Below are positions 1 through 64,000 of a stretch of DNA of 64,000 bases, piece after piece. Numbering within the stretch: the stretch's first letter is position 1; each line of letters opens with the position of its first letter. Made by a program: the position numbers and the translations under genes. The DNA is from Georgenia soli (GTDB lineage: Bacteria > Actinomycetota > Actinomycetes > Actinomycetales > Actinomycetaceae): NCBI RefSeq assembly GCF_002563695.1, contig NZ_PDJI01000004.1, positions 2,046,001 through 2,110,000 on the forward strand, in the 5' to 3' direction. The notes under the pieces were generated by a model. That model was not told where the DNA came from. It was given only the letters and a program-made list of their open reading frames with translations, and ran no database searches.

Positions 1-459
1 GGCGACGTCGATGAGCAGCCCCCGCCAGCCGAGTCGCGGGGCGTCGGCGATGGACACCGTCGGCAGGATGGCCCGGGCTCCCGAACCTGGCATGAGGCAG
101 GCCGACGGCAGGAGCGCGAGCAGCGTCTGCACCCCGTGCCGCACGCCGCGGTCCGACCCGCTCAGCATGATCCGGTCGTCGTCGATGCGCAGGGAGTAGG
201 CCTCGTCGTCGAGATCGTTGATCTCGATCGTGACGAAGCCGTCGTCGGCGCGGCTCCACTGCTGGATCGCCCCGCAGTCCTCGAGCGTGCGCAGCAACGG
301 GCGCACCGCCTGAATGGCGACGTCGTTGCCCGTGATGCCGAGCGAGGACGGCAGCGAGACGCTGCCGGGCTGTTCGTCGACGACGGAAGGACTCGGGACG
401 AGGCAGAGGGTCCTGGCGGCCGCCTCGGCGCTACCTGGTCTGCGACGCGAGGTGTTCAT
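1..459 (-). CDS. Beta-N-acetylhexosaminidase (GH20), N-terminal part; runs off the left edge
   Basis: The visible 153 codons encode the GH20b N-terminal domain and the very start of the GH20 barrel. Typical features are a GSDRGVRHGVQTLLALLP stretch and, at the window edge, PRLGWRGLLIDVA, the conserved entry into the catalytic barrel. The catalytic Asp-Glu pair lies outside the window. GH20 enzymes remove terminal GlcNAc/GalNAc. The ATG at 459 follows AGGAAG and lies 29 bp inside the upstream ATPase gene, so translation is probably coupled. No signal peptide is visible, which suggests an intracellular enzyme acting on imported oligosaccharide. Being last in a peptide-ABC operon opposite murQ fits cell-wall recycling (inference). 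Confidence 0.85.
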   Translation of the reverse strand, partial: MNTSRRRPGSAEAAARTLCLVPSPSVVDEQPGSVSLPSSLGITGNDVAIQAVRPLLRTLEDCGAIQQWSRADDGFVTIEINDLDDEAYSLRIDDDRIMLSGSDRGVRHGVQTLLALLPSACLMPGSGARAILPTVSIADAPRLGWRGLLIDVA

Positions 460-1255
460 CGCGAACTTCCTGCCGAAGCTTGCCGTGGTTCGCCGGCTCG
501 GGCGCCGCATCCAGCAGCAGCTTGGTGTAGTCGTGCTGGGGGCTGAGGATGACGTCGTCCGATGCTCCTCGTTCGACGACGTTGCCCTTGTACATCACCA
601 TGATGTCGTCAGAGAAGTGACGGGCGGTGGCGAGGTCGTGCGTGATGTAGAGGACGCCCAGGTTCTCCTCACGCTGCAGACGGGCCAGCAGGTTGAGCAC
701 CGAGAGACGGATGGAGACGTCGAGCATCGACACGGGCTCGTCGGCGATCAGGTACCGCGCACCGGGCGCGAGTGCCCGTGCGATGGCGACGCGCTGACGC
801 TGACCACCGGAGAGTTCGTGCGGTCGGCGATCCGCCATGTCCGGATCGAGGTTGACGCGCTGCAGCAGCTCGGCGACCGTCTCCCGCGTCTCCTGCTTGC
901 CGGAGACCTTCTTGTGGAGGCGTAGCGGCCGTTCGATGTGGTGACCGATCGAGTGGTACGGATTGAGCGACGCGAACGGGTCCTGGAACACCATCTGGAC
1001 GAGACGCCGGTAGTTCCGCAGTCCGCCCTCGCGGGAGTCGACGCCGTCGATCGTGATGCTGCCCTGCGTCGGCTGTTCGAGCCGCAGGATCATCTTCGCG
1101 ATGGTGGACTTGCCCGAGCCGGACTCACCGACGAGCGCGACGGTCTGCCCCGGCTGGATGCTGAACGACACATCGTTGACGGCGACGAGATCCGAGGAGC
1201 GGAGCCCCTTGCGAATCTTGAACCGCTTGGTGACGTGATCAACCTCGAGCGACAT
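431..1255 (-). CDS. Peptide ABC transporter ATP-binding protein (DppF/OppF-like)
   Basis: A 274-residue ATPase with Walker A GESGSGKST at about residues 43-51, Q-loop QDPFASLNP near 91, signature LSGGQRQRVAIARA near 148 and Walker B YLIADEP near 168. DPFASLNP is typical of the OppF/DppF half of oligopeptide importers. It would pair with the ATPase encoded just upstream to drive uptake through the two permeases. It overlaps the upstream gene by 17 bp and the downstream hexosaminidase gene by 29 bp. It is shorter than many DppF proteins (about 320-330 residues), because the usual C-terminal Cys-containing oligopeptide tail is reduced. Confidence 0.93.
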   Translation of the reverse strand: MSLEVDHVTKRFKIRKGLRSSDLVAVNDVSFSIQPGQTVALVGESGSGKSTIAKMILRLEQPTQGSITIDGVDSREGGLRNYRRLVQMVFQDPFASLNPYHSIGHHIERPLRLHKKVSGKQETRETVAELLQRVNLDPDMADRRPHELSGGQRQRVAIARALAPGARYLIADEPVSMLDVSIRLSVLNLLARLQREENLGVLYITHDLATARHFSDDIMVMYKGNVVERGASDDVILSPQHDYTKLLLDAAPEPANHGKLRQEVRDEHLASQTR

Positions 1256-2144
1256 GTGCTTCCTCCTTGCCGCGAACGAATCCGCCGCGATCGCCGAGCA
1301 GCGACGGGAACGAGCGCAGCAGCTGCTTCGTGTAGTCGTGCTGCGGGCGCTCGTAGATGTTCTCGGACGTGTTGATCTCGACGATCCTGCCCGCCTTCAT
1401 GACCGCGATGCGGTCGGAGATCTCGAGCAGCATGGGCAGGTCATGGGTGATGAAGATGACCGCGAAGTTGAACTGCTCCCGCAGGCGCATGACCTCACGC
1501 AGGATGCCGCGCTGGACGACCACGTCGAGCGCCGTCGTCGGCTCGTCCATGATCATCACCTGGGGCTTCAGCGCCAGCGCCATCGCGATCATCACGCGTT
1601 GCCGCATACCGCCCGAGAGCTCGTGCGGGTAGGCGGTGAGTCGTGCCGGATCGACGCCGACGAGCGACAGCAGCTCCTCGGAGGCGGCCTGCCGCTCCTG
1701 CTTGGACATCGACGGACGGTGGGTGGTGAAGACGTCGGAGAGCTGCGCCTTCACGGACAGCACCGGGTTGAGGGCGTTCATCGCGCCCTGGAACACCATG
1801 GACGTCTTGTCCCAGCGGAACTTGCGGAGGTCCTCGTCGACGAGGCCGACCACGTCGATGTCCGCGCCGTTCTTGTCGTGCAGAGTGACAGCGCCCGAGC
1901 GGAGGATCGCCGGCGGCTTCAGCAGACGGTTGATGCCGTAGGCCAGCGTCGTCTTGCCGCAGCCCGACTCCCCTGCCAGGCCGAGGATCTCACCACGGTT
2001 GAGGACGAGCGAGACGTCGTCCACGGCGCGCACGGGACGCTCCGCCTGGTAGTCGATGGTGACGTGCTCGGCCGTGAGGACCGGCTCGCGGGCGGCCATG
2101 TAGTCCGCGTGGTCCGGGGTGCTGAGCGGTGCGGAGCCGGTCAT
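1239..2144 (-). CDS. Peptide ABC transporter ATP-binding protein (DppD/OppD-like)
   Basis: A 301-residue ATPase with Walker [10 protein letters not shown] at about 58-66, signature [15 protein letters not shown] near 176 and Walker [13 protein letters not shown] near 196. The [11 protein letters not shown] signature and the longer helical insert mark the OppD/DppD half. The frame is open further upstream, but the ATG at 2144 is preferred: it forms an ATGA overlap with the permease stop and follows AGGTGG. It overlaps the next ATPase gene by 17 bp. It acts on the cytoplasmic face of the membrane as half of the ATPase heterodimer. Confidence 0.92.
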
Positions 2145-3184
2145 GGCTGGACCACCTTTCGCTGGGCGGCCTTCGCGCGCTGGTTGCGACGGGCGGTCTT
2201 CTCCGCCTTGCGGACCGCGCGGACTGCCTCCGGCGCGCTGCGCAGCTTCGGGTTGATCGTCTCGTCGATGGAGAAGTTGATCAGGGACAGGCCGCAGCCG
2301 AGCAGCGCGATGAGCGCACCCGGCGGCAGGAACCACCACCACGCACCCACGTGGAACGCGTTGTGCTGCGACGCCTGGTTGAGCATCGTGCCCCACGTGA
2401 TCGCGCCCGACGGACCGAGGCCGAGGAACGACAGGCCCGCCTCGGAGAGGATCGCGAGGACCACGGCGGAGAGGAACATCGCGGCGAGGAGGGGCAGCAG
2501 GTTGGGAAGGATCTCGACGAGCACGATCCGGTGGGTCCGCTCGCCGGCCACCTTCGCGGCCGCGACGTAGTCCCTCGTCCGCAGCGATTTCGCCTGGAGC
2601 CGGAGGACGACGGCCGAACCCGCCCACGAGGTGAACCCGAGGACCAGCGCGATGATCCACATCGAACGCGTCTCCATGTAGGAGGCGATGACGATGACGA
2701 GCGGCAGGCCGGGGATCACCAGCATGATGTTGGTGATGAGGGAGAGGATCTCGTCGACGAAGCCGCCCAGGTAGCCCGCCACGATGCCGAAGAGGAGCGA
2801 CAGCACGACGGCGATGAAGCCGGCGGTCACACCCACGAGCAGCGAGCCGCGGGCGCCCTCGGCCATCTGTGCGAGGACGTCGGCGCCCAGGTTGTTGGTG
2901 CCGAGCAGGTGCTCCGCGCTCGGGGGCGCGAACGTCGGGTTGTCGTAGTTGCGCGGGTCCTGCGTGAAGTAGCGGCCGAGGATGGCGAACAGCACGATCG
3001 ACAGCGTGAGGAAGAGGCCGAGCCCGAGCTTCACGTCCATGCGCGGGAGGTCGACGCCCAGGAGGTGGCGGCGCTTCGAGCGCCTGCCCCCGGTCTCGTC
3101 GACCGTCTGGTCCGTGATGGTGATCTGACCGGGCACGGAGGCGGGAGCCAGCTCGACGTCGATGATTGCTTGCTTGTCAGACAT
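2141..3184 (-). CDS. Peptide ABC transporter permease (DppC-like)
   Basis: A 347-residue inner-membrane permease. An N-terminal cytoplasmic segment is followed by a first membrane helix (LGLFLTLSIVLFAILGRYF) and the BPD_transp_1 domain. The DppC-type extracytoplasmic loop reads PSAEHLLGTNNLGADVL. The coupling (EAA) loop reads YVAAAKVAGERTHRIVL. A basic C-terminal tail is rich in Lys/Arg. It overlaps the upstream permease gene by 8 bp and the downstream ATPase gene by 4 bp, so all the transporter genes are probably translated together. Confidence 0.92.
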   Translation of the reverse strand: MSDKQAIIDVELAPASVPGQITITDQTVDETGGRRSKRRHLLGVDLPRMDVKLGLGLFLTLSIVLFAILGRYFTQDPRNYDNPTFAPPSAEHLLGTNNLGADVLAQMAEGARGSLLVGVTAGFIAVVLSLLFGIVAGYLGGFVDEILSLITNIMLVIPGLPLVIVIASYMETRSMWIIALVLGFTSWAGSAVVLRLQAKSLRTRDYVAAAKVAGERTHRIVLVEILPNLLPLLAAMFLSAVVLAILSEAGLSFLGLGPSGAITWGTMLNQASQHNAFHVGAWWWFLPPGALIALLGCGLSLINFSIDETINPKLRSAPEAVRAVRKAEKTARRNQRAKAAQRKVVQP

Positions 3185-4172
3185 TGTTGCGAGCCCTCGG
3201 ATCGATGAGGCCGTAGATGAGGTCCATGACGAAGTTGGCGGCGAGCACGGTCACGGTGATGACGAGGAACACGCCCTGCATGAGCGCGTAGTCCTTGTCC
3301 TGCACGGCGTTGATCATGAGCTTGCCGATGCCGGGGTAGGTGAACACCTGCTCCATGACGATGGAGCCGGCGACGACGAAGCCGAGTGTGATGCCGAAGG
3401 CCGCCATCGACGGGAGCGCCGCGTTGCGGGCCGCGTACCAGGTGAAGATGCGGCCCCGGGTGAGGCCCTTGGCCTCGGCCGTCACGACGTAGTCCTCGGA
3501 CAGCGTGGAGACCATCATGTTGCGCATGCCGAGCACCCAGCCGCCGACGGAGGCGATGATGATCGTGATGGCGGGAAGGACCGCGTGGTAGAGCGCGCTC
3601 TGGGCGAACGCCCAGCTCCATTCCGGACCGGCCGGGAAGTCCCGCAGGGAGTAGCCGCCGATGATCGGGAAGAGGCGGAACTGGACCGCGAAGTAGGCGA
3701 CGAAGATGAGGGCGAGCCAGAAGTAGGGCACCGACTGCAGGAGCGTCATGCCGGGGATGATGGCGTCGGCGGCCGTGCCGCGCTTCCAGCCGGCGAGGGC
3801 GCCGAGCGCGACGCCCAGGATGAACGAGATGACGGTGGCGGTGCCGACCAGGATCAGGGTCCACGGGAGCGCGGCGGCGATCAGCTCGGTGACCGGAGCC
3901 GGGAACTTGGTGATCGAGATGCCGAGGTCGCCGCGCAGCAGGTTGCCCCAGTAGCGGAGGTACTGCTCCCAGAGAGAGGAGTCCGCGGTGCCGAAGACGA
4001 GGTCGATGGAGTTCTCCATGGCAGGAGTGATCTCGCCGCCGCGGCGCATGAGCTTGTCGATGAAGATCGCCCTCGCGTCACCGGGCATGAGGCGCGGCAA
4101 CATGAAGTTCAACGAGATCGCCGCCCACAGCGTGATCAGGTAGAAGACGATCCGGCGAAGGTAGTACTTCAC
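3177..4172 (-). CDS. Peptide ABC transporter permease (DppB-like)
   Basis: A 331-residue permease of the DppB/OppB type. It opens with VKYYLRRIVFYLITLWAAI, followed by NFMLPRLMPGDA, the usual first helix and periplasmic loop. Later helices surround an EAA-like segment (YVVTAEAKGLTRGRIF). The GTG at 4172 is chosen because it follows AGAAGGG by about seven bases and gives the family N-terminus. The frame stays open upstream but encodes nothing recognisable. A 122-bp gap with a strong hairpin separates it from the binding-protein gene. Confidence 0.92.
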   Translation of the reverse strand: MKYYLRRIVFYLITLWAAISLNFMLPRLMPGDARAIFIDKLMRRGGEITPAMENSIDLVFGTADSSLWEQYLRYWGNLLRGDLGISITKFPAPVTELIAAALPWTLILVGTATVISFILGVALGALAGWKRGTAADAIIPGMTLLQSVPYFWLALIFVAYFAVQFRLFPIIGGYSLRDFPAGPEWSWAFAQSALYHAVLPAITIIIASVGGWVLGMRNMMVSTLSEDYVVTAEAKGLTRGRIFTWYAARNAALPSMAAFGITLGFVVAGSIVMEQVFTYPGIGKLMINAVQDKDYALMQGVFLVITVTVLAANFVMDLIYGLIDPRARNNV

Positions 4173-4245
4173 GACTGGCCCTTCTTCGCCGGCCCCGGAC
4201 CGGGGCGGTCCGGCGCGACGAAACGTGTGAGTGGGGAACAGCGAA

Positions 4246-4287
4246 CGTCGGTGTGGGGAGCGGCCCGGGCCACCCCCCACACCGACG
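4246..4287 (-). promoter_or_regulatory. Intercistronic stem-loop between binding-protein and permease genes
   Basis: A perfect 13-bp stem (4246-4258 with 4275-4287; arm CGTCGGTGTGGGG) encloses a 16-base loop that itself contains the palindrome GGCCCGGGCC. No T-run follows. Its place right after the binding-protein stop codon suggests partial termination or 3'-end protection that makes binding-protein mRNA more abundant than permease mRNA, as known for malE-malF-type operons (inference). Confidence 0.7.
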
Positions 4288-4294
4288 ATGCTGG

Positions 4295-5992
4295 CTACTT
4301 GTAGGTCAGCTGCGACATGACGTACGCGGCCTGGAGGGCGTCCCAGGAAGCCGGGAAGGCGTACTTGTTGTCCTCGGTCGGCCAACCGTCGAAGTCGTCC
4401 TGGTTGTAGAAGGTCTGGGAACCACCGTGGAACAGCGGGATGTACGGGACATCCTCGACGATGGCCTCCTGGATCTTGCCGTAGGCCTCCTTCTTCACAG
4501 CCTCGTCGTTCGTCTGGGCGGCAGTGTGGACGGCCTCGTCGACGACCGGGTTCGAGTACCGGGCGAAGTTGGTCTGACGCGCGTCGAGCGGGGTACCGAC
4601 CGGGGTCGTGTAGTCCGTGGTGAACGAGTTGCGGTAGATCGTGTACGGATCGGAGATCGGGGTGCCGAACAGCGCGGAGATGATCATCTCGTAGTCGCCG
4701 ACCTGACGATCCTCCGTGTACTGGTCGAGGGTCACGGTCTCGGACTTGACCTCGATCCCGGCAGCCTTGGCCTGGGAGACCATCAGCTCGGCCGCGGCGT
4801 TGGCGTCGGACCAACCTTCGACGGAGTTGACGGTGAAGGACGCGCGCTGGCCATCCTTGGCGTAGATGCCGTCGCCACCGAGCGTGTAACCGGCGTCCTC
4901 GAGGATCTTCTTCGCCTCCTCGACGTCGGCGCCACCGTCGACGAGCTGCGGCAGGCCGTCCTTGATCCACTGCTCGTCACGCTCGGGGAGGGTGAACGTC
5001 GGCGCGGCGAGGCTGGCGTGACCGTAGTACGCCTTCTCGTTGATCTCGTCACGGTTGAGCACCTTGCTGAACGCCTGGCGCACGGCCTTGTCGGTCTGCG
5101 CGCCTTCGCATCCGAGCTCTGCGTTGGAGCAGGTGAGGATGGTGAGCGGGTTGGGCGAGCTGAGTCGCAGGTAGCCGAGGTGACCGTCGGCGGTGAGCGT
5201 CGTCGGGTCCGGGACGAACATCGTCGAGTAGTCGAGCTGACCGGCCTTGAAGAGCGACTCGGCCGAGGAGTTGCCGTCGATGCCGAGGTACTGGACCTCG
5301 TTGATCGTCGGGCGCTCCGCATCCCAGTAGCTGTCGTTCTTCACGACGTTGTAGGACGCGTCGGTGACCGTCGAGAGCTTGAACGGGCCGGTGCCGACCG
5401 GGGCTTCGGCGTTGGTGAAGGTCACCAGATCGGCTTCCTTCTCGAATACATGCTTCGGGACGATGTAGGTGGAGCCGAGGATGGCGTACTCGTTGGTGTA
5501 CGAGGGCTCCTTGAACTTCAGCTCGACGGTGGTGTCGTCCGCCTTCACGGCCTCGGCCAGGTAGTCCATGGACACGGCCTCGTTGGTGAAGGAGTAGATG
5601 ACGTCATCGACGGTGAGGTCGGTGCCGTCGTTCCACTTCGCGCCCTCGCGGATGCCGATCTTCAACGACGTCCCGTCCTCGGACCATTCGTACTCGGTAC
5701 CGAGCAGCGGGATGGGGTCGCCGACGTCGGCCTTGTTGTAGAAGAAGAGAGGTTCGTAGATCGAGCCGAGCGTGCCGGGAAGCAGCGTCGGCGAGTACGG
5801 GTTGAAGTTTGCGACGATGGGCGTCTGGGAGCCCGCGAACACGGCCAGCACGGGGCCCTCGGTCTTCACCTCCGTCCCTGCGGACGATCCGCCGCCGGCC
5901 GGGGAGTCCGAGCCCGAACAGGCCGAGAGCCCCAGCACACCAGCCATGAGCGCAGCAACAGCTGCCCTCTTCCAACCGCTCTTGGTCAACAT
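4295..5992 (-). CDS. Peptide-type ABC transporter substrate-binding lipoprotein (SBP_bac_5)
   Basis: A 565-residue extracytoplasmic solute-binding protein of the DppA/OppA family. The signal peptide ends in lipobox LSAC (Cys about residue 25), followed by a Ser/Gly-rich linker. Family motifs include GTLGSIYEPLFFYNK, AKWNDGTDLTVDDVIYSF and GTGPFKL. The ATG at 5992 follows AAGGAAC at good spacing; an in-frame ATG nine codons upstream has no better ribosome site. It is first in the operon and divergent from murQ. Family members bind peptides, muropeptides or sugars; muropeptide binding here is inferred only from neighbours. Confidence 0.93.
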   Translation of the reverse strand: MLTKSGWKRAAVAALMAGVLGLSACSGSDSPAGGGSSAGTEVKTEGPVLAVFAGSQTPIVANFNPYSPTLLPGTLGSIYEPLFFYNKADVGDPIPLLGTEYEWSEDGTSLKIGIREGAKWNDGTDLTVDDVIYSFTNEAVSMDYLAEAVKADDTTVELKFKEPSYTNEYAILGSTYIVPKHVFEKEADLVTFTNAEAPVGTGPFKLSTVTDASYNVVKNDSYWDAERPTINEVQYLGIDGNSSAESLFKAGQLDYSTMFVPDPTTLTADGHLGYLRLSSPNPLTILTCSNAELGCEGAQTDKAVRQAFSKVLNRDEINEKAYYGHASLAAPTFTLPERDEQWIKDGLPQLVDGGADVEEAKKILEDAGYTLGGDGIYAKDGQRASFTVNSVEGWSDANAAAELMVSQAKAAGIEVKSETVTLDQYTEDRQVGDYEMIISALFGTPISDPYTIYRNSFTTDYTTPVGTPLDARQTNFARYSNPVVDEAVHTAAQTNDEAVKKEAYGKIQEAIVEDVPYIPLFHGGSQTFYNQDDFDGWPTEDNKYAFPASWDALQAAYVMSQLTYK

Positions 5993-6101
5993 CTTTGTTC
6001 CTTCCAAGTCCCCAGGCATTGCCCAGAAAACGCTGACGTTCCTCCGTACCGAGGCATCCGGCCTGTGGAAGGCATGACCACTCCGTCACGGACTTAGGAC
6101 G

Positions 6102-6131
6102 AGGTTAGGAGTGGACCCGCGACTACGTCAA
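6102..6131 (-). promoter_or_regulatory. Candidate promoter of the peptide-ABC operon
   Basis: On the minus strand TTGACG (6126-6131) and TAACCT (6102-6107) are separated by 18 bp, close to the actinobacterial housekeeping consensus. Transcription would start near 6095, leaving a leader of about 100 nt before the ATG at 5992. Confidence 0.55.
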
Positions 6132-6160
6132 CTTCCTTCGCGACCTCGACCTGCCTCGGA

Positions 6161-6170
6161 GGAAACTTTC
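6161..6170. promoter_or_regulatory. Candidate operator between the divergent promoters
   Basis: GGAAACTTTC contains the inverted repeat GAAA-C-TTTC. It sits midway between the promoter for the ABC operon and that for murQ, where one regulator could control both. RpiR-type MurR regulators are known to bind A/T-rich palindromes near murQ genes, but no regulator gene lies in view, so the assignment is speculative. Confidence 0.3.
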
Positions 6171-6191
6171 TGACGCGCCCGGACCGGCACG

Positions 6192-6219
6192 TTGACGGGG
6201 CTTTCAGCATGTAGTTAAT
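6192..6219 (+). promoter_or_regulatory. Candidate murQ promoter
   Basis: TTGACG (6192-6197), a 16-bp spacer and GTTAAT (6214-6219) lie about 55 bp before the murQ GTG start. Confidence 0.5.
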
Positions 6220-6273
6220 CTCCAGTCGCAATCCGTAGTCGGAAGATTCCCTACCGATGCGATCCCTGACGAA

Positions 6274-7203
6274 GTGGAGCTCGACGTGGACTCTCCGACC
6301 TTTCAGCCTGATGCGCTTAACGGCTTCACCACCGAGATGGTCGACCCCACGTACCGCGATCTCGACCTGATGACCACCGACGAGATGGTGCGCGCCATGA
6401 ATGAGGCGGAGGCCGAGGTGCCCCGCGCGGTGGCCGCCGCCTCACGCGCGCTCAGCGCGGCCGTCGACGCCGTCGCCGCGCAGCTCGCCGCGGGCGGACG
6501 TCTCCTCTACGTCGGTGCGGGAACTCCCGGTCGGCTCGGTGTGCTCGACGCGTCCGAGTGTCCGCCGACGTTCTCGACCGAACCGTGGATGGTGCAGGGC
6601 GTCATCGCCGGAGGTCCGTCCGCGCTGACCGCGGCCATCGAGGGTGCGGAGGACGACGAGGACGCCGGCCGTCGGGACCTGGACGAGCTGGGCGTGAACG
6701 CGAAGGACGCCGTGGTGGGGATCTCCGCCTCGGGGCGGACCCCTTACGTGCTGGGCGCGATGCGGGCCGCCCGCGCCGTCGGGGCGGTGACCGTCGGGGT
6801 GTCGAGCAACGAGGGATCGCGTCTGTCCGCAGCCGCCGAGTTCCCGATCGAGGTGGTTGTCGGGCCGGAGATCATCTCGGGATCGACGCGTCTGAAGGCG
6901 GGTTCGGCACAGAAGCAGGTGCTCAACATGCTGTCGACCCTGTCGATGGTGAAGCTGGGGAAGACCTACGGCAACCTCATGGTCGACGTGTCGGCCTCCA
7001 ACCACAAGCTTGAGGTCCGGGCCCAGAATCTGGTGCGAGAGATCACCGGGGTCGACGTCGAGACTGCCCGGGCTGCGCTCGCCGCAGCCGATCAGGAGGT
7101 GAAGACGGCGATCGTCTGCATCACGCGCGACGTCGATGCGCCGACGGCACGTGGCTTGCTGGCCCGGGCCAACGGTTTCCTGCGCCGCGCCCTGAGCGCC
7201 TGA
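6274..7203 (+). CDS. murQ: N-acetylmuramic acid 6-phosphate etherase
   Basis: A 309-residue cytoplasmic enzyme that cleaves the lactyl ether of MurNAc-6-phosphate to GlcNAc-6-phosphate and D-lactate. The family N-terminus (TEMVDPTYRDLDLMTTDEMV) is followed by the SIS sugar-phosphate isomerase fold. GAGTPGRLGVLDASECPPT carries the Ser and Glu of the active-site region, GISASGRTPYV is the phosphate loop, and SGSTRLKAGSAQKQVLNMLST is typical of MurQ (split here by description, one continuous stretch near residue 200). The GTG start is the first in frame, with only a weak ribosome site. The C-terminal helical segment is complete. Its place opposite the peptide-ABC/GH20 operon points to peptidoglycan recycling. 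Confidence 0.95.
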   Translation: MELDVDSPTFQPDALNGFTTEMVDPTYRDLDLMTTDEMVRAMNEAEAEVPRAVAAASRALSAAVDAVAAQLAAGGRLLYVGAGTPGRLGVLDASECPPTFSTEPWMVQGVIAGGPSALTAAIEGAEDDEDAGRRDLDELGVNAKDAVVGISASGRTPYVLGAMRAARAVGAVTVGVSSNEGSRLSAAAEFPIEVVVGPEIISGSTRLKAGSAQKQVLNMLSTLSMVKLGKTYGNLMVDVSASNHKLEVRAQNLVREITGVDVETARAALAAADQEVKTAIVCITRDVDAPTARGLLARANGFLRRALSA

Positions 7204-7243
7204 GCCCCGGTCGGACCTCAGCGGTTCCGCACCGGAACGGGGT

Positions 7244-7288
7244 GGCCGCCGTCGTCAGCGCCTGACCGGCCGCCGTCGTCAGCACCTG
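7244..7288. repeat. Two-copy direct repeat downstream of murQ
   Basis: A 21-bp sequence (GGCCGCCGTCGTCAGC followed by G/A and CCTG) occurs at 7244-7264 and 7268-7288 with one mismatch and a 24-bp period. It is non-coding. Confidence 0.7.
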
Positions 7289-7401
7289 GCGCCCCGAGCC
7301 GCCGTCGGGCCGCGCCCGAAAGGCGGCACGTACCCGATCGCATGGCGAGACGAGGAGGTGAGCCCCTCACCCCACCCATACCCGCCCTTTACGGTGGAGA
7401 C

Positions 7402-8190
7402 ATGGCCGAGGTCGAGATCGCCACGCCGCGGGGTGTCATCCTCGCGGGCACCTTCGAACCCGGGACGGGGACGACGGCGGTGCTCTTCGCCCACGGTTTC
7501 CTCTCGGACCGCCACTCCTCGATGCGGTTCGACATCCTCGCCTCCGCCTACCGCACCGCCGGTCACGCCACCCTGCAGCTCGACTTCTCCGGGTGCGGCG
7601 CCAGCGGCGACGACGTCGTCACGGTCGCCGGGGAGGTCGAGGACCTGCGCTCGGCGTCGGCCTGGCTCACGGAGCAGGGCTACCCGGTGCAGGTGGTCCA
7701 CGCCCACTCCTTCGGCACGCTCGCCGCGATGCGCGCCCAGCCGCCCGACGTCGTCACGATGGTGCTGACCGGGCCGCTCACGGGCCCGATGTCCTACCCG
7801 TGGGAGGAGATCTTCTCCCCCGGCCAGCTCGACGACCTCGAGCAGCACGGCTACGCCCGCATCCCCGACGACAACGAGGCCGCCACCCGCGAGTACTCGG
7901 TGATCTCCAAGCAGACCCTGGCGGACTACTCCCTCATCAACCCCGCAGAGCTGCTGGGCGGCGTGCGCGTGCCGGTGCTGCTCATCCACGGCGAGGAGGA
8001 CGAGGCGGGCACCGACCTGGTGGCCCTGAGCCGGGAGGGGCTGCCGCTCCTGCCCGCCGGGTCACGCCTGGAGGTGGTCGACGGCGCCGCGCACGGGATG
8101 CGGGACCGGATCGACGTGGTCGTCGAGCTCGCGCTGGACTGGGTCGCGGAGCACCTGCGCTTCGACCGGGAGGAGCTCGGGAGCCGCTGA
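7402..8190 (+). CDS. Alpha/beta hydrolase (serine hydrolase, Hydrolase_4-like)
   Basis: A 262-residue cytoplasmic hydrolase. The oxyanion-side motif is FAHGFLSDRHSS, the nucleophile region is VVHAHSFGTLAA, the acid lies in LLIHGEEDEAGTD and the catalytic His in VDGAAHGM. The nucleophile elbow is H-x-S-x-G rather than the common G-x-S-x-G. The ATG at 7402 follows GGTGGAGA and gives the natural family start; a longer in-frame start at 7342 adds a Pro-rich stretch with no homology. It resembles peptidase S9-like esterases that act on small acyl esters; the substrate is not evident. It converges on the GNAT gene with only 3 bp between them. Confidence 0.85.
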   Translation: MAEVEIATPRGVILAGTFEPGTGTTAVLFAHGFLSDRHSSMRFDILASAYRTAGHATLQLDFSGCGASGDDVVTVAGEVEDLRSASAWLTEQGYPVQVVHAHSFGTLAAMRAQPPDVVTMVLTGPLTGPMSYPWEEIFSPGQLDDLEQHGYARIPDDNEAATREYSVISKQTLADYSLINPAELLGGVRVPVLLIHGEEDEAGTDLVALSREGLPLLPAGSRLEVVDGAAHGMRDRIDVVVELALDWVAEHLRFDREELGSR

Positions 8191-8193
8191 GGC

Positions 8194-9336
8194 TCAGTCC
8201 GCCTCGCCGTCGTAGCGGCGCTGCCAGGCCCCCTCGAGGCTGGCGGGCACGAACCCCATCCGCTCGTTGATGGCCAGCATGTGCCGGTTCTCCCCGGCGT
8301 TCCAGGTGTGCAGGCGCCGCAGGGCCGGCTGCGTCGTCGCGAGGAGCTGGAGGTTCGCCGCCTTGACGAGCAGACCGAGGCGGCGGCCCCGGTGCTCGCC
8401 GTGGACGAGGGTGTTGTACTGGTACGCCACCTCGGGCCGGCTGCGCGGGAGCACCACGTACGTGAACGCGACGAGCTCCCCGCCGGGCACGTGCTCGGCC
8501 GCGCTGAGCACGTAGCGCTGGTCCGCGCCGGCCAGCTCCTCCTCCATGTCCCGGATGCGCTGCGCGTCCCAGGCCTCCTCGCGGAAGTCCAGGCCCCCGA
8601 GGGGCACGTCGACGCTCATCCGCCGCTGGAGCTCGGCGAGGGAGTCGAGCCACTCCTCGGGGGCCCGGTCGGTCCACTGCACGAGGCGGTAGTCCGGCCC
8701 GGCCACCGCCTCCGCCTCGCCGCGCCACGCGGTCACCCGGTCGGGGTCCACGGGCAGGTGCAGCGTCGACTGCCGCTCGCCCTGCTCGAGGGCGAACCCG
8801 TGCCGGCGCGCGAAGCGGGCTGCGTCGTCGTCCGCGGGAATCCGGCCGACGCCGGTGCGCGGGACGACGGCGTCGCTGCCCTCGGGCGCCTCGGCCGCGT
8901 GGGAGGTCCAGGTGGTCACCGTGGCACGGCCGGCCGCGCGGATCCGCTCTTCGGCGGCGTGCCACAGCGCGGTCCCGACGCCGCGGTGCCGGGCGGCGGG
9001 CCGGACCACGACCTCCGCCTCGGCGAGGTGGTGGTTGTCGGTGCGCGGCAGGGAGAACCACGCGTAGCCGAGGACGTCTGCGGGGTCGGACGGCAGGGAG
9101 GCTCCGGCGTCGTCCCCGGCTCCCGCGCCGTCGCGGAGGGCGACCAGCAGCGTCCGGGCGGCGTGGCGCTGCTCGGCGAGCATGGCGACGAGAGCGGCGG
9201 GCGGGTCGGCGAAGTCGTCGTGGCCGAGGACGGCACGCATGGACTCGGCGAAGACCTCGTGCCACGCCTGCACCGCTGCCGACGCCGGCGCGTCGGTGTG
9301 CGGGGGCCGCGGCACCTCGACGACGCGCATCTCCAT
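8194..9336 (-). CDS. GNAT-family N-acetyltransferase with two GNAT domains
   Basis: A 380-residue protein with tandem GNAT folds. The first (about 1-180) contains VVRPAARHRGVGTALWHAAEER, matching the acetyl-CoA loop R-x-x-G-x-G/A. The second (about 200-380) contains NTLVHGEHRGRRLGLLVKAAN followed by HTWNAGENRHMLAINERMGF, the hallmark of actinobacterial double-GNAT proteins. Double GNATs include mycothiol synthase, but the MshD-specific context is absent, so the substrate is unknown. The ATG is preceded by a short leader. Confidence 0.88.
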   Translation of the reverse strand: MEMRVVEVPRPPHTDAPASAAVQAWHEVFAESMRAVLGHDDFADPPAALVAMLAEQRHAARTLLVALRDGAGAGDDAGASLPSDPADVLGYAWFSLPRTDNHHLAEAEVVVRPAARHRGVGTALWHAAEERIRAAGRATVTTWTSHAAEAPEGSDAVVPRTGVGRIPADDDAARFARRHGFALEQGERQSTLHLPVDPDRVTAWRGEAEAVAGPDYRLVQWTDRAPEEWLDSLAELQRRMSVDVPLGGLDFREEAWDAQRIRDMEEELAGADQRYVLSAAEHVPGGELVAFTYVVLPRSRPEVAYQYNTLVHGEHRGRRLGLLVKAANLQLLATTQPALRRLHTWNAGENRHMLAINERMGFVPASLEGAWQRRYDGEAD

Positions 9337-9444
9337 GCCGGGAGGATCGCACCGGCCGCCGCGCGGGCACCACGTTTTTTGGCGCCCACGTCCCGGGGCG
9401 GACGGAACCGAGTCACGGACTGGTCGGGTCAGGGGCTGGTCGGG

Positions 9445-10500
9445 TCAGGGGCTGGTCGGGTGCAGGCGCACCACGACTCCCCGGTGGTCGCTGCGACCGC
9501 GCTCGGCGACGAGCGCCGCCGTCACGTCGTAGCGGGCGGGGTCGACGAGCACGTGGTCGATTGTCGAGCCGAGGAAGACGGGCAGCCGCGAGGGCCACGT
9601 GGCGATCCCGCCGAGGCCGGCCTCCACGCCGGCGTCGACGCACCGGCCGAGGTCCTGCAGCGGTGCGTGGTCGAGGGTCGCGTTGAGGTCGCCGGCCAGG
9701 ATCAGTCCGTCGGGGCCGCCGGGGCCGCACAGCCCGACGATCGCCTCCAGGTCGGTCAGCCACGCCTCGTGCGTCTCGTGGACGGGGGCCATAGCGTGCA
9801 CGCCCACGAGCACCGGGCCGACGCCGGAGGCGGGCTCGGCCCGGACCGAGACGCGTTCGGTGGCCGGCCCGTCGGTCTGCACGTACTCGCCCATCGCGGA
9901 GGAGACCAGGAGCGTGGTGGTGGGGGCGTCCGCCGCGCCTTCGTGGCCGGCGCTGGCGGCGAAGACCTGGAACGTCTCGCCGTCGGCGCCGAGGTAGGTG
10001 GCGACCTGCTGCGCCTGGAGCTGCGACGTCTCGTTCAGGACGAGGACGTCCGCGCCGGTCTCCTCGGCGAGCGCCGCGACGTCGTCGGCGCCGGTGCGGC
10101 CCTCGAGGGTGTTGTAGGTCAGCACGGTGATCGTGCCGTCGCCGGCGTCGGCCTCGCGCAGGCCGCGGTCCGCGGTGAGCTCGTGCGGGTTGGCCAGCCC
10201 CCGGTCCCACACGTACCAGGCGTGCGCCGCTGCGACGCCCAGGAGGACCGCCCCGAGCAGGAAGCTCTTGTTGCCGCCGGAGAACCAGGACTTCCGCACG
10301 ACGCCGACGATCAGCACGACGACGCCGACGACGGCGAAGAGCGCCGCGAGGAGCGGGCGCAGCGCGATGACCTGGACGAGCGGGTACGTGGTGGTCAGGC
10401 CCGCCCACTCCGGGTTCACCCTGGCGAGCCACTCGGGGTTGACGGTGAGCACGGCGGCGGCGCCCAGCAGCAGGACGAGGAGCCAGCCGATCACGCGCAC
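9445..10500 (-). CDS. Membrane-anchored endonuclease/exonuclease/phosphatase-family protein
   Basis: A 351-residue protein with about three N-terminal membrane helices (VIGWLLVLLLGAAAVL, PLLAALFAVVGVVVLIVGVV and SFLLGAVLLGVAAAHAW), followed by an extracytoplasmic EEP (DNase I/exonuclease III-like) domain. Catalytic motifs are TVLTYNTLEG, VLVLNETS, LILAGDLNATLD, STIDHVLV and GRSDHRGVVV. The family includes secreted nucleases and phosphodiesterases. The GTG at 10500 is preferred because an ATG nearby is out of frame; a second GTG at 10494 is possible. The stop codon lies inside a short tandem repeat (CTGGTCGGGTCAGGGG). Confidence 0.85.
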   Translation of the reverse strand: MRVIGWLLVLLLGAAAVLTVNPEWLARVNPEWAGLTTTYPLVQVIALRPLLAALFAVVGVVVLIVGVVRKSWFSGGNKSFLLGAVLLGVAAAHAWYVWDRGLANPHELTADRGLREADAGDGTITVLTYNTLEGRTGADDVAALAEETGADVLVLNETSQLQAQQVATYLGADGETFQVFAASAGHEGAADAPTTTLLVSSAMGEYVQTDGPATERVSVRAEPASGVGPVLVGVHAMAPVHETHEAWLTDLEAIVGLCGPGGPDGLILAGDLNATLDHAPLQDLGRCVDAGVEAGLGGIATWPSRLPVFLGSTIDHVLVDPARYDVTAALVAERGRSDHRGVVVRLHPTSP

Positions 10501-10536
10501 GCCGTCATTGAAGCACCCGGGACGGGGCGGCCCGGG

Positions 10537-10606
10537 GTGATCGCGCGGCGTGGGCCGAGGCGATCGGCGTGGCGCGGGCAGAGGCGATCGCGTGGCGTGG
10601 GCCGCG
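10537..10606. repeat. Imperfect ~23-bp tandem repeat, three copies
   Basis: Units at 10537-10559, 10560-10583 and 10584-10606 share the pattern GCGATCGnCGTGGCGtGGGC. The array sits between two minus-strand genes and is non-coding. Confidence 0.6.
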
Positions 10607-10613
10607 CCCTCCT

Positions 10614-11138
10614 CTACCGCTGTCGGCGGGGCTTGGGATGGACGACGGCGAAGCGCTCCAGCACCACCGGCATGTCGGGCGCGAAGGTGCGTCCGACCTT
10701 GGCCAGCACTTCGGTGATGTACGCCGCGTGCGCCTCGCGCCAATGCTCCAGCGAGCCGTCACCCTCGCCCTCGGCGGCCGCGTGGTCTGCGGGGACACGG
10801 TCGAACGGCACCACCTCGACGGCCTCCGTGCGGATCAGCGCCCGCGGCTCCCCGGACCCGTCGCAGAGGATGCCGAGCGCACCCGGCTCGGGCAGAGCCT
10901 CGCCGTCGGCCTCCCACTCCCACAGGGCGCTGGAGGTGGCCGTCTTGCGGCCGGCGAGGACGAGGGCGAGGAGCTCGTCGGCCATCTCGGCACTGTCGCC
11001 GAAGGACCAGGCCGGCGGGGTGAGGGACCCCGCGGTGCCGACGCCGCCGATGGGCTCGATCTTGGTCAGCCCGAGGACCTTGCGGGCTTCGGCCCAGAAG
11101 TACTCGAGGGCGTCGTCGCTCGGGGCGGTGGTCTCCAT
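10614..11138 (-). CDS. ASCH domain-containing protein
   Basis: A 174-residue cytoplasmic protein of the ASCH (PUA-like, formerly DUF437) family. It has the usual N-terminal helix (ALEYFWAEARKVLGL), PPAWSFGDSAEMADELLALVLAGRKTATSS and LWEWEADGEALPEPGALGI. GRKTAT is the conserved loop of this family, thought to bind RNA or nucleotide ligands; some members hydrolyse acetylcytidine. It stands alone, with its ATG at 11138. Confidence 0.9.
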   Translation of the reverse strand: METTAPSDDALEYFWAEARKVLGLTKIEPIGGVGTAGSLTPPAWSFGDSAEMADELLALVLAGRKTATSSALWEWEADGEALPEPGALGILCDGSGEPRALIRTEAVEVVPFDRVPADHAAAEGEGDGSLEHWREAHAAYITEVLAKVGRTFAPDMPVVLERFAVVHPKPRRQR

Positions 11139-11224
11139 GGGAGCGAGTCTGGCAGCAGCGCGGGGTCCGGGCCGCCCCCTTCACGCGTACCGGGCCCGCC
11201 CGTCGGGCGGTGGCGACCCGCCCG

Positions 11225-11896
11225 TCAGGCGTACTGAGCCTGGAGGAACGCGTGCACCTCAGCGACGGTGTCCGCGGAGACGCCGTGCCCGAGGCCGGGA
11301 TGGACGGAGGCGGTGAGCTCGGAGTGCCGCGGCAGCCAGGCGTCGGTCCGGTCCACCAGGAAGGAGGCGATGACCGGGTCCGCGGCGCCGCGCGAGTAGA
11401 GCACCGGCGGGCGACGCTCGGCGAGCACGGCGTCGCCGGGCAGGTCCCCCGGCGCGACGAACCCGGACAGCAGCACCACGTGGTCGACGGCCTCCGGGCG
11501 CTGCCGCATGGCCTGGACCGCGACCGCCCCGCCCTGGGAGAAGCCCAGCAGGCCGACGGCGGACGGGGCCTCGTCCAGGCTGTCGAGCCAGTCCAGCACC
11601 GCGAGCGCCGCGGTGTTGGTGCCGTCCTCGCGCAGGCGGTCCGTCGTCGGGGTCTGGCGGTGGCCGAGAGGCCCGGCGAGCTCGCCGTCGAGCGGGAACC
11701 ACTCATAGCCGACCCGATTGGTGCCGGGGGCGCGCAGGGACGCGACGACGGCGTCCGCCGGCAGGTGCGGGGCCAGTCCGAAGAGGTCGTTCTCGTTGGA
11801 GCCGTAGCCGTGGAGGAGCACCAGCAGGGGACGGCCGGCGCGGCTGCCGGCGGGAGCGGACCACCGGACGGTGTCGCGGTCGATGGAGAGGGTCAT
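11225..11896 (-). CDS. Phospholipase/carboxylesterase-type alpha/beta hydrolase
   Basis: A 223-residue esterase of the Abhydrolase_2 family. It shows LLVLLHGYGSNENDLFGLAPHL, nucleophile elbow GLLGFSQGGAVAVQ (Ser about 129), acid LYSRGAADPVI and catalytic His HPGLGHGVS. It is close to the family length of about 220 residues and has no signal peptide. The likely activity is hydrolysis of short carboxyl esters; the natural substrate is unknown. Confidence 0.9.
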   Translation of the reverse strand: MTLSIDRDTVRWSAPAGSRAGRPLLVLLHGYGSNENDLFGLAPHLPADAVVASLRAPGTNRVGYEWFPLDGELAGPLGHRQTPTTDRLREDGTNTAALAVLDWLDSLDEAPSAVGLLGFSQGGAVAVQAMRQRPEAVDHVVLLSGFVAPGDLPGDAVLAERRPPVLYSRGAADPVIASFLVDRTDAWLPRHSELTASVHPGLGHGVSADTVAEVHAFLQAQYA

Positions 11897-11985
11897 GCGG
11901 GGGTGAACCCCGCCAGGCGGCGCGGCATTCCGCCCGGCGGTCCGTCGGGCGCTCGCCGCGGGCCGGGGGTCAGCCGGCGCCGTCG

Positions 11986-12246
11986 TCAGCAGTCGGCGAC
12001 CCCGAGCGAGGCCTGCCCCGCAGCGGTGCGCGCAGATGCCGTTGTCGTCCGTGCGCGGGCGGCGGCGACGCGACCGGCGCCGACGCGCTCACGCAGCCGC
12101 GCGACGAGGGCGGCGCCCGGCAGGGGACGCCGGACCACGCGGTCCGGCTGCTCGCGCAGGAGGCGCGCGAGCTCGGCGGCGGCCAGGGCCTCGTCCAGGC
12201 GGATCCGGCCGAGAACTTCGTGCGGGTGCCCGACGTAGGGCTCCAT
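11986..12246 (-). CDS. Small hypothetical protein
   Basis: An 86-residue protein beginning MEPYVGHPHEVLGRIRLDEAL. A strong AGGAG lies seven bases before the ATG at 12246. The middle is helical and Arg/Leu-rich (LARLLREQPDRVVRRPLPGA), and the C-terminus is Ala/Thr/Arg-rich. No domain is recognised. The strong ribosome site supports expression. It lies 97 bp downstream of another small minus-strand gene and may share its transcript. Confidence 0.6.
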   Translation of the reverse strand: MEPYVGHPHEVLGRIRLDEALAAAELARLLREQPDRVVRRPLPGAALVARLRERVGAGRVAAARARTTTASARTAAGQASLGVADC

Positions 12247-12343
12247 CGGATTTCTCCTTGTGTGTCTGAGGTGGGTGGTCAGGACGTCCGGGTGGGGTAC
12301 GGGCCGGCGCCGTCGGGGCGGGGTCCGTGCGGCGTCAGCGCCC

Positions 12344-12541
12344 TCAGGCCGCACGCGGCGGCCAGGCGGTGCTGTCCGTCGGGTGGCTCTGCGGGGAGGG
12401 ACGGTGGGTGAAGGCGTGGCCGCGGTCGTCGTCGCGGACGACGCGCAGGAGGTGGAGCGTGTAGACCGCGAGCGCCAGCCCCGCGATCAGCCAGATAAGT
12501 GGTGCGATGCCCATGGCAGAAATACTGCTGTCGTTGTTCAT
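12344..12541 (-). CDS. Small single-pass membrane protein
   Basis: A 65-residue protein with one transmembrane helix (IAPLIWLIAGLALAVYTLHLL, residues about 12-32, described in part), followed by a basic-acidic cytoplasmic tail rich in His, Ser and Pro. The ATG at 12541 follows GGTGG closely; an internal ATG (MGIAPLI) is an alternative start. It is divergent from the GlxA/AraC regulator gene, with only 67 bp between the starts, so it is a plausible regulatory target. Function unknown. Confidence 0.55.
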   Translation of the reverse strand: MNNDSSISAMGIAPLIWLIAGLALAVYTLHLLRVVRDDDRGHAFTHRPSPQSHPTDSTAWPPRAA

Positions 12542-12587
12542 CTGCCACCAGTGGCAGCTATGCCCCGTTCCATCGATTTCCTGCCAC
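12542..12587. promoter_or_regulatory. TGGCAG-type operator boxes in a divergent promoter
   Basis: The perfect inverted repeat CTGCCAC-CA-GTGGCAG lies at 12542-12557, and a third CTGCCAC lies at 12581-12587. On either strand these read GTGGCAG followed by A/G-A/T-rich bases, close to but not identical with the AdpA consensus TGGCSNGWWY. The neighbouring regulator has the AdpA/GlxA domain layout, so autoregulation is likely (inference). Confidence 0.5.
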
Positions 12588-12608
12588 ATCCGTGGGACGA
12601 TGGTCCGC

Positions 12609-13583
12609 ATGATCACCAACGTGGTCGCGATCGTCTACGACGGCGTCTCCCCGTTCGAGCTCGGCGTGGTGTGTGAGTCGTGGGGCATGGACCGCTCTGA
12701 GATGGGGCTGCCCACGTTCGACTTCGCCGTGTGCGCGCCGGAGCCGGGGACCGTGCGGACGTCGATGGGGTTCGACCTGCAGGTGCACCACGGCCTGGAC
12801 CGTGCGGCCGACGCCGACCTCGTCGTCATCCCGGCGGTGCCGCGCGCCGCCGACGTGCCGCCGGCGGTCGTCGAGGCGCTTCGGGAGGCGCACGCGCGCG
12901 GCGCGCGGGTGATGTCGGTGTGCTCGGGGGCGTTCGCGCTCGGGGCGGCCGGGCTGCTCGACGGGCGTCGGTGCACCGCTCACTGGATGCACACCGACGA
13001 GCTGGCCGCCCGCTTCCCCAAGGCGCACGTGGTCCCCGAGGTCCTCTACGTCGACGACGACCGCGTCCTCACCTCGGCCGGCACGGCCGCCGGGCTGGAC
13101 GCGTCCCTGTACCTGTGGCGCGAGGAGTTCGGCGCCGCCGCGGCCAGCCTGGTCGCGCGCCGCATGGTGGTGCCGCCGCAGCGCGAGGGCGGCCAGGCGC
13201 AGTTCATCGCCAACCCCGTGCCCGAGTGCGACAGCGAGACGCTCGGTCCGGTGCTCACCTGGATCGTCGAGCACCTGGACGAGGAGCTCGCCGTCGACGA
13301 CCTCGCCGCACGGTTCGCGATGTCGCCGCGCACCTTCGCCCGGCGCTTCCGCGCGGAGACGGGCACGACGCCGCACGCCTGGATCACCACGCAGCGCCTC
13401 CACCGGGCCGAGCAGCTGCTCGAGGGGACCGACCGGTCCGTCGACCAGATCGCGAACGACGTCGGGTTTATGAACGCCGCGACGCTGCGACACCACCTGC
13501 GGCGCGTGCGGGGGCTGAGCCCACAGCAGTACCGTCGCCGGTTCCGCACGGCCCCGCGCGAGCCGGTGGAGGTCACGGCCTGA
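12609..13583 (+). CDS. GlxA/AdpA-type AraC-family transcriptional regulator
   Basis: A 324-residue regulator. The N-terminal DJ-1/PfpI-like domain (about 1-190) has AIVYDGVSPFELGVV and the nucleophile-elbow Cys in MSVCSGAFALGAAGLLDGR. The C-terminal AraC double HTH (about 220-315) has FAMSPRTFARRFRAETGTTPHAW and VDQIANDVGFMNAATLRHHLRR. This is the layout of AdpA and of FtrA/GlxA-type regulators. The ATG at 12609 gives the family N-terminus; the ATG at 12600 is an alternative. It is divergent from a small membrane protein gene and faces conserved TGGCAG boxes. Confidence 0.9.
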   Translation: MITNVVAIVYDGVSPFELGVVCESWGMDRSEMGLPTFDFAVCAPEPGTVRTSMGFDLQVHHGLDRAADADLVVIPAVPRAADVPPAVVEALREAHARGARVMSVCSGAFALGAAGLLDGRRCTAHWMHTDELAARFPKAHVVPEVLYVDDDRVLTSAGTAAGLDASLYLWREEFGAAAASLVARRMVVPPQREGGQAQFIANPVPECDSETLGPVLTWIVEHLDEELAVDDLAARFAMSPRTFARRFRAETGTTPHAWITTQRLHRAEQLLEGTDRSVDQIANDVGFMNAATLRHHLRRVRGLSPQQYRRRFRTAPREPVEVTA

Positions 13584-13673
13584 GTGCGGAGGTGCCTGCC
13601 ACGGCACCGGGCCGCAGCACCGCGGTCTCTCACGGCCCCACTTCCCCCTGGTCCTCGCTGACTTCTAGCCGGT

Positions 13674-13717
13674 CTGTGCGACTAGGAGCCGTCGCGAACC
13701 GTCCAGGAGTCGCACAG
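13674..13717. repeat. 10-bp inverted repeat upstream of hrpA
   Basis: CTGTGCGACT (13674-13683) is matched by AGTCGCACAG (13708-13717) across a 24-bp spacer. The right part also forms a direct repeat CCAGGAGTC with the sequence that follows. It may be a weak terminator for the AraC gene or a protein site; no function is evident. Confidence 0.5.
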
Positions 13718-13854
13718 GGCGGCCAGGAGTCAGTTGGGCAGGCGGCAGGGGGGGACGATGGGGGCCACCCGTCCGGCGGGTTCGGACGCGCGGTCAGGCG
13801 GTGCCATCAGCCCCGGGACGAAGCCGCGGGTCGTATCGGCGACAATGGGAGATC

Positions 13855-16800
13855 GTGAGCACGAACCGGGACGAGTCGACGGCGGCGCAGGCAGCGTCGT
13901 CGCCCCTGCCGACCGGTGACGCCCCGGGTGATGACCGCCGACGCACGGACGAGCGCAGCGATGACGGCACCCGCGGCGACGGCGCCCGCGGTGACGGTGC
14001 GCGACGACGTCCCCGCCGCCGCGGAGGCCGCGGCCGGCCGGCGCCTGAGCGTGGACAGCAGCCCGACGGCGAGCGCGGCCGCCCCCCGCAGCGTGACAGC
14101 GGCGACGGCAGCCCCGACCGACGCGACGACAACCGGGACACCGACCGCCCGCGCGGCCGTCGTCGCGGCGGCTTCCGCCCCTACACCGAGGAGCAGCTGG
14201 CGACCCGCCGCGCCGCCCTCCCGAAGATCACCTACCCCGAGCAGCTGCCCGTCTCGGCGCGGCGCGAGGAGATCGCCGAGGCCATCCGCGACCACCAGGT
14301 GGTGATCGTGGCCGGCGAGACCGGTTCGGGGAAGACCACGCAGATCCCCAAGATCTGCCTCGAGCTCGGCCGCGGGATCACGGGAACGATCGGTCACACG
14401 CAGCCGCGCCGGATCGCCGCCCGCACGGTGGCCGAGCGCATCGCCGAGGAGCTCGGCGTGGAGCTAGGTGGGGCCGTCGGCTACCAGGTGCGCTTCACCG
14501 ACCAGGTCTCGGCCACGACGCTCGTGAAGCTCATGACCGACGGCATCCTGCTCGCGGAGATCCAGCAGGACCCCCTGCTGCGCCGCTACGACACGATCAT
14601 CGTCGACGAGGCCCACGAGCGGAGCCTGAACATCGACTTCCTGCTGGGCTACCTCGCCCAGCTGCTGCCCAGGCGGCCGGACCTCAAGCTCATCATCACC
14701 TCGGCCACGATCGACTCCGAGCGCTTCGCCGCGCACTTCGGGGTGCGCGAGGGCGACCGCCCGGACGGCGAGCTGGTCCGACCGGCGCCGGTGGTGGAGG
14801 TGTCCGGCCGCACGTACCCGGTCGAGCTCCGGTACCGGCCCCTCGTCCCCGACGCGGACGAGGAGTCCGACGACTCCCCCGACAGCGGCGACGACGAGAA
14901 CGCCCAAAGTGCCCGTTCGGCCCCGAGAACGGGCAGCAAGGGCGTGGTCGGCGGCCGAGCCGGCGGCCCCCGCGAGGAACCGATCGACCAGGTCACCGGC
15001 ATCACGATGGCCGCGGACGAGCTCATGGCCGAGGGCCCGGGCGACATCCTGGTGTTCCTGTCCGGCGAGCGGGAGATCCGGGACACCCACGTCGCCCTCG
15101 CCGAGCACCTCGGCCCCCGCTACCTCGCCCCCGGCACGGCGAAGGGGTCCGGGCTCCGGCCCGACGCCGTCGAGATCGTCCCGCTGTACGCCCGCCTCTC
15201 CTCGGCGGAGCAGCACCGCGTCTTCGAGCACCACACCACCCGGCGCATCGTGCTGGCGACGAACGTGGCGGAGACGTCGCTGACGGTGCCGGGCATCCGG
15301 TACGTGATCGACCCGGGCACGGCGCGCATCTCGCGGTACTCCAGCCGCACCAAGGTTCAGCGCCTGCCGATCGAGCCGATCTCCCAGGCCAGCGCCAACC
15401 AGCGCTCCGGCCGGTGCGGGCGCGTGGCGGACGGCATCGCGATCCGCCTGTACTCGGAGTCCGACTTCGCCTCACGGCCGGAGTTCACCGAGCCGGAGAT
15501 CCTGCGCACCTCCCTCGCCTCCGTGATCCTGCAGATGGCGGCGCTCGGCCTGGGCGACGTCGCGAAGTTCCCGTTCGTCGACCCGCCCGACACCCGCGCC
15601 GTGCGCGACGGCGTGCAGCTCCTGCACGAGATCGGTGCCCTCGACCCGGCCGCCACCGACCCGCGGAAGCGGCTCACCGACGTCGGCCGCCAGCTCGCCC
15701 AGCTGCCGATCGACCCGCGCCTGGGCCGGATGCTGCTCGAGGCGCAGAAGAACGGCTGCGCCGCCGAGGTCATGGTCATCGTGGCGGCACTGAGCGTGCA
15801 GGACGTGCGCGAGCGCCCGGCCGAGCACCAGCAGGCCGCCGACGAGAAGCACCGCCGCTTCACCGACCCCACCTCGGACTTCCTCGCCTACCTCAACCTC
15901 TGGCGCTACCTGCGCACCCAGCAGCGCGACCTCTCCGGCTCGGCCTTCCGCCGCCTGTGCCGCTCCGAGTTCCTCAACTACCTGCGCGTCCGCGAGTGGC
16001 AGGACGTCGTCGCCCAGCTGCGCCAGCTGGCCAAGCCGCTCGGGCTGACGCTCAAGCCGATCGCCCTGCCCCACGAGGGCGAGATCGCGGCGACGGCGGA
16101 GAAGACCCAGGACGGCCGGCCGGACACGGCCCGGGCGGTGGTCGCCGTCGGCCGGTCCTCCGACGCCGTGAGCGCGGACGCGCTGCACCAGTCGCTGCTG
16201 GTCGGCCTGCTGTCCAACCTCGGCTCCTACGACGAGCGGCGCCGCGAGTACGCCGGCGCGCGCGGGACCCGCTTCGTGATCTGGCCCGGGTCCGGACTGG
16301 TGAAGAAGACCCCGGCCTGGGTCATGGCTGCCGAGCTGGTCGAGACCTCCCGGCTGTTCGCCCGCACCGTGGCGCGGATCCAGCCGGAGTGGGTCGAGCC
16401 GCTGGCCGGGCACCTGGTCAAGCGCTCCTACTCCGAGCCGTACTGGTCCACCAAGCAGGGCGCGGCCATGGTCAAGGAGAAGGTCCTGCTCTACGGCATG
16501 ACCCTCGTGGCCGACCGGAACGTGCTGCTCGGCCGGCTCGGCGACCTCCCGATGGGCGACGTCACCGCCCGCGAGCTGGCCCGGGAGATGTTCATCCGGC
16601 ACGCGCTGGTGGGCGGCGAGTGGCGCACGCACCACAAGTTCTACGCGCGCAACCGTGAGCTGCTCGCCGAGGCCGGGGAGTTCGAGAACCGGGCGCGCCG
16701 TCGTGGGCTCGTGCTCGACGAGGACGGCCTGTTCGACTTCTACGACGAGCGCATCCCGGACCACGTCGTCTCCGCGCGCCACTTCGACTCCTGGTGGAAG

Positions 16801-18486
16801 AAGGCGAGCCGCGAGGACCCCGAGCTGCTCACCTTCACCCTCGACCTGCTCGTCCCCGACGCCGGAGCGGTCTCGGCCACCGACTTTCCGGACACCTGGC
16901 GCCAGGGCGACCTCACGTTGCCGCTGACCTACCAGTTCGAGCCGGGCAGCTACTCCGACGGCGTCACCGTGCACGTCCCGGTGGAGGTGCTCGGACGGCT
17001 GCGGCCCGACGGGTTCGATTGGATGGTCCCGGGCCTCGCCCTCGAGCTGGCCACCGCCACGATCCGGGCGCTGCCGAAGAAGATCCGCGTGCAGCTCGTC
17101 CCGGCCCCCGACGTCGCCGCCCAGGTGGTCCAGCTGCTGCCGGACTGGGCCTCGGTGGCCCCCGCGGCGCCGGGAGCGCCGTCGTACCACGAGGCCTTCG
17201 CGACGGCGGTGCGCACCCTGCGCGACGTCGAGATCCCCGAGGACGCCTGGGACGACGAGAAGCTGCCCGACCATCTGCGGATGACGTTCCGGGTGCTCTC
17301 CGAGCGCGGCGCCGTGCTGTCCGAGGGCAAGAACCTCGTGGCGCTGCAGCGCGAGCTCGCCCCGCAGACGCAGCGGGCCGTCAGCTCCGCCGTGCGCGGG
17401 GCGGTGCGGATCGCGCTCGAGGAGGCCCAGGCGCGCTCGGGTCGGGCCGCGGGACCCGTTACCGGTGCCGCGGGCGGGAGCGGTGCCCCGGCCGGCCCGG
17501 CGGGGGCCGTCGCCGAGCCCGGGAACGGCCGTGCCTTTGGGGCCGGCCCGACGGCGATGCTGCCGGAGCAGGAGAACCTCACCACCTGGCCGGACGTCCC
17601 GGGCGGGAAGATCCCCCGCCAGGTGGAGTCGACCGGGGCGCACGGGCTCGTGGTGCGCGGGTACCCGGCGCTGGTCGAGGAGCGGCCGGCGCGGGGGGCG
17701 AAGACGGGGCCCACCGTGGCGCTGCGCGTCCTGGCCGACGCCGCCGCGCAGGTCCGCGCGCACCGCATCGGCCTGCGCCGGCTCGTGCTGATCGAGACCG
17801 CCATGAACGCCCAGCGGGTCACGACCCGGTGGACCGGGAAGGAGGCGCTGACGCTCGCCGCCAGCCCGTACCCGAGCACGGAGGCGCTGGTCGCGGACGT
17901 GCAGCTGGCCGCCGTCGGGGCGCTGGTGGACGAGTGGACCGCGAGCCAGGGCGGACGACAGGTCCGGGACGCCGCGGCGTACGGCGAGCTGGTCGCCCAC
18001 GTTCGCACGCACCTGGAGGAGCGGGTGCACCAGCTGATCCGCCAGGTCGTCGCCACCCTCGACGCGCACCGCGAGCTTGAGGCGACGATCAAGGGCGCGA
18101 CGTCGATGTTCCTGCTCAACACCCTCACCGAGGTGCGCGACCAGGTGGCGAAGCTCGTGCGTCCGGGGTTCATCTCCGCGACTCCGCCCGAGCGCCTGGT
18201 GCACCTGCCGCGCTACCTGCGGGCCGCGCAGCGCCGGATCGAGCGGGCGCAGCAGAACGTGCACCAGGACGCGAACCTCGCGTGGACGATCGGTGAGCTG
18301 GAGGACGCGTACGAATCCGCCGTCGACGCCTCGGAGCGGCTGGCGCCCGATCCGGCCCGCGACGCCACCCTGGAGGAGGTGCGCTGGCTCATCGAGGAGC
18401 TGCGCGTCAGCTTCTTCGCCCAGCAGCTCGGCACCCCGGTGAAGGTCTCCGAGAAGCGGATCCGCAAGGCGCTGGCGCAGGTGTGA
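13855..18486 (+). CDS. hrpA: ATP-dependent RNA helicase HrpA
   Basis: A 1543-residue DEAH helicase. An R/G/D-rich disordered N-tail (about 1-110) precedes RecA1 with Walker A GETGSGKTTQ (about 154) and DEAHERS (about 251). RecA2 has NVAETSLTVPG and QRSGRCGR (about 516). A winged-helix/ratchet region follows, then a C-terminal DUF3418 extending to the end. Between motifs III and IV an acidic, low-complexity insert (about residues 345-380) lengthens the linker. Such enzymes remodel RNA or stalled ribosomes; HrpA resolves collided ribosomes in E. coli. The GTG at 13855 has GGGAG just upstream; a GTG at 13801 is an alternative. The gene appears monocistronic. Confidence 0.95.
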   Translation: MSTNRDESTAAQAASSPLPTGDAPGDDRRRTDERSDDGTRGDGARGDGARRRPRRRGGRGRPAPERGQQPDGERGRPPQRDSGDGSPDRRDDNRDTDRPRGRRRGGFRPYTEEQLATRRAALPKITYPEQLPVSARREEIAEAIRDHQVVIVAGETGSGKTTQIPKICLELGRGITGTIGHTQPRRIAARTVAERIAEELGVELGGAVGYQVRFTDQVSATTLVKLMTDGILLAEIQQDPLLRRYDTIIVDEAHERSLNIDFLLGYLAQLLPRRPDLKLIITSATIDSERFAAHFGVREGDRPDGELVRPAPVVEVSGRTYPVELRYRPLVPDADEESDDSPDSGDDENAQSARSAPRTGSKGVVGGRAGGPREEPIDQVTGITMAADELMAEGPGDILVFLSGEREIRDTHVALAEHLGPRYLAPGTAKGSGLRPDAVEIVPLYARLSSAEQHRVFEHHTTRRIVLATNVAETSLTVPGIRYVIDPGTARISRYSSRTKVQRLPIEPISQASANQRSGRCGRVADGIAIRLYSESDFASRPEFTEPEILRTSLASVILQMAALGLGDVAKFPFVDPPDTRAVRDGVQLLHEIGALDPAATDPRKRLTDVGRQLAQLPIDPRLGRMLLEAQKNGCAAEVMVIVAALSVQDVRERPAEHQQAADEKHRRFTDPTSDFLAYLNLWRYLRTQQRDLSGSAFRRLCRSEFLNYLRVREWQDVVAQLRQLAKPLGLTLKPIALPHEGEIAATAEKTQDGRPDTARAVVAVGRSSDAVSADALHQSLLVGLLSNLGSYDERRREYAGARGTRFVIWPGSGLVKKTPAWVMAAELVETSRLFARTVARIQPEWVEPLAGHLVKRSYSEPYWSTKQGAAMVKEKVLLYGMTLVADRNVLLGRLGDLPMGDVTARELAREMFIRHALVGGEWRTHHKFYARNRELLAEAGEFENRARRRGLVLDEDGLFDFYDERIPDHVVSARHFDSWWKKASREDPELLTFTLDLLVPDAGAVSATDFPDTWRQGDLTLPLTYQFEPGSYSDGVTVHVPVEVLGRLRPDGFDWMVPGLALELATATIRALPKKIRVQLVPAPDVAAQVVQLLPDWASVAPAAPGAPSYHEAFATAVRTLRDVEIPEDAWDDEKLPDHLRMTFRVLSERGAVLSEGKNLVALQRELAPQTQRAVSSAVRGAVRIALEEAQARSGRAAGPVTGAAGGSGAPAGPAGAVAEPGNGRAFGAGPTAMLPEQENLTTWPDVPGGKIPRQVESTGAHGLVVRGYPALVEERPARGAKTGPTVALRVLADAAAQVRAHRIGLRRLVLIETAMNAQRVTTRWTGKEALTLAASPYPSTEALVADVQLAAVGALVDEWTASQGGRQVRDAAAYGELVAHVRTHLEERVHQLIRQVVATLDAHRELEATIKGATSMFLLNTLTEVRDQVAKLVRPGFISATPPERLVHLPRYLRAAQRRIERAQQNVHQDANLAWTIGELEDAYESAVDASERLAPDPARDATLEEVRWLIEELRVSFFAQQLGTPVKVSEKRIRKALAQV

Positions 18487-18814
18487 CGTCGAGGGCGCGA
18501 ACCCTGCGCCTGTCCACCCCTGGCCTCGGCGTGTTGGATCACCCCGCCAACCACGTTGGAGTGGCCTCGCATTGCCGGCCAGTGAGCACGGAAGAAGCCG
18601 GGAACGGACCCGCCCGGACGGGACGGTGAAGTCCTGGAAACCGGCTGGTGAAGGGCTGGCAAAACGGCCCGAAGAGCGACACGCCGAGCGACCCGCAACA
18701 CCGGGCGGGTTTCGGACGTACGTGGAGTGTTTCGACTTTCGCCGCCCTCGAGACGTCCGTACGTTGGCGCCCGCCGGTCACCGTGGCCGGCCACGTCTGA
18801 GAGAGGGAGTTCCC
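18487..18814. other. Intergenic region upstream of the repeat protein
   Basis: No gene is seen in these 328 bp. The last 100 bp contain two GGACGTACGT/CCGTACGTT-like blocks (near 18715 and 18767) that may be part of the promoter of the downstream secreted protein. No clear -35/-10 pair was identified. Confidence 0.5.
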
Positions 18815-19723
18815 TTGAACAGCAAGAAGATCTGGCTCGTTTCCAGCCTGTCCGCCCTGGGCCTCGTCGGTGGTGCCTCCGGTGCCATCGCGCACCCGGT
18901 CCACGACGCCAAGCCCAGCGGCGAGATCCGTCAGAGCGCCTTTTTCGACCGGAGCGCCGAGGACGACCACGGCAAGCGTGGCCACGCCCGGGGACTCGCC
19001 CTGGGGCACCTGAAGCACGAGCTCACGGATGAGGACCGCACCGACGGCCTCAAGCTCGGCCACAGGATCGGCCTGGGGCACCTGATGTCCCACGGCCTGG
19101 GCCACCTCAACCACGACCATCCCTATGCCGGCGACGCCCCGGCGACCGAGGAGCCGGAGGCTGAGGCCCCGGTCGACGAGATTCCGGCCGACGAGGTCCC
19201 GGCGGACGAGCCCGAGGGCGAGGAGCCCACGGACGAGATTCCCGCCGAGGAGCCGGCCGACGAGGACACTCCCCCGGTGACCGAGGAGCCGGAGGCTGAG
19301 GCCCCGGTCGACGAGATTCCGGCCGACGAGGTTCCGGCGGACGAGCCCGAGGGCGAGGAGCCCACGGACCAGATTCCCGCCGAGGAGCCGGCCGACGAGG
19401 ACACCCCCCCGGTGACCGAGGAGCCGGAGGCTGAGGCCCCGGTCGACGAGATTCCCGCCGAGGAGCCCGAGGCTGACGAGCCGGTCGCCGAGGAGCCTGC
19501 GGACGAGATCGTCCCGCCGGTGAACGAGGCACCGGTGGACGACGCCCCTGTGGCCGTCGAGCCGCCCGTTGAGGAGCCGGTAATCGAGGCCCCGACCGAC
19601 GAGGACCCGGTGGCTGACGCCCCGGTGACCGAGGAGCCCGACGCCACCGACCCGGCCGCCGTCCCCAACCCCGAGGCCACGACCTCCGTGGACGTCAACG
19701 TCGAGGTGGCGGTGAACGAGTAA
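18815..19723 (+). CDS. Secreted protein with His-rich segment and acidic 45-residue repeats
   Basis: A 302-residue protein starting at TTG (18815), with AGGGAG six bases upstream. The signal peptide (KKIWLVSSLSALGLVGGASG...AIAHP) is followed by a His/Gly/Leu-rich segment (about 45-105) with repeated LGHL/LGHR units. Then come 2.5 near-perfect copies of a 45-residue Glu/Asp/Pro repeat beginning TEEPEAEAPVDEIPADE, and more degenerate E/P/V/D repeats to the end. No LPXTG, C-terminal helix or cell-wall-binding domain is seen, so it is probably released or loosely wall-associated. Composition suggests a disordered, strongly acidic protein able to bind cations. No known family is recognised. Confidence 0.8.
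   Translation: MNSKKIWLVSSLSALGLVGGASGAIAHPVHDAKPSGEIRQSAFFDRSAEDDHGKRGHARGLALGHLKHELTDEDRTDGLKLGHRIGLGHLMSHGLGHLNHDHPYAGDAPATEEPEAEAPVDEIPADEVPADEPEGEEPTDEIPAEEPADEDTPPVTEEPEAEAPVDEIPADEVPADEPEGEEPTDQIPAEEPADEDTPPVTEEPEAEAPVDEIPAEEPEADEPVAEEPADEIVPPVNEAPVDDAPVAVEPPVEEPVIEAPTDEDPVADAPVTEEPDATDPAAVPNPEATTSVDVNVEVAVNE
19145..19461 (+). repeat. 135-bp tandem repeat inside the secreted protein gene
   Basis: Full units lie at 19145-19279 and 19280-19414, with a partial third copy from 19415. Copies are nearly identical at the DNA level (for example GAT/GAC and ACT/ACA synonymous changes and one Glu/Gln change), indicating recent duplication or gene conversion. Confidence 0.9.
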
Positions 19724-19743
19724 GCACCCCTCTCGTACCGCGG

Positions 19744-19778
19744 CACGGCCGCACCGGCTTCTGGTCGGTGCGGCCGTG
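19744..19778 (+). terminator. Rho-independent-like terminator hairpin
   Basis: A perfect 13-bp stem CACGGCCGCACCG / CGGTGCGGCCGTG with a 9-base loop begins 20 bp after the stop of the repeat protein. No T-run follows, which is common for actinobacterial terminators. Confidence 0.75.
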
Positions 19779-19926
19779 TCATGTCCCGGGCGGCGCGTGC
19801 CGCCCGTCGCTCCCCAGAACATGGGACGCCCGACTCACATGGGAAACGGTCAGAGGACGTCGACAATGTTCCGGGCTCACTACGCATGCCATGCAGCGAG
19901 CTGTCCCCCTACCTAGGAGCCTCACC

Positions 19927-20517
19927 GTGAAGGTCCTCCCCATGCTCGCCGCCGCATCGATTGCCCTCACGGGCCTGAGCGCCTGCTCCGCGGAGGCCGA
20001 GCCGGCCGCCACGGCGGCGCCGACGGCCGCCGCACCAGCACCCGAGACGTCCGAGCCGGTCGCCGAGGAGACGGCGGAGAAGCCGCTCGCCAGCGGCGAC
20101 ACGATCACCGCCGAGCAGGTCGTCGGCCTGGCGGAAGGCTTCCGCGCCTACACCATGATCGATGGCTCCCAGGTGGCCATCGCTGACGCCGAGGAGCTGC
20201 CCCAGGTCGTCATCGACGACGTCGTCGCCGGCGGTAACCAGGTCACGGGCGGGGCACTGACGGCGGAGAGCAGCCAGGCATTCATCGCCTACACCGAGGG
20301 CAAGGTCGAGGAGACCGGCCGCAAGATCGTCGCGGTCTACCCCGCCACCGGGCACCGCACCCCTGAGGACGCCGAAGCAGGCAAGGTGACGTCGTACTGG
20401 GGCACCTACGCCGACATGCAGACCTTCTTCGACACCATGGACGAGGCCAAGGCTGTCGCCGACGCCTACGTCGCCACGCAGGAGCCGCTCACCCGGGTCA
20501 CCATCGTCTTCGGCTGA
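19927..20517 (+). CDS. Hypothetical secreted lipoprotein
   Basis: A 196-residue protein with a short signal peptide ending in lipobox LSAC (Cys about 20). An Ala/Pro/Glu/Thr-rich linker (about 22-55) precedes a compact C-terminal domain with FRAYTMIDGSQVAIADAEELP and GKVTSYWGTYADMQTFFDTMDEAKA. The GTG at 19927 follows AGGAG by eight bases. No named domain is recognised. It is co-oriented with the repeat protein but separated from it by a terminator, so it is probably transcribed on its own. Confidence 0.75.
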   Translation: MKVLPMLAAASIALTGLSACSAEAEPAATAAPTAAAPAPETSEPVAEETAEKPLASGDTITAEQVVGLAEGFRAYTMIDGSQVAIADAEELPQVVIDDVVAGGNQVTGGALTAESSQAFIAYTEGKVEETGRKIVAVYPATGHRTPEDAEAGKVTSYWGTYADMQTFFDTMDEAKAVADAYVATQEPLTRVTIVFG

Positions 20518-20622
20518 CACACCGGCAGACACCCAGACGGCCACGCGCGCTCCCCTTGCTGAGCCTGGCGTCAACGACGAGCTTCGGGAGGTTCATCCGG
20601 AGGCCCAACAAGCTCCGCCGGA

Positions 20623-21462
20623 CTAACGCGAGTCCGCCTTCTCAGCTTCCGGCGTCGGTGCCAGCAGAGACTTCATCTTGTCGGCGATGAGGTTCACGGC
20701 CCTGCGGGGCGCGAGCCGGGACAAGAGGTCGATCATGCGGGCGTCCCTGCCGATCACCACGCGGAAGGCACCCTTCTCGATGCCCGCGAGGATCTGGCGG
20801 GCGGCCTCGGGCGCCGTCGTCAGCGACACCGACGAGTTCTCCGCCGAGGCGTTCTGGCCAGGAACCATGGCGCCGGAGTTGGCCGCAATGTCGGTCGCGA
20901 CACCGCCGGGGAAGACGACCGTCACGGCCACCGGCGTGCCGCGCAGCTCGGCGTACAGCCCCTCGGTGAAGAGCTTGACCGCCGCCTTGCTGGCCCCGTA
21001 GGCCGACTGACCCGGCACCGGCGCCAGCGCGCCCATGCTCGAGACGTTGACCAGGCACGCCTCCGGCCGGGCGGTCAGGTGCGGCAGGAACGCCTTGGAC
21101 ATGTTCACCACGCCCCAGAAGTTCACCGCCATGACCTTCTCGATCTCCTCGTACGGCAGGTCCTCGACGCGGACGAACCGCTGGATGATCCCGGCGACAC
21201 TGACGACGCCGTCCACCTGCCGGTGCGCGGCGATCACAGCGGCGGACAGCGCCTCGACGGCGGCCCTGTCCGTGACGTCGACCGTGTGGGTGGAGAGCCG
21301 CTGGTCGGCGGTGGGCACGAGCGCGGCGGTGTCCGCGAGCGCCTGGGCGCCGACGTCGACGGCCGCCACACGGGCCCCGCGGGCGAGCAGCGCGAGCACG
21401 ACCTCCCGGCCGATGCCGTTGCCGCCGCCGGTGACGACGAAGACCTTCTCAGCGATCTCCAT
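20623..21462 (-). CDS. Short-chain dehydrogenase/reductase
   Basis: A 279-residue classical SDR. It has nucleotide-binding TGGGNGIG (about 12-19), acidic Asp at the end of strand 2 (AAVDVG, suggesting NAD preference), VAGI, catalytic Ser in NVSSMGAL and YGASKAA with Tyr/Lys. The C-terminal part (IGRDARMIDLLSRLAPRRAVNLI) resembles SDRs that act on lipid or steroid-like substrates. It is co-oriented with the enoyl-CoA hydratase gene further upstream on the same strand, 153 bp away. Confidence 0.88.
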   Translation of the reverse strand: MEIAEKVFVVTGGGNGIGREVVLALLARGARVAAVDVGAQALADTAALVPTADQRLSTHTVDVTDRAAVEALSAAVIAAHRQVDGVVSVAGIIQRFVRVEDLPYEEIEKVMAVNFWGVVNMSKAFLPHLTARPEACLVNVSSMGALAPVPGQSAYGASKAAVKLFTEGLYAELRGTPVAVTVVFPGGVATDIAANSGAMVPGQNASAENSSVSLTTAPEAARQILAGIEKGAFRVVIGRDARMIDLLSRLAPRRAVNLIADKMKSLLAPTPEAEKADSR

Positions 21463-21615
21463 GACTGCTCCCTGGTAGCGAGGTGGACGACCGTGTCCGC
21501 CTCCTAAGTTATGGGCAGTCGGCGGCGGCGCTCGGGGACCTAGGTCTTCGACGACTGCGCACCGGCCGAGGTCGAGGTCGCGGCCGCAGACGGGCTCGCT
21601 GTGAGCCTCGCCGGG

Positions 21616-22380
21616 TTAGCGCCGCCGCCGCAGCAGCTGCTCGAACGCCTGCTGCGCCTCCGGCGAGCGCAGCCGCTCGAGGAAGTGACGCCCTTCCACG
21701 TCGACCCGCTCCGCGAGCGCGTCGGCGTCGCGCATGAGCGCCTTGGTGATCGCCACCGCACCGGGAGCGCGGGCGGCCACCTGTGCCGCGGACGCGCGCG
21801 CGAAGGCATCGAGCTCGTCAACCGAGACCACGGTGTTCGCGAGGCCCCAGGCATGTGCCTCCTCCGCGCTCACCGTCTCCCCGAGCACGAACATCGAGAA
21901 CGCCCGCACGTGCCCGATGCGCGCAGGCAGCGTGAGCGTGGACGCCGCCTCGGGCACCAGGCCGAGGTCGACGAACGGGGCGGAGAGGAGCGCGTCCTCG
22001 GCCAGGTGGACGAGGTCGCAGTGCAGCAGCATGGTCAGCCCGATCCCGACCGCCCGCCCCTGCACCGCGGCGACGATCGGGGTGCGCGCGGTGGCGAGCA
22101 CCCGGAGGAAGGAGAACGCCGCCACGGCGGCGGGTGCCGCGGCCCCGTCACTCTCGGCACCACCGACGGCCACGAAGTCCGCCAGGTCGTTGCCCGCGCA
22201 GAAGCTGTCCCCGGCCGCGCGCAGCAGGATGCACCGGACGGCGTCGTCGTCGTCGGCCCGGGCGACCGCGGCACCCAGCGATGCGTACATCGCCGCGCTC
22301 AGCGCGTTCTTCTTCTCGGGCCGGTTGAGCGTCAGCGTGAGCACACCGTCGGCCTGCTCCACCAGCACGTGGTCGCTCAC
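21616..22380 (-). CDS. Enoyl-CoA hydratase/isomerase family protein
   Basis: A 254-residue crotonase-fold protein. The oxyanion-hole segments are KKNALSAAMYASLG and FCAGNDLADF, with AAVQGRAVGIGLTMLLHCDLV and FVDLGLVPEAASTL. A Glu at the family's second catalytic position is present in VPEAAS, but the first is replaced in the GRAVGIGLTM segment. It may therefore be an isomerase or a divergent hydratase of acyl-CoA metabolism. It has family length and a clear ATG at 22380. Confidence 0.85.
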   Translation of the reverse strand: MSDHVLVEQADGVLTLTLNRPEKKNALSAAMYASLGAAVARADDDDAVRCILLRAAGDSFCAGNDLADFVAVGGAESDGAAAPAAVAAFSFLRVLATARTPIVAAVQGRAVGIGLTMLLHCDLVHLAEDALLSAPFVDLGLVPEAASTLTLPARIGHVRAFSMFVLGETVSAEEAHAWGLANTVVSVDELDAFARASAAQVAARAPGAVAITKALMRDADALAERVDVEGRHFLERLRSPEAQQAFEQLLRRRR

Positions 22381-22468
22381 CCAGGACTCCTTCGTCGACG
22401 ACGGCGAGACGCGGCCAGCGTAGCGCCGGCACCGGGCCGGACCGGGCGCCAGCGACGCCGCAGCGGCC

Positions 22469-24037
22469 CTACGCCGCCCCGACCACCTGCACGAGCACGA
22501 TCTTGGCGATGATCCCCAGTGCGAACAGGGCCGCGTAGCCGGCGTCGATTCGCTCGTCCACGGTGCGGCCGTTGGCGTAGGCGAGGATCGCCGGCTGCCC
22601 GACGAACCCGGCCAGCCCGCCGGCCGCGCGAGGCGCCGACGTCCCGACCAGCCTGGCGAGCCCGACGAACGCGAGCGCCGCCACCGCGACGACCACCACC
22701 GCGAGCGCCACGATCTTCAACCCGGTCAGGCTGAACGCCGACGCCGCGAACGCCTGGCCGGACGCGAGCCCGGTGGCACCGAGGAAGAGCAGCAGCCCCA
22801 GCTGGCGGATGGTGAGGTTCGCCGGGCCGGGCAGGCCCCACACCAGCGGGCCGGTGCGCTCGAGCCGGCCGAGGATCATCCCGACCACCAGCGGACCGGC
22901 CGCGGAACCCAACGCGAACGTGACCCCGCCGGGCAGCGGCAGCGTCACCAGGCCCACCAGCAGGCCGAGCGCCAGCCCGATCCCGAGCGAGAGGGCGTCG
23001 ATCTCGCTGACGCGCCGCTGCGAGTCCCCGAAGAGCTCCTTCAGCCCGTGCACCTGCCCTCGCGGGTAGACCACGCGGACGCGGTCGCCGAGCTCGAGCA
23101 CCAGGTCCTCGTGCGCGAGGAGGTCGAGGTCGCCCCGCTTGACCCGGGTGACGACACCGTGGAACCGCTCGGGCACGTCGAGATCGCCGACGGTCCGGCC
23201 GGCCACGGCACGGTTGGAGACGATGAACCGCCGGTAGTCGACCTCGCTGCGGTCGTGCGCGAGGTGCTCGCTCACCCGGCGGCCGAGGTGCTGACGCGCG
23301 CGCCGCACGGCGTGCTCGGGCCCGACGACCACCACCCGGTCCCCTGCCCGCAGCTCCTCGTCGGAGGCGACGACGCGGGTCTCGCCCTCGCGCTCGAGGT
23401 AGGACAGGCGCACCTGCCGGTCGGCGATCCCCGGGATGTCCAGGAGCCGGGTCGGGTTCTCGACCTCCACGCTGATGTCGATCAGCCCCACGCCGGCCAC
23501 CGGGTCCGGGTCGCGGCGGGTCTGCCAGGGGCGCGCGAGGACGACGGCGACCACCAGGATCGTCACGACCACGCCGACGGGGTAGGCGAGCGAGTACCCG
23601 ACGGCGGGCTCCTCGCTCCCGGCCTGCGCCGTCGCCGCCGCGAGCGCCGGGGTGGAGGTGAGCGAGCCGGCGAAGGTGCCGGCCTTCAGGGCAGGGGGGA
23701 GCCCCAGGGCACCACCGAGCAGCATCGTGACGACAGCGACCACCGCCAGGACGACCACGGAGCCCCCCATGAGCGGCAGCTGACTGCGCAGGTCACGGAA
23801 GAACCCGGAGCCCGCGGCCAGCCCGACCGTGTAGACGAACAGGGCGAGGCCCAGGGACTGCACGAGCCCGAGCCCCTCCCCCAGGCGCGGGTCCATCGCA
23901 CCGACGGCGAGCCCGACGAACAGCGCGCCGGCCGGGCCGAAGCGCACCGGCCCGAAAGGGATCATGCCGACGAGGGTCCCGAGGGCGACGACGAGCATCA
24001 TCGTCAGGAGGGAGGAGGAGGCGAGGACGTCGAGCAC
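22469..24037 (-). CDS. AspT/YidE-family transporter with two TrkA-C (RCK_C) domains
   Basis: A 522-residue membrane protein. Five or so helices on each side flank a central cytoplasmic pair of RCK_C domains (about 190-370; for example RVVVVGPEHAVRRA and ELGDRVRVVYP). Family motifs GTFAGSLTSTPALAAA and FVGQPAILAYANGR represent the duplicated transport domain. Relatives include the aspartate:alanine exchanger AspT and E. coli YidE/YbjL of unknown substrate. The GTG at 24037 lies just after the flavoprotein stop codon; an ATG at 24097 inside that gene would add 20 polar residues. The location suggests co-transcription with the flavoprotein. Confidence 0.88.
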   Translation of the reverse strand: MLDVLASSSLLTMMLVVALGTLVGMIPFGPVRFGPAGALFVGLAVGAMDPRLGEGLGLVQSLGLALFVYTVGLAAGSGFFRDLRSQLPLMGGSVVVLAVVAVVTMLLGGALGLPPALKAGTFAGSLTSTPALAAATAQAGSEEPAVGYSLAYPVGVVVTILVVAVVLARPWQTRRDPDPVAGVGLIDISVEVENPTRLLDIPGIADRQVRLSYLEREGETRVVASDEELRAGDRVVVVGPEHAVRRARQHLGRRVSEHLAHDRSEVDYRRFIVSNRAVAGRTVGDLDVPERFHGVVTRVKRGDLDLLAHEDLVLELGDRVRVVYPRGQVHGLKELFGDSQRRVSEIDALSLGIGLALGLLVGLVTLPLPGGVTFALGSAAGPLVVGMILGRLERTGPLVWGLPGPANLTIRQLGLLLFLGATGLASGQAFAASAFSLTGLKIVALAVVVVAVAALAFVGLARLVGTSAPRAAGGLAGFVGQPAILAYANGRTVDERIDAGYAALFALGIIAKIVLVQVVGAA

Positions 24038-24041
24038 GGTT

Positions 24042-25412
24042 CTAGCGTTCCACCCCGGCGCCGACGAGCGTCCGCGCCCTCGCGTTCCGTCCGTCACCCT
24101 GGCTCGCGCCGGCGGCGTCGGGCCCGACGGCGGAGCCGCCGTCGTCCCCGGAGCGCAGGTGCGTGAGGATGCGCGTGACCGCCTCTCGGCCGGCGCGGTT
24201 CGCGCCGACCGTGGACGACGACGGCCCGTACCCGATGAGGTGCAGGCGCGGCTCGTCGGCCACCTGGGTGCCGTCCATGGTGATGCCGCCGCCGCGGCCG
24301 CGCAGGTGCAGCGGGCGCAGGTGGTCCAGCGCGGCGCGGAAGCCGGTGGCCCAGAGGATGACGTCGGCCGGCTGGAAGGAGCCGTCGGCCATGCGGACGC
24401 CGTCGGGCTCGATGCGGGTGAACATGGGGTGCCGGTCGAGCACTCCGCGCTCGGCGGCCGCGCGGAGCTCGGGCCGCCAGATCAGTCCGGTGACGGAGAC
24501 GACGCTCAGCGGTGGCAGCCCCTGCCGGACGCGCTCCTCGACGAGGGCGACCGCCCGGCGTCCGGCCTCGGGGTCGAAGTCCTCGTCCCGCCAGACGGGT
24601 TCGCGGCGGGTGACCCACGTCGTCTTCGCCACGTGGGAGATCTCCTCGAGCAGCTGGACTGCGGAGATGCCGCCGCCGACGACCACCACGTGCCGGCCGG
24701 CGAACTCCTGCGCGCTGACGTAGTCGGCCACGTGGAGCTGGCGGCCGCGGAAGCTCTCCTGGCCGGGGTAGTAGGGCCAGAACGGCTTCGTCCAGGTGCC
24801 GGTCGCGTTGATGACGGCTCGGGCGGCGAACGTGCCCGCGTCAGAGGCGACGAGCAGGCGGCCGTAGGGGTCGTCGTTGGCACGACGGACCTCGCGGACC
24901 TTCACCGGGCGGAGGACGCCGAGGTGGAGGGTGCGCTCGTAGTCGGCGAAGTAGGCGGGCAGGACGTCGACGCTGGGCGCCTGCGGGTCAACCTCGGGCT
25001 GGGCCATCCCAGGCAGGTCGTAGATGTTGTTGACGGTCGCCATGCGCAGGGAGCGCCAGCGGTGACGCCAGGCCCCGCCGGGTCCGTCCTCGGCGTCGAG
25101 GATGACGTACGTCCCCGCCCCGTGTGAGCGCGAGACGTCATCTCCCGCGCGAGAGGTCATGTCCTCCGCGCCCACCCCCTCCGGGCGCGAGACGTCATCT
25201 TCTCCGCGAGAAGTCGTTTCCTCCTCCGCGCCGAGCGCCGGGACGAACCCGCGACGGCGAAGGTGGTAGCCCGCCGAGAGTCCGGCCTGCCCCGCGCCGA
25301 TCACGACGAGGTCGACCGGGACAGCCTCGCAGGCGGGGCCGCCTGTCTCGTCGGGACGAGCGCGCGCCGCCTCGAGGCCGGCATGCGGCATCGAGAGCGG
25401 AGAGGTGGTCAT
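24042..25412 (-). CDS. FAD/NAD(P)-binding oxidoreductase (CzcO/flavin monooxygenase-like) with a repeat insert
   Basis: A 456-residue flavoprotein. The FAD-binding Rossmann motif VVIGAGQAGLSAGYHLRRRG is followed by an abnormal, repetitive, polar insert of about 40 residues (motifs DDVSR and DMTSR). It then resumes with the expected GGAWRHRW. The NAD(P) motif is VVVVGGGISAVQLLEE, and VILWATGF is the late FMO-like signature. The ATG at 25412 (MTTSPLSMPHAG) is chosen; an in-frame start farther upstream would cover the operator region. The substrate is not evident. The insert lies after the first beta-alpha-beta unit, where it might be tolerated as a loop. Confidence 0.85.
   Translation of the reverse strand: MTTSPLSMPHAGLEAARARPDETGGPACEAVPVDLVVIGAGQAGLSAGYHLRRRGFVPALGAEEETTSRGEDDVSRPEGVGAEDMTSRAGDDVSRSHGAGTYVILDAEDGPGGAWRHRWRSLRMATVNNIYDLPGMAQPEVDPQAPSVDVLPAYFADYERTLHLGVLRPVKVREVRRANDDPYGRLLVASDAGTFAARAVINATGTWTKPFWPYYPGQESFRGRQLHVADYVSAQEFAGRHVVVVGGGISAVQLLEEISHVAKTTWVTRREPVWRDEDFDPEAGRRAVALVEERVRQGLPPLSVVSVTGLIWRPELRAAAERGVLDRHPMFTRIEPDGVRMADGSFQPADVILWATGFRAALDHLRPLHLRGRGGGITMDGTQVADEPRLHLIGYGPSSSTVGANRAGREAVTRILTHLRSGDDGGSAVGPDAAGASQGDGRNARARTLVGAGVER
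25128..25230. repeat. Four-copy ~24-bp repeat inserted in a coding region
   Basis: Copies begin at 25128, 25147, 25185 and 25206 and share GCGCGAGA followed by GTCATnTC and TCCGCG. They contain the palindrome GACGTC. Together they account for the in-frame extra segment of the flavoprotein. Confidence 0.75.
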
Positions 25413-25482
25413 GTCCGTGACAACGCGGGCCGACGACAAAGGCTTCCGGACGGCGCCGTGGCATCGGCCACGGCACGGCTGT

Positions 25483-25521
25483 GTCAATGGTACGTTGACA
25501 CCACGTCAAGGGGTTCTTGAC
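25483..25521. promoter_or_regulatory. Double 17-bp inverted-repeat operator
   Basis: Two identical-architecture sites, GTCAA-N7-TTGAC at 25483-25499 and 25505-25521, are spaced 22 bp centre to centre, which is two helical turns. The TTGACA at 25495 could serve as -35 for the HTH gene, with TGACAT 17 bp later as a -10. A dimeric regulator binding cooperatively on one face of the DNA is strongly suggested; the adjacent HTH protein is the obvious candidate. Confidence 0.75.
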
Positions 25522-25537
25522 ATGAAGGGAGCGAGCG

Positions 25538-26143
25538 ATGGCTGAACCAGCTGCACCGAGCCTGACGGACGAGGCCGCCAGCCACATCCGCGAGGCGGTG
25601 ACCACCGCGGTGCTCACCGCGCACGACGGGCTCCCCGACGCGCTCGAGAGCGACCCTGCGGCGCACCTGCTGCTGGTCGCCTCGGCCCGGGAGGCGGCAG
25701 ACCAGACGGCGGCCCTGCTGCGCTCGGCCGTCGACGGCGCCCGGTCGGCCGGCCACAGCTGGGAGGCGATCGGTCAGGTCCTCGGCGTGAGCCGCCAGGC
25801 CGCCCAGCAGCGGTTCGCCGCGCCACGCCCCGTGGAAGGGGCGGGTGGTGACGCGGGGTCGGCGAGGGCGTCCCGTCGGGTGATCACCCCGGTCACGGCC
25901 TTCACCGAGATGGCCGCGCTCGAGGAGGCGGGGCGCCACGGCTGGCACGTCGTCAGCTCCGGGACGCTGCACCACCTGGTGGAGAAGTCCCCGTGGCAGT
26001 GGGAGCACCGGCGCACGGTCTGGAGCACCGGCGCCCGGCTGCGGCGCATGGTCGACGACGGCTGGGAGGTGGCCGGGGACGTCTCGTTCCCCTGGACGTA
26101 CTTCAAGCGGCGCACCGACCGGCCCGCCGAGCCCGAGGAGTGA
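25538..26143 (+). CDS. HTH-containing hypothetical protein, likely regulator
   Basis: A 201-residue protein starting 16 bp after the double operator, with GGGAG before the ATG. Residues about 60-95 form an HTH (HSWEAIGQVLGVSRQAAQQRF) of the kind found in many actinobacterial proteins of unknown function. The C-terminal half contains a duplicated Trp/His-rich motif (HGWHVVSSGTLHHLVEK and DGWEVAGDVSFPWTYFKRR), resembling a small dimerisation or ligand domain. It is divergent from the flavoprotein gene. Role inferred: local or autoregulatory DNA-binding protein. Confidence 0.75.
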   Translation: MAEPAAPSLTDEAASHIREAVTTAVLTAHDGLPDALESDPAAHLLLVASAREAADQTAALLRSAVDGARSAGHSWEAIGQVLGVSRQAAQQRFAAPRPVEGAGGDAGSARASRRVITPVTAFTEMAALEEAGRHGWHVVSSGTLHHLVEKSPWQWEHRRTVWSTGARLRRMVDDGWEVAGDVSFPWTYFKRRTDRPAEPEE

Positions 26144-26346
26144 CTGCGGCGCCCGCGTCCCACACCGGCGTCCCACTCCGGTCGTCCACAGCCCGGCGGG
26201 CCCGACCAAGGCGTTCCACACCGGCGACGCCCGGTGTCGGCGGCGCCCCGTAGTCTCGATGACGTCCGGTCAGCAGACCGGCTGGACAGCGGCGGCAGTC
26301 GGTCCGGGGAGTCAGGGAGCCGGGGAGTCGGGGAAGGAGCACGTGC

Positions 26347-27174
26347 ATGGAGCTGCGGGCGGTGCGCGCTCTCGGGGTGGAGCTCCTCGCGCTCCACGGC
26401 CTGACGTCGTGGCGGTTCGCGTTCGACAACGCGAAGCGCCGGGCCGGTGCGTGCAAGTTCGACACCCGCACCATCTCCGTCTCCCGCCACCTCATGGCGC
26501 TGTACTCGGAGGAGCACGTCCGGGACACGATCCTGCACGAGATCGCGCACGCCCTCGTCGGCCCGAAGCACGGGCACGACCGCGTCTGGCGGGCCAAGGC
26601 CCTGGCGATCGGGTGCTCCGGATCCCGGCTCGTCGACGCCGACGCGCCGCGGGCGCCCGCGCCGTGGCGCGGGACCTGCCCGCACGGTCACACGTACGAC
26701 CGGCACCGCCGCCCCGCACGGCCCGCCAGCTGCACCCGGTGCGACCGACGGTTCAACCCCGACTACCTGCTGACCTGGACGTTCCACGGCCGGGCCACCT
26801 CCCCGGGCCCGCAGTACGAGCGCGAGCTCTCACGCCTCCTCGGTGCCCGCAGCCGTCGCGGCGGCGACCGGGCCGGCCTGCCGATCCCGGGACTGCCGGA
26901 CGCCTTCGGTGCCGCCGGGCGCGCCGCAGCCAGCGCGGCGTCGGACGCGGCGGCCCGCGGTGGCACGCTCGCCCCCGAGCGCGACCCTGCCCGCGACCTG
27001 GCGGCCCGAGGTCGCCTCACGCCGGGCACGGTCGTCCGCATCACCGCCCCGGGGAAGTACTTCGGCAGCAGGGTCACCATCCTCAAGAGCGCCCGGACCC
27101 GCTACCACGTACGCCGCGGCGAGGACCGCCTCACCGTGCCCTTCGCCTATGTCGAGCCGGTGCCCCCGCGCTGA
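26347..27174 (+). CDS. SprT-like zinc metalloprotein
   Basis: A 275-residue protein. The SprT-like domain (about 1-150) has zinc-protease motif ILHEIAHALVGPKHGHDRVWR and a C-terminal zinc ribbon with CPHGHTY and CTRCDRRF. Residues 230-275 form a short beta-rich tail (GTVVRITAPGKYFGSRVTIL). SprT-like domains occur in DNA-protein crosslink proteases such as Spartan, but bacterial members are mostly uncharacterised. The ATG at 26347 follows AAGGAG by eight bases. Its last 44 bp overlap the end of the convergent MFS gene. Confidence 0.88.
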   Translation: MELRAVRALGVELLALHGLTSWRFAFDNAKRRAGACKFDTRTISVSRHLMALYSEEHVRDTILHEIAHALVGPKHGHDRVWRAKALAIGCSGSRLVDADAPRAPAPWRGTCPHGHTYDRHRRPARPASCTRCDRRFNPDYLLTWTFHGRATSPGPQYERELSRLLGARSRRGGDRAGLPIPGLPDAFGAAGRAAASAASDAAARGGTLAPERDPARDLAARGRLTPGTVVRITAPGKYFGSRVTILKSARTRYHVRRGEDRLTVPFAYVEPVPPR

Positions 27175-28780
27175 CCGGTGGCTCCTGCGGTGTCGCGCCG
27201 ATCCGCAGGCTCGAGAGCAGCCCGACGACGAGCGCCCCCGCGGCGATCCAGGCCGCGAGCGAGGCCCCGTCCGTCATCGCCGCGCGGGCGGCGTCGGCCA
27301 CGAACGCCGTCTGCGGGTCGGCGGCGAGCCGGGCGATCACGCCGCCCGACGTCGCGTTGACCGAGTCGACGAGCGGCTGGACCGCCGGGTTCGCGGCGAC
27401 CTCGGCCGCGAGCCGGTCCTCCGTGCCGAGCTTGAGGGTGCTGAAGAACGCCGTGCCGAGCACGGCGATGCCGAGCGCGGAACCGGTCTGCCGCGCGGTG
27501 CTCTGCGTCGCCGAGCCTTGACCGCTGCGTTCCACCGGCACCTCCGCGAGCACGACGCTCGTCAGCTGCGCGGTAGCGAGCCCCACCCCCATCCCGTAGA
27601 CGAAGAGCACCGGGGACGTCAGCCATGCCGTGCTGTCAGGTCGGATGAGCAGCGCGAGGGAGGAGATCGCCAGGATCTCGAGCAACAGCCCGACGCGCAC
27701 GACCCGGATCGGCGACAGCCTGCGGGAGAGCCCCGCCACCGCCCCGCTGGCCAGGAAGGCGCCGACGGCGAGCGGCAGAAGGGCCAGCCCGGCCTCGAAC
27801 GCCGTGTAGCCGAGCACGTTCTGGAACCACAGCGGCAGCGACAGGATGAGGCCGAACTCGCCGAAGCTCACGATGAGCGCGGTGACGTTGCCGTTCGCGA
27901 ACGAGCGGATGCGAAACAGGGTGAGGTCGAGGACAACTCCCTTGCCGGCCCGCCCACGAGCCCGTTCCCACAGCACGAAGCTCGTGAGGGCGACGAACGC
28001 GACGACGAAGGCGAACGGCACGGGCGAGAGGCCGCCGACGGTGAACGGTGCCGTGGGCTCAGCCGCCCACCAGCCGTAGTTGCGCCCCTCGATCAGGCCG
28101 AACACGAGTGCACCGAACCCGACGACGGACAGCAGCGCGCCCCTGAGGTCGAGCCGCTGCAGCGCCCCGGTCGCCGTCTCCCTCGACTCGGCGACGAACA
28201 GGAGCAGGCCCGCGACGATCAGCACGCCGACGGGGATGTTGATGCCGAAGGCCCACCGCCAGCTGGCGTTCTCGATGAGCCATCCGCCGGCGAGCGGACC
28301 GATCGCGGCCATGGCGCCGATCGTCGAGCCCCACACCGCGAATGCGATGGCACGCTCGCGCCCGTGGAAGTTTGCGTTGAGGAGCGCGAGCGAGGTGGGC
28401 AGGATCATGGACCCGCCGAGCCCCTGGAGCGCGCGCCCGGTGATGAGCACGGCACCGCTGCCCGCCACCGCGCACAGCACGCTGGCGAGGAGGAAGAGCG
28501 TGACGCCGGTGAGCATGATCCGGCGCCTGCCGAAGCGGTCCGCGACGCGTCCCCACGTCAGCAGGAGCGCCGCGAAGATCAGCGTGTAGACCTCCTGCAC
28601 CCACTGGATCTCGGTGCTGGAGATCCCCAGGTCCGCGACGATCGAGGGCACCGCGACCGAGACGATCGTCGAGTCCATGATGATGAGGGCGACGCCGAGG
28701 CTGATCGCGAGCAGACCCCACCACCGGAACCGGACGAACCGGTCGGGCCTGGACGTGCTCGGGGGGATGCGCTGAGCCAT
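27131..28780 (-). CDS. MFS drug exporter, DHA2/EmrB-QacA family
   Basis: A 549-residue, 14-helix proton-driven exporter. Motif D1-like LIIMDSTIVSVAVPSI in helix 1, motif A LTWGRVADRFGRRRIML in loop 2-3, motif B ITGRALQGLGGSMILP in helix 4 and motif C-like AIGPLAGGWLIENASWRWAFGI (cited in part) in helix 5 are all present. The ATG at 28780 follows AGGAG. The last residues are basic (RRRAR) and the 3' end is antisense to the end of the SprT-like gene. It is divergent from an SDR gene. The family exports dyes, antibiotics and antiseptics; the substrate cannot be predicted. Confidence 0.92.
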   Translation of the reverse strand: MAQRIPPSTSRPDRFVRFRWWGLLAISLGVALIIMDSTIVSVAVPSIVADLGISSTEIQWVQEVYTLIFAALLLTWGRVADRFGRRRIMLTGVTLFLLASVLCAVAGSGAVLITGRALQGLGGSMILPTSLALLNANFHGRERAIAFAVWGSTIGAMAAIGPLAGGWLIENASWRWAFGINIPVGVLIVAGLLLFVAESRETATGALQRLDLRGALLSVVGFGALVFGLIEGRNYGWWAAEPTAPFTVGGLSPVPFAFVVAFVALTSFVLWERARGRAGKGVVLDLTLFRIRSFANGNVTALIVSFGEFGLILSLPLWFQNVLGYTAFEAGLALLPLAVGAFLASGAVAGLSRRLSPIRVVRVGLLLEILAISSLALLIRPDSTAWLTSPVLFVYGMGVGLATAQLTSVVLAEVPVERSGQGSATQSTARQTGSALGIAVLGTAFFSTLKLGTEDRLAAEVAANPAVQPLVDSVNATSGGVIARLAADPQTAFVADAARAAMTDGASLAAWIAAGALVVGLLSSLRIGATPQEPPVSAGAPARHRRRAR

Positions 28781-28942
28781 GGCAACTCCTAGGGCCGGTG
28801 CCCGACGGCGCAACGTTAGTCGACCCCGACGCTCTCCTTGCCGGGGATCGACGCGGCTCCGTGGCCGGTCACCCGTCGGTAGGGTCTCGCCGGGAAGAAC
28901 GGGCCGGACCGGTCCCCTGCGCGAGCGAAGGAGAGCCGAGAG

Positions 28943-29686
28943 ATGGACGACGCCGGAACCTGCGGCAGCGAGAGCACGTCCCGAGGGCGGCGGGTGCTCG
29001 TGACCGGAGCGACCCGCGGGATCGGACGGGCCGTCGCCGTGGCACTGGCCCCGGACTTCGAGGTGGTCGTGGTGGGCCGCCGGGCCGAGGACGTCGCCGC
29101 CGTCGTCGAGAGTGTGCGCACGGAAACCCCGGGCGCCGCGGCGACCGGACTGTTGCTGGACCTGGCGGACATCACCTCCCTCGCGGGCGCGTGCAGCGAG
29201 CTCCCCGACCTCGACGGCGTGGTCCACTGTGCCGGCGTGGAGGGCACCGCCTCCGCCGCGGACCTCGAGCCCGAGTTCCTCGCGTCGGTCCTGGCCGTGA
29301 ACCTGAACGGACCGGTCGAGCTGACACGCCAGCTGCTGCCCGGGCTGCGGCGCCGCCGCGGCAGGGTGGTGTTCGTGAACTCCACAGCAGCGCTGCAGAC
29401 GTTCGCCGGCTGGGGCGCCTACTCTGCGTCCAAGGCCGCGCTGCGCGCGTACGCGGACACGTTGCGGGTCGAGGAGCGCCCTCACGGGGTCGGCGTGACC
29501 TCGGTCTTCCCTGGCCGCACGGACACGGGCATGCAGCGGGACATCGCCGCCAAGCGCGGCGCCGAGTTCGATCCGACGACAGCGATGAGCGCGGCCTCGG
29601 TCGCTGCCGCCGTGCGCCACGCGCTGACCGCGCCCGCCGACGCCGAGGTCACCGACCTGACAATCACGCCGGGCCCGCGGGGCTGA
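28943..29686 (+). CDS. Short-chain dehydrogenase/reductase
   Basis: A 247-residue SDR with TGATRGIG (about 22-29), Arg at the end of strand 2 (VVVGRRAED, suggesting NADP preference), HCAGV, NSTAALQTFAGWGAYSASKAAL with catalytic Ser, Tyr and Lys, and FPGRTDTGMQRDI. It resembles the compact cytosolic SDRs of actinobacteria (DUF-like SDR family oxidoreductase). A GAAGGAGAG lies before the ATG. It stands alone, ended by a bidirectional terminator. Confidence 0.88.
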   Translation: MDDAGTCGSESTSRGRRVLVTGATRGIGRAVAVALAPDFEVVVVGRRAEDVAAVVESVRTETPGAAATGLLLDLADITSLAGACSELPDLDGVVHCAGVEGTASAADLEPEFLASVLAVNLNGPVELTRQLLPGLRRRRGRVVFVNSTAALQTFAGWGAYSASKAALRAYADTLRVEERPHGVGVTSVFPGRTDTGMQRDIAAKRGAEFDPTTAMSAASVAAAVRHALTAPADAEVTDLTITPGPRG

Positions 29687-29743
29687 CCGCGGCGTTCCCC
29701 TCGCTGCCCCCGAGAACTCCCGGCCCGCAGCGTGGAACCACGA

Positions 29744-29771
29744 GGCGGGCGGCCCCGAAGGACCGCCCGCC
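29744..29771. terminator. Bidirectional terminator hairpin
   Basis: GGCGGGCGGCCC pairs with GGACCGCCCGCC over 12 bp (one C-A mismatch) with a CGAA loop. It lies between the convergent SDR and ABC binding-protein genes and can serve both. Confidence 0.75.
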
Positions 29772-29791
29772 GTGCACGTCAACGCGAGCGA

Positions 29792-30772
29792 TCAGCCCTC
29801 GGGACGCACGAAGATCTCGTCGTAGTTCGGCTCCTTGCTGATCATTCCGTGCTGCACGGCGGCCTTGGCGAAGGTGTGCACGCTCTCCTCGTCCAGCCCG
29901 GGCGGGTAGACGGCCAGGTTGGTCTTCGCGACGAGTTCGGGGTCGAGCTCGAGCTTCTCGGAGATGATCTCGCGCACCCGGTCGGGGTTGTCGGTGGCGA
30001 ACTGGTTCGCCTCGTCCATCGCGGCCTGGAAGTTCGCGACGACCTCGGGGTTGGCCTCGGCGAACGCGCCCGAGGTGATGTAGTACCCGAGCATGGTGTC
30101 CGGGAAGGGCTCCACGAAGTTCGAGATCAGCGGCTTGAAGCCGCGGCTGTCCGAGATGGACTTGTGCGGCTCGACGGACCAGATGGCGTCGACATCGCCG
30201 CGCTCCAGGGCGGCCGGCATGTCCGAGTACGGCATGGGGGTGAACTCGAGCCCGGAGACGTCCACGCCCTCCTTCTCCAACGCGGCCTTGATGGTGAGGT
30301 CGCCGAGGTTGTTGACCGAGTTCACGGCGATGTTGGCGCCGGCGAGGTCGTCGACGGACTGGATGTCGCCGTCGGGAAGGACGTAGATGCGGGAGGTGTC
30401 CTTCTCCGGGTCGGAGCCGGTGCCGCAGCAGTTGGAGACCAGCTTGATGTCCAGGCCCTGGTCGATGGCCTGCAGGTCGGACACGACGTTGGCGTAACCG
30501 ATCGGGCTCTCCTGGTTGACCACCGACGGCACGATGGCGGAGCCGGCCTCGGCGATCTTCACCTCGACGTCGAGCCCGTGGTCCTCGAAGAAGCCCTCCT
30601 CCACGGCGAGGTGCAGCGGGCCGGCGTCCATGGTCGGGATCTGCATGACGGTGAGCTCGGTGAGCCCCTCCTCGTTCTGCTGCGGCGCGGACCCGCCGGA
30701 GCAGGCGGCCAGGGCGAGCGAGGCTGCCGCGGCGAGCGCCGCGGCGAGGGACGTGCGGGACCTGCGGTTCAT
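29792..30772 (-). CDS. ABC transporter substrate-binding lipoprotein (SsuA/TauA/NMT1-like)
   Basis: A 326-residue periplasmic-type binding lipoprotein. The signal peptide ends in lipobox LAAC (Cys about 24). The NMT1/SsuA domain follows: IPTMDAGPLHLAVEEGFFEDHGLDVEV, then SVNNLGDLTIKAALEKEGVD and YSDMPAALERGDVDAIWSVEP. An unusual Cys pair (SNCCGTGSDP) sits near residue 117. The family imports sulfonates, nitrate, thiamine precursors, or aromatic acids such as phthalate. It is last in an eight-gene operon, 12 bp after the ATPase stop, instead of the usual first position. Confidence 0.9.
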   Translation of the reverse strand: MNRRSRTSLAAALAAAASLALAACSGGSAPQQNEEGLTELTVMQIPTMDAGPLHLAVEEGFFEDHGLDVEVKIAEAGSAIVPSVVNQESPIGYANVVSDLQAIDQGLDIKLVSNCCGTGSDPEKDTSRIYVLPDGDIQSVDDLAGANIAVNSVNNLGDLTIKAALEKEGVDVSGLEFTPMPYSDMPAALERGDVDAIWSVEPHKSISDSRGFKPLISNFVEPFPDTMLGYYITSGAFAEANPEVVANFQAAMDEANQFATDNPDRVREIISEKLELDPELVAKTNLAVYPPGLDEESVHTFAKAAVQHGMISKEPNYDEIFVRPEG

Positions 30773-30784
30773 GGTGGTGCTCTC

Positions 30785-31618
30785 TCAGATCGTGTACTCG
30801 GGCTGGTGCTGGTCGGTCGTGCCCGCGCCGGCGACGGGCGCGCGGACGAGGTCGCGGATCTCGGCGAAGACCTGCGAGCGCAGGGCGCTGAAGCGCGGCA
30901 GCTCCTTGGTGGAGAGCTGGTCGCGCTCGGGCGGGAGGTCGATGTCGACGATCGTGGTGATACGGCTCGGCGACTTCGAGATGACCGCGACGCGGTCGGA
31001 CAGGTACACGGCCTCGTCCACGTCGTGCGTGACGAAGACGAGGGTCATGTCGGACTCGTTGCGGATCTGCAGCAGCAGGTCCTCGAGGTCGGCGCGGGTC
31101 TGGGCGTCGACGGAGGCGAACGGCTCGTCCATGATCAGCACGGCCGGACGGTAGGCGATCGCGCGGGCGATGGCGACGCGCTGCTGCATGCCGCCGGAGA
31201 GCTGCCACGGGTGCTTGCGGGCGGCGGCTGTCAGGCCCACCTGCTCGAGCGCCTCGGCCACGCGGGTGCGCGCCTCGGCCGCGGGCACGCCGGCGGCGCG
31301 CAGCGGCAGGGCGACGTTGCGCTCGACGGTGAACCACGGGAAGAGCGAGCGCGAGTAGTCCTGCAGGACGACGGCGAACTCGCGCGGCACCCCGTCGACG
31401 ACGCGCCCCTCGAACTCCACCGTCCCCGAGGTGGGCGGCTGCAGCCCGGCCAGGCAGCGCAGCAACGTCGTCTTGCCCGCGCCGGAGGGCCCCACGATGG
31501 TGAAGAACTCGTTGCGGCCGATCTCGACGGTGATGTCCGCGAGCGCCTGGAAGGCGTTCCTGCCCTCCCCGTACGTCTTGGACAGCTGGGTGACTCGTAG
31601 CATCGTGTCTCCGGTCAT
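30785..31618 (-). CDS. ABC transporter ATP-binding protein (SsuB/TauB-like)
   Basis: A 277-residue ATPase with Walker A GPSGAGKTTLLR (about 42), Q-loop VVLQDYSRSLFPWFTV, signature QLSGGMQQRVAIARAI and Walker B VLIMDEPFASVDAQTR. The QDYSRSLFPW loop is characteristic of SsuB/TauB-type importers that use two permease subunits. The ATG at 31618 overlaps the permease stop by four bases. A second ATG (MLRVTQ) six codons later is also possible. Confidence 0.93.
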   Translation of the reverse strand: MTGDTMLRVTQLSKTYGEGRNAFQALADITVEIGRNEFFTIVGPSGAGKTTLLRCLAGLQPPTSGTVEFEGRVVDGVPREFAVVLQDYSRSLFPWFTVERNVALPLRAAGVPAAEARTRVAEALEQVGLTAAARKHPWQLSGGMQQRVAIARAIAYRPAVLIMDEPFASVDAQTRADLEDLLLQIRNESDMTLVFVTHDVDEAVYLSDRVAVISKSPSRITTIVDIDLPPERDQLSTKELPRFSALRSQVFAEIRDLVRAPVAGAGTTDQHQPEYTI

Positions 31619-32370
31619 GTGCGGGCCTGCTGGTCGAAGTACCACCTCAGGCCGCGCCGCTCGATCGCGCCGAACACGAGGTTCAGCACGACGCCGAGGG
31701 TGCCCAGGATGAGCACCGCGGACCAGACGGCCACGAGGTTGAAGGAGTTCTGGGCGTTGTTGAGGACGTAGCCGATGCCCTGGTTCGAGCCCGTCATCTC
31801 GGAGGTCACCACGAGGATCAGGCCGAGCGGGATGGCGATCCGGATGCCCGCGGCCGCCCGCGCCGCCACGGCCGGGACGACGACGAACACCTGCCGGAAC
31901 CACCCGTTGATGCCGAAGCTGCGGGTGGTGTCGTGCAGGGTCGGCGAGAGCCCGCGGCAGCCGTCGATGACGTTGAGGAGGATCGGGAAGAAGCACCCGA
32001 GGGCGATGATGAAGACCTTCATCCCGGTGCCGAGGCCGAAGATGAGCATCGCGAAGGGCAGCAGCGCGGTGGCGGGGATGGCCCGGACGAACTCGAAGGA
32101 CGGCGAGAGCGCCCGGTCGAGCACCCGGTTCTGTCCCACAACGAGCCCGACCGCGATCCCCAGCACGATCGCCAGGCCGAGGCCGGCACCGAGGTTCTTC
32201 ATGCTCGACGCGAAGTCCTCCTGGCCCGGTCCGGTGATCCAGTAGGACTGCACAGACTCCAGCACCCTGGGCAGGGGCGGGTAGTACGGGTTCGTGGACG
32301 CCGAGGAGGTCACCCACCACAGGGCGACGGCCAGCACGGCGCCGAGCACCTTCAGCGCGGTCAGTCTCAT
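31615..32370 (-). CDS. ABC transporter permease (SsuC/TauC-like), second permease
   Basis: A 251-residue permease of the SsuC/TauC type, with about six helices and a BPD_transp_1 domain. The EAA loop contains TRSFGINGWFRQVFVVVPAVAARAAAGIRI (described in part: FGINGWFRQVFVV then PAVAARAAAGIR). The N-terminus (LKVLGAVLAVALWWVTSS) is the first helix. It is only distantly similar to the other permease in this operon, so the channel is probably a heterodimer. It overlaps both neighbours by four bases (ATGA). Confidence 0.9.
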   Translation of the reverse strand: MRLTALKVLGAVLAVALWWVTSSASTNPYYPPLPRVLESVQSYWITGPGQEDFASSMKNLGAGLGLAIVLGIAVGLVVGQNRVLDRALSPSFEFVRAIPATALLPFAMLIFGLGTGMKVFIIALGCFFPILLNVIDGCRGLSPTLHDTTRSFGINGWFRQVFVVVPAVAARAAAGIRIAIPLGLILVVTSEMTGSNQGIGYVLNNAQNSFNLVAVWSAVLILGTLGVVLNLVFGAIERRGLRWYFDQQART

Positions 32371-33206
32371 CGGCCCTCCTTCCGGACGGACGGGTGCCAG
32401 CCGATGACCCGGCGCTCCACGGCGCGGATGGCGGCGTTGAGCCCGTACCCGACCAGGCCGATGACCACGATGTAGGCGTACATGCGGTCCACGGCGGCGG
32501 CGTTGCGGGCGAGGTTGAGGCCCGACCCGAGGCCGGGGACACCGATGAGGATCTCCGAGGTGATGACGATGATGAGGGCCGTCGCCGAGGCGATGCGCAC
32601 CCCGGTCACCAGTCCGGGCAGCATCGAGGGCAGGGTGAGCCAGCGCAGGGTGTCGCGCCGGGAGAAGCTGAACGCACGGGCGGTCTCCGCTGCCACCGGG
32701 TCGACCGAGCCGACGGCGTAGATCGCCGCGACCAGCATCTGCCAGACCGCGGCGTAGGCCGCGAGAAAGATCTCGCCCGGCTTGCCGCCCCCGATGGTGA
32801 GGATGACCAGCGGGATGAGCGCGATCGACGGGATCGGCCGGAGAAACTCGATGACGGGGGTGAACAGCGCCTGCACCACGCGGACGCGGCCGAGGACCAC
32901 GCCGAGCGCCGTTCCGAGGACGACGGCGATCACCAGGGAGACGGCCCACCCGCCGAGCGTCTGGGCGACGTCCGTCCACAGGGCCGGGGTGGTCAGGAGC
33001 TGCCCGAGCGCGGCCGCCACCTCGGTGGGGGGCGGGAAGTCGGCGCGCGGGAGCACGCCCGTGACGGAGAGGAGCTGGACGAGCACCAGGAAGCCGAGGA
33101 CGACGCCGAGCGGCAGCCAGGGCCCGGCGAACCTGCCGGACCGCCGGGCGGGGCGCCCCCTCCCGACGGCGGACCGGGCGCCGTCGGCCTGCGTCGCCGC
33201 GCTCAT
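32367..33206 (-). CDS. ABC transporter permease (SsuC/TauC-like), first permease
   Basis: A 279-residue permease with a basic N-terminal tail (GRGRPARRSGRFAG), then helices and the SsuC-type signature EFLRPIPSIALIPLVIL and GGGKPGEIFLAAYAAVWQ. The EAA loop has ARAFSFSRRDTLRWLTLPSMLPGLVTG (in part). It is the closer match to canonical SsuC/TauC. ATGA overlaps join it to the ligase gene upstream and the second permease downstream, indicating one transcript for import and metabolism. Confidence 0.9.
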   Translation of the reverse strand: MSAATQADGARSAVGRGRPARRSGRFAGPWLPLGVVLGFLVLVQLLSVTGVLPRADFPPPTEVAAALGQLLTTPALWTDVAQTLGGWAVSLVIAVVLGTALGVVLGRVRVVQALFTPVIEFLRPIPSIALIPLVILTIGGGKPGEIFLAAYAAVWQMLVAAIYAVGSVDPVAAETARAFSFSRRDTLRWLTLPSMLPGLVTGVRIASATALIIVITSEILIGVPGLGSGLNLARNAAAVDRMYAYIVVIGLVGYGLNAAIRAVERRVIGWHPSVRKEGR

Positions 33207-34765
33207 CCGCCGCTCCGGAGGAGACGGGCGGCCCGCTCCTCGAGAACGTGCCGGTCAACCTTGTTGGTGGCCGCGAGGGGCAGCTCGTCGACGAAGAAGA
33301 CGCGGCGGGGGTGGGCGTAGGGCTCGAGCTGGCTCAGCACGTGCCGGCGCAGCTCGGCCTCGGTGACCTCCTGCCCCGGCACCGGCACGACGAACGCCAC
33401 GGGCTTGGCCCCCTTGACGTCGTCGGGCACCGGCACGACGGCCGCGTGCAGCACGCCCGGGTAGGACTCCAGCACCTGCTCCACGGCGCGCGGGTACACG
33501 TTCTCCCCGCCGGAGGAGAACATGTCGTCCTCGCGGCCGGCGAAGAAGTAGAACCCGTTCTCGTCCATCTCGAACACGTCACGGGTGTGGTAGAACCCGT
33601 CCGGCGTGACCGGCGTGGGCACGTCCGGGCGCCGGTAGTACCCGGTCAGCAGCGCCGGGCAGCGGATCTCCAGCACGCCGCGCCGTTCCTGGGGCCGGCC
33701 GGCGTCGTCGACCAGTCGCAGGTCCACGGCCGGCGACGCGGCGCCGACGGACCCGCGCGGGGTGGGGAGGCCGTCGGGGTGGTCGCCGAACGCGACGGGG
33801 CCGGACTCCGTGGTGCCGTACCCGAAGTGCAGCGCACCGTTGGGGAAGAGCCGCTCGATGCTCTCGAGCAGGGCGTCCCCGGCCGGCGCGGACCCGACGA
33901 AGATGTCGTCGACCGAGGTGAGGTCGAGCGTGGTGGTCAGGTCTGTCTCGGCGAGCATCATGGCGAACATGGGCGGCACGCCGGTGACCCGGGTGCCGCG
34001 CTCGGTGGCGACGGCGGTGAGGAAGGCGCGGGGCTCGAACCGGTCGAGCAGGATGACGGTGGCGCCGCCGGCGAGCGCGGTCTGCACGTTCGACAGCGCG
34101 TTCATGTGGTACAGCGGGGCGGCGACGACGAACCGTGCGGCCGGGTCGATCCCGCGCTCGAGCGCCACCGACATCACCCACAGGTGGCTGCGCTGGGACA
34201 GGACGACACCCTTGGGGTACCCGGTGGAGCCGGAGGTGTAGAGGATCATCGCGGGGTCGTCGAGCGAGCGGGGGCGCCGGGCGGGCCGGGCGGACCGGGC
34301 GGTCGCGGCAGACCGGGCCGCGGCGGCCCCCTGACCGCCAGCGGCGCCGCCCGCCTGGCCCAGGTCCGCCAGGCCGCGAAGCGGTCGCACCTCCACGCCG
34401 GCCGCCGCGACCGCACGGACCGGGTCGACGTCATCGGCCAGCACGAGAGCGGCCTCGGAGTTCTCGAGGACGTAGGCGAGGCCGTCGGGCGGCAGCTTGT
34501 AGCTGACCGGCACGGCCACGTGCCCGGCGCGCAGGGTGGCGTAGAAGGCGACCAGCCAGTCCGTGCCGTTCGCGCCGAGGATCGCCACCTTCGACCCCGC
34601 CGGCAGGTCGGAGCCGGCGAGGTCGTCGGCCAGCGCCTCGACCGCCGCGTCGAACGCGCGGTAGGTGACGCGCCGGGTGGCGCCGTCCCGGACCTCCACG
34701 ATGGCCTCGTGGTCCGGGCGGCTCAGGTCGACGGCGTCGCCCTGGTTCGCGAACGGCAGGTTCAT
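33203..34765 (-). CDS. AMP-dependent acyl-CoA synthetase/ligase
   Basis: A 520-residue adenylate-forming enzyme that would activate a carboxylic acid to its CoA thioester. The P-loop-like motif is MILYTSGSTGYPKGVV, followed by YGTTESGP (A5), FYHTRDVFEMDENGFYFFAGR (A7 Asp; cited in part), and the C-terminal Lys in PLAATNKVDRHVLEE (A10). An Ala/Gly/Arg-rich low-complexity linker (about residues 140-165) precedes motif A3. The ATG at 34765 overlaps the thioesterase stop by four bases. It sits between transporter and thioesterase genes, so the imported compound is probably an organic or aromatic acid (inference). Confidence 0.9.
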   Translation of the reverse strand: MNLPFANQGDAVDLSRPDHEAIVEVRDGATRRVTYRAFDAAVEALADDLAGSDLPAGSKVAILGANGTDWLVAFYATLRAGHVAVPVSYKLPPDGLAYVLENSEAALVLADDVDPVRAVAAAGVEVRPLRGLADLGQAGGAAGGQGAAAARSAATARSARPARRPRSLDDPAMILYTSGSTGYPKGVVLSQRSHLWVMSVALERGIDPAARFVVAAPLYHMNALSNVQTALAGGATVILLDRFEPRAFLTAVATERGTRVTGVPPMFAMMLAETDLTTTLDLTSVDDIFVGSAPAGDALLESIERLFPNGALHFGYGTTESGPVAFGDHPDGLPTPRGSVGAASPAVDLRLVDDAGRPQERRGVLEIRCPALLTGYYRRPDVPTPVTPDGFYHTRDVFEMDENGFYFFAGREDDMFSSGGENVYPRAVEQVLESYPGVLHAAVVPVPDDVKGAKPVAFVVPVPGQEVTEAELRRHVLSQLEPYAHPRRVFFVDELPLAATNKVDRHVLEERAARLLRSGG

Positions 34766-35193
34766 CGCGGGGCCACCACGGCGGAGAGGAAGGAGCCGCG
34801 GCCGACGGCGATGAGGCGGCCTCCGGCGTCGTGGATCTCCGCCTCGGCGACCGAGACCTGGCGGCCGGGCCGGATGACGCGGCCGGTGATGCGCAGGGTG
34901 CCCAGGGAGGCGGCGCGCAGGTAGTTCACCGTCAGGTCGATGGTGGGCACGCCCGTGCCGAGCGCGCCCACGAGGGCCCAGTCGGCGGCGAGGTCCAGCA
35001 GTCCGGCGAGGATCCCGCCGTGGACCACGTCCGCGCCGTCGGCGTTCGCCCACTCCTCGCGGGCGGTGGCCTCGAGGACGATGCGGTCGGCGTCGAGCTC
35101 GACCACGCGCAGACCGAGCCAGCGGTGGTACGGGCTCCGGAGGATCTGTTCCTCCACCTCGGCGGCGGTGGGCAGGGTGCGAGCGCCGCTCAT
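34762..35193 (-). CDS. PaaI-family hotdog thioesterase
   Basis: A 143-residue hotdog-fold protein with the PaaI-like signature ADVVHGGILAGLLDLAADWAL (residues about 54-74, given in part). HGG and the downstream Asp mark the active site. The strand VPTIDLTVNYLRAA is typical. PaaI-type enzymes hydrolyse aryl- or acyl-CoA thioesters, often as a release valve in aromatic-acid degradation. Start ATG at 35193 overlaps the upstream oxidoreductase stop by four bases, and its stop overlaps the ligase start. Confidence 0.9.
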   Translation of the reverse strand: MSGARTLPTAAEVEEQILRSPYHRWLGLRVVELDADRIVLEATAREEWANADGADVVHGGILAGLLDLAADWALVGALGTGVPTIDLTVNYLRAASLGTLRITGRVIRPGRQVSVAEAEIHDAGGRLIAVGRGSFLSAVVAPR

Positions 35194-36215
35194 GCCTGCG
35201 CCCACGGGTCGATGACGATCTTGCCGATGACCCCGCGGTCCCGGACACGGCGCAGGGCGTCGACGGCACCCTCGAGCGGGACGACGTCGTCGATGACGGG
35301 GTCCAGCCGGCCGGCCGAGACGTCGTCGAGAAGGGCGCGGAAGTCCCGGTCGCTGAACCCGTTCGAGCCGATGACCTGGATCTCGAAGGTCCAGATGTAG
35401 CGCAGGTCCTCCTTGGGGTCGAACCCGGCGGTCGCGCCGCAGACGAGGATCTTGCCGCCGAGCTTGACGCTCTTGAGGGTGGGCTTCCAGGTGTCGCCGC
35501 CGGTGTAGTTGACGATGACGTCGAAGCCCGTGTCCGCGGAGATGCGACTGGGCTTGCCGACGTGCTCCTTGGTCCACTCGTAGAAGTCGGTATCGCGGTA
35601 GTTGATGTACTCGTCTGCGCCGATCTCGAGCATCCGCTCGCCCTTGTCGTGCGAGCCGACGGCGGCCACCACGTAGGCGCCCAGCTTCTTGGCCAGCAGC
35701 ACCGAGGCCGTGCCGACGCCGCCGGAGGCGCCGAGGACGAGCACCTTGTCGCCGGCCTTGATCGTCTGCTTGTCGACGATCATCCGGTGGGCGGTGCCGT
35801 AGGCCACCGGCAGGGCCGCGGCCTGCGGGAAGGTGACGTTGTCGGGCAGGGCGATGAGCTGCTCGGCGGCGACGAGGGAGTACTGCGCCAGCCCGCCGTC
35901 GACGGTCTCCCCCATGAGGTCCGCGCCGCGCAGGGGGTGGACGAGGACCCGGTCGCCGACCTCCCAGCCCTCGACGTCGTCCGCCAGCTCCGCGATCTCT
36001 CCGACGACGTCGAGCCCGGGCACCACCGGGAACGGGATCCTGATCCCGGGCATCCCCTTGACGGTGAAGATGTCGTGGTAGTTCAGGGAGGTGGCGCGCA
36101 CCCTGACCACGACGTGCCCCGGCTCGAGGGCGGGATAGGGGTGGTCGTCGGTGAGACGGAGGTCGTCGACGTCGCCGTGGGCGTCCAGGACGACTGCTCG
36201 CATGGTCTTGCTCAT
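35190..36215 (-). CDS. Zinc-independent quinone oxidoreductase-like MDR protein
   Basis: A 341-residue medium-chain dehydrogenase/reductase with GroES-like N-domain (ATSLNYHDIFTVKGMPG) and Rossmann motif LVLGASGGVGTASVLLAKKLGA. The four structural-zinc Cys are absent and the position of the catalytic-zinc Cys is Asn-Tyr-His-Asp, as in quinone oxidoreductases and crotonyl-CoA reductase relatives. It probably reduces an alpha,beta-unsaturated carbonyl or quinone with NADPH. It is third-kind metabolic gene in the eight-gene operon, 65 bp downstream of the VOC gene. Confidence 0.88.
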   Translation of the reverse strand: MSKTMRAVVLDAHGDVDDLRLTDDHPYPALEPGHVVVRVRATSLNYHDIFTVKGMPGIRIPFPVVPGLDVVGEIAELADDVEGWEVGDRVLVHPLRGADLMGETVDGGLAQYSLVAAEQLIALPDNVTFPQAAALPVAYGTAHRMIVDKQTIKAGDKVLVLGASGGVGTASVLLAKKLGAYVVAAVGSHDKGERMLEIGADEYINYRDTDFYEWTKEHVGKPSRISADTGFDVIVNYTGGDTWKPTLKSVKLGGKILVCGATAGFDPKEDLRYIWTFEIQVIGSNGFSDRDFRALLDDVSAGRLDPVIDDVVPLEGAVDALRRVRDRGVIGKIVIDPWAQA

Positions 36216-36280
36216 GGTGTCCTTCTGTAGCGGGGAAGTGGTGCCGGGTCAGCGGCGCGGGTGCGCGGTGCCGTGCGGGG

Positions 36281-36916
36281 CTAGATGGTCAGGCGGCCGG
36301 CCGGGCCCTCGACCGTGAGCCGGAGCGACGGCTCGCCGGGCCGGACCTCGAGGTCCGTGCCGACGGCGGCCAGCACGGCGGAGATCTCCTCGGGCCGCGG
36401 GTGGGTGGCGGAGAGCTCGATCAGCCTGACCCGAGCGTCCGTGCTGCGTGCGGGCGAGGTGCTCGTGCCCCAGTCGATGAGGAAGGGGACGAGCCCGGTC
36501 GGCTCGGCGTGGTCCGGCGTGAGCCGCCACTCCAGCAGGGTCCCGTCCGCCGTGCGCCGGGAGCCGGGGAACGGGTCACCGAGGTCGAGACCGGCGGCGC
36601 GGGCCGCCTCGACGGCGGCCTCGATCGAGTCGGGGTGCACCACCCACGTCGAGACGGCCGTCTCCCGGACGTCGTCGACGCCGAAGGGGCGCACACCGGA
36701 GAACCCGGCGTTCTCCGGGTCGACGCCGAGGATCTCCAGGTAGGCGTCGTCACCGAAGGTGACGAGGTAGTTCCTCGTCCCGAAGGTCGGGTGGACGCCG
36801 CCGGCCTCGGGCCGCACGCCCGTGGCGGCCTCGAACTCCGCCACGGCGGCGGAGAGGTCGGGGGTGGTGACGACCACGTGGTCGAGGGCCTTGGGGGCGG
36901 CAGCAGGCGTCGGCAA
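36281..36916 (-). CDS. VOC-family (glyoxalase-like) protein
   Basis: A 211-residue protein of the Glyoxalase_3-like VOC group. It opens with LDHVVVTTPDLSAAVAEFEAATG and has TRNYLVTFGDDAYLEILGVDP, with metal-ligand-type His and Glu. The second half (PFLIDWGTSTSPA) completes the fold. No ATG gives a sensible N-terminus; a TTG at 36916 with GGGGAAG nine bases upstream is proposed. It appears to be the first gene of the operon that continues into the ligase and ABC importer. Confidence 0.8.
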   Translation of the reverse strand: MPTPAAAPKALDHVVVTTPDLSAAVAEFEAATGVRPEAGGVHPTFGTRNYLVTFGDDAYLEILGVDPENAGFSGVRPFGVDDVRETAVSTWVVHPDSIEAAVEAARAAGLDLGDPFPGSRRTADGTLLEWRLTPDHAEPTGLVPFLIDWGTSTSPARSTDARVRLIELSATHPRPEEISAVLAAVGTDLEVRPGEPSLRLTVEGPAGRLTI

Positions 36917-37091
36917 GTGTGGACTTCCCCTCGGACGTCGGGACCCGTGACACGTCGTCGAGCAGGTGCAGCACACCCGGCCCTACGGACGCATCACGTC
37001 GGCAGTTACCGCTGTCCGCAGCGTAGCCCGCTGCCGTGCACCGGCCCCAGGGGGGTCGGGCGATGTCCGGGTGCTGAGACCTGGGCGTTCG

Positions 37092-40058
37092 TCACGTGGG
37101 TCCGAGGGGCGGCCGCGTGACCTCCTCGAGGAGCTCGAGCACGTGCCGGTAGGGCCGTGACGTCGCCGCGGTCATCCCCATCTCGCAGGTGCGGTTGCAC
37201 GAGGCGTAGGCGGCGAACGGCCCGCCCGACCGCTCGGCGGCGGCGATCTCGGCCGCCTCGGCCTCGGTGGCCCCGGCGGGGAGCTCGGGGTGCAGCATGC
37301 CCCGGTCGCCGGCGGTGCCGCAGCAGCCCCAGGAGGGCGGCACGGTGACGTCGTCGGCGACGGCGTCGGCCACGGTGACGAGGTCGGCCACCATTCCCAG
37401 GTGCACGGCGGAGCAGGTGGGGTGCACGGCGAGGGAGGGCAGCCGCCGGCCGGGCGCCACGGGCAGCCGGTCCAGCAGGTGCTCGCGGGCGAAGACGACG
37501 GCGTCCACCACCTTCACGCGCGACCACCGCTCGGCCGCCTCGCCGTCGAGGTGGCGCCCGATGCCGGTGAGGCCGTGGGTGCAGCTGGAGGCGTCGCACA
37601 CGAGCGGCAGGCGTCCGCCGTCGGTGAGGTCCCAGACCTGGTCGGCGACCTTCCGGGCCATGGTGGCGGCGCCGTCGTGCAGGCCCTTCGACTCCCAGAC
37701 GGTCCCGCAGCACAGGGCGTCGATCCCCGCGGGGACGGCCACGCGCAGCCCGGCCCGCTCGCACAGCCGCAGGAACGCGGCGGCCGCGCCCTCGCCGTCG
37801 CCCTCGGCGGCGAAGAGCGAGCCGATGCAGGCGGGGAAGAAGACGACGTCGGCCGCCGTCCCGACGACGGCAGAGAACCCTTCCGCGAGCGCCGCCCGCG
37901 ACCCGCCGGGGCCGGGCAGGTCCTCGCCCACCTGCGGGATCCAGTCCCGCAGCGTCTCCCCCGCCACCGCGCGCAGCCCCCTGGTGACGGCCGCGAGCAC
38001 CGGGCCGGGCACCGCGTCGGCGACGCCGAGGGCGGTGCGCAGGGCCGTCGTCGCCGGGGCCCAGTTCCTCGCGAGGAGGTCGCCCGCCACCTGGACCGGA
38101 GCGGGGCGCGTCTCGGCACGGAACTCCTTCATGACCTTGCCGGTGTCGATGCCCACCGGGCAGGCGGTGACGCAGAGCGAGTCGGCGGCGCAGGTCTGGA
38201 CGGCCTGGTAGTCGTACTCGCGCTCCAGCGCCGCCCGCCGCTCCGGCGTCGACCGCGCCATCTCCCGCAGCAGCACGATGCGCTGGCGCGGCGTGGTGGT
38301 GGTGTTGCGCGAGGGGCACACCGGCTCGCAGTACCCGCACTCGACGCACCGGTCGAGCTCGGGGTGCGCGGCGGGGAAGGTCTTGAGGTTCTTCAGGTGG
38401 GCCTCGGGGTCGTCGCCCAGGACGACGCCAGGGCTCAGCACGCCCGCGGGGTCGCAGAGGCGCTTGAGCTCGCGCATGACGTCGTAGAGCTCGTCACCGA
38501 ACTGCCGCCGCACGTACGGGGTCATGATCCGGCCCGTGCCGTGCTCGGCCTTGAGGGAGCCGTCCGCGCCGAGGATGAGCTCGACGAGGTCCTCGGTGAA
38601 GGCGGCGAAGCGGTCCAGCTCGGCGCGGTCGTCGAGCCGGGGGTTGATCTGGAAGTGCAGGTTGGCGTCCTTGGCGTGGCCGAAGATCACCGCGTCGTCG
38701 TAGGCGTACCGGCGCAGGAGCGCCCCCAGGTCACGGACGGCGCCCGGCAGCGCCGGCGGCGGGACGACGATGTCCTCGAGCAGCGCCGTCGTCCCCTGCG
38801 GGCGCGCGCCGGCGACGGCGGCGTAGAGGACCTTGCGGGTGACCCACATCCGCGCCCGGGCGGCGGCGTCCGTCGTGAGCTCGGCGGGCGCCGTCAGGTC
38901 GAGCCCGGCGACGACGGGGCGCAGGCGGTTCGCGGCGGCCGCCAGCCCGTCGGCGGTGGCGTCCTGGACCTCGACCAGCAGGGCGGTGTGCTCCCGCACG
39001 TCCAGGGCGCGCATGAGATCGGGCGCCTTGGGGTCGCGCTGGGAGACCCGCAGCGAGGAGGCGTCGAGCAGCTCGACGGCGACGGCGCCCGCCTCGGTCA
39101 GCGGGATGATCGCGTCGGTCGCGCGGTCGATGGTGTCGAAGACGCACAGCGCGGTCGCGGCGTGCGGCAGCGCGGGCACGGTCTGCAGCGTCACCTCGGC
39201 GACGTAGGCGAGCGTCCCCTCCGACCCGACGACGAGGTGGGCCAGGATGTCGGCCGCGGAGTCGTGGTCGAGCAGGGCGTTGAGGGCGTAGCCCATCGTG
39301 TTCTTCATCGAGAACTGGTGCTCGATGCGCGCCCGCAGGGCGACGTCTGCGCGCACCCGGTCGCGCAGCCGCAGCAGCCCGGCGTACAGCTCCGGCTCGA
39401 GGGTGCGCAGGAGGTCGTCGGCGTCACGGCGGCCGGTGTCCACCACCGTCCCGGAGGGCAGCACGAGCACCATCGACTCCAGCGTGCGGTACGCCGTCGC
39501 GACCGTCCCGGACGTCATGCCGGAGGAGTTGTTCGCGACGACGCCCCCGATGGTGCAGGCGATCTCGCTCGCCGGGTCCGGGCCGAGACGCCGGCCGTAC
39601 CGGGTCAGGGCCGCGTTGACGCGCCGCAGCACCGCACCGGGCTCGCAGCGCACCCGGGCGCCGTCGTCGAGGACCTCGACCCGGGCCAGGTGGCGCCGCA
39701 CGTCGAGCAGCACCCCGTCGGTCACGCCCTGCCCGGACAGGGAGGTCCCGCCCGAGCGGAAGGTCACGGGGGTGCCGGAGCGGGTGGCGGCGGCCAGCAC
39801 CGCGGCCACCTGTTCCGTGGACGTCGCGGTGACGACGGCGGACGGTGTCAGGAGGAAGTGCGAGGCGTCGTGGGCGAGGCGGGCCCGGTCGACGACGGCG
39901 GTCGAGACGTGGTCCGCGCCCGCGGCCCGCGTGACGGCCGCCAGGTCGGAGGGCCTGCGGTCGGCTTCGGGGCGGCCGGGGTCGGCGTCGCGGCGCCCGT
40001 GGTCGGGAAGGCCATGCTCACGGCTCGTCGCCGAAGGGGCCGGTGTGCGGACGGTCAT
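37092..40058 (-). CDS. FAD-binding and Fe-S D-2-hydroxyacid dehydrogenase (GlcD/GlpC fusion)
   Basis: A 988-residue fusion. N-terminal FAD_binding_4 PCMH domain (about 40-270) with TFRSGGTSLSGQGV and GPDPASEIACTIGGVVANN; FAD-linked oxidase C-terminal domain (about 280-560) with AKDANLHFQINP; then 4Fe-4S clusters CVECGYCEPVCPS and CAADSLCVTACPVGI (about 590-660); and two CCG domains (CIGSLFA region and GCCGTAGDRGM). This matches the large D-lactate, D-2-hydroxyglutarate or glycolate dehydrogenases that pass electrons to quinones. The ATG at 40058 follows AGAGGG. Divergent from a SARP-like regulator gene. Confidence 0.93.
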   Translation of the reverse strand: MTVRTPAPSATSREHGLPDHGRRDADPGRPEADRRPSDLAAVTRAAGADHVSTAVVDRARLAHDASHFLLTPSAVVTATSTEQVAAVLAAATRSGTPVTFRSGGTSLSGQGVTDGVLLDVRRHLARVEVLDDGARVRCEPGAVLRRVNAALTRYGRRLGPDPASEIACTIGGVVANNSSGMTSGTVATAYRTLESMVLVLPSGTVVDTGRRDADDLLRTLEPELYAGLLRLRDRVRADVALRARIEHQFSMKNTMGYALNALLDHDSAADILAHLVVGSEGTLAYVAEVTLQTVPALPHAATALCVFDTIDRATDAIIPLTEAGAVAVELLDASSLRVSQRDPKAPDLMRALDVREHTALLVEVQDATADGLAAAANRLRPVVAGLDLTAPAELTTDAAARARMWVTRKVLYAAVAGARPQGTTALLEDIVVPPPALPGAVRDLGALLRRYAYDDAVIFGHAKDANLHFQINPRLDDRAELDRFAAFTEDLVELILGADGSLKAEHGTGRIMTPYVRRQFGDELYDVMRELKRLCDPAGVLSPGVVLGDDPEAHLKNLKTFPAAHPELDRCVECGYCEPVCPSRNTTTTPRQRIVLLREMARSTPERRAALEREYDYQAVQTCAADSLCVTACPVGIDTGKVMKEFRAETRPAPVQVAGDLLARNWAPATTALRTALGVADAVPGPVLAAVTRGLRAVAGETLRDWIPQVGEDLPGPGGSRAALAEGFSAVVGTAADVVFFPACIGSLFAAEGDGEGAAAAFLRLCERAGLRVAVPAGIDALCCGTVWESKGLHDGAATMARKVADQVWDLTDGGRLPLVCDASSCTHGLTGIGRHLDGEAAERWSRVKVVDAVVFAREHLLDRLPVAPGRRLPSLAVHPTCSAVHLGMVADLVTVADAVADDVTVPPSWGCCGTAGDRGMLHPELPAGATEAEAAEIAAAERSGGPFAAYASCNRTCEMGMTAATSRPYRHVLELLEEVTRPPLGPT

Positions 40059-40399
40059 GGATCCCTCTCGGTGCTCGCCTCGTCGCGTCTGCGCCCACTC
40101 TGCCACCGCCGTCGGCCGGAGACCGTCCGGATCGCCGGAGCGCCGTGGTCCGGGCGGGCGGACGTCGTGGTCCGGGAGCACGGACCGCCGAGGTCCGCGG
40201 GGCGCCCGAGCCTCCGGCTCGACCTCGTGCAGGGGCCCGAGCGTAGGACGACCGCGGGGGTAGCGGGGACCGTCCGGGGGATGATCCGAGGCGTCCCGGT
40301 CCGGCCGGAAGGGCGATTGTCGCTGCCCTCTCGCGCGGCTACCGTGGATGTGACCGGGGGATCACCGAAGTGTTGAGGACCTGTCACGCTGGAGTCGAC
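40059..40399. other. Intergenic region with promoter of the SARP-like regulator
   Basis: No gene is seen in these 341 bp between divergent genes. The right half holds a candidate promoter described separately; the left half is very GC-rich and featureless. Confidence 0.5.
40317..40345 (+). promoter_or_regulatory. Candidate promoter of the SARP-like regulator
   Basis: TTGTCG (40317-40322), a 17-bp spacer and TACCGT (40340-40345) form a good actinobacterial promoter about 50 bp before the start codon. Confidence 0.55.
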
Positions 40400-41224
40400 A
40401 TGGTGCCCGAGGGAGTCCGGAGTTCCAAGCAGCTGACCGAGCTGAGGTGCCTGCCCACCTTCGACCTCCGGGTCGCCGGCCAGTCGGTGCCGTTGGCGCA
40501 CCGGTCACAGCGCGTCCTCGTGCTGCTCGCCGTCCGGGGCGGCCCGGTCGACCGGGCGGAGCTCGCGGGCACTCTGTGGCCGGACGTCTCCGCGTCGCGC
40601 GCCTACTCGAGCCTGCGCTCGACGCTGTGGGGGCTGGCGCGGCTCGGCCCCAGCCCGGTGACGGCCCTGGGGACGAGCGTGCAGCTCAGCCCTGACGTGC
40701 GGGTGGACGTGGAGGCGGCCCGCCGCCTGGCGATGCGCATCATCGACCGGGGGCCGGGCAAGATCTCGGCGTCGGCCGCGCTGGCGACGCTGCGCCACGA
40801 CTTCCTGCCGTCGTGGTCCGAGGACTGGCTGGCCGCGGAGCAGCACCACTTCCGCCAGCTCCGGCTGCACGCGCTCGAGGTGCTGAGCCGGCACCTGAGC
40901 GAGAGCGGGGACCACGCCCACGCGGTGGAGGCCGGCCTGCTCGCCCTGGCGGTCGAGCCGCTGCGGGAGAGCGCGCACCGCACCCTCATGCTCGCGCACC
41001 TCGCGGAGGGCAACCGTGCGGAGGCCATCTGGCAGTACCACCGGTGCCGCGAGCTGCTCCAGACCGAGCTCGGGCTGACCCCCAGCCCGGAGATGCAGGC
41101 CCTGCTCCAGCGCGCGCTGCACGGCCCGGTGGACCTGTCCGAGGGCCGCGGGAGCGCGGCCCCGCCCGGGCATGACCAGCCGTTCCCCGACGACCGGTCG
41201 GAGCGCGCGGCAGCCGGCAGCTGA
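40400..41224 (+). CDS. BTAD-domain (SARP-like) transcriptional regulator
   Basis: A 274-residue regulator. Residues about 10-90 form an OmpR-type winged helix (RVLVLLAVRGGPVDRAELAGTLWPD). Residues about 100-245 form the bacterial transcriptional activator domain with EDWLAAEQHHFRQLRLHALE and HRTLMLAHLAEGNRAEAIWQYHRCRELLQTELGL (in part). A disordered tail ends the protein. SARPs usually activate antibiotic or primary pathways. No biosynthetic cluster is adjacent; neighbours are a hydroxyacid dehydrogenase and transhydrogenase genes. ATG at 40400 follows TGGAG; GTG at 40370 is an alternative. Confidence 0.88.
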   Translation: MVPEGVRSSKQLTELRCLPTFDLRVAGQSVPLAHRSQRVLVLLAVRGGPVDRAELAGTLWPDVSASRAYSSLRSTLWGLARLGPSPVTALGTSVQLSPDVRVDVEAARRLAMRIIDRGPGKISASAALATLRHDFLPSWSEDWLAAEQHHFRQLRLHALEVLSRHLSESGDHAHAVEAGLLALAVEPLRESAHRTLMLAHLAEGNRAEAIWQYHRCRELLQTELGLTPSPEMQALLQRALHGPVDLSEGRGSAAPPGHDQPFPDDRSERAAAGS

Positions 41225-41257
41225 GCGCCGCGCCGCCCGGCCTCAGTCTCGGTGATG

Positions 41258-41303
41258 GTTCCTGCGTTCGGTGCCGGTTGCACCACACACCGAACGCAGG
41301 AAC
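41258..41303. terminator. Strong bidirectional terminator
   Basis: A perfect 16-bp stem GTTCCTGCGTTCGGTG (41258-41273) / CACCGAACGCAGGAAC (41288-41303) encloses a 14-base loop. It lies between the convergent SARP-like gene and pntB. Confidence 0.85.
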
Positions 41304-41325
41304 GTGCACCGGAAGCGGACCGCGC

Positions 41326-42717
41326 TCAGACGTCCTTGAGCGCGGAGACGATGTTGGTGAGCGACTCCTTCGCGTCCCCGAACAGCACCTGCGTGCGGTC
41401 GGCGAAGAGCAGCTCGTTCTCGATGCCGGCGAACCCGGGCCGCATGGAGCGCTTGAGGAAGATCGTCTGCCCCGCCTGGTCGGCGTTGATGATGGGCATC
41501 CCGTAGATGGGCGCCGAGGTGTCGGTGCGGGCGGCAGGGTTGACGACGTCGTTCGCGCCGACCACCACGACCACGTCCGTGGAAGGCATCGCGGCGTTGA
41601 TGTCGTCGGCCTCGATGAGCTGCTCGTAGGGCACGTTGGCCTCGGCCAGCAGGACGTTCATGTGCCCCGGCATGCGGCCCGCCACCGGGTGGATGCCGTA
41701 GACCGCGTCCACGCCCCGCGCGCGCAGCGCGGTGACGAGCTCGGCCACCACGTGCTGCGCCTGCGCCACCGCCAGGCCGTACCCCGGCACCACGACCACG
41801 CGGCTGGCGTACGCCAGGGTGATCGCGACGTCCTCCGCCTGCGCCCGGCGGACCGGACGGTCGGAGACCTGCGTGGACCCGGCGGTCGAGCCGCCCTTGA
41901 GCGCACCGAAGAGGATGCCGTTGACGGAGCGGCCCATCGCCGTCGCCATCGCGAGGGTCAAGATGGTGCCGGAGGCGCCGACGAGGGTGCCGGCCACGAG
42001 CAGGAGCGTCGAGCCCATCGCCCACCCGGACGCGGCGACCGCGAGCCCGGTGAACGCGTTGAGCAGCGAGATGACGATCGGGACGTCCGCGCCGCCGACC
42101 GGCAGCACGAGCAGGGCGCCGAACGCCAGGCCCAGCAGCGCCAGGACGACGCCGAACCACACGTCGGCCGTGAGGGTGACGGCGACGGCGGCACCCAGGC
42201 CCGCCCCCAGCGCGGCCACCAGCAGCACCCCGGCGCCCGGGAGGACGATCGGCCGGGAGGTGATCGTGCCCTGGAGCTTGCCGAACGTCAGCAGGGAGCC
42301 GAGGAGTGAGGTGGCGCCGACGAAGACGGCGAAGGCCGTGGTGCCCGCGACGACGAGCTTGACGTCGTGCCCCGCGAACTCGGCGAGCTCCATGATCCCG
42401 ACGATCGCGGCCGCGCCGCCGCCGACGCCGTTGAAGATCGCCACGAGCTGCGGCATCTCGGTCATCTTCACCCGCCGTGCGGCGGGCACGGCGACGGCGG
42501 AGCCGACGCCCACCGAGCCGAGCACGACGGCGAGGTTGGCGCCCTCGAAGTCGGTGGAGAGCAGCACCGTGACGACGGCGACCGCGGCCCCCGCAGCACC
42601 CAGGAGGTTGCCGCGGCGGGCGGAGCGCGGGGAGGACAGGCCCTTGAGGGCGAGGATGAAGCAGACGGCGGCGGCCAGGTAGGCCAGCTCGGTCACGGGA
42701 GAGGGCAGGACGTTCAC
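41326..42717 (-). CDS. pntB: NAD(P) transhydrogenase subunit beta
   Basis: A 463-residue membrane subunit carrying helices of domain II (about 1-270) and the NADP(H)-binding domain III (about 290-463). Domain III has GYGLAVAQAQH, GIHPVAGRMPGHMNVLLAEA, the loop E motif DVVVVVGANDVVNPAAR and a terminal RTQVLFGDAK segment binding the 2'-phosphate region. With the two alpha subunits it couples proton entry to NADP+ reduction by NADH. The gene start overlaps the stop of pntA2 by four bases. It converges on a SARP-like gene, separated by a strong terminator. Confidence 0.95.
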   Translation of the reverse strand: MNVLPSPVTELAYLAAAVCFILALKGLSSPRSARRGNLLGAAGAAVAVVTVLLSTDFEGANLAVVLGSVGVGSAVAVPAARRVKMTEMPQLVAIFNGVGGGAAAIVGIMELAEFAGHDVKLVVAGTTAFAVFVGATSLLGSLLTFGKLQGTITSRPIVLPGAGVLLVAALGAGLGAAVAVTLTADVWFGVVLALLGLAFGALLVLPVGGADVPIVISLLNAFTGLAVAASGWAMGSTLLLVAGTLVGASGTILTLAMATAMGRSVNGILFGALKGGSTAGSTQVSDRPVRRAQAEDVAITLAYASRVVVVPGYGLAVAQAQHVVAELVTALRARGVDAVYGIHPVAGRMPGHMNVLLAEANVPYEQLIEADDINAAMPSTDVVVVVGANDVVNPAARTDTSAPIYGMPIINADQAGQTIFLKRSMRPGFAGIENELLFADRTQVLFGDAKESLTNIVSALKDV

Positions 42718-43037
42718 GGCCGCTCGCTCCCCACCGGCTCCTGGGCCCGCTGCTGCGCCGGCTTCTTCCCGGAGAACATCTCGAGCATCCGGTCGGTGAC
42801 GACGAACCCGCCGACGAGGTTGACCGTGGCCAGCAGGATGGCGATCGCGCCGAGCACGAGGAGCACCGGGGAGGTCGCGTGCGCGGTGACCATCACCGCG
42901 CCGACCAGGATGATGCCGTGGATCGCGTTGGCGCCCGACATCAGGGGGGTGTGCAGGGTGGAGGACACCTTGGACACCACCTCGACGCCGACGAAGGCGG
43001 CGAGCACGAAGATCGTGAGGATGGTCAGCCCGCTCAT
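42714..43037 (-). CDS. pntA2: NAD(P) transhydrogenase subunit alpha, membrane part
   Basis: A 107-residue protein with three or four helices, the N-terminal half of membrane domain II (for example LTILTIFVLAAFVGVEVVSKV and NLVGGFVVTDRMLEMF). The S-T-L-H-T-P-L-M-S-G-A-N motif (SSTLHTPLMSGANAIHGIIL, in part) is conserved and includes the His thought to act in proton transfer. The split into three genes is common in actinobacteria and alphaproteobacteria. ATGA overlaps on both sides. Confidence 0.94.
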   Translation of the reverse strand: MSGLTILTIFVLAAFVGVEVVSKVSSTLHTPLMSGANAIHGIILVGAVMVTAHATSPVLLVLGAIAILLATVNLVGGFVVTDRMLEMFSGKKPAQQRAQEPVGSERP

Positions 43038-44230
43038 CGGGACCCCTCCGCGTAGCTGTGGGTGGGAAGCTCGCCCGGCTCCGCGGCGGCGGTCACGGGA
43101 CGCCCCTCGCGGTCCCGGGTCACGCCGTCGTGGGTCAGGGCCATGCCGGCGACGATGTCGTCGTCGAGCGGGACCACCAGGGCGCCGTCGTTGCCCGTGA
43201 GCAGCGCGACGACGTTGGCGACGTTCTTGGCGAAGAGCCGGGAGGCGTCGGTGGGCAGGTCGGACGCGGCGGAGGCGAGGCCGACGACGGTGACGGTGCC
43301 GCCGCCGCGCGAGCTCGGGACGGCGATGTCCATGCCGGGCATGGAGCCCTCGACGTTGCCGCCCGTCGAGGCGGCGAGGTCGACGACGACCGAGCCCGGC
43401 CGCATCGCCGCGACCATGTCGGCGGTCACCAGCCGCGGGGCGCGGCGGCCCGGCACGGCGGCGGTGGTGATGAGGACGTCGGCGGCCGCGATGTGCGGGG
43501 CGAGGGCTGCCTGCTGCCGCTCGGCGGCGCTGGAGCCGAGGCTCCGCGCGTACCCGCCCGAACCGGTGCCCTCGGCCGCGTCGAGGCCGACGTCGATGAA
43601 CGTCGCCCCGACCGAGCGGACCTCCTCGGCGGAGTCGGGCCGGATGTCGTTGGCGGAGACCTTCGCGCCGAGCCGCCGCGCCGTGGCGATGGCCTGCAGC
43701 CCGGCCACGCCGACGCCGAGCACGACGACGTTCGCGGGCGGGACGGTGCCGGCGGCGGTCATCGCCAGCGGGAAGAACCGGGGCAGGCGGACCGCGGCCT
43801 CGAGGACGGCGCGGTACCCGGCCGCGAGCGCCTGGGAGGAGAGCACGTCCATCGCCTGGGCGCGGGAGGTCCGGGGCAGCCGCTCGAAGGCGAGCATGGT
43901 GATGCGCCGGGCGTTGGCGGCGGCGAGGCGCTCGTCGTCGTCCAGGGGCGCGTCCAGCCCGATCGTCACGGCGCCCTCGCGCAGGCGTCCCAGGGCGGTG
44001 GCCGGCAGCGGCGTGACGTGGGCGAGGATGTCGACGGCGGCGAGGTCGATCGCGGGGATCACCTCCGCGCCGGCGTCGGTGTAGGAGTCGTCGTCGTGGT
44101 GGGCGGCGGTGCCGGCCCCGGACTCGACCAGGACCCGGTGGCCGGCGCGCACGAGCGAGCCCACGACCTCCGGGACCAGGGCGACACGAGTCTCCGGAGC
44201 GGGCTCTCGCGGCGCTGCGATGATGCTCAC
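43034..44230 (-). CDS. pntA1: NAD(P) transhydrogenase subunit alpha, NAD-binding part
   Basis: A 398-residue cytoplasmic NAD(H)-binding domain I, homologous to alanine dehydrogenase. It begins SIIAAPREPAPETRVALVPE, with VVVLGVGVAGLQAIATARRLGA as the Rossmann motif and PGRRAPRLVTADMVAAMRPGSV downstream (in part). The GTG at 44230 gives the family N-terminus; another GTG at 44263 would add 11 residues and cover part of a GGGAC-TTT-GTCCC palindrome. First gene of the three-gene transhydrogenase operon. Confidence 0.94.
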   Translation of the reverse strand: MSIIAAPREPAPETRVALVPEVVGSLVRAGHRVLVESGAGTAAHHDDDSYTDAGAEVIPAIDLAAVDILAHVTPLPATALGRLREGAVTIGLDAPLDDDERLAAANARRITMLAFERLPRTSRAQAMDVLSSQALAAGYRAVLEAAVRLPRFFPLAMTAAGTVPPANVVVLGVGVAGLQAIATARRLGAKVSANDIRPDSAEEVRSVGATFIDVGLDAAEGTGSGGYARSLGSSAAERQQAALAPHIAAADVLITTAAVPGRRAPRLVTADMVAAMRPGSVVVDLAASTGGNVEGSMPGMDIAVPSSRGGGTVTVVGLASAASDLPTDASRLFAKNVANVVALLTGNDGALVVPLDDDIVAGMALTHDGVTRDREGRPVTAAAEPGELPTHSYAEGSR

Positions 44231-44265
44231 CCCATCGAGCCTAGGCGGCGAGACGGGGAGCACAT

Positions 44266-44278
44266 GGGACTTTGTCCC
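44266..44278. promoter_or_regulatory. GGGAC-TTT-GTCCC palindrome upstream of pntA1
   Basis: A perfect 5-3-5 inverted repeat 36 bp before the proposed pntA1 start, in the promoter region. It resembles the DevR/DosR dyad GGGAC-N4-GTCCC but has a one-base-shorter spacer. Possible operator for redox or hypoxia control (inference). Confidence 0.4.
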
Positions 44279-44314
44279 CTTTTGAGCGGCGTGCCGCCCT
44301 GCCCCTGCTCCGGG

Positions 44315-44938
44315 CTACATCCCGCCCCAGCGCAGGACCACCGGGTTGTCGGCGTCGACCATGTCGATGACGACGTCGGAGCTGCTGACCGGGTCGGCGA
44401 TCTCCCGGTACAGCTTCAGGGCGGGCAGGTAGCGGTCCCGGTAGCGGGCCTCGACGGCGTCCGGCTCGTCGTCCTCGGCGTCGAGCCGGTCGAGCACCCG
44501 GCCCACCGTGACCGACTCCGGCACCGACAGGTAGATGGTCACGTCCCACAGGTCCGCGAGCTCGGGCCGCAGGAGGCTCATGCCGTCCACCAGGACCACC
44601 GTGCCGGGCTTCTCGTGGGCGGGGTCGCCGACCGTGATCTCGCGGATGCGGTCGAGCGGGTAGACGTTCTCGTACACCCACTGCGGGTCCGCCGCCTGGT
44701 TCGAGCGGCGCACGTGCAGCGGGATGATGAGGTCGTCCGCGCTGAACCGCCGCACCTCGGGCCCGGGGGGCAGCATCGAGTGCAGGATGTCGTCGAGCTG
44801 CCGGGCGAAGGTGGTCTTCCCCGCCGCGTCCGGGCCGTCGATCGCCACCCGGAGCACCTGGGCGTCGGACGCCCGGGCGCACAGTCCCTTCGCGATCCTC
44901 TCGAGGACGTAACGGCGCTGCCCCGTCGCTGCTGCCAT
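44315..44938 (-). CDS. Uridine kinase-like P-loop protein
   Basis: A 207-residue P-loop kinase with Walker A DGPDAAGKTTF (about 34-44), the substrate region RFSADDLIIPLHVRR and VVLVDGMSLLRPEL, and a lid-like RYRDRYLPALKLY. It is close to the actinobacterial uridine/cytidine-kinase-like family, which phosphorylates nucleosides or small alcohols; true Udk proteins have YYxD motifs that are altered here. The ATG is at 44938. It lies between the transhydrogenase promoter and a YeiH gene, with no clear operon. Confidence 0.8.
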   Translation of the reverse strand: MAAATGQRRYVLERIAKGLCARASDAQVLRVAIDGPDAAGKTTFARQLDDILHSMLPPGPEVRRFSADDLIIPLHVRRSNQAADPQWVYENVYPLDRIREITVGDPAHEKPGTVVLVDGMSLLRPELADLWDVTIYLSVPESVTVGRVLDRLDAEDDEPDAVEARYRDRYLPALKLYREIADPVSSSDVVIDMVDADNPVVLRWGGM

Positions 44939-45054
44939 GGCGCTGATCGTAGGGGCGGTGTGCGGTCCGCACGATCGGAGTGCGCGTTCGTCTCACGGCC
45001 CGGGAGCATTCGTCCCTCTTGCTGGTCACGGGCCCGGGGTGTGGGCCGCCGGTG

Positions 45055-46131
45055 TCACAGCAGCGTCAGGACGCCCACGAGCGAGATCCCCGCCGCGAGG
45101 ACGGCGGAGACGAGGCCGAGCAGGAGCGCGGGCCCGCCCCGGGTCACGAGCGCCCGGACGTTCACCCCGGTGCCCAGCGCCACCATGGCCGCGGTGAGGA
45201 GGAACGTGGAGGCGAGCTGCACCGCGTGGAGCACCTCCGCCGGCACGGGCAGCAGCGAGCGCACGGCCACCAGCACCAGGAACCCGATGACGAAGCCCGG
45301 CACGAGCGGCGGCCCGGCCGGGTGCGCCGCCGGCTCCGCCCCCTCGAGGACGGCGTCGGCGGACTCCACGGCGGCGCGACGTTCCGCCTCCGCCCGCGCA
45401 CGCCGGCTGACGGCGTACCCGACGCCGGCGACCAGCGGCGCGAGCAGCACCACGCGGCCGAGCTTGGTGACCACCGCCGTCGCGAGCACCGCCTCGCTCA
45501 CCAGCCCGCCGGCCGCGACCACCTGGCCGACCTCGTGGATCCCTGCCCCGAGCCACACCCCGGTGGCGTGCGCGTCCAGCGCGAGGGCCGCGGCGAGCGG
45601 GGGCAGACCGAGCATCGCGACCGTCCCGAAGATGGTGACGGCGGCGACGGCGGTGGTGGCGGCCGCGTCGACGTCCTCCTCGTCGGACCCCTGCCCCTCC
45701 TCCGCGACGGCCGCCATCGCGGCGACCGCCGACGCGCCGCAGATCGCGGTGCCGGTGGCGAGCAGGAGCCGCAGCGCGGCCGGGACGCGGAGCAACCGGC
45801 CCACCAGCAGCGTGAGCGCCCACGTGCCCGCGACCGTGAGGACGACGACGACGATCGCGCCCCACCCCAGGCCCACGACCTCCGGGACCGAGAGCTGCAG
45901 CCCGAGCAGCACCACGCCCAGGCGCAGGACCGTCCGCGCGCTGTAGCGCACGCCCTCCTCCGTGGCGGCCGGGAGGAGCCGGGTGTTGCGCAGCAGCACG
46001 CCGACCAGGATGGCCACCAGCAGCGCGGAGATCACCGGCACGGCGCGGTTGACCGCGAGGGCGAGGAGGGCGACGACGGCGGTCAGGACGAGTCCGGGCG
46101 CACGCCGGCGCCAGGTGGTCACGTCGGGCAC
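45055..46131 (-). CDS. YeiH-family putative sulfate exporter
   Basis: A 358-residue membrane protein of the YeiH/Cons_hypoth698 family with about ten helices. Motifs include VISALLVAILVGVLLRNTRLL, GTAICGASAVAAMAAVA, GAGIHEVGQVVAAGG and NVRALVTRGGPALLLG. A cytoplasmic, charged insert between helices is rich in Ala/Glu/Arg. E. coli YeiH and relatives are linked to sulfate or taurine-derived sulfite export in some species; function is not proven. No LysR regulator is adjacent. Confidence 0.88.
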   Translation of the reverse strand: MPDVTTWRRRAPGLVLTAVVALLALAVNRAVPVISALLVAILVGVLLRNTRLLPAATEEGVRYSARTVLRLGVVLLGLQLSVPEVVGLGWGAIVVVVLTVAGTWALTLLVGRLLRVPAALRLLLATGTAICGASAVAAMAAVAEEGQGSDEEDVDAAATTAVAAVTIFGTVAMLGLPPLAAALALDAHATGVWLGAGIHEVGQVVAAGGLVSEAVLATAVVTKLGRVVLLAPLVAGVGYAVSRRARAEAERRAAVESADAVLEGAEPAAHPAGPPLVPGFVIGFLVLVAVRSLLPVPAEVLHAVQLASTFLLTAAMVALGTGVNVRALVTRGGPALLLGLVSAVLAAGISLVGVLTLL

Positions 46132-46324
46132 GGCCCCAGCATGCCGCTCTCCCCGCGCGCGGGCGTGCTTGGGTTAGCTGGTGGACGGCTCGCGGCAGGC
46201 ACGGCGGAGGGCGCCGGCACGGCGAACCGCCTCGGCGCGCCGGACGGGCTCCGCAAGCCGCACCACCGCCGGCGGCCGGTCGTCCCCGGCGCGCCGCCAG
46301 GTGGTCCGCCGTCGGGTCCGGATC

Positions 46325-46888
46325 ATGCGGGCGGTCGTGGTTCTGCTGCTGCTCGTCGGTGCCGGCTCGGCCGTGCACGCCGTCGTCGGCGGTCCGCCGC
46401 CGAAGGCGCTCAGCGCGAACGTCGGTCCGGTGGTCGAGCTGCCCGAGCCGCCCCAGCCGTGGACCGGCGGGCGGACCGGTTGCACGGTTCCGGACCCCAG
46501 CGGGACCGGAGGCTGCGTCACCGGCGCGACCGCGTGGCTGGTGGAGAAGCTGCGCTCCGCCGTCGGGACGAGGCCGGTGACGTGCTGGTCGGAGCACGCG
46601 TGGAACCCCGCCTCCGACCACCCGGCCGGGCGCGGCTGCGACGTCTTCTTCGGCGCCGCGGGGCAGTTCCCGGAGGGCGAGGACCTGGTGGACGGCTGGC
46701 GCACGGCGCAGTGGCTGCGGGTTCACGCCGAGGCGCTCGACGTCTCCTACGTCATCTGGCAGGGGCGGATCTGGATGGCCGACCGGGCCGAGCTGGGCTG
46801 GGCGCCCTACACCGGTGGCGGGGTGTACGACCCCGGCGACGCCACCGGCGGGCACTACGACCACGTGCACGTCTCGCTGCGCGGGTAG
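46325..46888 (+). CDS. Secreted M15-like hypothetical protein
   Basis: A 187-residue protein with an N-terminal hydrophobic signal or anchor (MRAVVVLLLLVGAGSAVHAV). The C-terminal domain has SEHAWNPASDHPAGRGCDVFF, WLRVHAEALDVSYVIW and GGHYDHVHVSL. The spaced SDH..D and H-x-D-H-V-H motifs resemble the zinc ligands of M15 D,D-peptidases and the actinobacterial ARB_07466-like domain. Two pairs of Cys may form disulfides. A wall-modifying role is inferred. The start is uncertain: in-frame GTGs at 46181 and 46304 add an Arg-rich leader. Confidence 0.75.
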   Translation: MRAVVVLLLLVGAGSAVHAVVGGPPPKALSANVGPVVELPEPPQPWTGGRTGCTVPDPSGTGGCVTGATAWLVEKLRSAVGTRPVTCWSEHAWNPASDHPAGRGCDVFFGAAGQFPEGEDLVDGWRTAQWLRVHAEALDVSYVIWQGRIWMADRAELGWAPYTGGGVYDPGDATGGHYDHVHVSLRG

Positions 46889-46961
46889 GACGTGGTGACC
46901 GGTCTGACCGGCCGAAGCGGTCCGGTTTCGGTAGAATCGGTGCCGGAACCCCGACCGGGTT

Positions 46962-47001
46962 CGCGGACGAGGGAGCAGTACCCGCACCACGACAAGACTG
47001 A
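46962..47001 (+). promoter_or_regulatory. Guanidine-III (ykkC-III) riboswitch
   Basis: The conserved blocks GGACGAGG, GTACCCG and GACAAGACTG appear in order. GCGG (46963-46966) pairs with CCGC (46982-46985), and GAGCAGT (46973-46979) with ACTGACTC (46997-47004, one bulge), giving the H-type pseudoknot of this class. A TAGAAT -10 (46932-46937) and a small AACCC/GGGTT hairpin precede it. It ends at the ribosome site GAGGAG (near 47005) of the paired SMR genes, so free guanidinium should expose that site and switch translation on (family knowledge). Confidence 0.88.
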
Positions 47002-47017
47002 CTCACGAGGAGCTGTC

Positions 47018-47332
47018 ATGGCGTGGATCGTCCTGGTCGTCTCGGGCATGCTGGAGGCCGTCTGGGCCTCGGCACTGTCCGCCTCCGAGAACTTCCGACG
47101 GTGGCGTCCCACCGTCCTCTTCCTCGTCTCGATGACCGTGAGCATGGCCGGCCTGGCATGGGCGATGGTCTATCTGCCCACCGGCACCGCCTACGCCGTC
47201 TGGGTGGGGATCGGCGCGACGCTGACCGTGGTGTGGGGCTTCGTGACCGGGCAGGAACGGCCGACGCTCGCCCGCGTCCTGCTGCTCGGCCTGCTGGTCG
47301 GCTCAGTCATCGGCCTGAAGGCGGTGAGCTGA
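47018..47332 (+). CDS. Paired SMR guanidinium exporter, subunit 1
   Basis: A 104-residue, four-helix small multidrug resistance protein of the SugE/Gdx branch. It carries the essential Glu in VSGMLEAVWAS (about residue 14), and LPTGTAYAVWVGIGATLTV in helix 3. Gdx proteins exchange guanidinium for protons. The ATG at 47018 follows GAGGAG, which is the output site of the guanidine-III riboswitch. It is paired one base upstream of a second SMR gene, as in ykkC/ykkD, so an antiparallel heterodimer is likely. Confidence 0.93.
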   Translation: MAWIVLVVSGMLEAVWASALSASENFRRWRPTVLFLVSMTVSMAGLAWAMVYLPTGTAYAVWVGIGATLTVVWGFVTGQERPTLARVLLLGLLVGSVIGLKAVS

Positions 47333-47333
47333 C

Positions 47334-47708
47334 GTGGCGTGGATCATCCTGCTGGTCAGCGCCCTCTTCGAGGCCGTGTGGGCCACGGCTCTGGGGATGG
47401 CAGACGGGTTCACCGAGCCCGTGCCCACCGTCGTGTTCTTCGTCGCGCTCACGCTGAGCATGCTGGGGCTCGGCCGGGCGGTCCGGGACATCCCGATCGG
47501 CACCGCGTACGCGGTGTGGACCGGCGTCGGTGCGGCGCTGACCGTGACCTACGCGATGGCGACCGGGACCGAGAGCATCTCGGTGGGCAAGGTCGTCTTC
47601 ATCACCGGGATCATCGCCGCGGTCATCGGGCTGAAGCTGGTCCCGGGCGCGCCGCGGGCGACGTCGGACGAGACGTCACCCGCAGAGTCGGAGCCCGGCT
47701 CCCGGTAG
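47334..47708 (+). CDS. Paired SMR guanidinium exporter, subunit 2
   Basis: A 124-residue SMR protein with Glu in VSALFEAVWATAL, IPIGTAYAVWTGVGAALTV and a Ser/Glu/Pro-rich tail of about 20 residues beyond the fourth helix. GTG start one base after the partner's TGA (TGACGTG), indicating translational coupling. It would pair with subunit 1 to form the dual-topology transporter. Length exceeds the usual 105-110 residues because of the tail. Confidence 0.93.
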   Translation: MAWIILLVSALFEAVWATALGMADGFTEPVPTVVFFVALTLSMLGLGRAVRDIPIGTAYAVWTGVGAALTVTYAMATGTESISVGKVVFITGIIAAVIGLKLVPGAPRATSDETSPAESEPGSR

Positions 47709-47767
47709 GCCGGGCGACGCGGGGCCCCTGCGGCGAGGCGCCCGCGGCGAGGTCCTACGATGGCGCG

Positions 47768-48340
47768 ATGAGCGAAGCCACCGCGTTCGACGACGGCGCC
47801 AGCACCTCCACGTCCGAGGAGCGCGAGGTCCTCGGCTGGGAGCAGTTCGGCGAGGCCGCGCGCGAGCTGGCGCGCGAGGTCGTCCGGTCGGGCTGGGTCC
47901 CGGACCTCGTGGTCGCCGTCGCGCGCGGCGGGCTCGTGCCGGCGGGCGCGGTCGCCTACGCGCTCGGCACCAAGGCGATGGGCACGCTGAACGTCGAGTT
48001 CTACACGGGCGTCGCCGAGACGCTGCCCGAGCCCGTGGTGCTGCCGCCGCTCATGGACACCTCCGACCTGCCCGGCCGCAAGGTGCTGGTGGTCGACGAC
48101 GTCGCCGACTCCGGTCGGACGCTCGCCCTGGTGATGGACCTCGTCCGGTCCAAGGGGCTGCCCGGCGGCGACCTCGACGGCGACGGCACCCCGGACTTCT
48201 CGGGCGCCGTCGACGCCCGCTCGGCGGTCATCTACGCCAAGCCGCGCTCCGTCATCGACCCCGACTACGTGTGGCGCCGCACCGACCGCTGGATCATGTT
48301 CCCCTGGTCCTCCCAGCCGCCGGTCACCGAGGAGTTCTGA
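47768..48340 (+). CDS. Phosphoribosyltransferase family protein
   Basis: A 190-residue type I phosphoribosyltransferase. The PRPP loop is VLVVDDVADSGRT (expected VVDDxxxTGxT, with Ser for Thr), preceded by DLVVAVARGGLVPAG. A flexible hood segment lies about residues 75-95. The C-terminus (VWRRTDRWIMFPWSS) matches actinobacterial hypoxanthine/xanthine-guanine phosphoribosyltransferase-like proteins. It would make a purine nucleotide from PRPP; base specificity is uncertain. Start ATG at 47768; an upstream open frame overlaps the SMR gene and is not used. Confidence 0.88.
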   Translation: MSEATAFDDGASTSTSEEREVLGWEQFGEAARELAREVVRSGWVPDLVVAVARGGLVPAGAVAYALGTKAMGTLNVEFYTGVAETLPEPVVLPPLMDTSDLPGRKVLVVDDVADSGRTLALVMDLVRSKGLPGGDLDGDGTPDFSGAVDARSAVIYAKPRSVIDPDYVWRRTDRWIMFPWSSQPPVTEEF

Positions 48341-48377
48341 GCCCTTCTTCCCGCGGCGGCGGGCCGCCGCGGTGCCC

Positions 48378-48704
48378 TCACGTACTGTCCAGCTCGTCGA
48401 GCAGCTCGACGGCGGCGCGCGCGTACTCGCCGATCCAGCGGTCGTAGATGCGCTTGATCGGCACGGGCGCCAGGGACAGGTGCCGCTCACGGCCCACCTT
48501 GCGTCCCGTCACGAGCTCGGCCCTTTCCAGCACCCGCAGGTGCTGGAGCACCGTCGTGCGGTCGAGCTCCGGGAAGTGCTCGCAGAGCTCCCCCGTGGTG
48601 CGCGAGCCGCCCTTGAGCACGTCGAGCATGCGGCGCCGGGTCGGCGAGGCCAGGGCCTTGAAGACGCGGTCGTCGTCGGACCCGTTGACGCGACCCTCCG
48701 ACAC
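48378..48704 (-). CDS. ArsR-family winged-helix repressor
   Basis: A 108-residue HTH_20/ArsR-type regulator: VFKALASPTRRRMLDVLKGG, TTGELCEHFPELDRTTVLQHLRVLE (in part) and KVGRERHLSLAPVPIK. No metal-binding Cys-x-Cys is seen, so it belongs to the group paired with AHSA1/SRPBCC genes. The GTG at 48704 lies only 16 bp from the divergent SRPBCC start. No ribosome site precedes either start, suggesting leaderless transcripts. Confidence 0.9.
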   Translation of the reverse strand: MSEGRVNGSDDDRVFKALASPTRRRMLDVLKGGSRTTGELCEHFPELDRTTVLQHLRVLERAELVTGRKVGRERHLSLAPVPIKRIYDRWIGEYARAAVELLDELDST

Positions 48705-48720
48705 GTTGTAAAAATATCAC
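48705..48720. promoter_or_regulatory. 16-bp divergent leaderless promoter region
   Basis: The gap between the two start codons is TGTAAAAATATCAC plus two bases, an AT-rich island in GC-rich DNA. It supplies a -10-like TAAAAAT rightward and TATTTTTA leftward, each placed for transcription starting at or next to the start codon. Confidence 0.6.
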
Positions 48721-49194
48721 ATGAGTCAGGACGAACTGACCGAGCTCTCCTTCACCGTCTCCGGCCGGGTCTCGCGCCCCTGCGCCGAGGTCTACGAGGC
48801 CGTGGCGGACCCCGACCAGCTCTCGCGCTACTTCACCACCGGCGGTGCGCGCGGGCGGCTCGAGCCGGGACACGACGTCACGTGGGACTTCCACGACTTC
48901 CCGGGCGAGTTCGCGGTCCGGGTGATGGAGGCGGACCCGCCCCGGCGCATCGTCATCGAGTGGGACGGGGAGGCCACGGCGAACGACCGGGGCACCACCA
49001 CCACGACGTTCGAGTTCGAGCCGCTCGACGGCGACACCCGCACCCTGGTGACCATCACGGAGTCGTCGTGGCGCCCGACGCCGGACGGCGCCCGGAGCGC
49101 CTTCGGCAACTGCGAGGGCTGGACCGGCATGCTGGCCGCCCTCAAGGCGTGGGTGGAGCACGGCATCAACCTGCGCGAGGGGTTCTACAGGTAG
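48721..49194 (+). CDS. SRPBCC/AHSA1-family protein
   Basis: A 157-residue START-like (AHSA1) fold protein: FTVSGRVSRPCAEVYEAVADPDQLSRYF (in part), WDFHDFPGEFAVRVMEADPP, IVIEWDG and TTFEFEPLDGDTRTLVTITES. Such proteins bind small hydrophobic ligands or assist Hsp90-like chaperones; bacterial members next to ArsR repressors are common and poorly understood. ATG at 48721 with no ribosome site upstream, probably leaderless. Confidence 0.9.
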   Translation: MSQDELTELSFTVSGRVSRPCAEVYEAVADPDQLSRYFTTGGARGRLEPGHDVTWDFHDFPGEFAVRVMEADPPRRIVIEWDGEATANDRGTTTTTFEFEPLDGDTRTLVTITESSWRPTPDGARSAFGNCEGWTGMLAALKAWVEHGINLREGFYR

Positions 49195-49266
49195 CGACGC
49201 GGGGCGGGCCGACGAGGCGCCGACGGGCGTCGCCGGGGCCAGGCGCGTCCGGTCAGCCGTTCACGA

Positions 49267-49821
49267 TCAGGAGCTCGGCACGGCCGAGACCGACCGCCCC
49301 AGCCGCTCGCGCAGGTGCTCGACCAGCGCGTCGGAGACCCGCTCGATAACGTCGAGGGTGTCGTAGAAGCCCTCCTGGTCGCCGTACCAGGGGTCGGCGA
49401 CGTCGAGGTCGTACTCCCCCGCCGTCGCCAGGTCCGGCGCGGTGTCGTCGAACTCGCGCCACAGGCGCACCTCGGCGGTGCGCGGGTCGTCGTCCCGCTC
49501 GGCCTGCAGCCGCAGCGCCCGCGCGTGCTGGTTGGTCATCGCGAGCGCGAGGTCATACTCCGCGAGCTCGTGCGGGGCCACCTGGTGGGCTCGGTGCTGC
49601 GGCACCGGGTACCCGTGCTCGGCGAGCACCGCGCCGGCCCGGCGGTCGATCGGACGGCCGTGCTCCTCGTCGCTGATGCCGGCGGACGCCACCTCGACGG
49701 CGCCGTCGAGCCCGGCCTCCGCGAGCCGCTCACGCAGCACGACCTCGCCCATCGGGGAGCGGCAGATGTTGCCGGTGCACACGACAAGGATGCGGAAGGG
49801 CCGGTCGGCGGAAGCGGTCAT
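49267..49821 (-). CDS. Low-molecular-weight protein-tyrosine phosphatase
   Basis: A 184-residue LMW-PTP with the catalytic loop VCTGNICRSPMGE (Cys about 15, Arg about 21) and the acid DPWYGD. It removes phosphate from tyrosine of regulators of exopolysaccharide or stress pathways. ATG at 49821 follows a G-rich ribosome site (GGGGGG); the longer frame upstream is low-complexity. No tyrosine kinase is near. A repeated CCGTCGTGGxGACC motif (49847-49919) lies just upstream. Confidence 0.92.
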   Translation of the reverse strand: MTASADRPFRILVVCTGNICRSPMGEVVLRERLAEAGLDGAVEVASAGISDEEHGRPIDRRAGAVLAEHGYPVPQHRAHQVAPHELAEYDLALAMTNQHARALRLQAERDDDPRTAEVRLWREFDDTAPDLATAGEYDLDVADPWYGDQEGFYDTLDVIERVSDALVEHLRERLGRSVSAVPSS

Positions 49822-49943
49822 GCCCCCCATGGTGCCAGGGGCCCGACGGCGGCCGTCGTGGTGGTGACCAACCTCCCAGGCCCCGTCGTCGTGGCGACCG
49901 ACCTCCTTGCCGCCGTCGTCCGAGATCAGTCTCGAAAAAGGTA

Positions 49944-49972
49944 GTGACACCGCCGGGCACGCGACCTACGGT
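49944..49972 (+). promoter_or_regulatory. Promoter of the micro-ORF transcript
   Basis: GTGACA (49944-49949), a 17-bp spacer and TACGGT (49967-49972). Transcription would start near 49980, just before the extended ribosome site. Confidence 0.6.
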
Positions 49973-50004
49973 TGTGCGCACACGAGAAGGGAGGTGGTCC
50001 AGAG

Positions 50005-50043
50005 GTGAATATTCTTCGGACGCGTGAGGTGGCTACCCGCTAG
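50005..50043 (+). CDS. 12-residue micro-ORF (candidate leader peptide)
   Basis: GTG start followed by codons for M-N-I-L-R-T-R-E-V-A-T-R and TAG. An extended ribosome site GGGAGGTGGTCC (49989-50000) is complementary over nearly its whole length to the 3' end of 16S rRNA. Strong promoter, strong ribosome site and following hairpins together argue that it is translated. No gene follows on this strand, so it is not an obvious attenuator. Function unknown. Confidence 0.55.
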   Translation: MNILRTREVATR

Positions 50044-50044
50044 C

Positions 50045-50162
50045 CCGTCTGTGGACGGACCTCAGGGTCCTCCCGCCCGACGGGCGGCGAGAACCAGGTG
50101 GTCACCGGGACCCGCGGGGGCCGTGACATCGTCCATCACGGCACCCCGGCCGATCGGCCGGG
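50045..50162 (+). ncRNA. Hairpin-rich 3' part of the micro-ORF transcript
   Basis: Four hairpins follow the micro-ORF: CCGTC-TGTG-GACGG (50045-50058), CCGCCC-GAC-GGGCGG (50073-50087), CCGTGA...TCACGG (50121-50141) and the perfect palindrome CCCGGCCGATCGGCCGGG (50145-50162), which may act as terminator. A stand-alone RNA of about 185 nt is predicted. Confidence 0.45.
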
Positions 50163-50209
50163 AACCCGCGGGCTCTTCCCTGCCCGGACGCCGGTCGGCG
50201 GCCCCGACC

Positions 50210-50683
50210 TCACGTCGACCTCAGCAGCACCGCCCGTACCGCCGCACCCAGCGCCTCCGCCGTCGGATCCGTGACGACGGCGGCCGGCTCGGCGGCGCCG
50301 ACGAACCCTTCCTTCGCGCCACCGTTGCGGCTCGGCGACACCTGAACCGTGCTCCCGGTGCGCTCGACGTGGACGTGCCGGACCCCGCGGGCGTAGGCGT
50401 TCCACGAGCCCAGCCCCAGGGCGTCGAGGACCGGCGTGAAAGGTGACGGTGCCCGTCGCAGGTTCGGGGTGCGGACCCCGGACCGGGACGTGGCCAGCAC
50501 GCGAAGCACCGCGGCGCCCAGCTCCTCGTCCCCGGCGTCGTGGTCCAGCAGCTCGAAGGTGCCGTTGGTGATCCAGAAACCGTCCTTCGTCTGGGAGCTC
50601 GCGTAGACGACGAGCCGGTCACCCCGGAGGTCGACCGCCGCCACGCCGACCGCGCCCGCACCGTCGCCCCCTCGCCGCCGCAC
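50210..50683 (-). CDS. Hypothetical protein, possible CdiI-like immunity protein
   Basis: A 157-residue protein: LRGDRLVVYASSQTKDGFWITNG, PNLRRAPSPFTPVLDALGLGSWNAYARG, VQVSPSRNGGAKEGFVG and DPTAEALGAAVRAVLL (segments in order, some abbreviated). The TKDGFWITNG and RNGGAxxGFVG motifs are well conserved in my recollection of orphan proteins annotated as contact-dependent growth inhibition immunity proteins, but no toxin gene is nearby. GTG start at 50683, two bases before the response regulator stop, so it is probably co-transcribed with the two-component genes. Confidence 0.6.
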   Translation of the reverse strand: MRRRGGDGAGAVGVAAVDLRGDRLVVYASSQTKDGFWITNGTFELLDHDAGDEELGAAVLRVLATSRSGVRTPNLRRAPSPFTPVLDALGLGSWNAYARGVRHVHVERTGSTVQVSPSRNGGAKEGFVGAAEPAAVVTDPTAEALGAAVRAVLLRST

Positions 50684-50687
50684 GGTC

Positions 50688-51398
50688 TCAGACCAGCCCG
50701 GCGTCGTGCACGCAGCGGGCGATCTGGACCCGGTTGGCCACCTCGAGCTTGGCGAACAGGTGGCCGACGTGGGTCTTCACGGTGGCCACACCCATGTAGA
50801 GCTCCCGGGCGATCTCGGCGTTCGACAGCCCGCGGGCGACGGCGACCGCCACCTCCCGCTCCCGGTCGGTCAGGCGAGCGAGCCGCTCCCGGGCAGAGCC
50901 CTCGCGGGCGTCGGGCGGCTGGGCGACGGCGGCGATGAGCTGGGCGGTGACGCTCGGCGAGAGCATCGGCTCGCCGCGGGCCACCCGGCGCACCGCCTGC
51001 ACGAGGTCCTCGGGCGGGGTGTCCTTGAGCAGGAACCCGGCGGCGCCGTGCCGCAGCGCGGTGAGCACCATCTCGTCGGTGTCGAAGGTCGTCAGGACGA
51101 TCACCCGGGTGCTCGCGCCGCGCTCGCCCAGCCGGCGGGTGGCGACGAGCCCGTCCAGCCGCGGCATCCGGATGTCCATGAGCACGACGTCGGGCCGCTC
51201 CCGGTCCACCAGGTCGAGGCCGTCGTGGCCGTCGCCGGCCTCACCGACGACGACGATCCCGGGGTCACCGCCGAGGATCATGCGCAGGCCCGCGCGCACC
51301 AGCGCGTCGTCGTCGACGATCGCGACCCGCACGCGCGGGGCCGGCCCTGCCGCCGCCGGCACCGCCTGCGACGCCGGTGCGTTCTCGGCGCTGCTCAC
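50688..51398 (-). CDS. LuxR-family response regulator
   Basis: A 236-residue NarL/LuxR-type response regulator. Receiver domain (about 25-140): acidic VAIVDDDALVRAGL, phospho-acceptor Asp in PDVVLMDIRMPRLDG, Thr in RVIVLTTFD and Lys in GAAGFLLKDTP. HTH (about 170-230): LTDREREVAVAVARGLSNAEIARELYMGVATVKTHVG (cited in part). GTG at 51398 overlaps the kinase stop (GTGAGC) and follows GGGAGG. It probably controls the divergent ABC exporter. Confidence 0.93.
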   Translation of the reverse strand: MSSAENAPASQAVPAAAGPAPRVRVAIVDDDALVRAGLRMILGGDPGIVVVGEAGDGHDGLDLVDRERPDVVLMDIRMPRLDGLVATRRLGERGASTRVIVLTTFDTDEMVLTALRHGAAGFLLKDTPPEDLVQAVRRVARGEPMLSPSVTAQLIAAVAQPPDAREGSARERLARLTDREREVAVAVARGLSNAEIARELYMGVATVKTHVGHLFAKLEVANRVQIARCVHDAGLV

Positions 51399-52777
51399 TC
51401 GTCCTCCCACGGGAGCCACGCTCTCACGGCGAACGAGCCGTCCTCCTCGAACCCGTGCTCGAGCACGCCGCCGACGAGGTGCGCCCGCTCGGTCAGCCCG
51501 GTCAGCCCGACGCCCGCGCCCGGCGGCGCAGCCACGGCGAGCGGGGTGCCCGCACGCGCGGTGGCGGCGGCGATGGCGGACGCGTTCTGCACCTCGATGG
51601 TGAGCAGCCCGCCCGGCCCGCCGCCGAGCCGCACGTCGACCGGCACGCCCCGGGCGTGCTTGCGCGTGTTGGTCAGCGCCTCCTGCAGGATCCGGTAGGC
51701 GGTTCGCGAGGTGGTCACCGGCAGCTCCGCCAGGGCCGCCGCGTCACCGCCGGGCAGGCCGGAGACGTCGAGGCGCACCGCGGAGCCGGTGCCCGTGGTC
51801 TCTGTGACCAGCACGTCGAGCTGGGCGAGCGTGGGCTGGGGCGGCTCGACCGGGCGCTCCGCCGACGTCCCGCCGTTTGAGGAACCCTCACCGGAGGTCG
51901 CGCCGCCCTGAAGGGACGCTGCGCCGCCGCGCAGGGAGGCGGCGCCGTCGCGAGAGGACGCTGCGCCGTCGTCCGACCGGAGCACGCCGAGGACCTGCCG
52001 CAGCTCGGTCAGCGCGAGGTGGGCGTTGTCCTGGATGATGCCAGCCGCCCGGGTCGTCTCCTCGCGGCTGAGGTCGGTGCGGTAGGCGACGGCGCCGGCG
52101 TGCATGGCCACGAGGGAGATGCGGTGGGCGAGGACGTCGTGCATCTCCCGGGCGATCCGGGTGCGCTCGGCCTCCCGGGCAGCCTCGGCCCGGAGCGCCT
52201 GCTCCCGTTCCGCGGTCACGGCGCGCTCGTGCAAGTTGGCGACCAGCTCGCGGCGCGCCCCGACGTAGAAGCCGGTGGCCACGCAGATGCCGTAGACAGC
52301 CAGCACCAGGCCGCCGCCGACCCAGGAGTACACGGCCGGGTAGTCGACCCCCGTCGCCTCGAACGTCCGGCCGTACATCGTCTCGTAGACGAGGGTCGCC
52401 GCCAGCCAGAACGCCCCGACCACCAGCACGCCGCGCACGCGCCGCCGCGTGGCCATCGAGACGGCGGCGAGCACGCTCGCGCCGAACGCCGCGGCCGACG
52501 CCGCGGACAGCGCGACCGTCCCCGACGCGACGAGCACCGGGTAGCGCCGGCGCAGGGGCAGCAGGGCCAGCGCAACGACGCCGAGGAACAGGTCGAGCAC
52601 GATGACGCCGTTGACGACGTCGGGCACGGCCGCGGCGGGCTCGTCGGGCAGGAGGTCGTCGACGACAGTGATCCACGCGACGAGGGCCAGGCCCCCCGCG
52701 AGGAGATAGCGCCAGATCCGCGACCACGGTCGAAGGCGCGGGGGTGGCGGCAGCTGCCGGACGGCCGGGGTGGTCAC
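51395..52777 (-). CDS. Two-component sensor histidine kinase (HisKA_3)
   Basis: A 460-residue membrane kinase: four or five N-terminal helices (about 20-155) with almost no extracytoplasmic loop, HisKA_3 with phospho-acceptor His in RIAREMHDVLAHRISLVAM (about 218), a linker containing 7-residue repeats (DGAASxR/L), and a HATPase_c with LQEALTNTRKHARG and GVGLTGLTERAHLVGG. The lack of a large sensor domain is typical of intramembrane-sensing kinases paired with ABC exporters. Start is GTG at 52777. Confidence 0.92.
   Translation of the reverse strand: MTTPAVRQLPPPPRLRPWSRIWRYLLAGGLALVAWITVVDDLLPDEPAAAVPDVVNGVIVLDLFLGVVALALLPLRRRYPVLVASGTVALSAASAAAFGASVLAAVSMATRRRVRGVLVVGAFWLAATLVYETMYGRTFEATGVDYPAVYSWVGGGLVLAVYGICVATGFYVGARRELVANLHERAVTAEREQALRAEAAREAERTRIAREMHDVLAHRISLVAMHAGAVAYRTDLSREETTRAAGIIQDNAHLALTELRQVLGVLRSDDGAASSRDGAASLRGGAASLQGGATSGEGSSNGGTSAERPVEPPQPTLAQLDVLVTETTGTGSAVRLDVSGLPGGDAAALAELPVTTSRTAYRILQEALTNTRKHARGVPVDVRLGGGPGGLLTIEVQNASAIAAATARAGTPLAVAAPPGAGVGLTGLTERAHLVGGVLEHGFEEDGSFAVRAWLPWEDE
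51900..51976. repeat. 21-bp tandem repeat in the kinase linker
   Basis: Units at 51900-51920, 51921-51941, 51942-51962 and a partial one from 51963 begin GCGCCG and encode a 7-residue Gly-Ala-Ala-Ser-type repeat between the HisKA_3 and ATPase domains. Confidence 0.7.
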
Positions 52778-52908
52778 GGTTGATCACCCTACGGACGACG
52801 GCGCCCGGCAGGCTCCGCCGTCGGGCTCGGGGGTCTCCGACCAAAGGTGGATCAGGGCGAGCCGTCATGCCGATCCGCCGCGCCCTCGCCGTCGGGAGGG
52901 TTGACGCC

Positions 52909-53805
52909 ATGATCACCGCAGAGAGACTGACGAAACGCTACGGGGACCGCACGGTCGTCGAGGGCGTCTCCCTCACCGCCCGCCCGGGGCGCGTGACCGG
53001 CTTCCTCGGCCCCAACGGGGCGGGCAAGTCCACCACCATGCGCATGCTGTGCGGGCTGACCACCCCGACGTCCGGCAGGGCGACCGTCCTGGGCCGGCCG
53101 TTCCGCGAGCTGCCCAACCCGGGGCGGCACGTGGGCGTGCTGCTCGACGCCTCCGCCCAGCACGCCGGCCGCAGCGGCCGCGAGACGCTGCTGCTCTCCG
53201 CCCGGCTGATGGACCTGGATCGGCGGCGGGTGGACGAGGTGCTGCGCCTCGTCGGTCTGACCTCCCGCGAGGCGGGCGCCCGGACCCGCACCTACTCCCT
53301 CGGCATGCGCCAGCGCCTCGGGCTGGCGCACGCCCTCCTGGGCGACCCGGAGGTGCTCGTCCTGGACGAGCCGGTCAACGGGCTCGACCCCGCCGGCATC
53401 CGCTGGATGCGGGACCTGCTCCGCTCCTTCGCCGACGGCGGAGGCACCGTGCTGCTGTCCTCGCACCTGCTCCGCGAGGTCGAGGCCGTCGCCGACGACC
53501 TCGTCATCATCGGCGGCGGCCGGATCCTCGCCCAGGGCAGCGCCGCCGACCTCCTCGCCGCCCCGGGCACCGAGGTGCGCAGCACCGACGACGACAGCCT
53601 CGCCCGCGCACTCACGGCGGCCGGCCACCACGTGGCCCCGGCCCGCCAGGGCCTGTCGACCTCGGCGACCACCGAGGAGGTGGGCCGGGCCGCACTGGCC
53701 GCCGCCGTCGTCCTGACCAATCTGCGGCCGGCGGCCACCACCGGGCTGGAAGAGCTGTTCTTCGACATGACCGCCCAGCACGGGCGAGAGGAGATCCCCG
53801 CATGA
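52909..53805 (+). CDS. ABC exporter ATP-binding protein
   Basis: A 298-residue ATPase of the CcmA/DrrA type: Walker A GPNGAGKSTTMRMLCG (about 36), signature YSLGMRQRLGLAHALLG, Walker B VLVLDEPVNGLDPAGI and H-loop LLSSHLL. A C-terminal domain of about 80 residues resembles that of drug or bacitracin exporters. The ATG at 52909 follows GGGAGGG; a longer in-frame extension upstream is unlikely. It is divergent from the histidine kinase gene and overlaps its permease by four bases. Confidence 0.92.
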   Translation: MITAERLTKRYGDRTVVEGVSLTARPGRVTGFLGPNGAGKSTTMRMLCGLTTPTSGRATVLGRPFRELPNPGRHVGVLLDASAQHAGRSGRETLLLSARLMDLDRRRVDEVLRLVGLTSREAGARTRTYSLGMRQRLGLAHALLGDPEVLVLDEPVNGLDPAGIRWMRDLLRSFADGGGTVLLSSHLLREVEAVADDLVIIGGGRILAQGSAADLLAAPGTEVRSTDDDSLARALTAAGHHVAPARQGLSTSATTEEVGRAALAAAVVLTNLRPAATTGLEELFFDMTAQHGREEIPA

Positions 53806-54617
53806 GCACCGTCACGACGAACTCCCGCACCTCACCGGCGCCCACGCCTCGCCTTGCGGCCGCGGCCGACGGCGCAGCACGGCCGGTCCCGTTCGCCCGT
53901 CTCGTCCGGGTCGAGCTGCGCAAGCAGGTCGACACCCGCGCCGGGGCCTGGCTGCTCGGCGTGATCGTCGCCGTCAACGTGGGGTTCATCCTGCTGACGC
54001 TGTTCAACGCGGAGCCGCAGTACCTGACGTGGCTGGAGCTCACGGGGGCGTCGTCGTGGGGGCAGATGCTCCTCCTGCCGCTCATCGGCATCATGGCGGC
54101 CACGAGCGAGTGGTCGCAGCGCACGGCCCTGACCACCTTCGCCCTCGAGCCGCGGCGCACCCGGGTCAACCTGGCGAAGCTCACCTCCGCCGTCGGGCTT
54201 GGGGTGGTCGTCATGGTGCTCGCGCTGGCCGCGGGGGCGGTGTTCAACGTCGTCGGCCTGGTGTGGCGCGACGGCGACGGCTCATGGGCGATGGAGTGGG
54301 CCGTGCTGGCCGGGATGTCGCTCTCGCTGCTGATCCTGGTGACGCAGGGCGTCGCGTTCGGCCTGTCGCTGCTGAGCACCCCGGTCGCGATCGTGGCCTA
54401 CCTCGGGCTGCCCACCGTCTGGTCCGTTCTCACGATGGTGGTGTCGACCCTGCGCGGACCGGCCGAGTGGCTGGACCTGAACACCGCGGTCCTGCCTCTC
54501 ATGGCGGGCGAGATGACCGGCGACGCATGGGCCCGGCTCGGCACCTCGGCGGCGGTGTGGGTGCTGCTGCCGCTCACGTTCGGGCTGTGGCGAACGGCGC
54601 GTCGGGACGTCGCGTGA
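53802..54617 (+). CDS. ABC-2-type exporter permease
   Basis: A 271-residue permease with a Pro/Thr-rich N-terminal tail and six helices: AWLLGVIVAVNVGFILLTLF, MLLLPLIGIMAATSEW, LGVVVMVLALAAGAVFNVVGLV and others. TSEWSQRTALTTFALEPRR is typical of ABC-2 transporter permeases. Together with the ATPase gene just upstream (ATGA overlap) it forms an exporter, probably induced by the divergent two-component system. Substrate unknown; bacitracin-like or ionophore antibiotics are usual for this arrangement. Confidence 0.9.
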   Translation: MSTVTTNSRTSPAPTPRLAAAADGAARPVPFARLVRVELRKQVDTRAGAWLLGVIVAVNVGFILLTLFNAEPQYLTWLELTGASSWGQMLLLPLIGIMAATSEWSQRTALTTFALEPRRTRVNLAKLTSAVGLGVVVMVLALAAGAVFNVVGLVWRDGDGSWAMEWAVLAGMSLSLLILVTQGVAFGLSLLSTPVAIVAYLGLPTVWSVLTMVVSTLRGPAEWLDLNTAVLPLMAGEMTGDAWARLGTSAAVWVLLPLTFGLWRTARRDVA

Positions 54618-54922
54618 GTCAGGTGGTCGCAGGACGCGGTCATTCCGGAGTCGTCCGCACGACTATCGGGAGTCGTCCGCACGGGGCCGGGCCGTACCCC
54701 GCTAGCGGGAGAACCCCGCCACGCAGATGCGAAACCGACCCCTTTCTACACCCTCATCTGTGACGAGACGGTAAAGTCGCGGAATAGACACGAATAACCA
54801 GTGGTTATACCTCGTGAAATGCAGATCGGCCGCCCTGCGAAATTTCGCCCGCAACATCGGGCGACTGCGGGACGGGAAGACCACTGCATCTCGTGCAAGC
54901 TTTGAGAAGGAGTGATTCTTAC
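54618..54922. other. Intergenic region with repeats and palindromes
   Basis: No gene is seen in these 305 bp. A 14-bp direct repeat GGAGTCGTCCGCAC occurs at 54647-54660 and 54669-54682 (22-bp period). The inverted repeat ATAACC-AGT-GGTTAT (54794-54808) and the palindrome GCGAAATTTCGC (54837-54848) lie nearer the SDR gene. TTATAC at 54805-54810 could be its -10. Confidence 0.6.
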
Positions 54923-55675
54923 GTGGGTAATCTTTCAGGCAAGGTGTCGATCATCACGGGCGCAGGCTCGGGCATCGGTCGCCAGACAGCACTGACTTTC
55001 GCTCAGAACGGGGCCAAGGTTGTCGTCGCCGAAGTCAACGAGGCCAACGGCCAGGAGACGGTCCAGCAGATCGAGGACGCGGGTGGTGAGGCCACCTTCT
55101 TCAAGGTCGACGTCTCCAAGTACGACGAAGTTGAGGCGATGGTCGATTTTGCCGTCCGAGAGTACGGCACCCTCGACGTGCTCTTCAATAATGCCGGCGT
55201 TTCTCACGTGGCAAATGTTCTCGACGAGGACATCGAGGACTACCACAAGTTGATCAGCGTGGACCAGCACGGTGTTTTCTACGGAATCAAGGCCGGTGCC
55301 GACAAGATGAAGGAACTCGGCGTGCGGGGCGTCATCGTCAACACGGCCAGCACCTTCGCGTTCCTTGCCTACCCCAGCAACATCACCTACAACATGGCGA
55401 AGGCAGCGGTGGTGCAGGCGACGAAGACGGCAGCAGCCGACCTCGCCCCGCACGGCATCCGGGTCGTGGGCGTCGCGCCTGCCACTATCAACACCGACAT
55501 CCTCAAGGAGTACCCGGCGGAGGCGCTTGAGGCGATCAAGGTGAAGCACATGAGGAACGACGTGATCGAGCCCGAGCGTGTCGCCGACGTTGTCGCGTTC
55601 CTCGCTTCTGACGCAGCTGACGCCATCAATGGGTCGGTGATCCCCGTGGACGACGGCTACCTGAGCTTCAAGTAG
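54923..55675 (+). CDS. Short-chain dehydrogenase/reductase
   Basis: A 250-residue SDR: TGAGSGIGRQTALTFAQNG, acidic E in VVVAEVNEANGQ (NAD preference), DVSKYDEVEAMV, NNAGVSH, catalytic NTASTFAFLAYPSNITYNMAKAA (Ser replaced by nearby Ser/Thr; Tyr and Lys present) and INGSVIPVDDGYLSFK. GTG at 54923 follows AAGGAG by nine bases. Codons are less G/C-biased than in its neighbours, which suggests transfer. It converges on a zinc alcohol dehydrogenase gene with a shared terminator. Confidence 0.9.
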   Translation: MGNLSGKVSIITGAGSGIGRQTALTFAQNGAKVVVAEVNEANGQETVQQIEDAGGEATFFKVDVSKYDEVEAMVDFAVREYGTLDVLFNNAGVSHVANVLDEDIEDYHKLISVDQHGVFYGIKAGADKMKELGVRGVIVNTASTFAFLAYPSNITYNMAKAAVVQATKTAAADLAPHGIRVVGVAPATINTDILKEYPAEALEAIKVKHMRNDVIEPERVADVVAFLASDAADAINGSVIPVDDGYLSFK

Positions 55676-55707
55676 TCACCGCCGCCGCCTGAGGCGCGCC
55701 AGATACC

Positions 55708-55748
55708 GCGCAAGGGGCACCCACGAATGGCGTGGGCGCCCCTTGCGC
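55708..55748. terminator. Strong bidirectional terminator
   Basis: A 17-bp stem (GCGCAAGGGGCACCCAC with GTGGGCGCCCCTTGCGC; one G-U-type mismatch) and a 7-base loop lie between convergent genes. Confidence 0.85.
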
Positions 55749-55806
55749 GTGCTGCTGAGGGACGGGGTTCGCAAGCGTCTGCCGGCCGCCGCGTCTCAGA
55801 ACGGGC

Positions 55807-56844
55807 TCACGGCCTGATCACGGCCTTGACGATGCCGTGGTCGCGGCTAGTCATGAGGGTCTTCATGAGCGCGGGCGCCTCATCGAGGCTGGCCTCGTGA
55901 TTGAAAATCGCGTCCGGATCGAGCAGCCCATCCGCGATGTAATCCATGATCGTCTGAGCGGGGCCCACATCCGCGAGGCCCGTCCACAGGTTCAGGCCCT
56001 TGCTAAGTGCAGCGGCGATGTCGAAGCTGACGGGCTTGTGGGGGATTCCGATAATGGAAAGGAAACCCTCCGGGGCGAGAGAGTCCAGCGCCGCCTGGAA
56101 GGTCGCCTCCACGCCTGCGCAGTCGATCGCGGCATCCAAGCCAGCGCCTCCGGTGATGCGCTGCAGATCCTCTCTGGGATCAGCGGCTGAGATGACGTCG
56201 GTGGCCCCCAACTGGCGGGCGAGTTCGAGGCGCTCGGGTACCGGGTCGATCGCGATCAACCTCGCCGGCTTCCAGATCGTCGCGTAGTGGAGGGCCGAGA
56301 GCCCCACCGGACCGCAGCCGAAGACTGCGATCGTGCGCCCCTGCTGCGTCACGGCCTTGGTGACGCCGCCGGCTCCTGTGGTGAGTGCGTCCGAGATCGC
56401 GAGTGCGGACTCGTCGGAGACGTGGTCAGGTACCCGGATCATGTCGCGGCCGGCAAAGGGAATGCGCAGCAACTCAGCGTGAGAACCGGCGAAACCGCCA
56501 TACGTCTCACCGCAGCCGTACACGCCGCCGAACTCGCAATGCGCATAGTTCCCGCCGCGGCAGCTAGCGCAGGCACCGCAGTAAGGAGCGGGGGAGACCG
56601 TCACGCGGTCGCCGACGGAGAAGTTCTTCACCGCGGAGCCGAGCTCACGAATGCGGCCCACCATCTCGTGACCGAGAACGAATCCGGTGTCCGGCACCAG
56701 GTCCCCTGAAACCACGTGCAGGTCAGAGCCGCAGATGGACGTCGCAATGACGTCGACGATGGCATCGGTGGGCTCCTGGATCACCGGATCCGGAACCTCT
56801 TGGACCTCGGTCTCGCCGGGCGCGGTGTAGATCAGGGCCTTCAT
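55807..56844 (-). CDS. Zinc-dependent alcohol dehydrogenase (MDR family)
   Basis: A 345-residue zinc MDR. Catalytic-zinc ligands are Cys in TSICGSDLHV and the GHE motif (LGHEMVGRIRELGSAVK); structural-zinc Cys residues are in YCGACASCRGGNYAHC. The NAD-binding motif is VFGCGPVGLSALHYATIW. It resembles Zn alcohol/threonine-type dehydrogenases that oxidise small alcohols or sugars. AAGGAG precedes the ATG at 56844. Lower-GC codon use, like the convergent SDR. Confidence 0.93.
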   Translation of the reverse strand: MKALIYTAPGETEVQEVPDPVIQEPTDAIVDVIATSICGSDLHVVSGDLVPDTGFVLGHEMVGRIRELGSAVKNFSVGDRVTVSPAPYCGACASCRGGNYAHCEFGGVYGCGETYGGFAGSHAELLRIPFAGRDMIRVPDHVSDESALAISDALTTGAGGVTKAVTQQGRTIAVFGCGPVGLSALHYATIWKPARLIAIDPVPERLELARQLGATDVISAADPREDLQRITGGAGLDAAIDCAGVEATFQAALDSLAPEGFLSIIGIPHKPVSFDIAAALSKGLNLWTGLADVGPAQTIMDYIADGLLDPDAIFNHEASLDEAPALMKTLMTSRDHGIVKAVIRP

Positions 56845-56950
56845 GAGTTCTCCTTGTCACGACATGTGCCCGCGAACCTCTGGCGGGATTCCAAGCGGGG
56901 CGACGCCGAGTCCGGGCGCTGCCTGGGCCGTTTCCAACTACTACCTTAGG

Positions 56951-56966
56951 TTGGGGTTCGCCCCAA
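56951..56966. promoter_or_regulatory. UUCG-type hairpin in the promoter region of the alcohol dehydrogenase
   Basis: TTGGGG-TTCG-CCCCAA is a perfect 6-bp stem with a TTCG tetraloop. It sits 107-122 bp upstream of the ATG at 56844, next to ACCTTAGGT (56943-56951). Could be an operator or a weak hairpin; no regulator is evident. Confidence 0.35.
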
Positions 56967-57100
56967 AGGTGGGAGTCGTGCAAGTACCAAACGCTAGGAA
57001 GGGGACTTGCGTGCTGTAGCGACCAGGAGGTCATCGATGATCGCGCCCCTGGTGAGGATCCCTCTGCAGGGCGCACCTGCTGCCAGGCAAGGATGGCGGG

Positions 57101-57505
57101 GTGGACAACTTCGGATCGCTTCATCACGTTGAGCTGCAGCAGGTGTCCGATCTTCGGTCATCCGTCGATACCTGGACATGGTTGTTCGACGCACTCGGAT
57201 ACACGCCTCATCAGGAGTGGAGTGGCGGTCGCGGCTGGCGGCACGGGTCTACCTACATCGTCCTCGCCAGCGCTTCACGAGGCGGTGCACACGATCGCCG
57301 TCTCCCCGGACTCAGCCACCTCGCCTTCCACGCCGGGACGATGCAGAACGTGGATCGCCTGTGGACGGCAGCGCCGCAGAATGGCTGGAGTCGGCTCTAT
57401 GCCGATCGGCACCCGCGGGCAGGCGGCGACCAGCACTACGCCGCCTTCTTGGAGAAAGCCGAGCGGTTCAAGGTCGAACTCGTCGCCTCCGACGCCGTCC
57501 GGTAG
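57101..57505 (+). CDS. VOC-family protein
   Basis: A 134-residue single vicinal-oxygen-chelate domain: GSLHHVELQQVSDLRSS with the first ligand-type His, YIVLAS, LPGLSHLAFHAGT with the second and HYAAFLEKAERFKVELVA with the terminal Glu. GTG start at 57101 after AAGGATGG. The family includes glyoxalases, dioxygenases and antibiotic-binding proteins; the substrate is not evident. It lies in the lower-GC stretch. Confidence 0.8.
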   Translation: MDNFGSLHHVELQQVSDLRSSVDTWTWLFDALGYTPHQEWSGGRGWRHGSTYIVLASASRGGAHDRRLPGLSHLAFHAGTMQNVDRLWTAAPQNGWSRLYADRHPRAGGDQHYAAFLEKAERFKVELVASDAVR

Positions 57506-57710
57506 CCGATCCCGGAACCGGACGGACATGACCTGGCCGAAGGAGGTTCCGCTGAATCCCTGCGTCGGGCACCATGCCACCCATAACTACTGACGGTTCA
57601 GATGTGACCATTTCAAAGAACTAGCGGGCCTACACGACGGATGGCATGTACTGGGCAGGACGGAAGACGGCCGACGGCGGGATCCATGTTCTTCGGCTGC
57701 GAGCAGGGAC

Positions 57711-58373
57711 CTATCGATCGAAGGTGATGTGCGTGGTCTGGCTCGGTGCCGTCTCGGCGGTGACCTCGTAGCCGGCCTCCAGGCCCCGGAGGTCGTCCCA
57801 CAGGCGGATGCCGCGACCGAGGAGGATCGGCGCGATCGCGACGTGGAGACGGTCGACAAGACCCGCGGCCAGGAACTCTCGGACGACCGTGGCGCCGCCT
57901 CCGATCCGCACGTCCCTGCCGGCCGCTGCCGCGTGCGCACGCTCGAGCGCCTCGGCGGGAGACGCCGACAGGAAGTGAAAGGTCGTGCCGCCGGCCATCT
58001 CGATCGAGGGACGCGGGGAGTGAGTGAGGACGAAGACCGGAACCCGGAACGGAGGCTCGTCACCCCACCAGCCGCGCCACTCGGGATCGTCCGGGTTGTC
58101 GTGCAACCCGAACATCCCGGCGCCCATGATCTCGGCACCGACTTCCGCGAAGTACGCCTGCGCGTAGGCGTCGTCGACGCCGGTCGTGCCCGCTCCGCTC
58201 GTGTCGCCGAGGACCCGTTCACGAAAGGTACGGGTCGCCGTGTACGCACCGGTCAGTCGCGACCAGTCGTCGCCGAACGGGTTCTCAGGAGTCTGATCGG
58301 TCGTCGTCATGAAGCCGTCGAGCGAGATGTTCAGGTCCACTCGTACCGCTCCGCGGCTGGTGGGACGTGTCAT
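57711..58373 (-). CDS. Dihydrofolate reductase-family (RibD_C) protein
   Basis: A 220-residue protein of the DHFR/RibD_C fold: VDLNISLDGFMTTTDQTPENPFG, GAGMFGLHDNPDDP, PVFVLTHSPRPSIEMAGGTTFHF (in part), VRIGGGATVVREFLAAGLVDRLHVAIAPILLGRGIRLW (in part). It differs from true folate reductases in the active site and belongs to a group of orphan reductases. ATG at 58373 with GGAG eight bases upstream; the longer frame upstream has no homology. Confidence 0.85.
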   Translation of the reverse strand: MTRPTSRGAVRVDLNISLDGFMTTTDQTPENPFGDDWSRLTGAYTATRTFRERVLGDTSGAGTTGVDDAYAQAYFAEVGAEIMGAGMFGLHDNPDDPEWRGWWGDEPPFRVPVFVLTHSPRPSIEMAGGTTFHFLSASPAEALERAHAAAAGRDVRIGGGATVVREFLAAGLVDRLHVAIAPILLGRGIRLWDDLRGLEAGYEVTAETAPSQTTHITFDR

Positions 58374-58528
58374 GGTTGATCTCCATCTCCGTTGCTGGGC
58401 CATCCCGCACCGGTGCGACACACGCCCGGCGTGTTGTTCGGAGAAGTTAGCGGAGGATGCCCGCAAGGCCCGCCGGTGTCGCCCTCGGCGCGTCATGCCT
58501 TCGTCGACCGGGCCGAGCCCCGGCGTGG

Positions 58529-59611
58529 TCACGCCCTGCCGAGGGCGAGCTCCGGGTAGGAGTCGGCCGCTCGGGTGACGCCCCGCTCCACCGTCGCGGT
58601 GAGGGTCGCAAACGGCTCGGTCTCGATGCGTCTCCTGCTGCCGTTGCCGACCCGCCGCCAGGTCCCGACCACCCGCCCGCCGGACACGACGATCGGACGG
58701 AACATCCCGTTGCCGCCCGGGACGATGCGGTCGGCGTGCTCGGGCGGGAGGGTCGCTGAGCGGTCCTGGTAGCCGAGGATCATCTCGTCGAAAGCCGGCA
58801 GGAGCACCACCCCTCGGGCCGCCCGCCGGTGCTCGGCGAGCAGCTCCGGCGTCGTCGGGTCCATGAGGTGCTCGACGCCGTCAACCTCGACACTCTCCAG
58901 GTGCGGCCGGGCGACGGCCAGACCGATCTTGGCGTCGGCCACCGTGAGCTTGGTCCACCAGGTGAAGTCCTTGAGGGTCGCGGGGCCGTGACCCCGGAAG
59001 TACCGGAGCACCCACTCCCCCAGCGCCTCCTCGCGCTCCAGTTGGCGTGGCTCCGGCACCCACTCGTGGAGGAGGACGATGCGCTGCTCGCCGTTCGCCG
59101 TCGGGCCGAGGCAAAGGAACCCCCGCTGGGCCAGGTTCCACAGCAGGTGGTAGCCGCGCTGCCCCGCCTCGAGGAGGCCAGCCTCATTCCACAGCGTCAT
59201 CAGCTCCGACCGGCTGAGCGACCGGCCGCCGCTCAGCGCAGCCGTGGCGACCTCGAGCGCACGGTCGAGCATCGCGTCGTCGATGCCGAGCTGGGCGCGG
59301 CGGCGGGCGGCGCCCGTGATGAGACGGTCAGTGGTCAGGCTCTGCATCCAGGACAGGTCCTCGGCGGCGACAAGATGCAGGGTGCCGCGCATGGGCCAGG
59401 AACGGACCACCTCACCACGGTCCAGAGAGCCCACGATCCCACCGTCGTCCGCCGGTTCGGTGCGGAGGGTGACGGCCGCGAGAGCGGCGGGGAAGTCCTG
59501 GGCCTGGAGGGCGCAGAGGTGACGGACGGTCTCGGTGGCGGTCGGGCAGCGGGGTCCGACCACGCGCTGGGCGACGAGCCTCAGGAGCGCGACCTCCGTC
59601 CGGGTCAGCAT
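58529..59611 (-). CDS. Winged-helix DNA-binding protein (HTH_42, AlkZ-like)
   Basis: A 360-residue protein of the HTH_42 family. It keeps the Gln-x-Gln motif in LCALQAQDFPAAL (about residue 37), which in AlkZ/YcaQ glycosylases is catalytic. Three winged-helix domains are expected; PMRGTLHLVAAEDLSWM and VVLLPAFDEMILGYQDR are typical. AlkZ excises bulky alkylated bases and unhooks crosslinks. The actinobacterial HTH_42 branch may be a related glycosylase. ATG at 59611 chosen, with TGAGGCGC before it; ATG at 59620 is alternative. Confidence 0.85.
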   Translation of the reverse strand: MLTRTEVALLRLVAQRVVGPRCPTATETVRHLCALQAQDFPAALAAVTLRTEPADDGGIVGSLDRGEVVRSWPMRGTLHLVAAEDLSWMQSLTTDRLITGAARRRAQLGIDDAMLDRALEVATAALSGGRSLSRSELMTLWNEAGLLEAGQRGYHLLWNLAQRGFLCLGPTANGEQRIVLLHEWVPEPRQLEREEALGEWVLRYFRGHGPATLKDFTWWTKLTVADAKIGLAVARPHLESVEVDGVEHLMDPTTPELLAEHRRAARGVVLLPAFDEMILGYQDRSATLPPEHADRIVPGGNGMFRPIVVSGGRVVGTWRRVGNGSRRRIETEPFATLTATVERGVTRAADSYPELALGRA

Positions 59612-59703
59612 GCGCCTCATCGTAGGAGCGGACCGGTGCGTGAACGCGCGATTGTCGAGCCTACGCGGCCGCTGGCCGCCCTTTGTATCCAATTTGCTCG
59701 TGC

Positions 59704-60354
59704 TCAGAAGGGCGGCGGGTCGTCGTGGTCGTGGAGGGGTTCGGGGACGCTGTGGAGGGGCGGACCGATGGCGATGAGGGTGGTGGTGCCGTTGGTCTCG
59801 CGGCGGTAGGTGTGGCCGGAGGGGGTGGTCCAGACGAAGATGCCGGGTTCGGGCTGGGTGACGTGGAAGGCGCCGACGGTCTTGGTGGTGTGGTCGCGGT
59901 TGCACATGGAGCCGAGCTGGTGGAGGGCGGTGGTGCCGCCGGCGGACCAGGCTTTGGTGTGGTCGATCTGGGCGCGGCGGGCCGGGACGGTGCAGGCGGG
60001 GCGTACGCAGGTGGTGTCGCGGGCGCGGACGAGGTCCTGGAGGGCGGCGGGGGGTCGGTAGCGGGTGCGCCCGAGGTCGGTGACGACGCCGCTGAGGGGG
60101 TCGGTGATCAGGCGGCGCCAGGTGCCGCCGGCGGCGAGGGCGCGGGCGATGTCGGGGGTGATGGGGCCGTACCCGTCGAGGTGGGCCGCCTCCATGGGCT
60201 GCTCGTCCTCGGCCCCCTCGGCTCCCTCGGCCCCCTCGGCGTCGGTGGGGTCCGTGCTGGCCGGGTCGGCGCCGGCGGTGTCCGTGGCTGTCGTGGCGGC
60301 GCCGGTTCCGGGGGCGCGCTCGGCGCCCGTGTCGAGGTCGGCGTCGGACGGCTC
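59704..60354 (-). pseudogene. DUF222-HNH endonuclease, 3' fragment
   Basis: C-terminal part of a DUF222/13E12-repeat HNH protein: GYGPITPDIARALAAGGTWRRLITDP, RYRPPAALQDLVRARDTTCVRPAC, AQIDHTKAWSAGGTT and LGSMCNRDHTTK (HNH-type Cys/His motifs, in order, with short quotes). It is cut at its N-terminal side by the left end of an IS3-family element. A Glu-Gly-Ala repeat (EGAEGAEGAED) lies near the break. The remainder of the gene lies beyond the IS. Confidence 0.88.
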
Positions 60355-60383
60355 TGAACCGCCCCGGGTTCCGTGGAGAGTTC
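60355..60383. repeat. Left terminal inverted repeat of the IS3 element
   Basis: TGAACCGCCCCGGGTTCCGTGGAG followed by A, then GTTC (shown split by description; 29 bp). The stop codon of OrfB lies at its inner edge. Confidence 0.9.
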
Positions 60384-61374
60384 AGTTGTTGGCTCCGACC
60401 GGCTGGACGGAGTCGTGCTTGGCGTAGTGGTTGGCTTCGTGCTGGGTCGGGGTGAGGTAGCCGAGCGCGGAGTGGAGTCGTCGGGTGTTGTACCACTCGA
60501 CCCAGGCCATGGTGGCGTACTCGACGTCGGCGATCGACCGGTAGGGGCCGGCGTGGAAGACGTCGGGCTTGATGCACTCGGTCTTGTACAGGCCGACGAT
60601 CGACTCCATCAGGGCGTTGTCGTAGGCGTCGCCGACGCTGCCGATCGAGGGTGCGATGCCCTCGAGGTCGAGGTGCTCGGTGAAGCGCAGCGAGGTGTAC
60701 TGGCTGCCGGCGTCGGAGTGGTGGATCAGCCCGGTGGTGACGGGGTGTCCCTGGTGGCTCCTGGCCCAGGTGGCCATGCGCAGGCAGGTCAGCACCAGGT
60801 CGGTGTGCCTGGTCGTCATCGCGTGCCAGCCGACGACGGCCTGGGAGAAGACGTCGACGGCGAAGGCGACGTAGACGAACCCGGCCCAGGTCCGCACGTA
60901 GGTGAAGTCGGCGACCCAGACCAGGTTGGGGGCCGCGGCGGTGAAGTCGCGGTTGAGCCGGTCCCCGGCCCGGCTGCCGTCCTTGCCCGGGACGGTGGTG
61001 CGGACCTTCCCCGAGCGCACCGCTCCGCGCATCCCGTGCTCGCGCATGAGCCGCTCGAGAGTGCAGCGGGCGACCGTCACGCCGCGGGCGCGCAGGGCGT
61101 GCCAGGTCTTGCGGTACCCGTACAGGCTCTCCGGGGTCGGGCGGCCGTGGGCGTCGAGGCGCAGCCGGCGCAGCTCGTGCAGGACGGTGGCGTCGGAGAC
61201 GGTCCGCGCCGCGGGCCGGCGGGAGCGGTAGGCGTAGTAGGTGCTCGGGGCGATCTTGCAGCCGTGCTCGGTCAGCACGCGGCAGATCGGCTCGACCCCG
61301 AACCTGGCCCGGTTCTCGTCGATGAACCGGCAGATCACCGCTGTGGCGGGTCGAGCTCCCGCGCGAAGAAAGAC
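60382..61374 (-). CDS. IS3-family transposase OrfB (rve integrase core)
   Basis: The DDE catalytic part, about 330 residues. The acidic triad lies in VWVADFTYV, LIHHSDAGSQYTS and NALMESIVGLYKTE. The HTH_21-like start region reads CRVLTEHGCKIAPSTYY. The frame is open upstream to 61506, but the meaningful part starts near VFLRAGARPATAV. It is in -1 phase to OrfA, so production by ribosomal frameshift is expected. The frame ends inside the left inverted repeat. All catalytic residues are intact, so it may be active. Confidence 0.92.
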   Translation of the reverse strand, partial: VFLRAGARPATAVICRFIDENRARFGVEPICRVLTEHGCKIAPSTYYAYRSRRPAARTVSDATVLHELRRLRLDAHGRPTPESLYGYRKTWHALRARGVTVARCTLERLMREHGMRGAVRSGKVRTTVPGKDGSRAGDRLNRDFTAAAPNLVWVADFTYVRTWAGFVYVAFAVDVFSQAVVGWHAMTTRHTDLVLTCLRMATWARSHQGHPVTTGLIHHSDAGSQYTSLRFTEHLDLEGIAPSIGSVGDAYDNALMESIVGLYKTECIKPDVFHAGPYRSIADVEYATMAWVEWYNTRRLHSALGYLTPTQHEANHYAKHDSVQPVGANN

Positions 61375-61655
61375 GCCGCGGACTTCAGGATCTCGTTCGC
61401 CCGCCGCAGCTCGCGGTTCTCCTTCTCCAGCTCCTTGATCCGCGTCGCCTCGGCGCTGGTCACCCCGGGTCTTGCGCCGGCGTCGACCTCGGCCCGGCGC
61501 ACCCACTTACGCAGCGTCTCGTGCCCGACCCCCAGCCTTTCCGCGATCGTCCTGATCGCCTCGTACTCGCTGGTGTAGTCCTGCCGGTGCTCCAGGACCA
61601 TGCGCACAGCGCGCTGCTTGAGCTCCTCCGGGTACCGCTTCGTCGTCTTCGACAT
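61335..61655 (-). CDS. IS3-family transposase OrfA (HTH_Tnp_1)
   Basis: A 106-residue DNA-binding subunit: KRYPEELKQRAVRMVLEHR, YEAIRTIAERLGVGHETLRKWVR with its HTH, and a leucine-zipper-like coiled coil ATRIKELEKENRELRRANEIL (residues about 70-90, given in part). AAGGA precedes the ATG at 61655. Its last codons overlap OrfB, where the -1 frameshift making OrfAB would occur; no classical A6G slippery site is visible. Confidence 0.92.
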   Translation of the reverse strand: MSKTTKRYPEELKQRAVRMVLEHRQDYTSEYEAIRTIAERLGVGHETLRKWVRRAEVDAGARPGVTSAEATRIKELEKENRELRRANEILKSAASFFARELDPPQR

Positions 61656-61677
61656 GAGATCGATCCTTCCAAGGAAG

Positions 61678-61706
61678 GAACCCTCCACGGAACCCGGGGC
61701 GGTTCA
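61678..61706. repeat. Right terminal inverted repeat of the IS3 element
   Basis: Reverse complement matches the left repeat over 29 bp, with one mismatch at position 25. Confidence 0.9.
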
Positions 61707-62895
61707 GGGTCAGGTCGACCTGGACGCAGTCCTGGGCGGGCAGGACGGCGTAGATCGAGCCCATCCCGTCGGGCAGGGCCCGGGTGTGGTTGACGTGCCG
61801 TTTCGCCCGGGCGCGGGCGTGACGGGCCTGGGCGTCGGCGGGGTCGACGGTGACCAGGGCCTTGGCCAGGTCGCGGCGGACCTGGGCCACGGTGCGCCCG
61901 TCGGCCTCCTCCAGCACGTCGTGCTCGACCTGGACGGCGACGGGGACGGGGGAGGTGGCCAGGGTGGTCACGATGGCCCGGGCCTTGGGGTAGTCCACCA
62001 CCCCGGCGGCCACGGCGGCGGCGGTCTCGGTGAAGGTGCGGGTCAGGCCGTGCCCGACGGTGATGAGGGTGCGGGCCTCCTGGCGGGAGACGGCCAGGCG
62101 CATGGCGATCTCCTCGGCGGTGACGTCCACCGGTTTCTCGACCGCCGGGTGGGCGAAGAAGGTCGCCGCGTCGGACAGGCCGGCGGCGGCGCGGGCGACC
62201 TGCCCCGCGGCCCAGCTCTCGATGCGGCGGTGGGCGGCGAGGACCTCGATCCCCGCCGCCCGCCCCAGGGTGCGGGTGTGCGTGCCGGTCAGCACCGCGG
62301 CCAGGTCGGCCCCGGCGCGCATCCCGGCCAGGGCCGCGATCCCGACCCCGAGCACCGAGACGTCCTCCCCCGGGTCGAACACCGTCTCCATCCGCCGCCG
62401 CAACGCCCGCGACCACGCCGGCCCGACCCCCTCCGCGTCATCCGCGTCCGACTCACCGCTGGCGTCGGTGTCACCGGTGGGGTCGCCGGCCCCGGCGACC
62501 TGGCACGCGGTCCCGCCGGTGCCCGTGCCGGGCTCGTCGGCGGCGTCGTTGCCGTGACCGGCGTCGTCGTCCGGGAGGGCGCCGGTGCGGGTGAACCCGG
62601 CCGGCGCCAGGCCCGCCAGCACGGCCCCGCCCTCGCCGTCGCACGTCGGAGTGGCCGTGGCCGGGGAGTCGTCCGGGCCGATCAGGTCCGCCAGCACCTC
62701 CTGCGCCCACGGGTCCCCGGCCTCGAGCAGCACCCCCAGCCCCGCCAGCCCCACGGTCGACAGCTCCCGCGCCCGGGCCACGCGCTCCTCCGCGCCCGCC
62801 CGCCCGGCCAGGGCCCGCAGATGCGCGCACGGGCCACGCCACCCGTCCTCCGGGCAGCACCACCCGCCAACCTGCCGACCCCGCTCCGCATCCAT
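61707..62895 (-). pseudogene. DUF222-HNH endonuclease, 5' fragment
   Basis: N-terminal 396 or so codons of the interrupted gene, from ATG at 62895: a Cys-rich start (GWCCPEDGWRGPCAH), a Gly/Thr/Asp-rich variable linker, then the DUF222 core ending at AQDCVQVDLTLN where the IS begins. Compared with the expected architecture, the stretch between this break and the 3' fragment (usually an Arg-rich helix and ADALTDL-type motif) is missing, so the gene is deleted internally as well as interrupted. Confidence 0.85.
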
Positions 62896-63150
62896 GTATC
62901 GAACACTAGTGCGACCCACTGACATCGGCCCCGACAAGGTGGTCCGCTGTGGAAACGGTGGCACCCAGGCGCGATCCTGATGGTGGTCGCTCACGCTCAC
63001 ACGGAATCTACGGGCATCTCGAACACCCCCGGAAACCTCGGACCTCGCGCACGCCTCACCCGAAGAGGAATGGCATCTCCCGCGAGCTGGCCCGGTCCAG
63101 CGACCGGCCCCGGTCGGCGACGTGACCGGGCTGCTGGCAGGGTTGGGGGC

Positions 63151-64000
63151 ATGGACCTTCGCATCTTCACCGAGCCTCAGCAGGGCGCCTCCTACGACGA
63201 CCAGCTCGCCATGGCGCAGCGCGCCGACGAGCTCGGCTTCGACGCCTTCTTCCGCTCGGACCACTACCTGCGCATGGGCGACGGCGACCCCCTGCCCGGT
63301 CCCACGGACTCCTGGACCACGCTGGCCGGCCTGGCCCGCGAGACCTCGCGGATCCGCCTCGGCACCCTCGTCTCCTCGGCGACCTTCCGCCACCCCGGCA
63401 TCCTCGCCGTGCAGGTGGCCCAGGTGGACCAGATGTCCCGCGGGCGCGTGGAGCTCGGCCTCGGCACCGGCTGGTTCGCGGAGGAGCACTCCATGCTCGG
63501 CGTGCCGTTCCCGGAGAAGCGGTTCGGGATGCTCGAGGAGCAGCTCGAGATCGTCACCGGCCTGTGGTCCACGCCGGTCGGCGAGCGCTACAGCTTCGAC
63601 GGCAAGCACTACCAGCTGTCGGACAACCCGGGACTGCCCAAGCCCGCGCAGTCGCCGGTCCCGATCGTCGTCGGCGGCAACGGCCCGCGCCGCACCCCGC
63701 GCCTGGCCGCCCGGTTCGGGAGCGAGTACAACCAGTCCTTCCCGGAGAAGGACACGATCGCCCCGCAGATCGCCCGCGTGCGTGACGCCTGCGAGGAGAC
63801 TGGCCGCAACCCCGACGACCTCACCTACTCCGTCGCGTTCGTGGCCTGCGTCGGCTCCGACGAGGCCGAGGTGCAGCGCCGGGCGGACGCGATCGGCCGC
63901 GAGCCCGCCGAGCTGCGCGAGCACGGCCTCGCCGGCAGCCCGGCCGAGGTCCTCGACGGCATCGGCGCCCTCGCGGAGATCGGCGTGAGCCGCGTGTACC
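63151..64000 (+). CDS. LLM-class F420-dependent oxidoreductase, partial
   Basis: The first 283 residues of a luciferase-like TIM-barrel oxidoreductase; the 3' end is outside the window. MDLRIFTEPQQGASYDDQLA, FRSDHYLRMG, LARETSRIRLGTLVSSATFRHP, GLGTGWFAEEHSMLGVPFP and VPIVVGGNGPRRTPRLAARFG match the F420-binding LLM group of actinobacteria. Likely role: hydride transfer with reduced F420 to an unknown substrate. ATG at 63151 has a G-rich stretch upstream. Confidence 0.92.
   Translation, partial: MDLRIFTEPQQGASYDDQLAMAQRADELGFDAFFRSDHYLRMGDGDPLPGPTDSWTTLAGLARETSRIRLGTLVSSATFRHPGILAVQVAQVDQMSRGRVELGLGTGWFAEEHSMLGVPFPEKRFGMLEEQLEIVTGLWSTPVGERYSFDGKHYQLSDNPGLPKPAQSPVPIVVGGNGPRRTPRLAARFGSEYNQSFPEKDTIAPQIARVRDACEETGRNPDDLTYSVAFVACVGSDEAEVQRRADAIGREPAELREHGLAGSPAEVLDGIGALAEIGVSRVY

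Follow-up and report, generated by a model that had tools for sequence, protein, structure and literature searches.

A guanidine-III riboswitch upstream of paired Gdx-type SMR exporter genes in Georgenia soli

Results

A guanidine-III aptamer adjoins the ribosome site of two SMR genes

The locus lies on the forward strand of a 64,000-nucleotide stretch of the Georgenia soli genome (hereafter, the window), and comparison with congeners delimits it as a cassette interval between two neighbor genes at positions 46889-47767. The upstream neighbor (46181-46888, stop codon 46886-46888) has no Pfam match, and the downstream neighbor (47768-48340) is a phosphoribosyltransferase gene (PF00156). Between them are a Guanidine-III (ykkC-III) aptamer with its upstream hairpin (46942-47007) and two SMR genes (47018-47332 and 47334-47708), all on the plus strand.

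The sequence-only reading of this DNA had described a guanidine-III motif with all conserved blocks and both pseudoknot pairings, and had named the Rfam ykkC-III covariance model as one means of checking it. That search matched RF01763 across the full model (1-67) at 44.2 bits, where the gathering score is 36, with an E-value of 6.4e-6 in a scan of the 64-kb window and 5e-8 for a 500-base stretch. In the alignment the blocks ACGA, GUACCC and ACAAGAC are all intact. The aptamer core starts at 46963 rather than at 46962, as given earlier, with the 5′ strand of the pseudoknot helix P2 (GCGG, 46963-46966), which pairs with CCGC at 46982-46985 according to the sequence, the RF01763 alignment and a comparison of 228 loci. 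The 5′ strand of P1 (GAGCAGU, 46973-46979) is aligned by RF01763 with 46997-47004, which reads by eye as ACUG(a)CUC with a single bulged A at 47001. Also by eye, both partners of three base pairs depart from the Rfam consensus with pairing kept: C-G to G-C in P2, where it is the outer pair, and C-G to A-U twice in P1. Directly 3′ of the aptamer end at 47007 is the Shine-Dalgarno sequence of gene 1 (AGGAG, 47008-47012, assigned by eye), so the motif does end at the ribosome site of the SMR genes as had been proposed.

A whole-genome search returned the window match as the sole RF01763 match and gave no match to Guanidine-I or Guanidine-II, and the window's aptamer is thus the only class I-III guanidine riboswitch of this genome. 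A scan of 46850-47800 for promoter and terminator consensus sequences returned nothing; by eye, TAGAAT at 46932-46937 would place the transcript start near 46944. The motif was reported in 2010 in Actinobacteria and delta-Proteobacteria, upstream of emrE and speB genes (PMC2864571), and later papers treat it as a characterized guanidine sensor. Membership in this riboswitch class predicts guanidinium as the ligand. Affinities of 60-200 micromolar are quoted for guanidine riboswitches (PMC9574504).

Both subunits belong to the Gdx subtype

The two adjacent genes, described earlier as SMR genes with a one-base gap, are exactly that: both match PF00893, at 76.8 bits for subunit 1 (104 aa, ATG start) and 67.1 bits for subunit 2 (124 aa, GTG start), against a cut-off of 23.7. 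The best PDB match of both is 6wk5 (E 4.2e-20 for subunit 1 and 1.4e-19 for subunit 2), with the best EmrE-named chain far behind (3.6e-9 and 3.2e-6). 6WK5 is the guanidinium exporter Gdx-Clo (PMC9574504, PMC7695847). Residues E13, W16, S42, Y59, W62 and K101 are present in both subunits; W16 is described as a conserved residue of Gdx that gives way to Gly or Ala in Qac exporters (PMC7695847). Our residue table across pairs used fixed numbering without alignment, which leaves 10-11 of 93 second subunits out of register.

The SugE model of NCBIfam (NF008512) was the top model of its library for both proteins, at 92.2 and 78.0 bits. Because these scores fall below the required 126, we rejected the SugE equivalog identity and file both subunits as Gdx-type rather than as SugE proper. 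The genome holds one further SMR gene, distant from the window pair (29 and 34 bits). For the urea/guanidine carboxylase model TIGR02712 the genome gave partial matches only, the best at 528.5 bits against a cut-off of 1303.85, and 14 of 14 control genomes did likewise, so that matches at this level carry no information.

Opposite charge biases accompany the paired arrangement

Membrane orientation was predicted from the Arg/Lys bias, for which each K or R was counted towards its nearest loop, as set by fixed residue ranges that we chose. Subunit 1 has a bias of −4 (predicted N-out/C-out), and subunit 2 has a bias of +2 in its core and +4 with its C-terminal tail (predicted N-in/C-in). These opposite values are as expected for an antiparallel heterodimer, and together with W16 in both subunits they support the heterodimeric exporter predicted by the sequence-only reading. 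Published biases of paired SMR subunits center on +4 and −4, and opposite biases are given for over 95% of adjacent SMR pairs (PMC9574504).

The same asymmetry recurs among relatives. A pattern search of 276 loci, excluding three repeats of the window locus, found an aptamer-like motif in front of 93 distinct SMR pairs and 135 distinct SMR singletons. Subunit 1 is negative in all 93 pairs (−2 to −7, and −3 or lower in 91 of them), and subunit 2 counted with its tail is at least zero in all 93. Restricted to its first 104 residues, subunit 2 is positive in 60 pairs, zero in 24 and negative (−1 or −2) in nine. Singletons range from −2 to +1, with −1 in 123 of the 135. Gene order is constant, the first gene being closer to window gene 1 and the second to window gene 2 in 93/93 pairs, and intergenic gaps are −1 to 8 bases (78 pairs).

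The polar extension of subunit 2 comprises residues 105-124 (47646-47705), as delimited by length comparison with relatives. It had been noted earlier as an unusual 20-residue polar tail. Its presence stands, while its rarity does not: all 92 measurable second subunits have a tail, and we rejected the idea that it is an oddity of the window protein. Beyond the GLK motif, first subunits have exactly 3 residues in 93 of 93 cases, second subunits have 6 to 77 (median 20; 92 measured, since one of the 93 lacks the pattern searched for), and for the 135 singletons the range is 3 to 23 (median 3). In composition, these tails favor A, P, G, S, R, E and D and have few hydrophobic residues. Given the predicted N-in/C-in topology, the tail would be cytoplasmic. 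Because subunit 2 is weakly biased in its first 104 residues and never negative once the tail is included, the Arg and Lys residues in the tail strengthen its inward bias, and we would guess that the tail assists in setting how subunit 2 is oriented. A literature search on the tails of paired SMRs gave nothing relevant among the matches listed.

The aptamer may compete with a hairpin at the start region

RNAfold predicts a ligand-free hairpin at 46987-47026 that joins the 3′ half of the aptamer to the start region of gene 1. Its aptamer side consists of CCACG, CA, GAC, G and CUC, from the linker and the P1 3′ strand, and their partners are CGUGG (codons 2-3), UG (start codon), GUC, C and GAG (Shine-Dalgarno sequence). 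This hairpin and P1 are mutually exclusive. We compared the pairing in relatives with pairing after exchange of start regions between loci, a test in which swaps ignore kinship. We first took the duplex that the P1 3′ strand forms with the start region of its own locus (7 of 228 loci unparsed). Its mean in 92 pairs is −5.19 kcal/mol, versus −4.59 when swapped (reached by 0/200 swaps) and −4.06 when shuffled (0/100). In 129 singletons the mean is −5.64 versus −5.06 swapped (0/200), and there is no difference from shuffled sequence (−5.56). Folding of the whole region gave −16.08 for own versus −14.76 for swapped combinations in 92 pairs, and −17.65 versus −16.23 in 130 singletons (0/100 in each case). 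At least four expected base pairs join the aptamer and the ribosome site in 69/92 pairs and 98/130 singletons.

The leader in the window is itself no more than a middling case. It has 8.75 expected pairs between aptamer and ribosome site, its 119 bases fold no better than shuffles (z 0.20), and the mean unpaired probability of the ribosome-site region is 0.61. Because the z value is so low and the ribosome site is only partly hidden, the predicted OFF state is weak at this locus. With this partial support, the alternative hairpin could hide the ribosome site when ligand is missing. Guanidine-III has been described as a translational ON switch that occurs chiefly in Actinobacteria and whose binding frees the Shine-Dalgarno sequence and stabilizes the mRNA (PMC12186494), and the switch direction predicted here agrees with that account.

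The arrangement recurs in many actinobacteria

At E ≤ 0.001, RF01763 was found in 192 of the 396 genomes of the order sample, 182 of them exceeding the cut-off, in 22 of the 121 of the family sample (18 exceeding it) and in six of nine genomes of the genus, all six exceeding it. A query with subunit 2 retrieved 80 loci in named genomes, 66 of which hold a pair. Guanidine-III accompanies 70 of the 80, Guanidine-II three and neither class seven (L076, L098, L109, L110, L126, L127 and L134; L and G numbers are our locus and genome labels). The three Guanidine-II loci (L080, L084, L113) are all Microbacterium pairs related to the window pair, and the aptamer upstream of them is another kind of RNA that senses guanidine as well. 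Among the seven, upstream sequence is short at L098 and L109, and a motif that Rfam does not call can be seen at L110, L127 and L134. At L110 (Propioniferax innocua), the pattern search found a guanidine-III-like motif upstream of the pair in which a long insertion separates GUACCC from CAAGAC.

In the pooled set, the loci of the subunit 2 query were joined by those of the family and the order, among them 118 of 119 further places in the order (the place in G236 was left out). Weaker RF01763 matches of the order sample were left out of the pool, which disfavors pairs because pair-linked aptamers score lower. A further 38 motif matches without a recognized SMR gene were excluded from the counts; most look like chance matches of a short pattern, and seven have the full CCGG/CCGG form. 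The family and order part alone contains 33 pairs among 155 loci, near the published figure of about 20% of Gdx exporters encoded as gene pairs (PMC9574504). The arrangement is an ordinary one, seen in many actinobacteria, and the window locus is a further member of a known system.

Several other loci came to light in these searches. At L012 (G018) and L171 (G466), Guanidine-III (49.7 and 54.1 bits) precedes a GNAT acetyltransferase with no exporter (PF00583 at 29.9 and 40.9 bits for the pieces examined), possibly a guanidine-linked acetyltransferase. At L222 (G470), L246 (G359, contig 8) and L249 (G183), Guanidine-III (49.2, 44.6 and 44.4 bits) is followed by a small membrane-like protein that could be another type of guanidine transporter; the two checked, those of L222 and L246, have no Pfam match. 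L006 (G087) and L227 (G419) carry Guanidine-III followed by a broken SMR gene, which is shortened in one case and interrupted by a stop and a frame change in the other. Elsewhere in the window, Rfam places the actinobacterial sRNA Ms_IGR-5 at 49980-50181 on the plus strand (74.2 bits) and an ALIL pseudoknot at 61246-61377 on the minus strand (62.6 bits), the latter being a frameshift signal of IS3-type elements.

Aptamer form tracks exporter architecture

The outer P2 pair of the window aptamer is G-C, versus C-G in the consensus, and this difference sorts with exporter architecture. Of the 93 pairs, 75 have G-C at this place, 17 have C-G and one has G-U. C-G is the form of 133 of the 135 singletons, the other two having T-A and G-C. 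In the family and order sample alone, pairs divide into 20 G-C and 13 C-G, and singletons into 0 G-C and 122 others. The association holds in one direction: the G-C form is hardly ever seen outside pairs, and pairs do not need it. The spacing between ACGA and GUACCC is seven bases in all 92 parsed pairs and variable in the 130 parsed singletons, 55 of which share the pair length. With kinship ignored, the outer P2 pair is a standard one in 228/228 loci (C-G, G-C, T-A and one G-T), as is P1 pair 38-60 in all 222 parsed loci (C-G, A-T and T-G; 6 of 228 unparsed). Judged from these two base pairs, compensating changes appear to maintain the pairing of both P1 and the P2 pseudoknot.

A midpoint-rooted tree of the 93 concatenated pairs places the 17 C-G pairs in one 21-row part together with four G-C rows, and the remaining 72 rows are all of the G type; support at this 21/72 split is moderate (89/87, with the bootstrap not settled). 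Shared ancestry is the simplest reading of the link between aptamer form and pair architecture.

The lone G-C singleton, L130:2501-3025 of Janibacter terrae NBRC 107853, is a single 174-residue frame behind a GCGG-type aptamer. It looks like a shortened gene 1 run in frame into gene 2, and thus derived from a pair. A review of SMR transporters states that no simple fused SMR has been detected (PMC9574504), and the L130 fusion may stem from decay or from faulty assembly.

The cassette lies where six congeners show no SMR gene

Among nine genomes of the genus, only that of the window has the motif before a pair. Five congeners (G022, G052, G076, G107 and G482) have Guanidine-III elsewhere, with a CCGG-type aptamer before a singleton. 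In G482, G119, G052 and G076 the orthologues of both neighbor genes are adjacent with no SMR gene between them, and in G482 about 50 bases separate the upstream stop from the downstream start. G483 and G107 have the downstream orthologue and no SMR gene within the 14 kb examined, and G022 and G094 have only distant matches to the downstream gene. The simplest reading of these comparisons is that the whole cassette of riboswitch and pair was gained at a new site and the singleton lost; the alternative is independent loss of an old pair in the other congeners. The window pair falls in an open 49-row fork of the pair tree with Kocuria, Nesterenkonia, Brevibacterium, Nocardiopsis and others, and no donor is singled out.

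Three congeners carry another adjacent SMR pair at other sites (L287 in G119, L288 in G107 and L289 in G483). G119 and G483 have no Guanidine-III match, and the single match in G107 is elsewhere on the contig than its SMR pair.

Discussion

We consider it very probable that this locus is a guanidinium-inducible export operon, composed of a riboswitch and a Gdx heterodimer. The reading builds on features observed directly, namely the aptamer, the two genes, their Gdx residues, the opposite charge biases and the recurrence of the arrangement. In the mechanism that we infer, the mRNA leader is a guanidine-III aptamer whose P1 3′ strand and preceding linker, when no ligand is bound, would pair with the Shine-Dalgarno sequence and start region of gene 1 and keep translation low. 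Guanidinium would then stabilize the P1/P2 pseudoknot, withdrawing the P1 3′ strand and freeing the ribosome site so that both adjacent genes can be translated. The two Gdx-type subunits would insert in opposite orientations and assemble into a heterodimer that exports guanidinium by proton coupling. The predicted steps of the scheme are thus ligand binding, the ON direction with its hairpin, heterodimer assembly and transport.

Could the riboswitch be genuine and the pair still export mainly other cations, of the quaternary ammonium or drug-like Qac type, with guanidinium as a side substrate? SMR exporters are described as promiscuous towards hydrophobic substituted cations (PMC7695847), and both proteins have weak matches to many Qac models. 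These matches are all far under their cut-offs among the Qac models listed, however, W16 in both subunits marks Gdx rather than Qac (PMC7695847), and guanidine riboswitches of classes II and III both precede relatives of the pair, all of which makes a primarily Qac-type exporter very unlikely. Even less probable, in our view, is that each subunit forms a dual-topology homodimer and that the second gene is a decaying duplicate or serves another role. Retention of the active-site residues in both subunits and the weak core bias of subunit 2 in many pairs would fit such an arrangement, but subunit 1 is negative in every pair whereas singletons stay between −2 and +1, and the fixed gene order and the short gaps between the genes also speak for a heterodimer.

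The aptamer itself might have degenerated, lost guanidinium binding and been kept by descent. Its 44.2 bits are indeed lower than the scores of the aptamers of five congeners (48.1 to 63.3 bits). The three conserved blocks are nevertheless intact and the helix differences are two-sided with pairing kept, and we regard a degenerate aptamer as the least probable of these explanations. The favored reading, a guanidinium-inducible export operon, gives the locus a specific annotation as a guanidinium-inducible Gdx pair, where both genes would otherwise be labeled multidrug resistance.

Beyond the annotation, an aptamer variant tracks exporter architecture. A tentative and rather doubtful extension is that pair-linked aptamers largely form a co-inherited subtype (GCGG/CCGC with the flipped outer P2 pair, a fixed seven-base spacer, and a hairpin that hides the ribosome site and may extend to codons 2-3) that travels with the pair as a cassette, that such a cassette replaced a singleton here, and that the tail has a topological or regulatory role. 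In a limited search of partly available literature, we did not find the subtype link or the regular tail described. With the tail a regular feature of second subunits, what asymmetry does in SMR heterodimers becomes accessible to experiment.

In the accounts of guanidine-III and of paired Gdx exporters available to us in part, we found nothing from which the locus departs. Like other members of the RF01763 class, the aptamer matches the complete model, with the same blocks and the same pseudoknot, and sits before an SMR (emrE/sugE) start codon in the same phylum; it differs in the outer P2 pair (G-C for C-G), in two A-U pairs in P1 and in one bulged base in P1. Both subunits align without gaps to Gdx-Clo (6WK5) over residues 1-102/104 and share E13, W16, S42, Y59, W62 and K101 with it. 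Gdx-Clo is a dual-topology homodimer (PMC9574504), whereas two genes with opposite biases are found here and subunit 2 has a C-terminal tail. Two adjacent SMR genes with opposite Arg/Lys bias are also the arrangement of the paired SMR (PSMR) Gdx heterodimers. YkkC and YkkD of Bacillus subtilis are likewise an adjacent SMR pair with opposite Arg/Lys bias, and YkkC also has a polar C-terminal extension like that of subunit 2. The regulatory element is where they differ, YkkCD being under a guanidine-I element and the window pair under guanidine-III.
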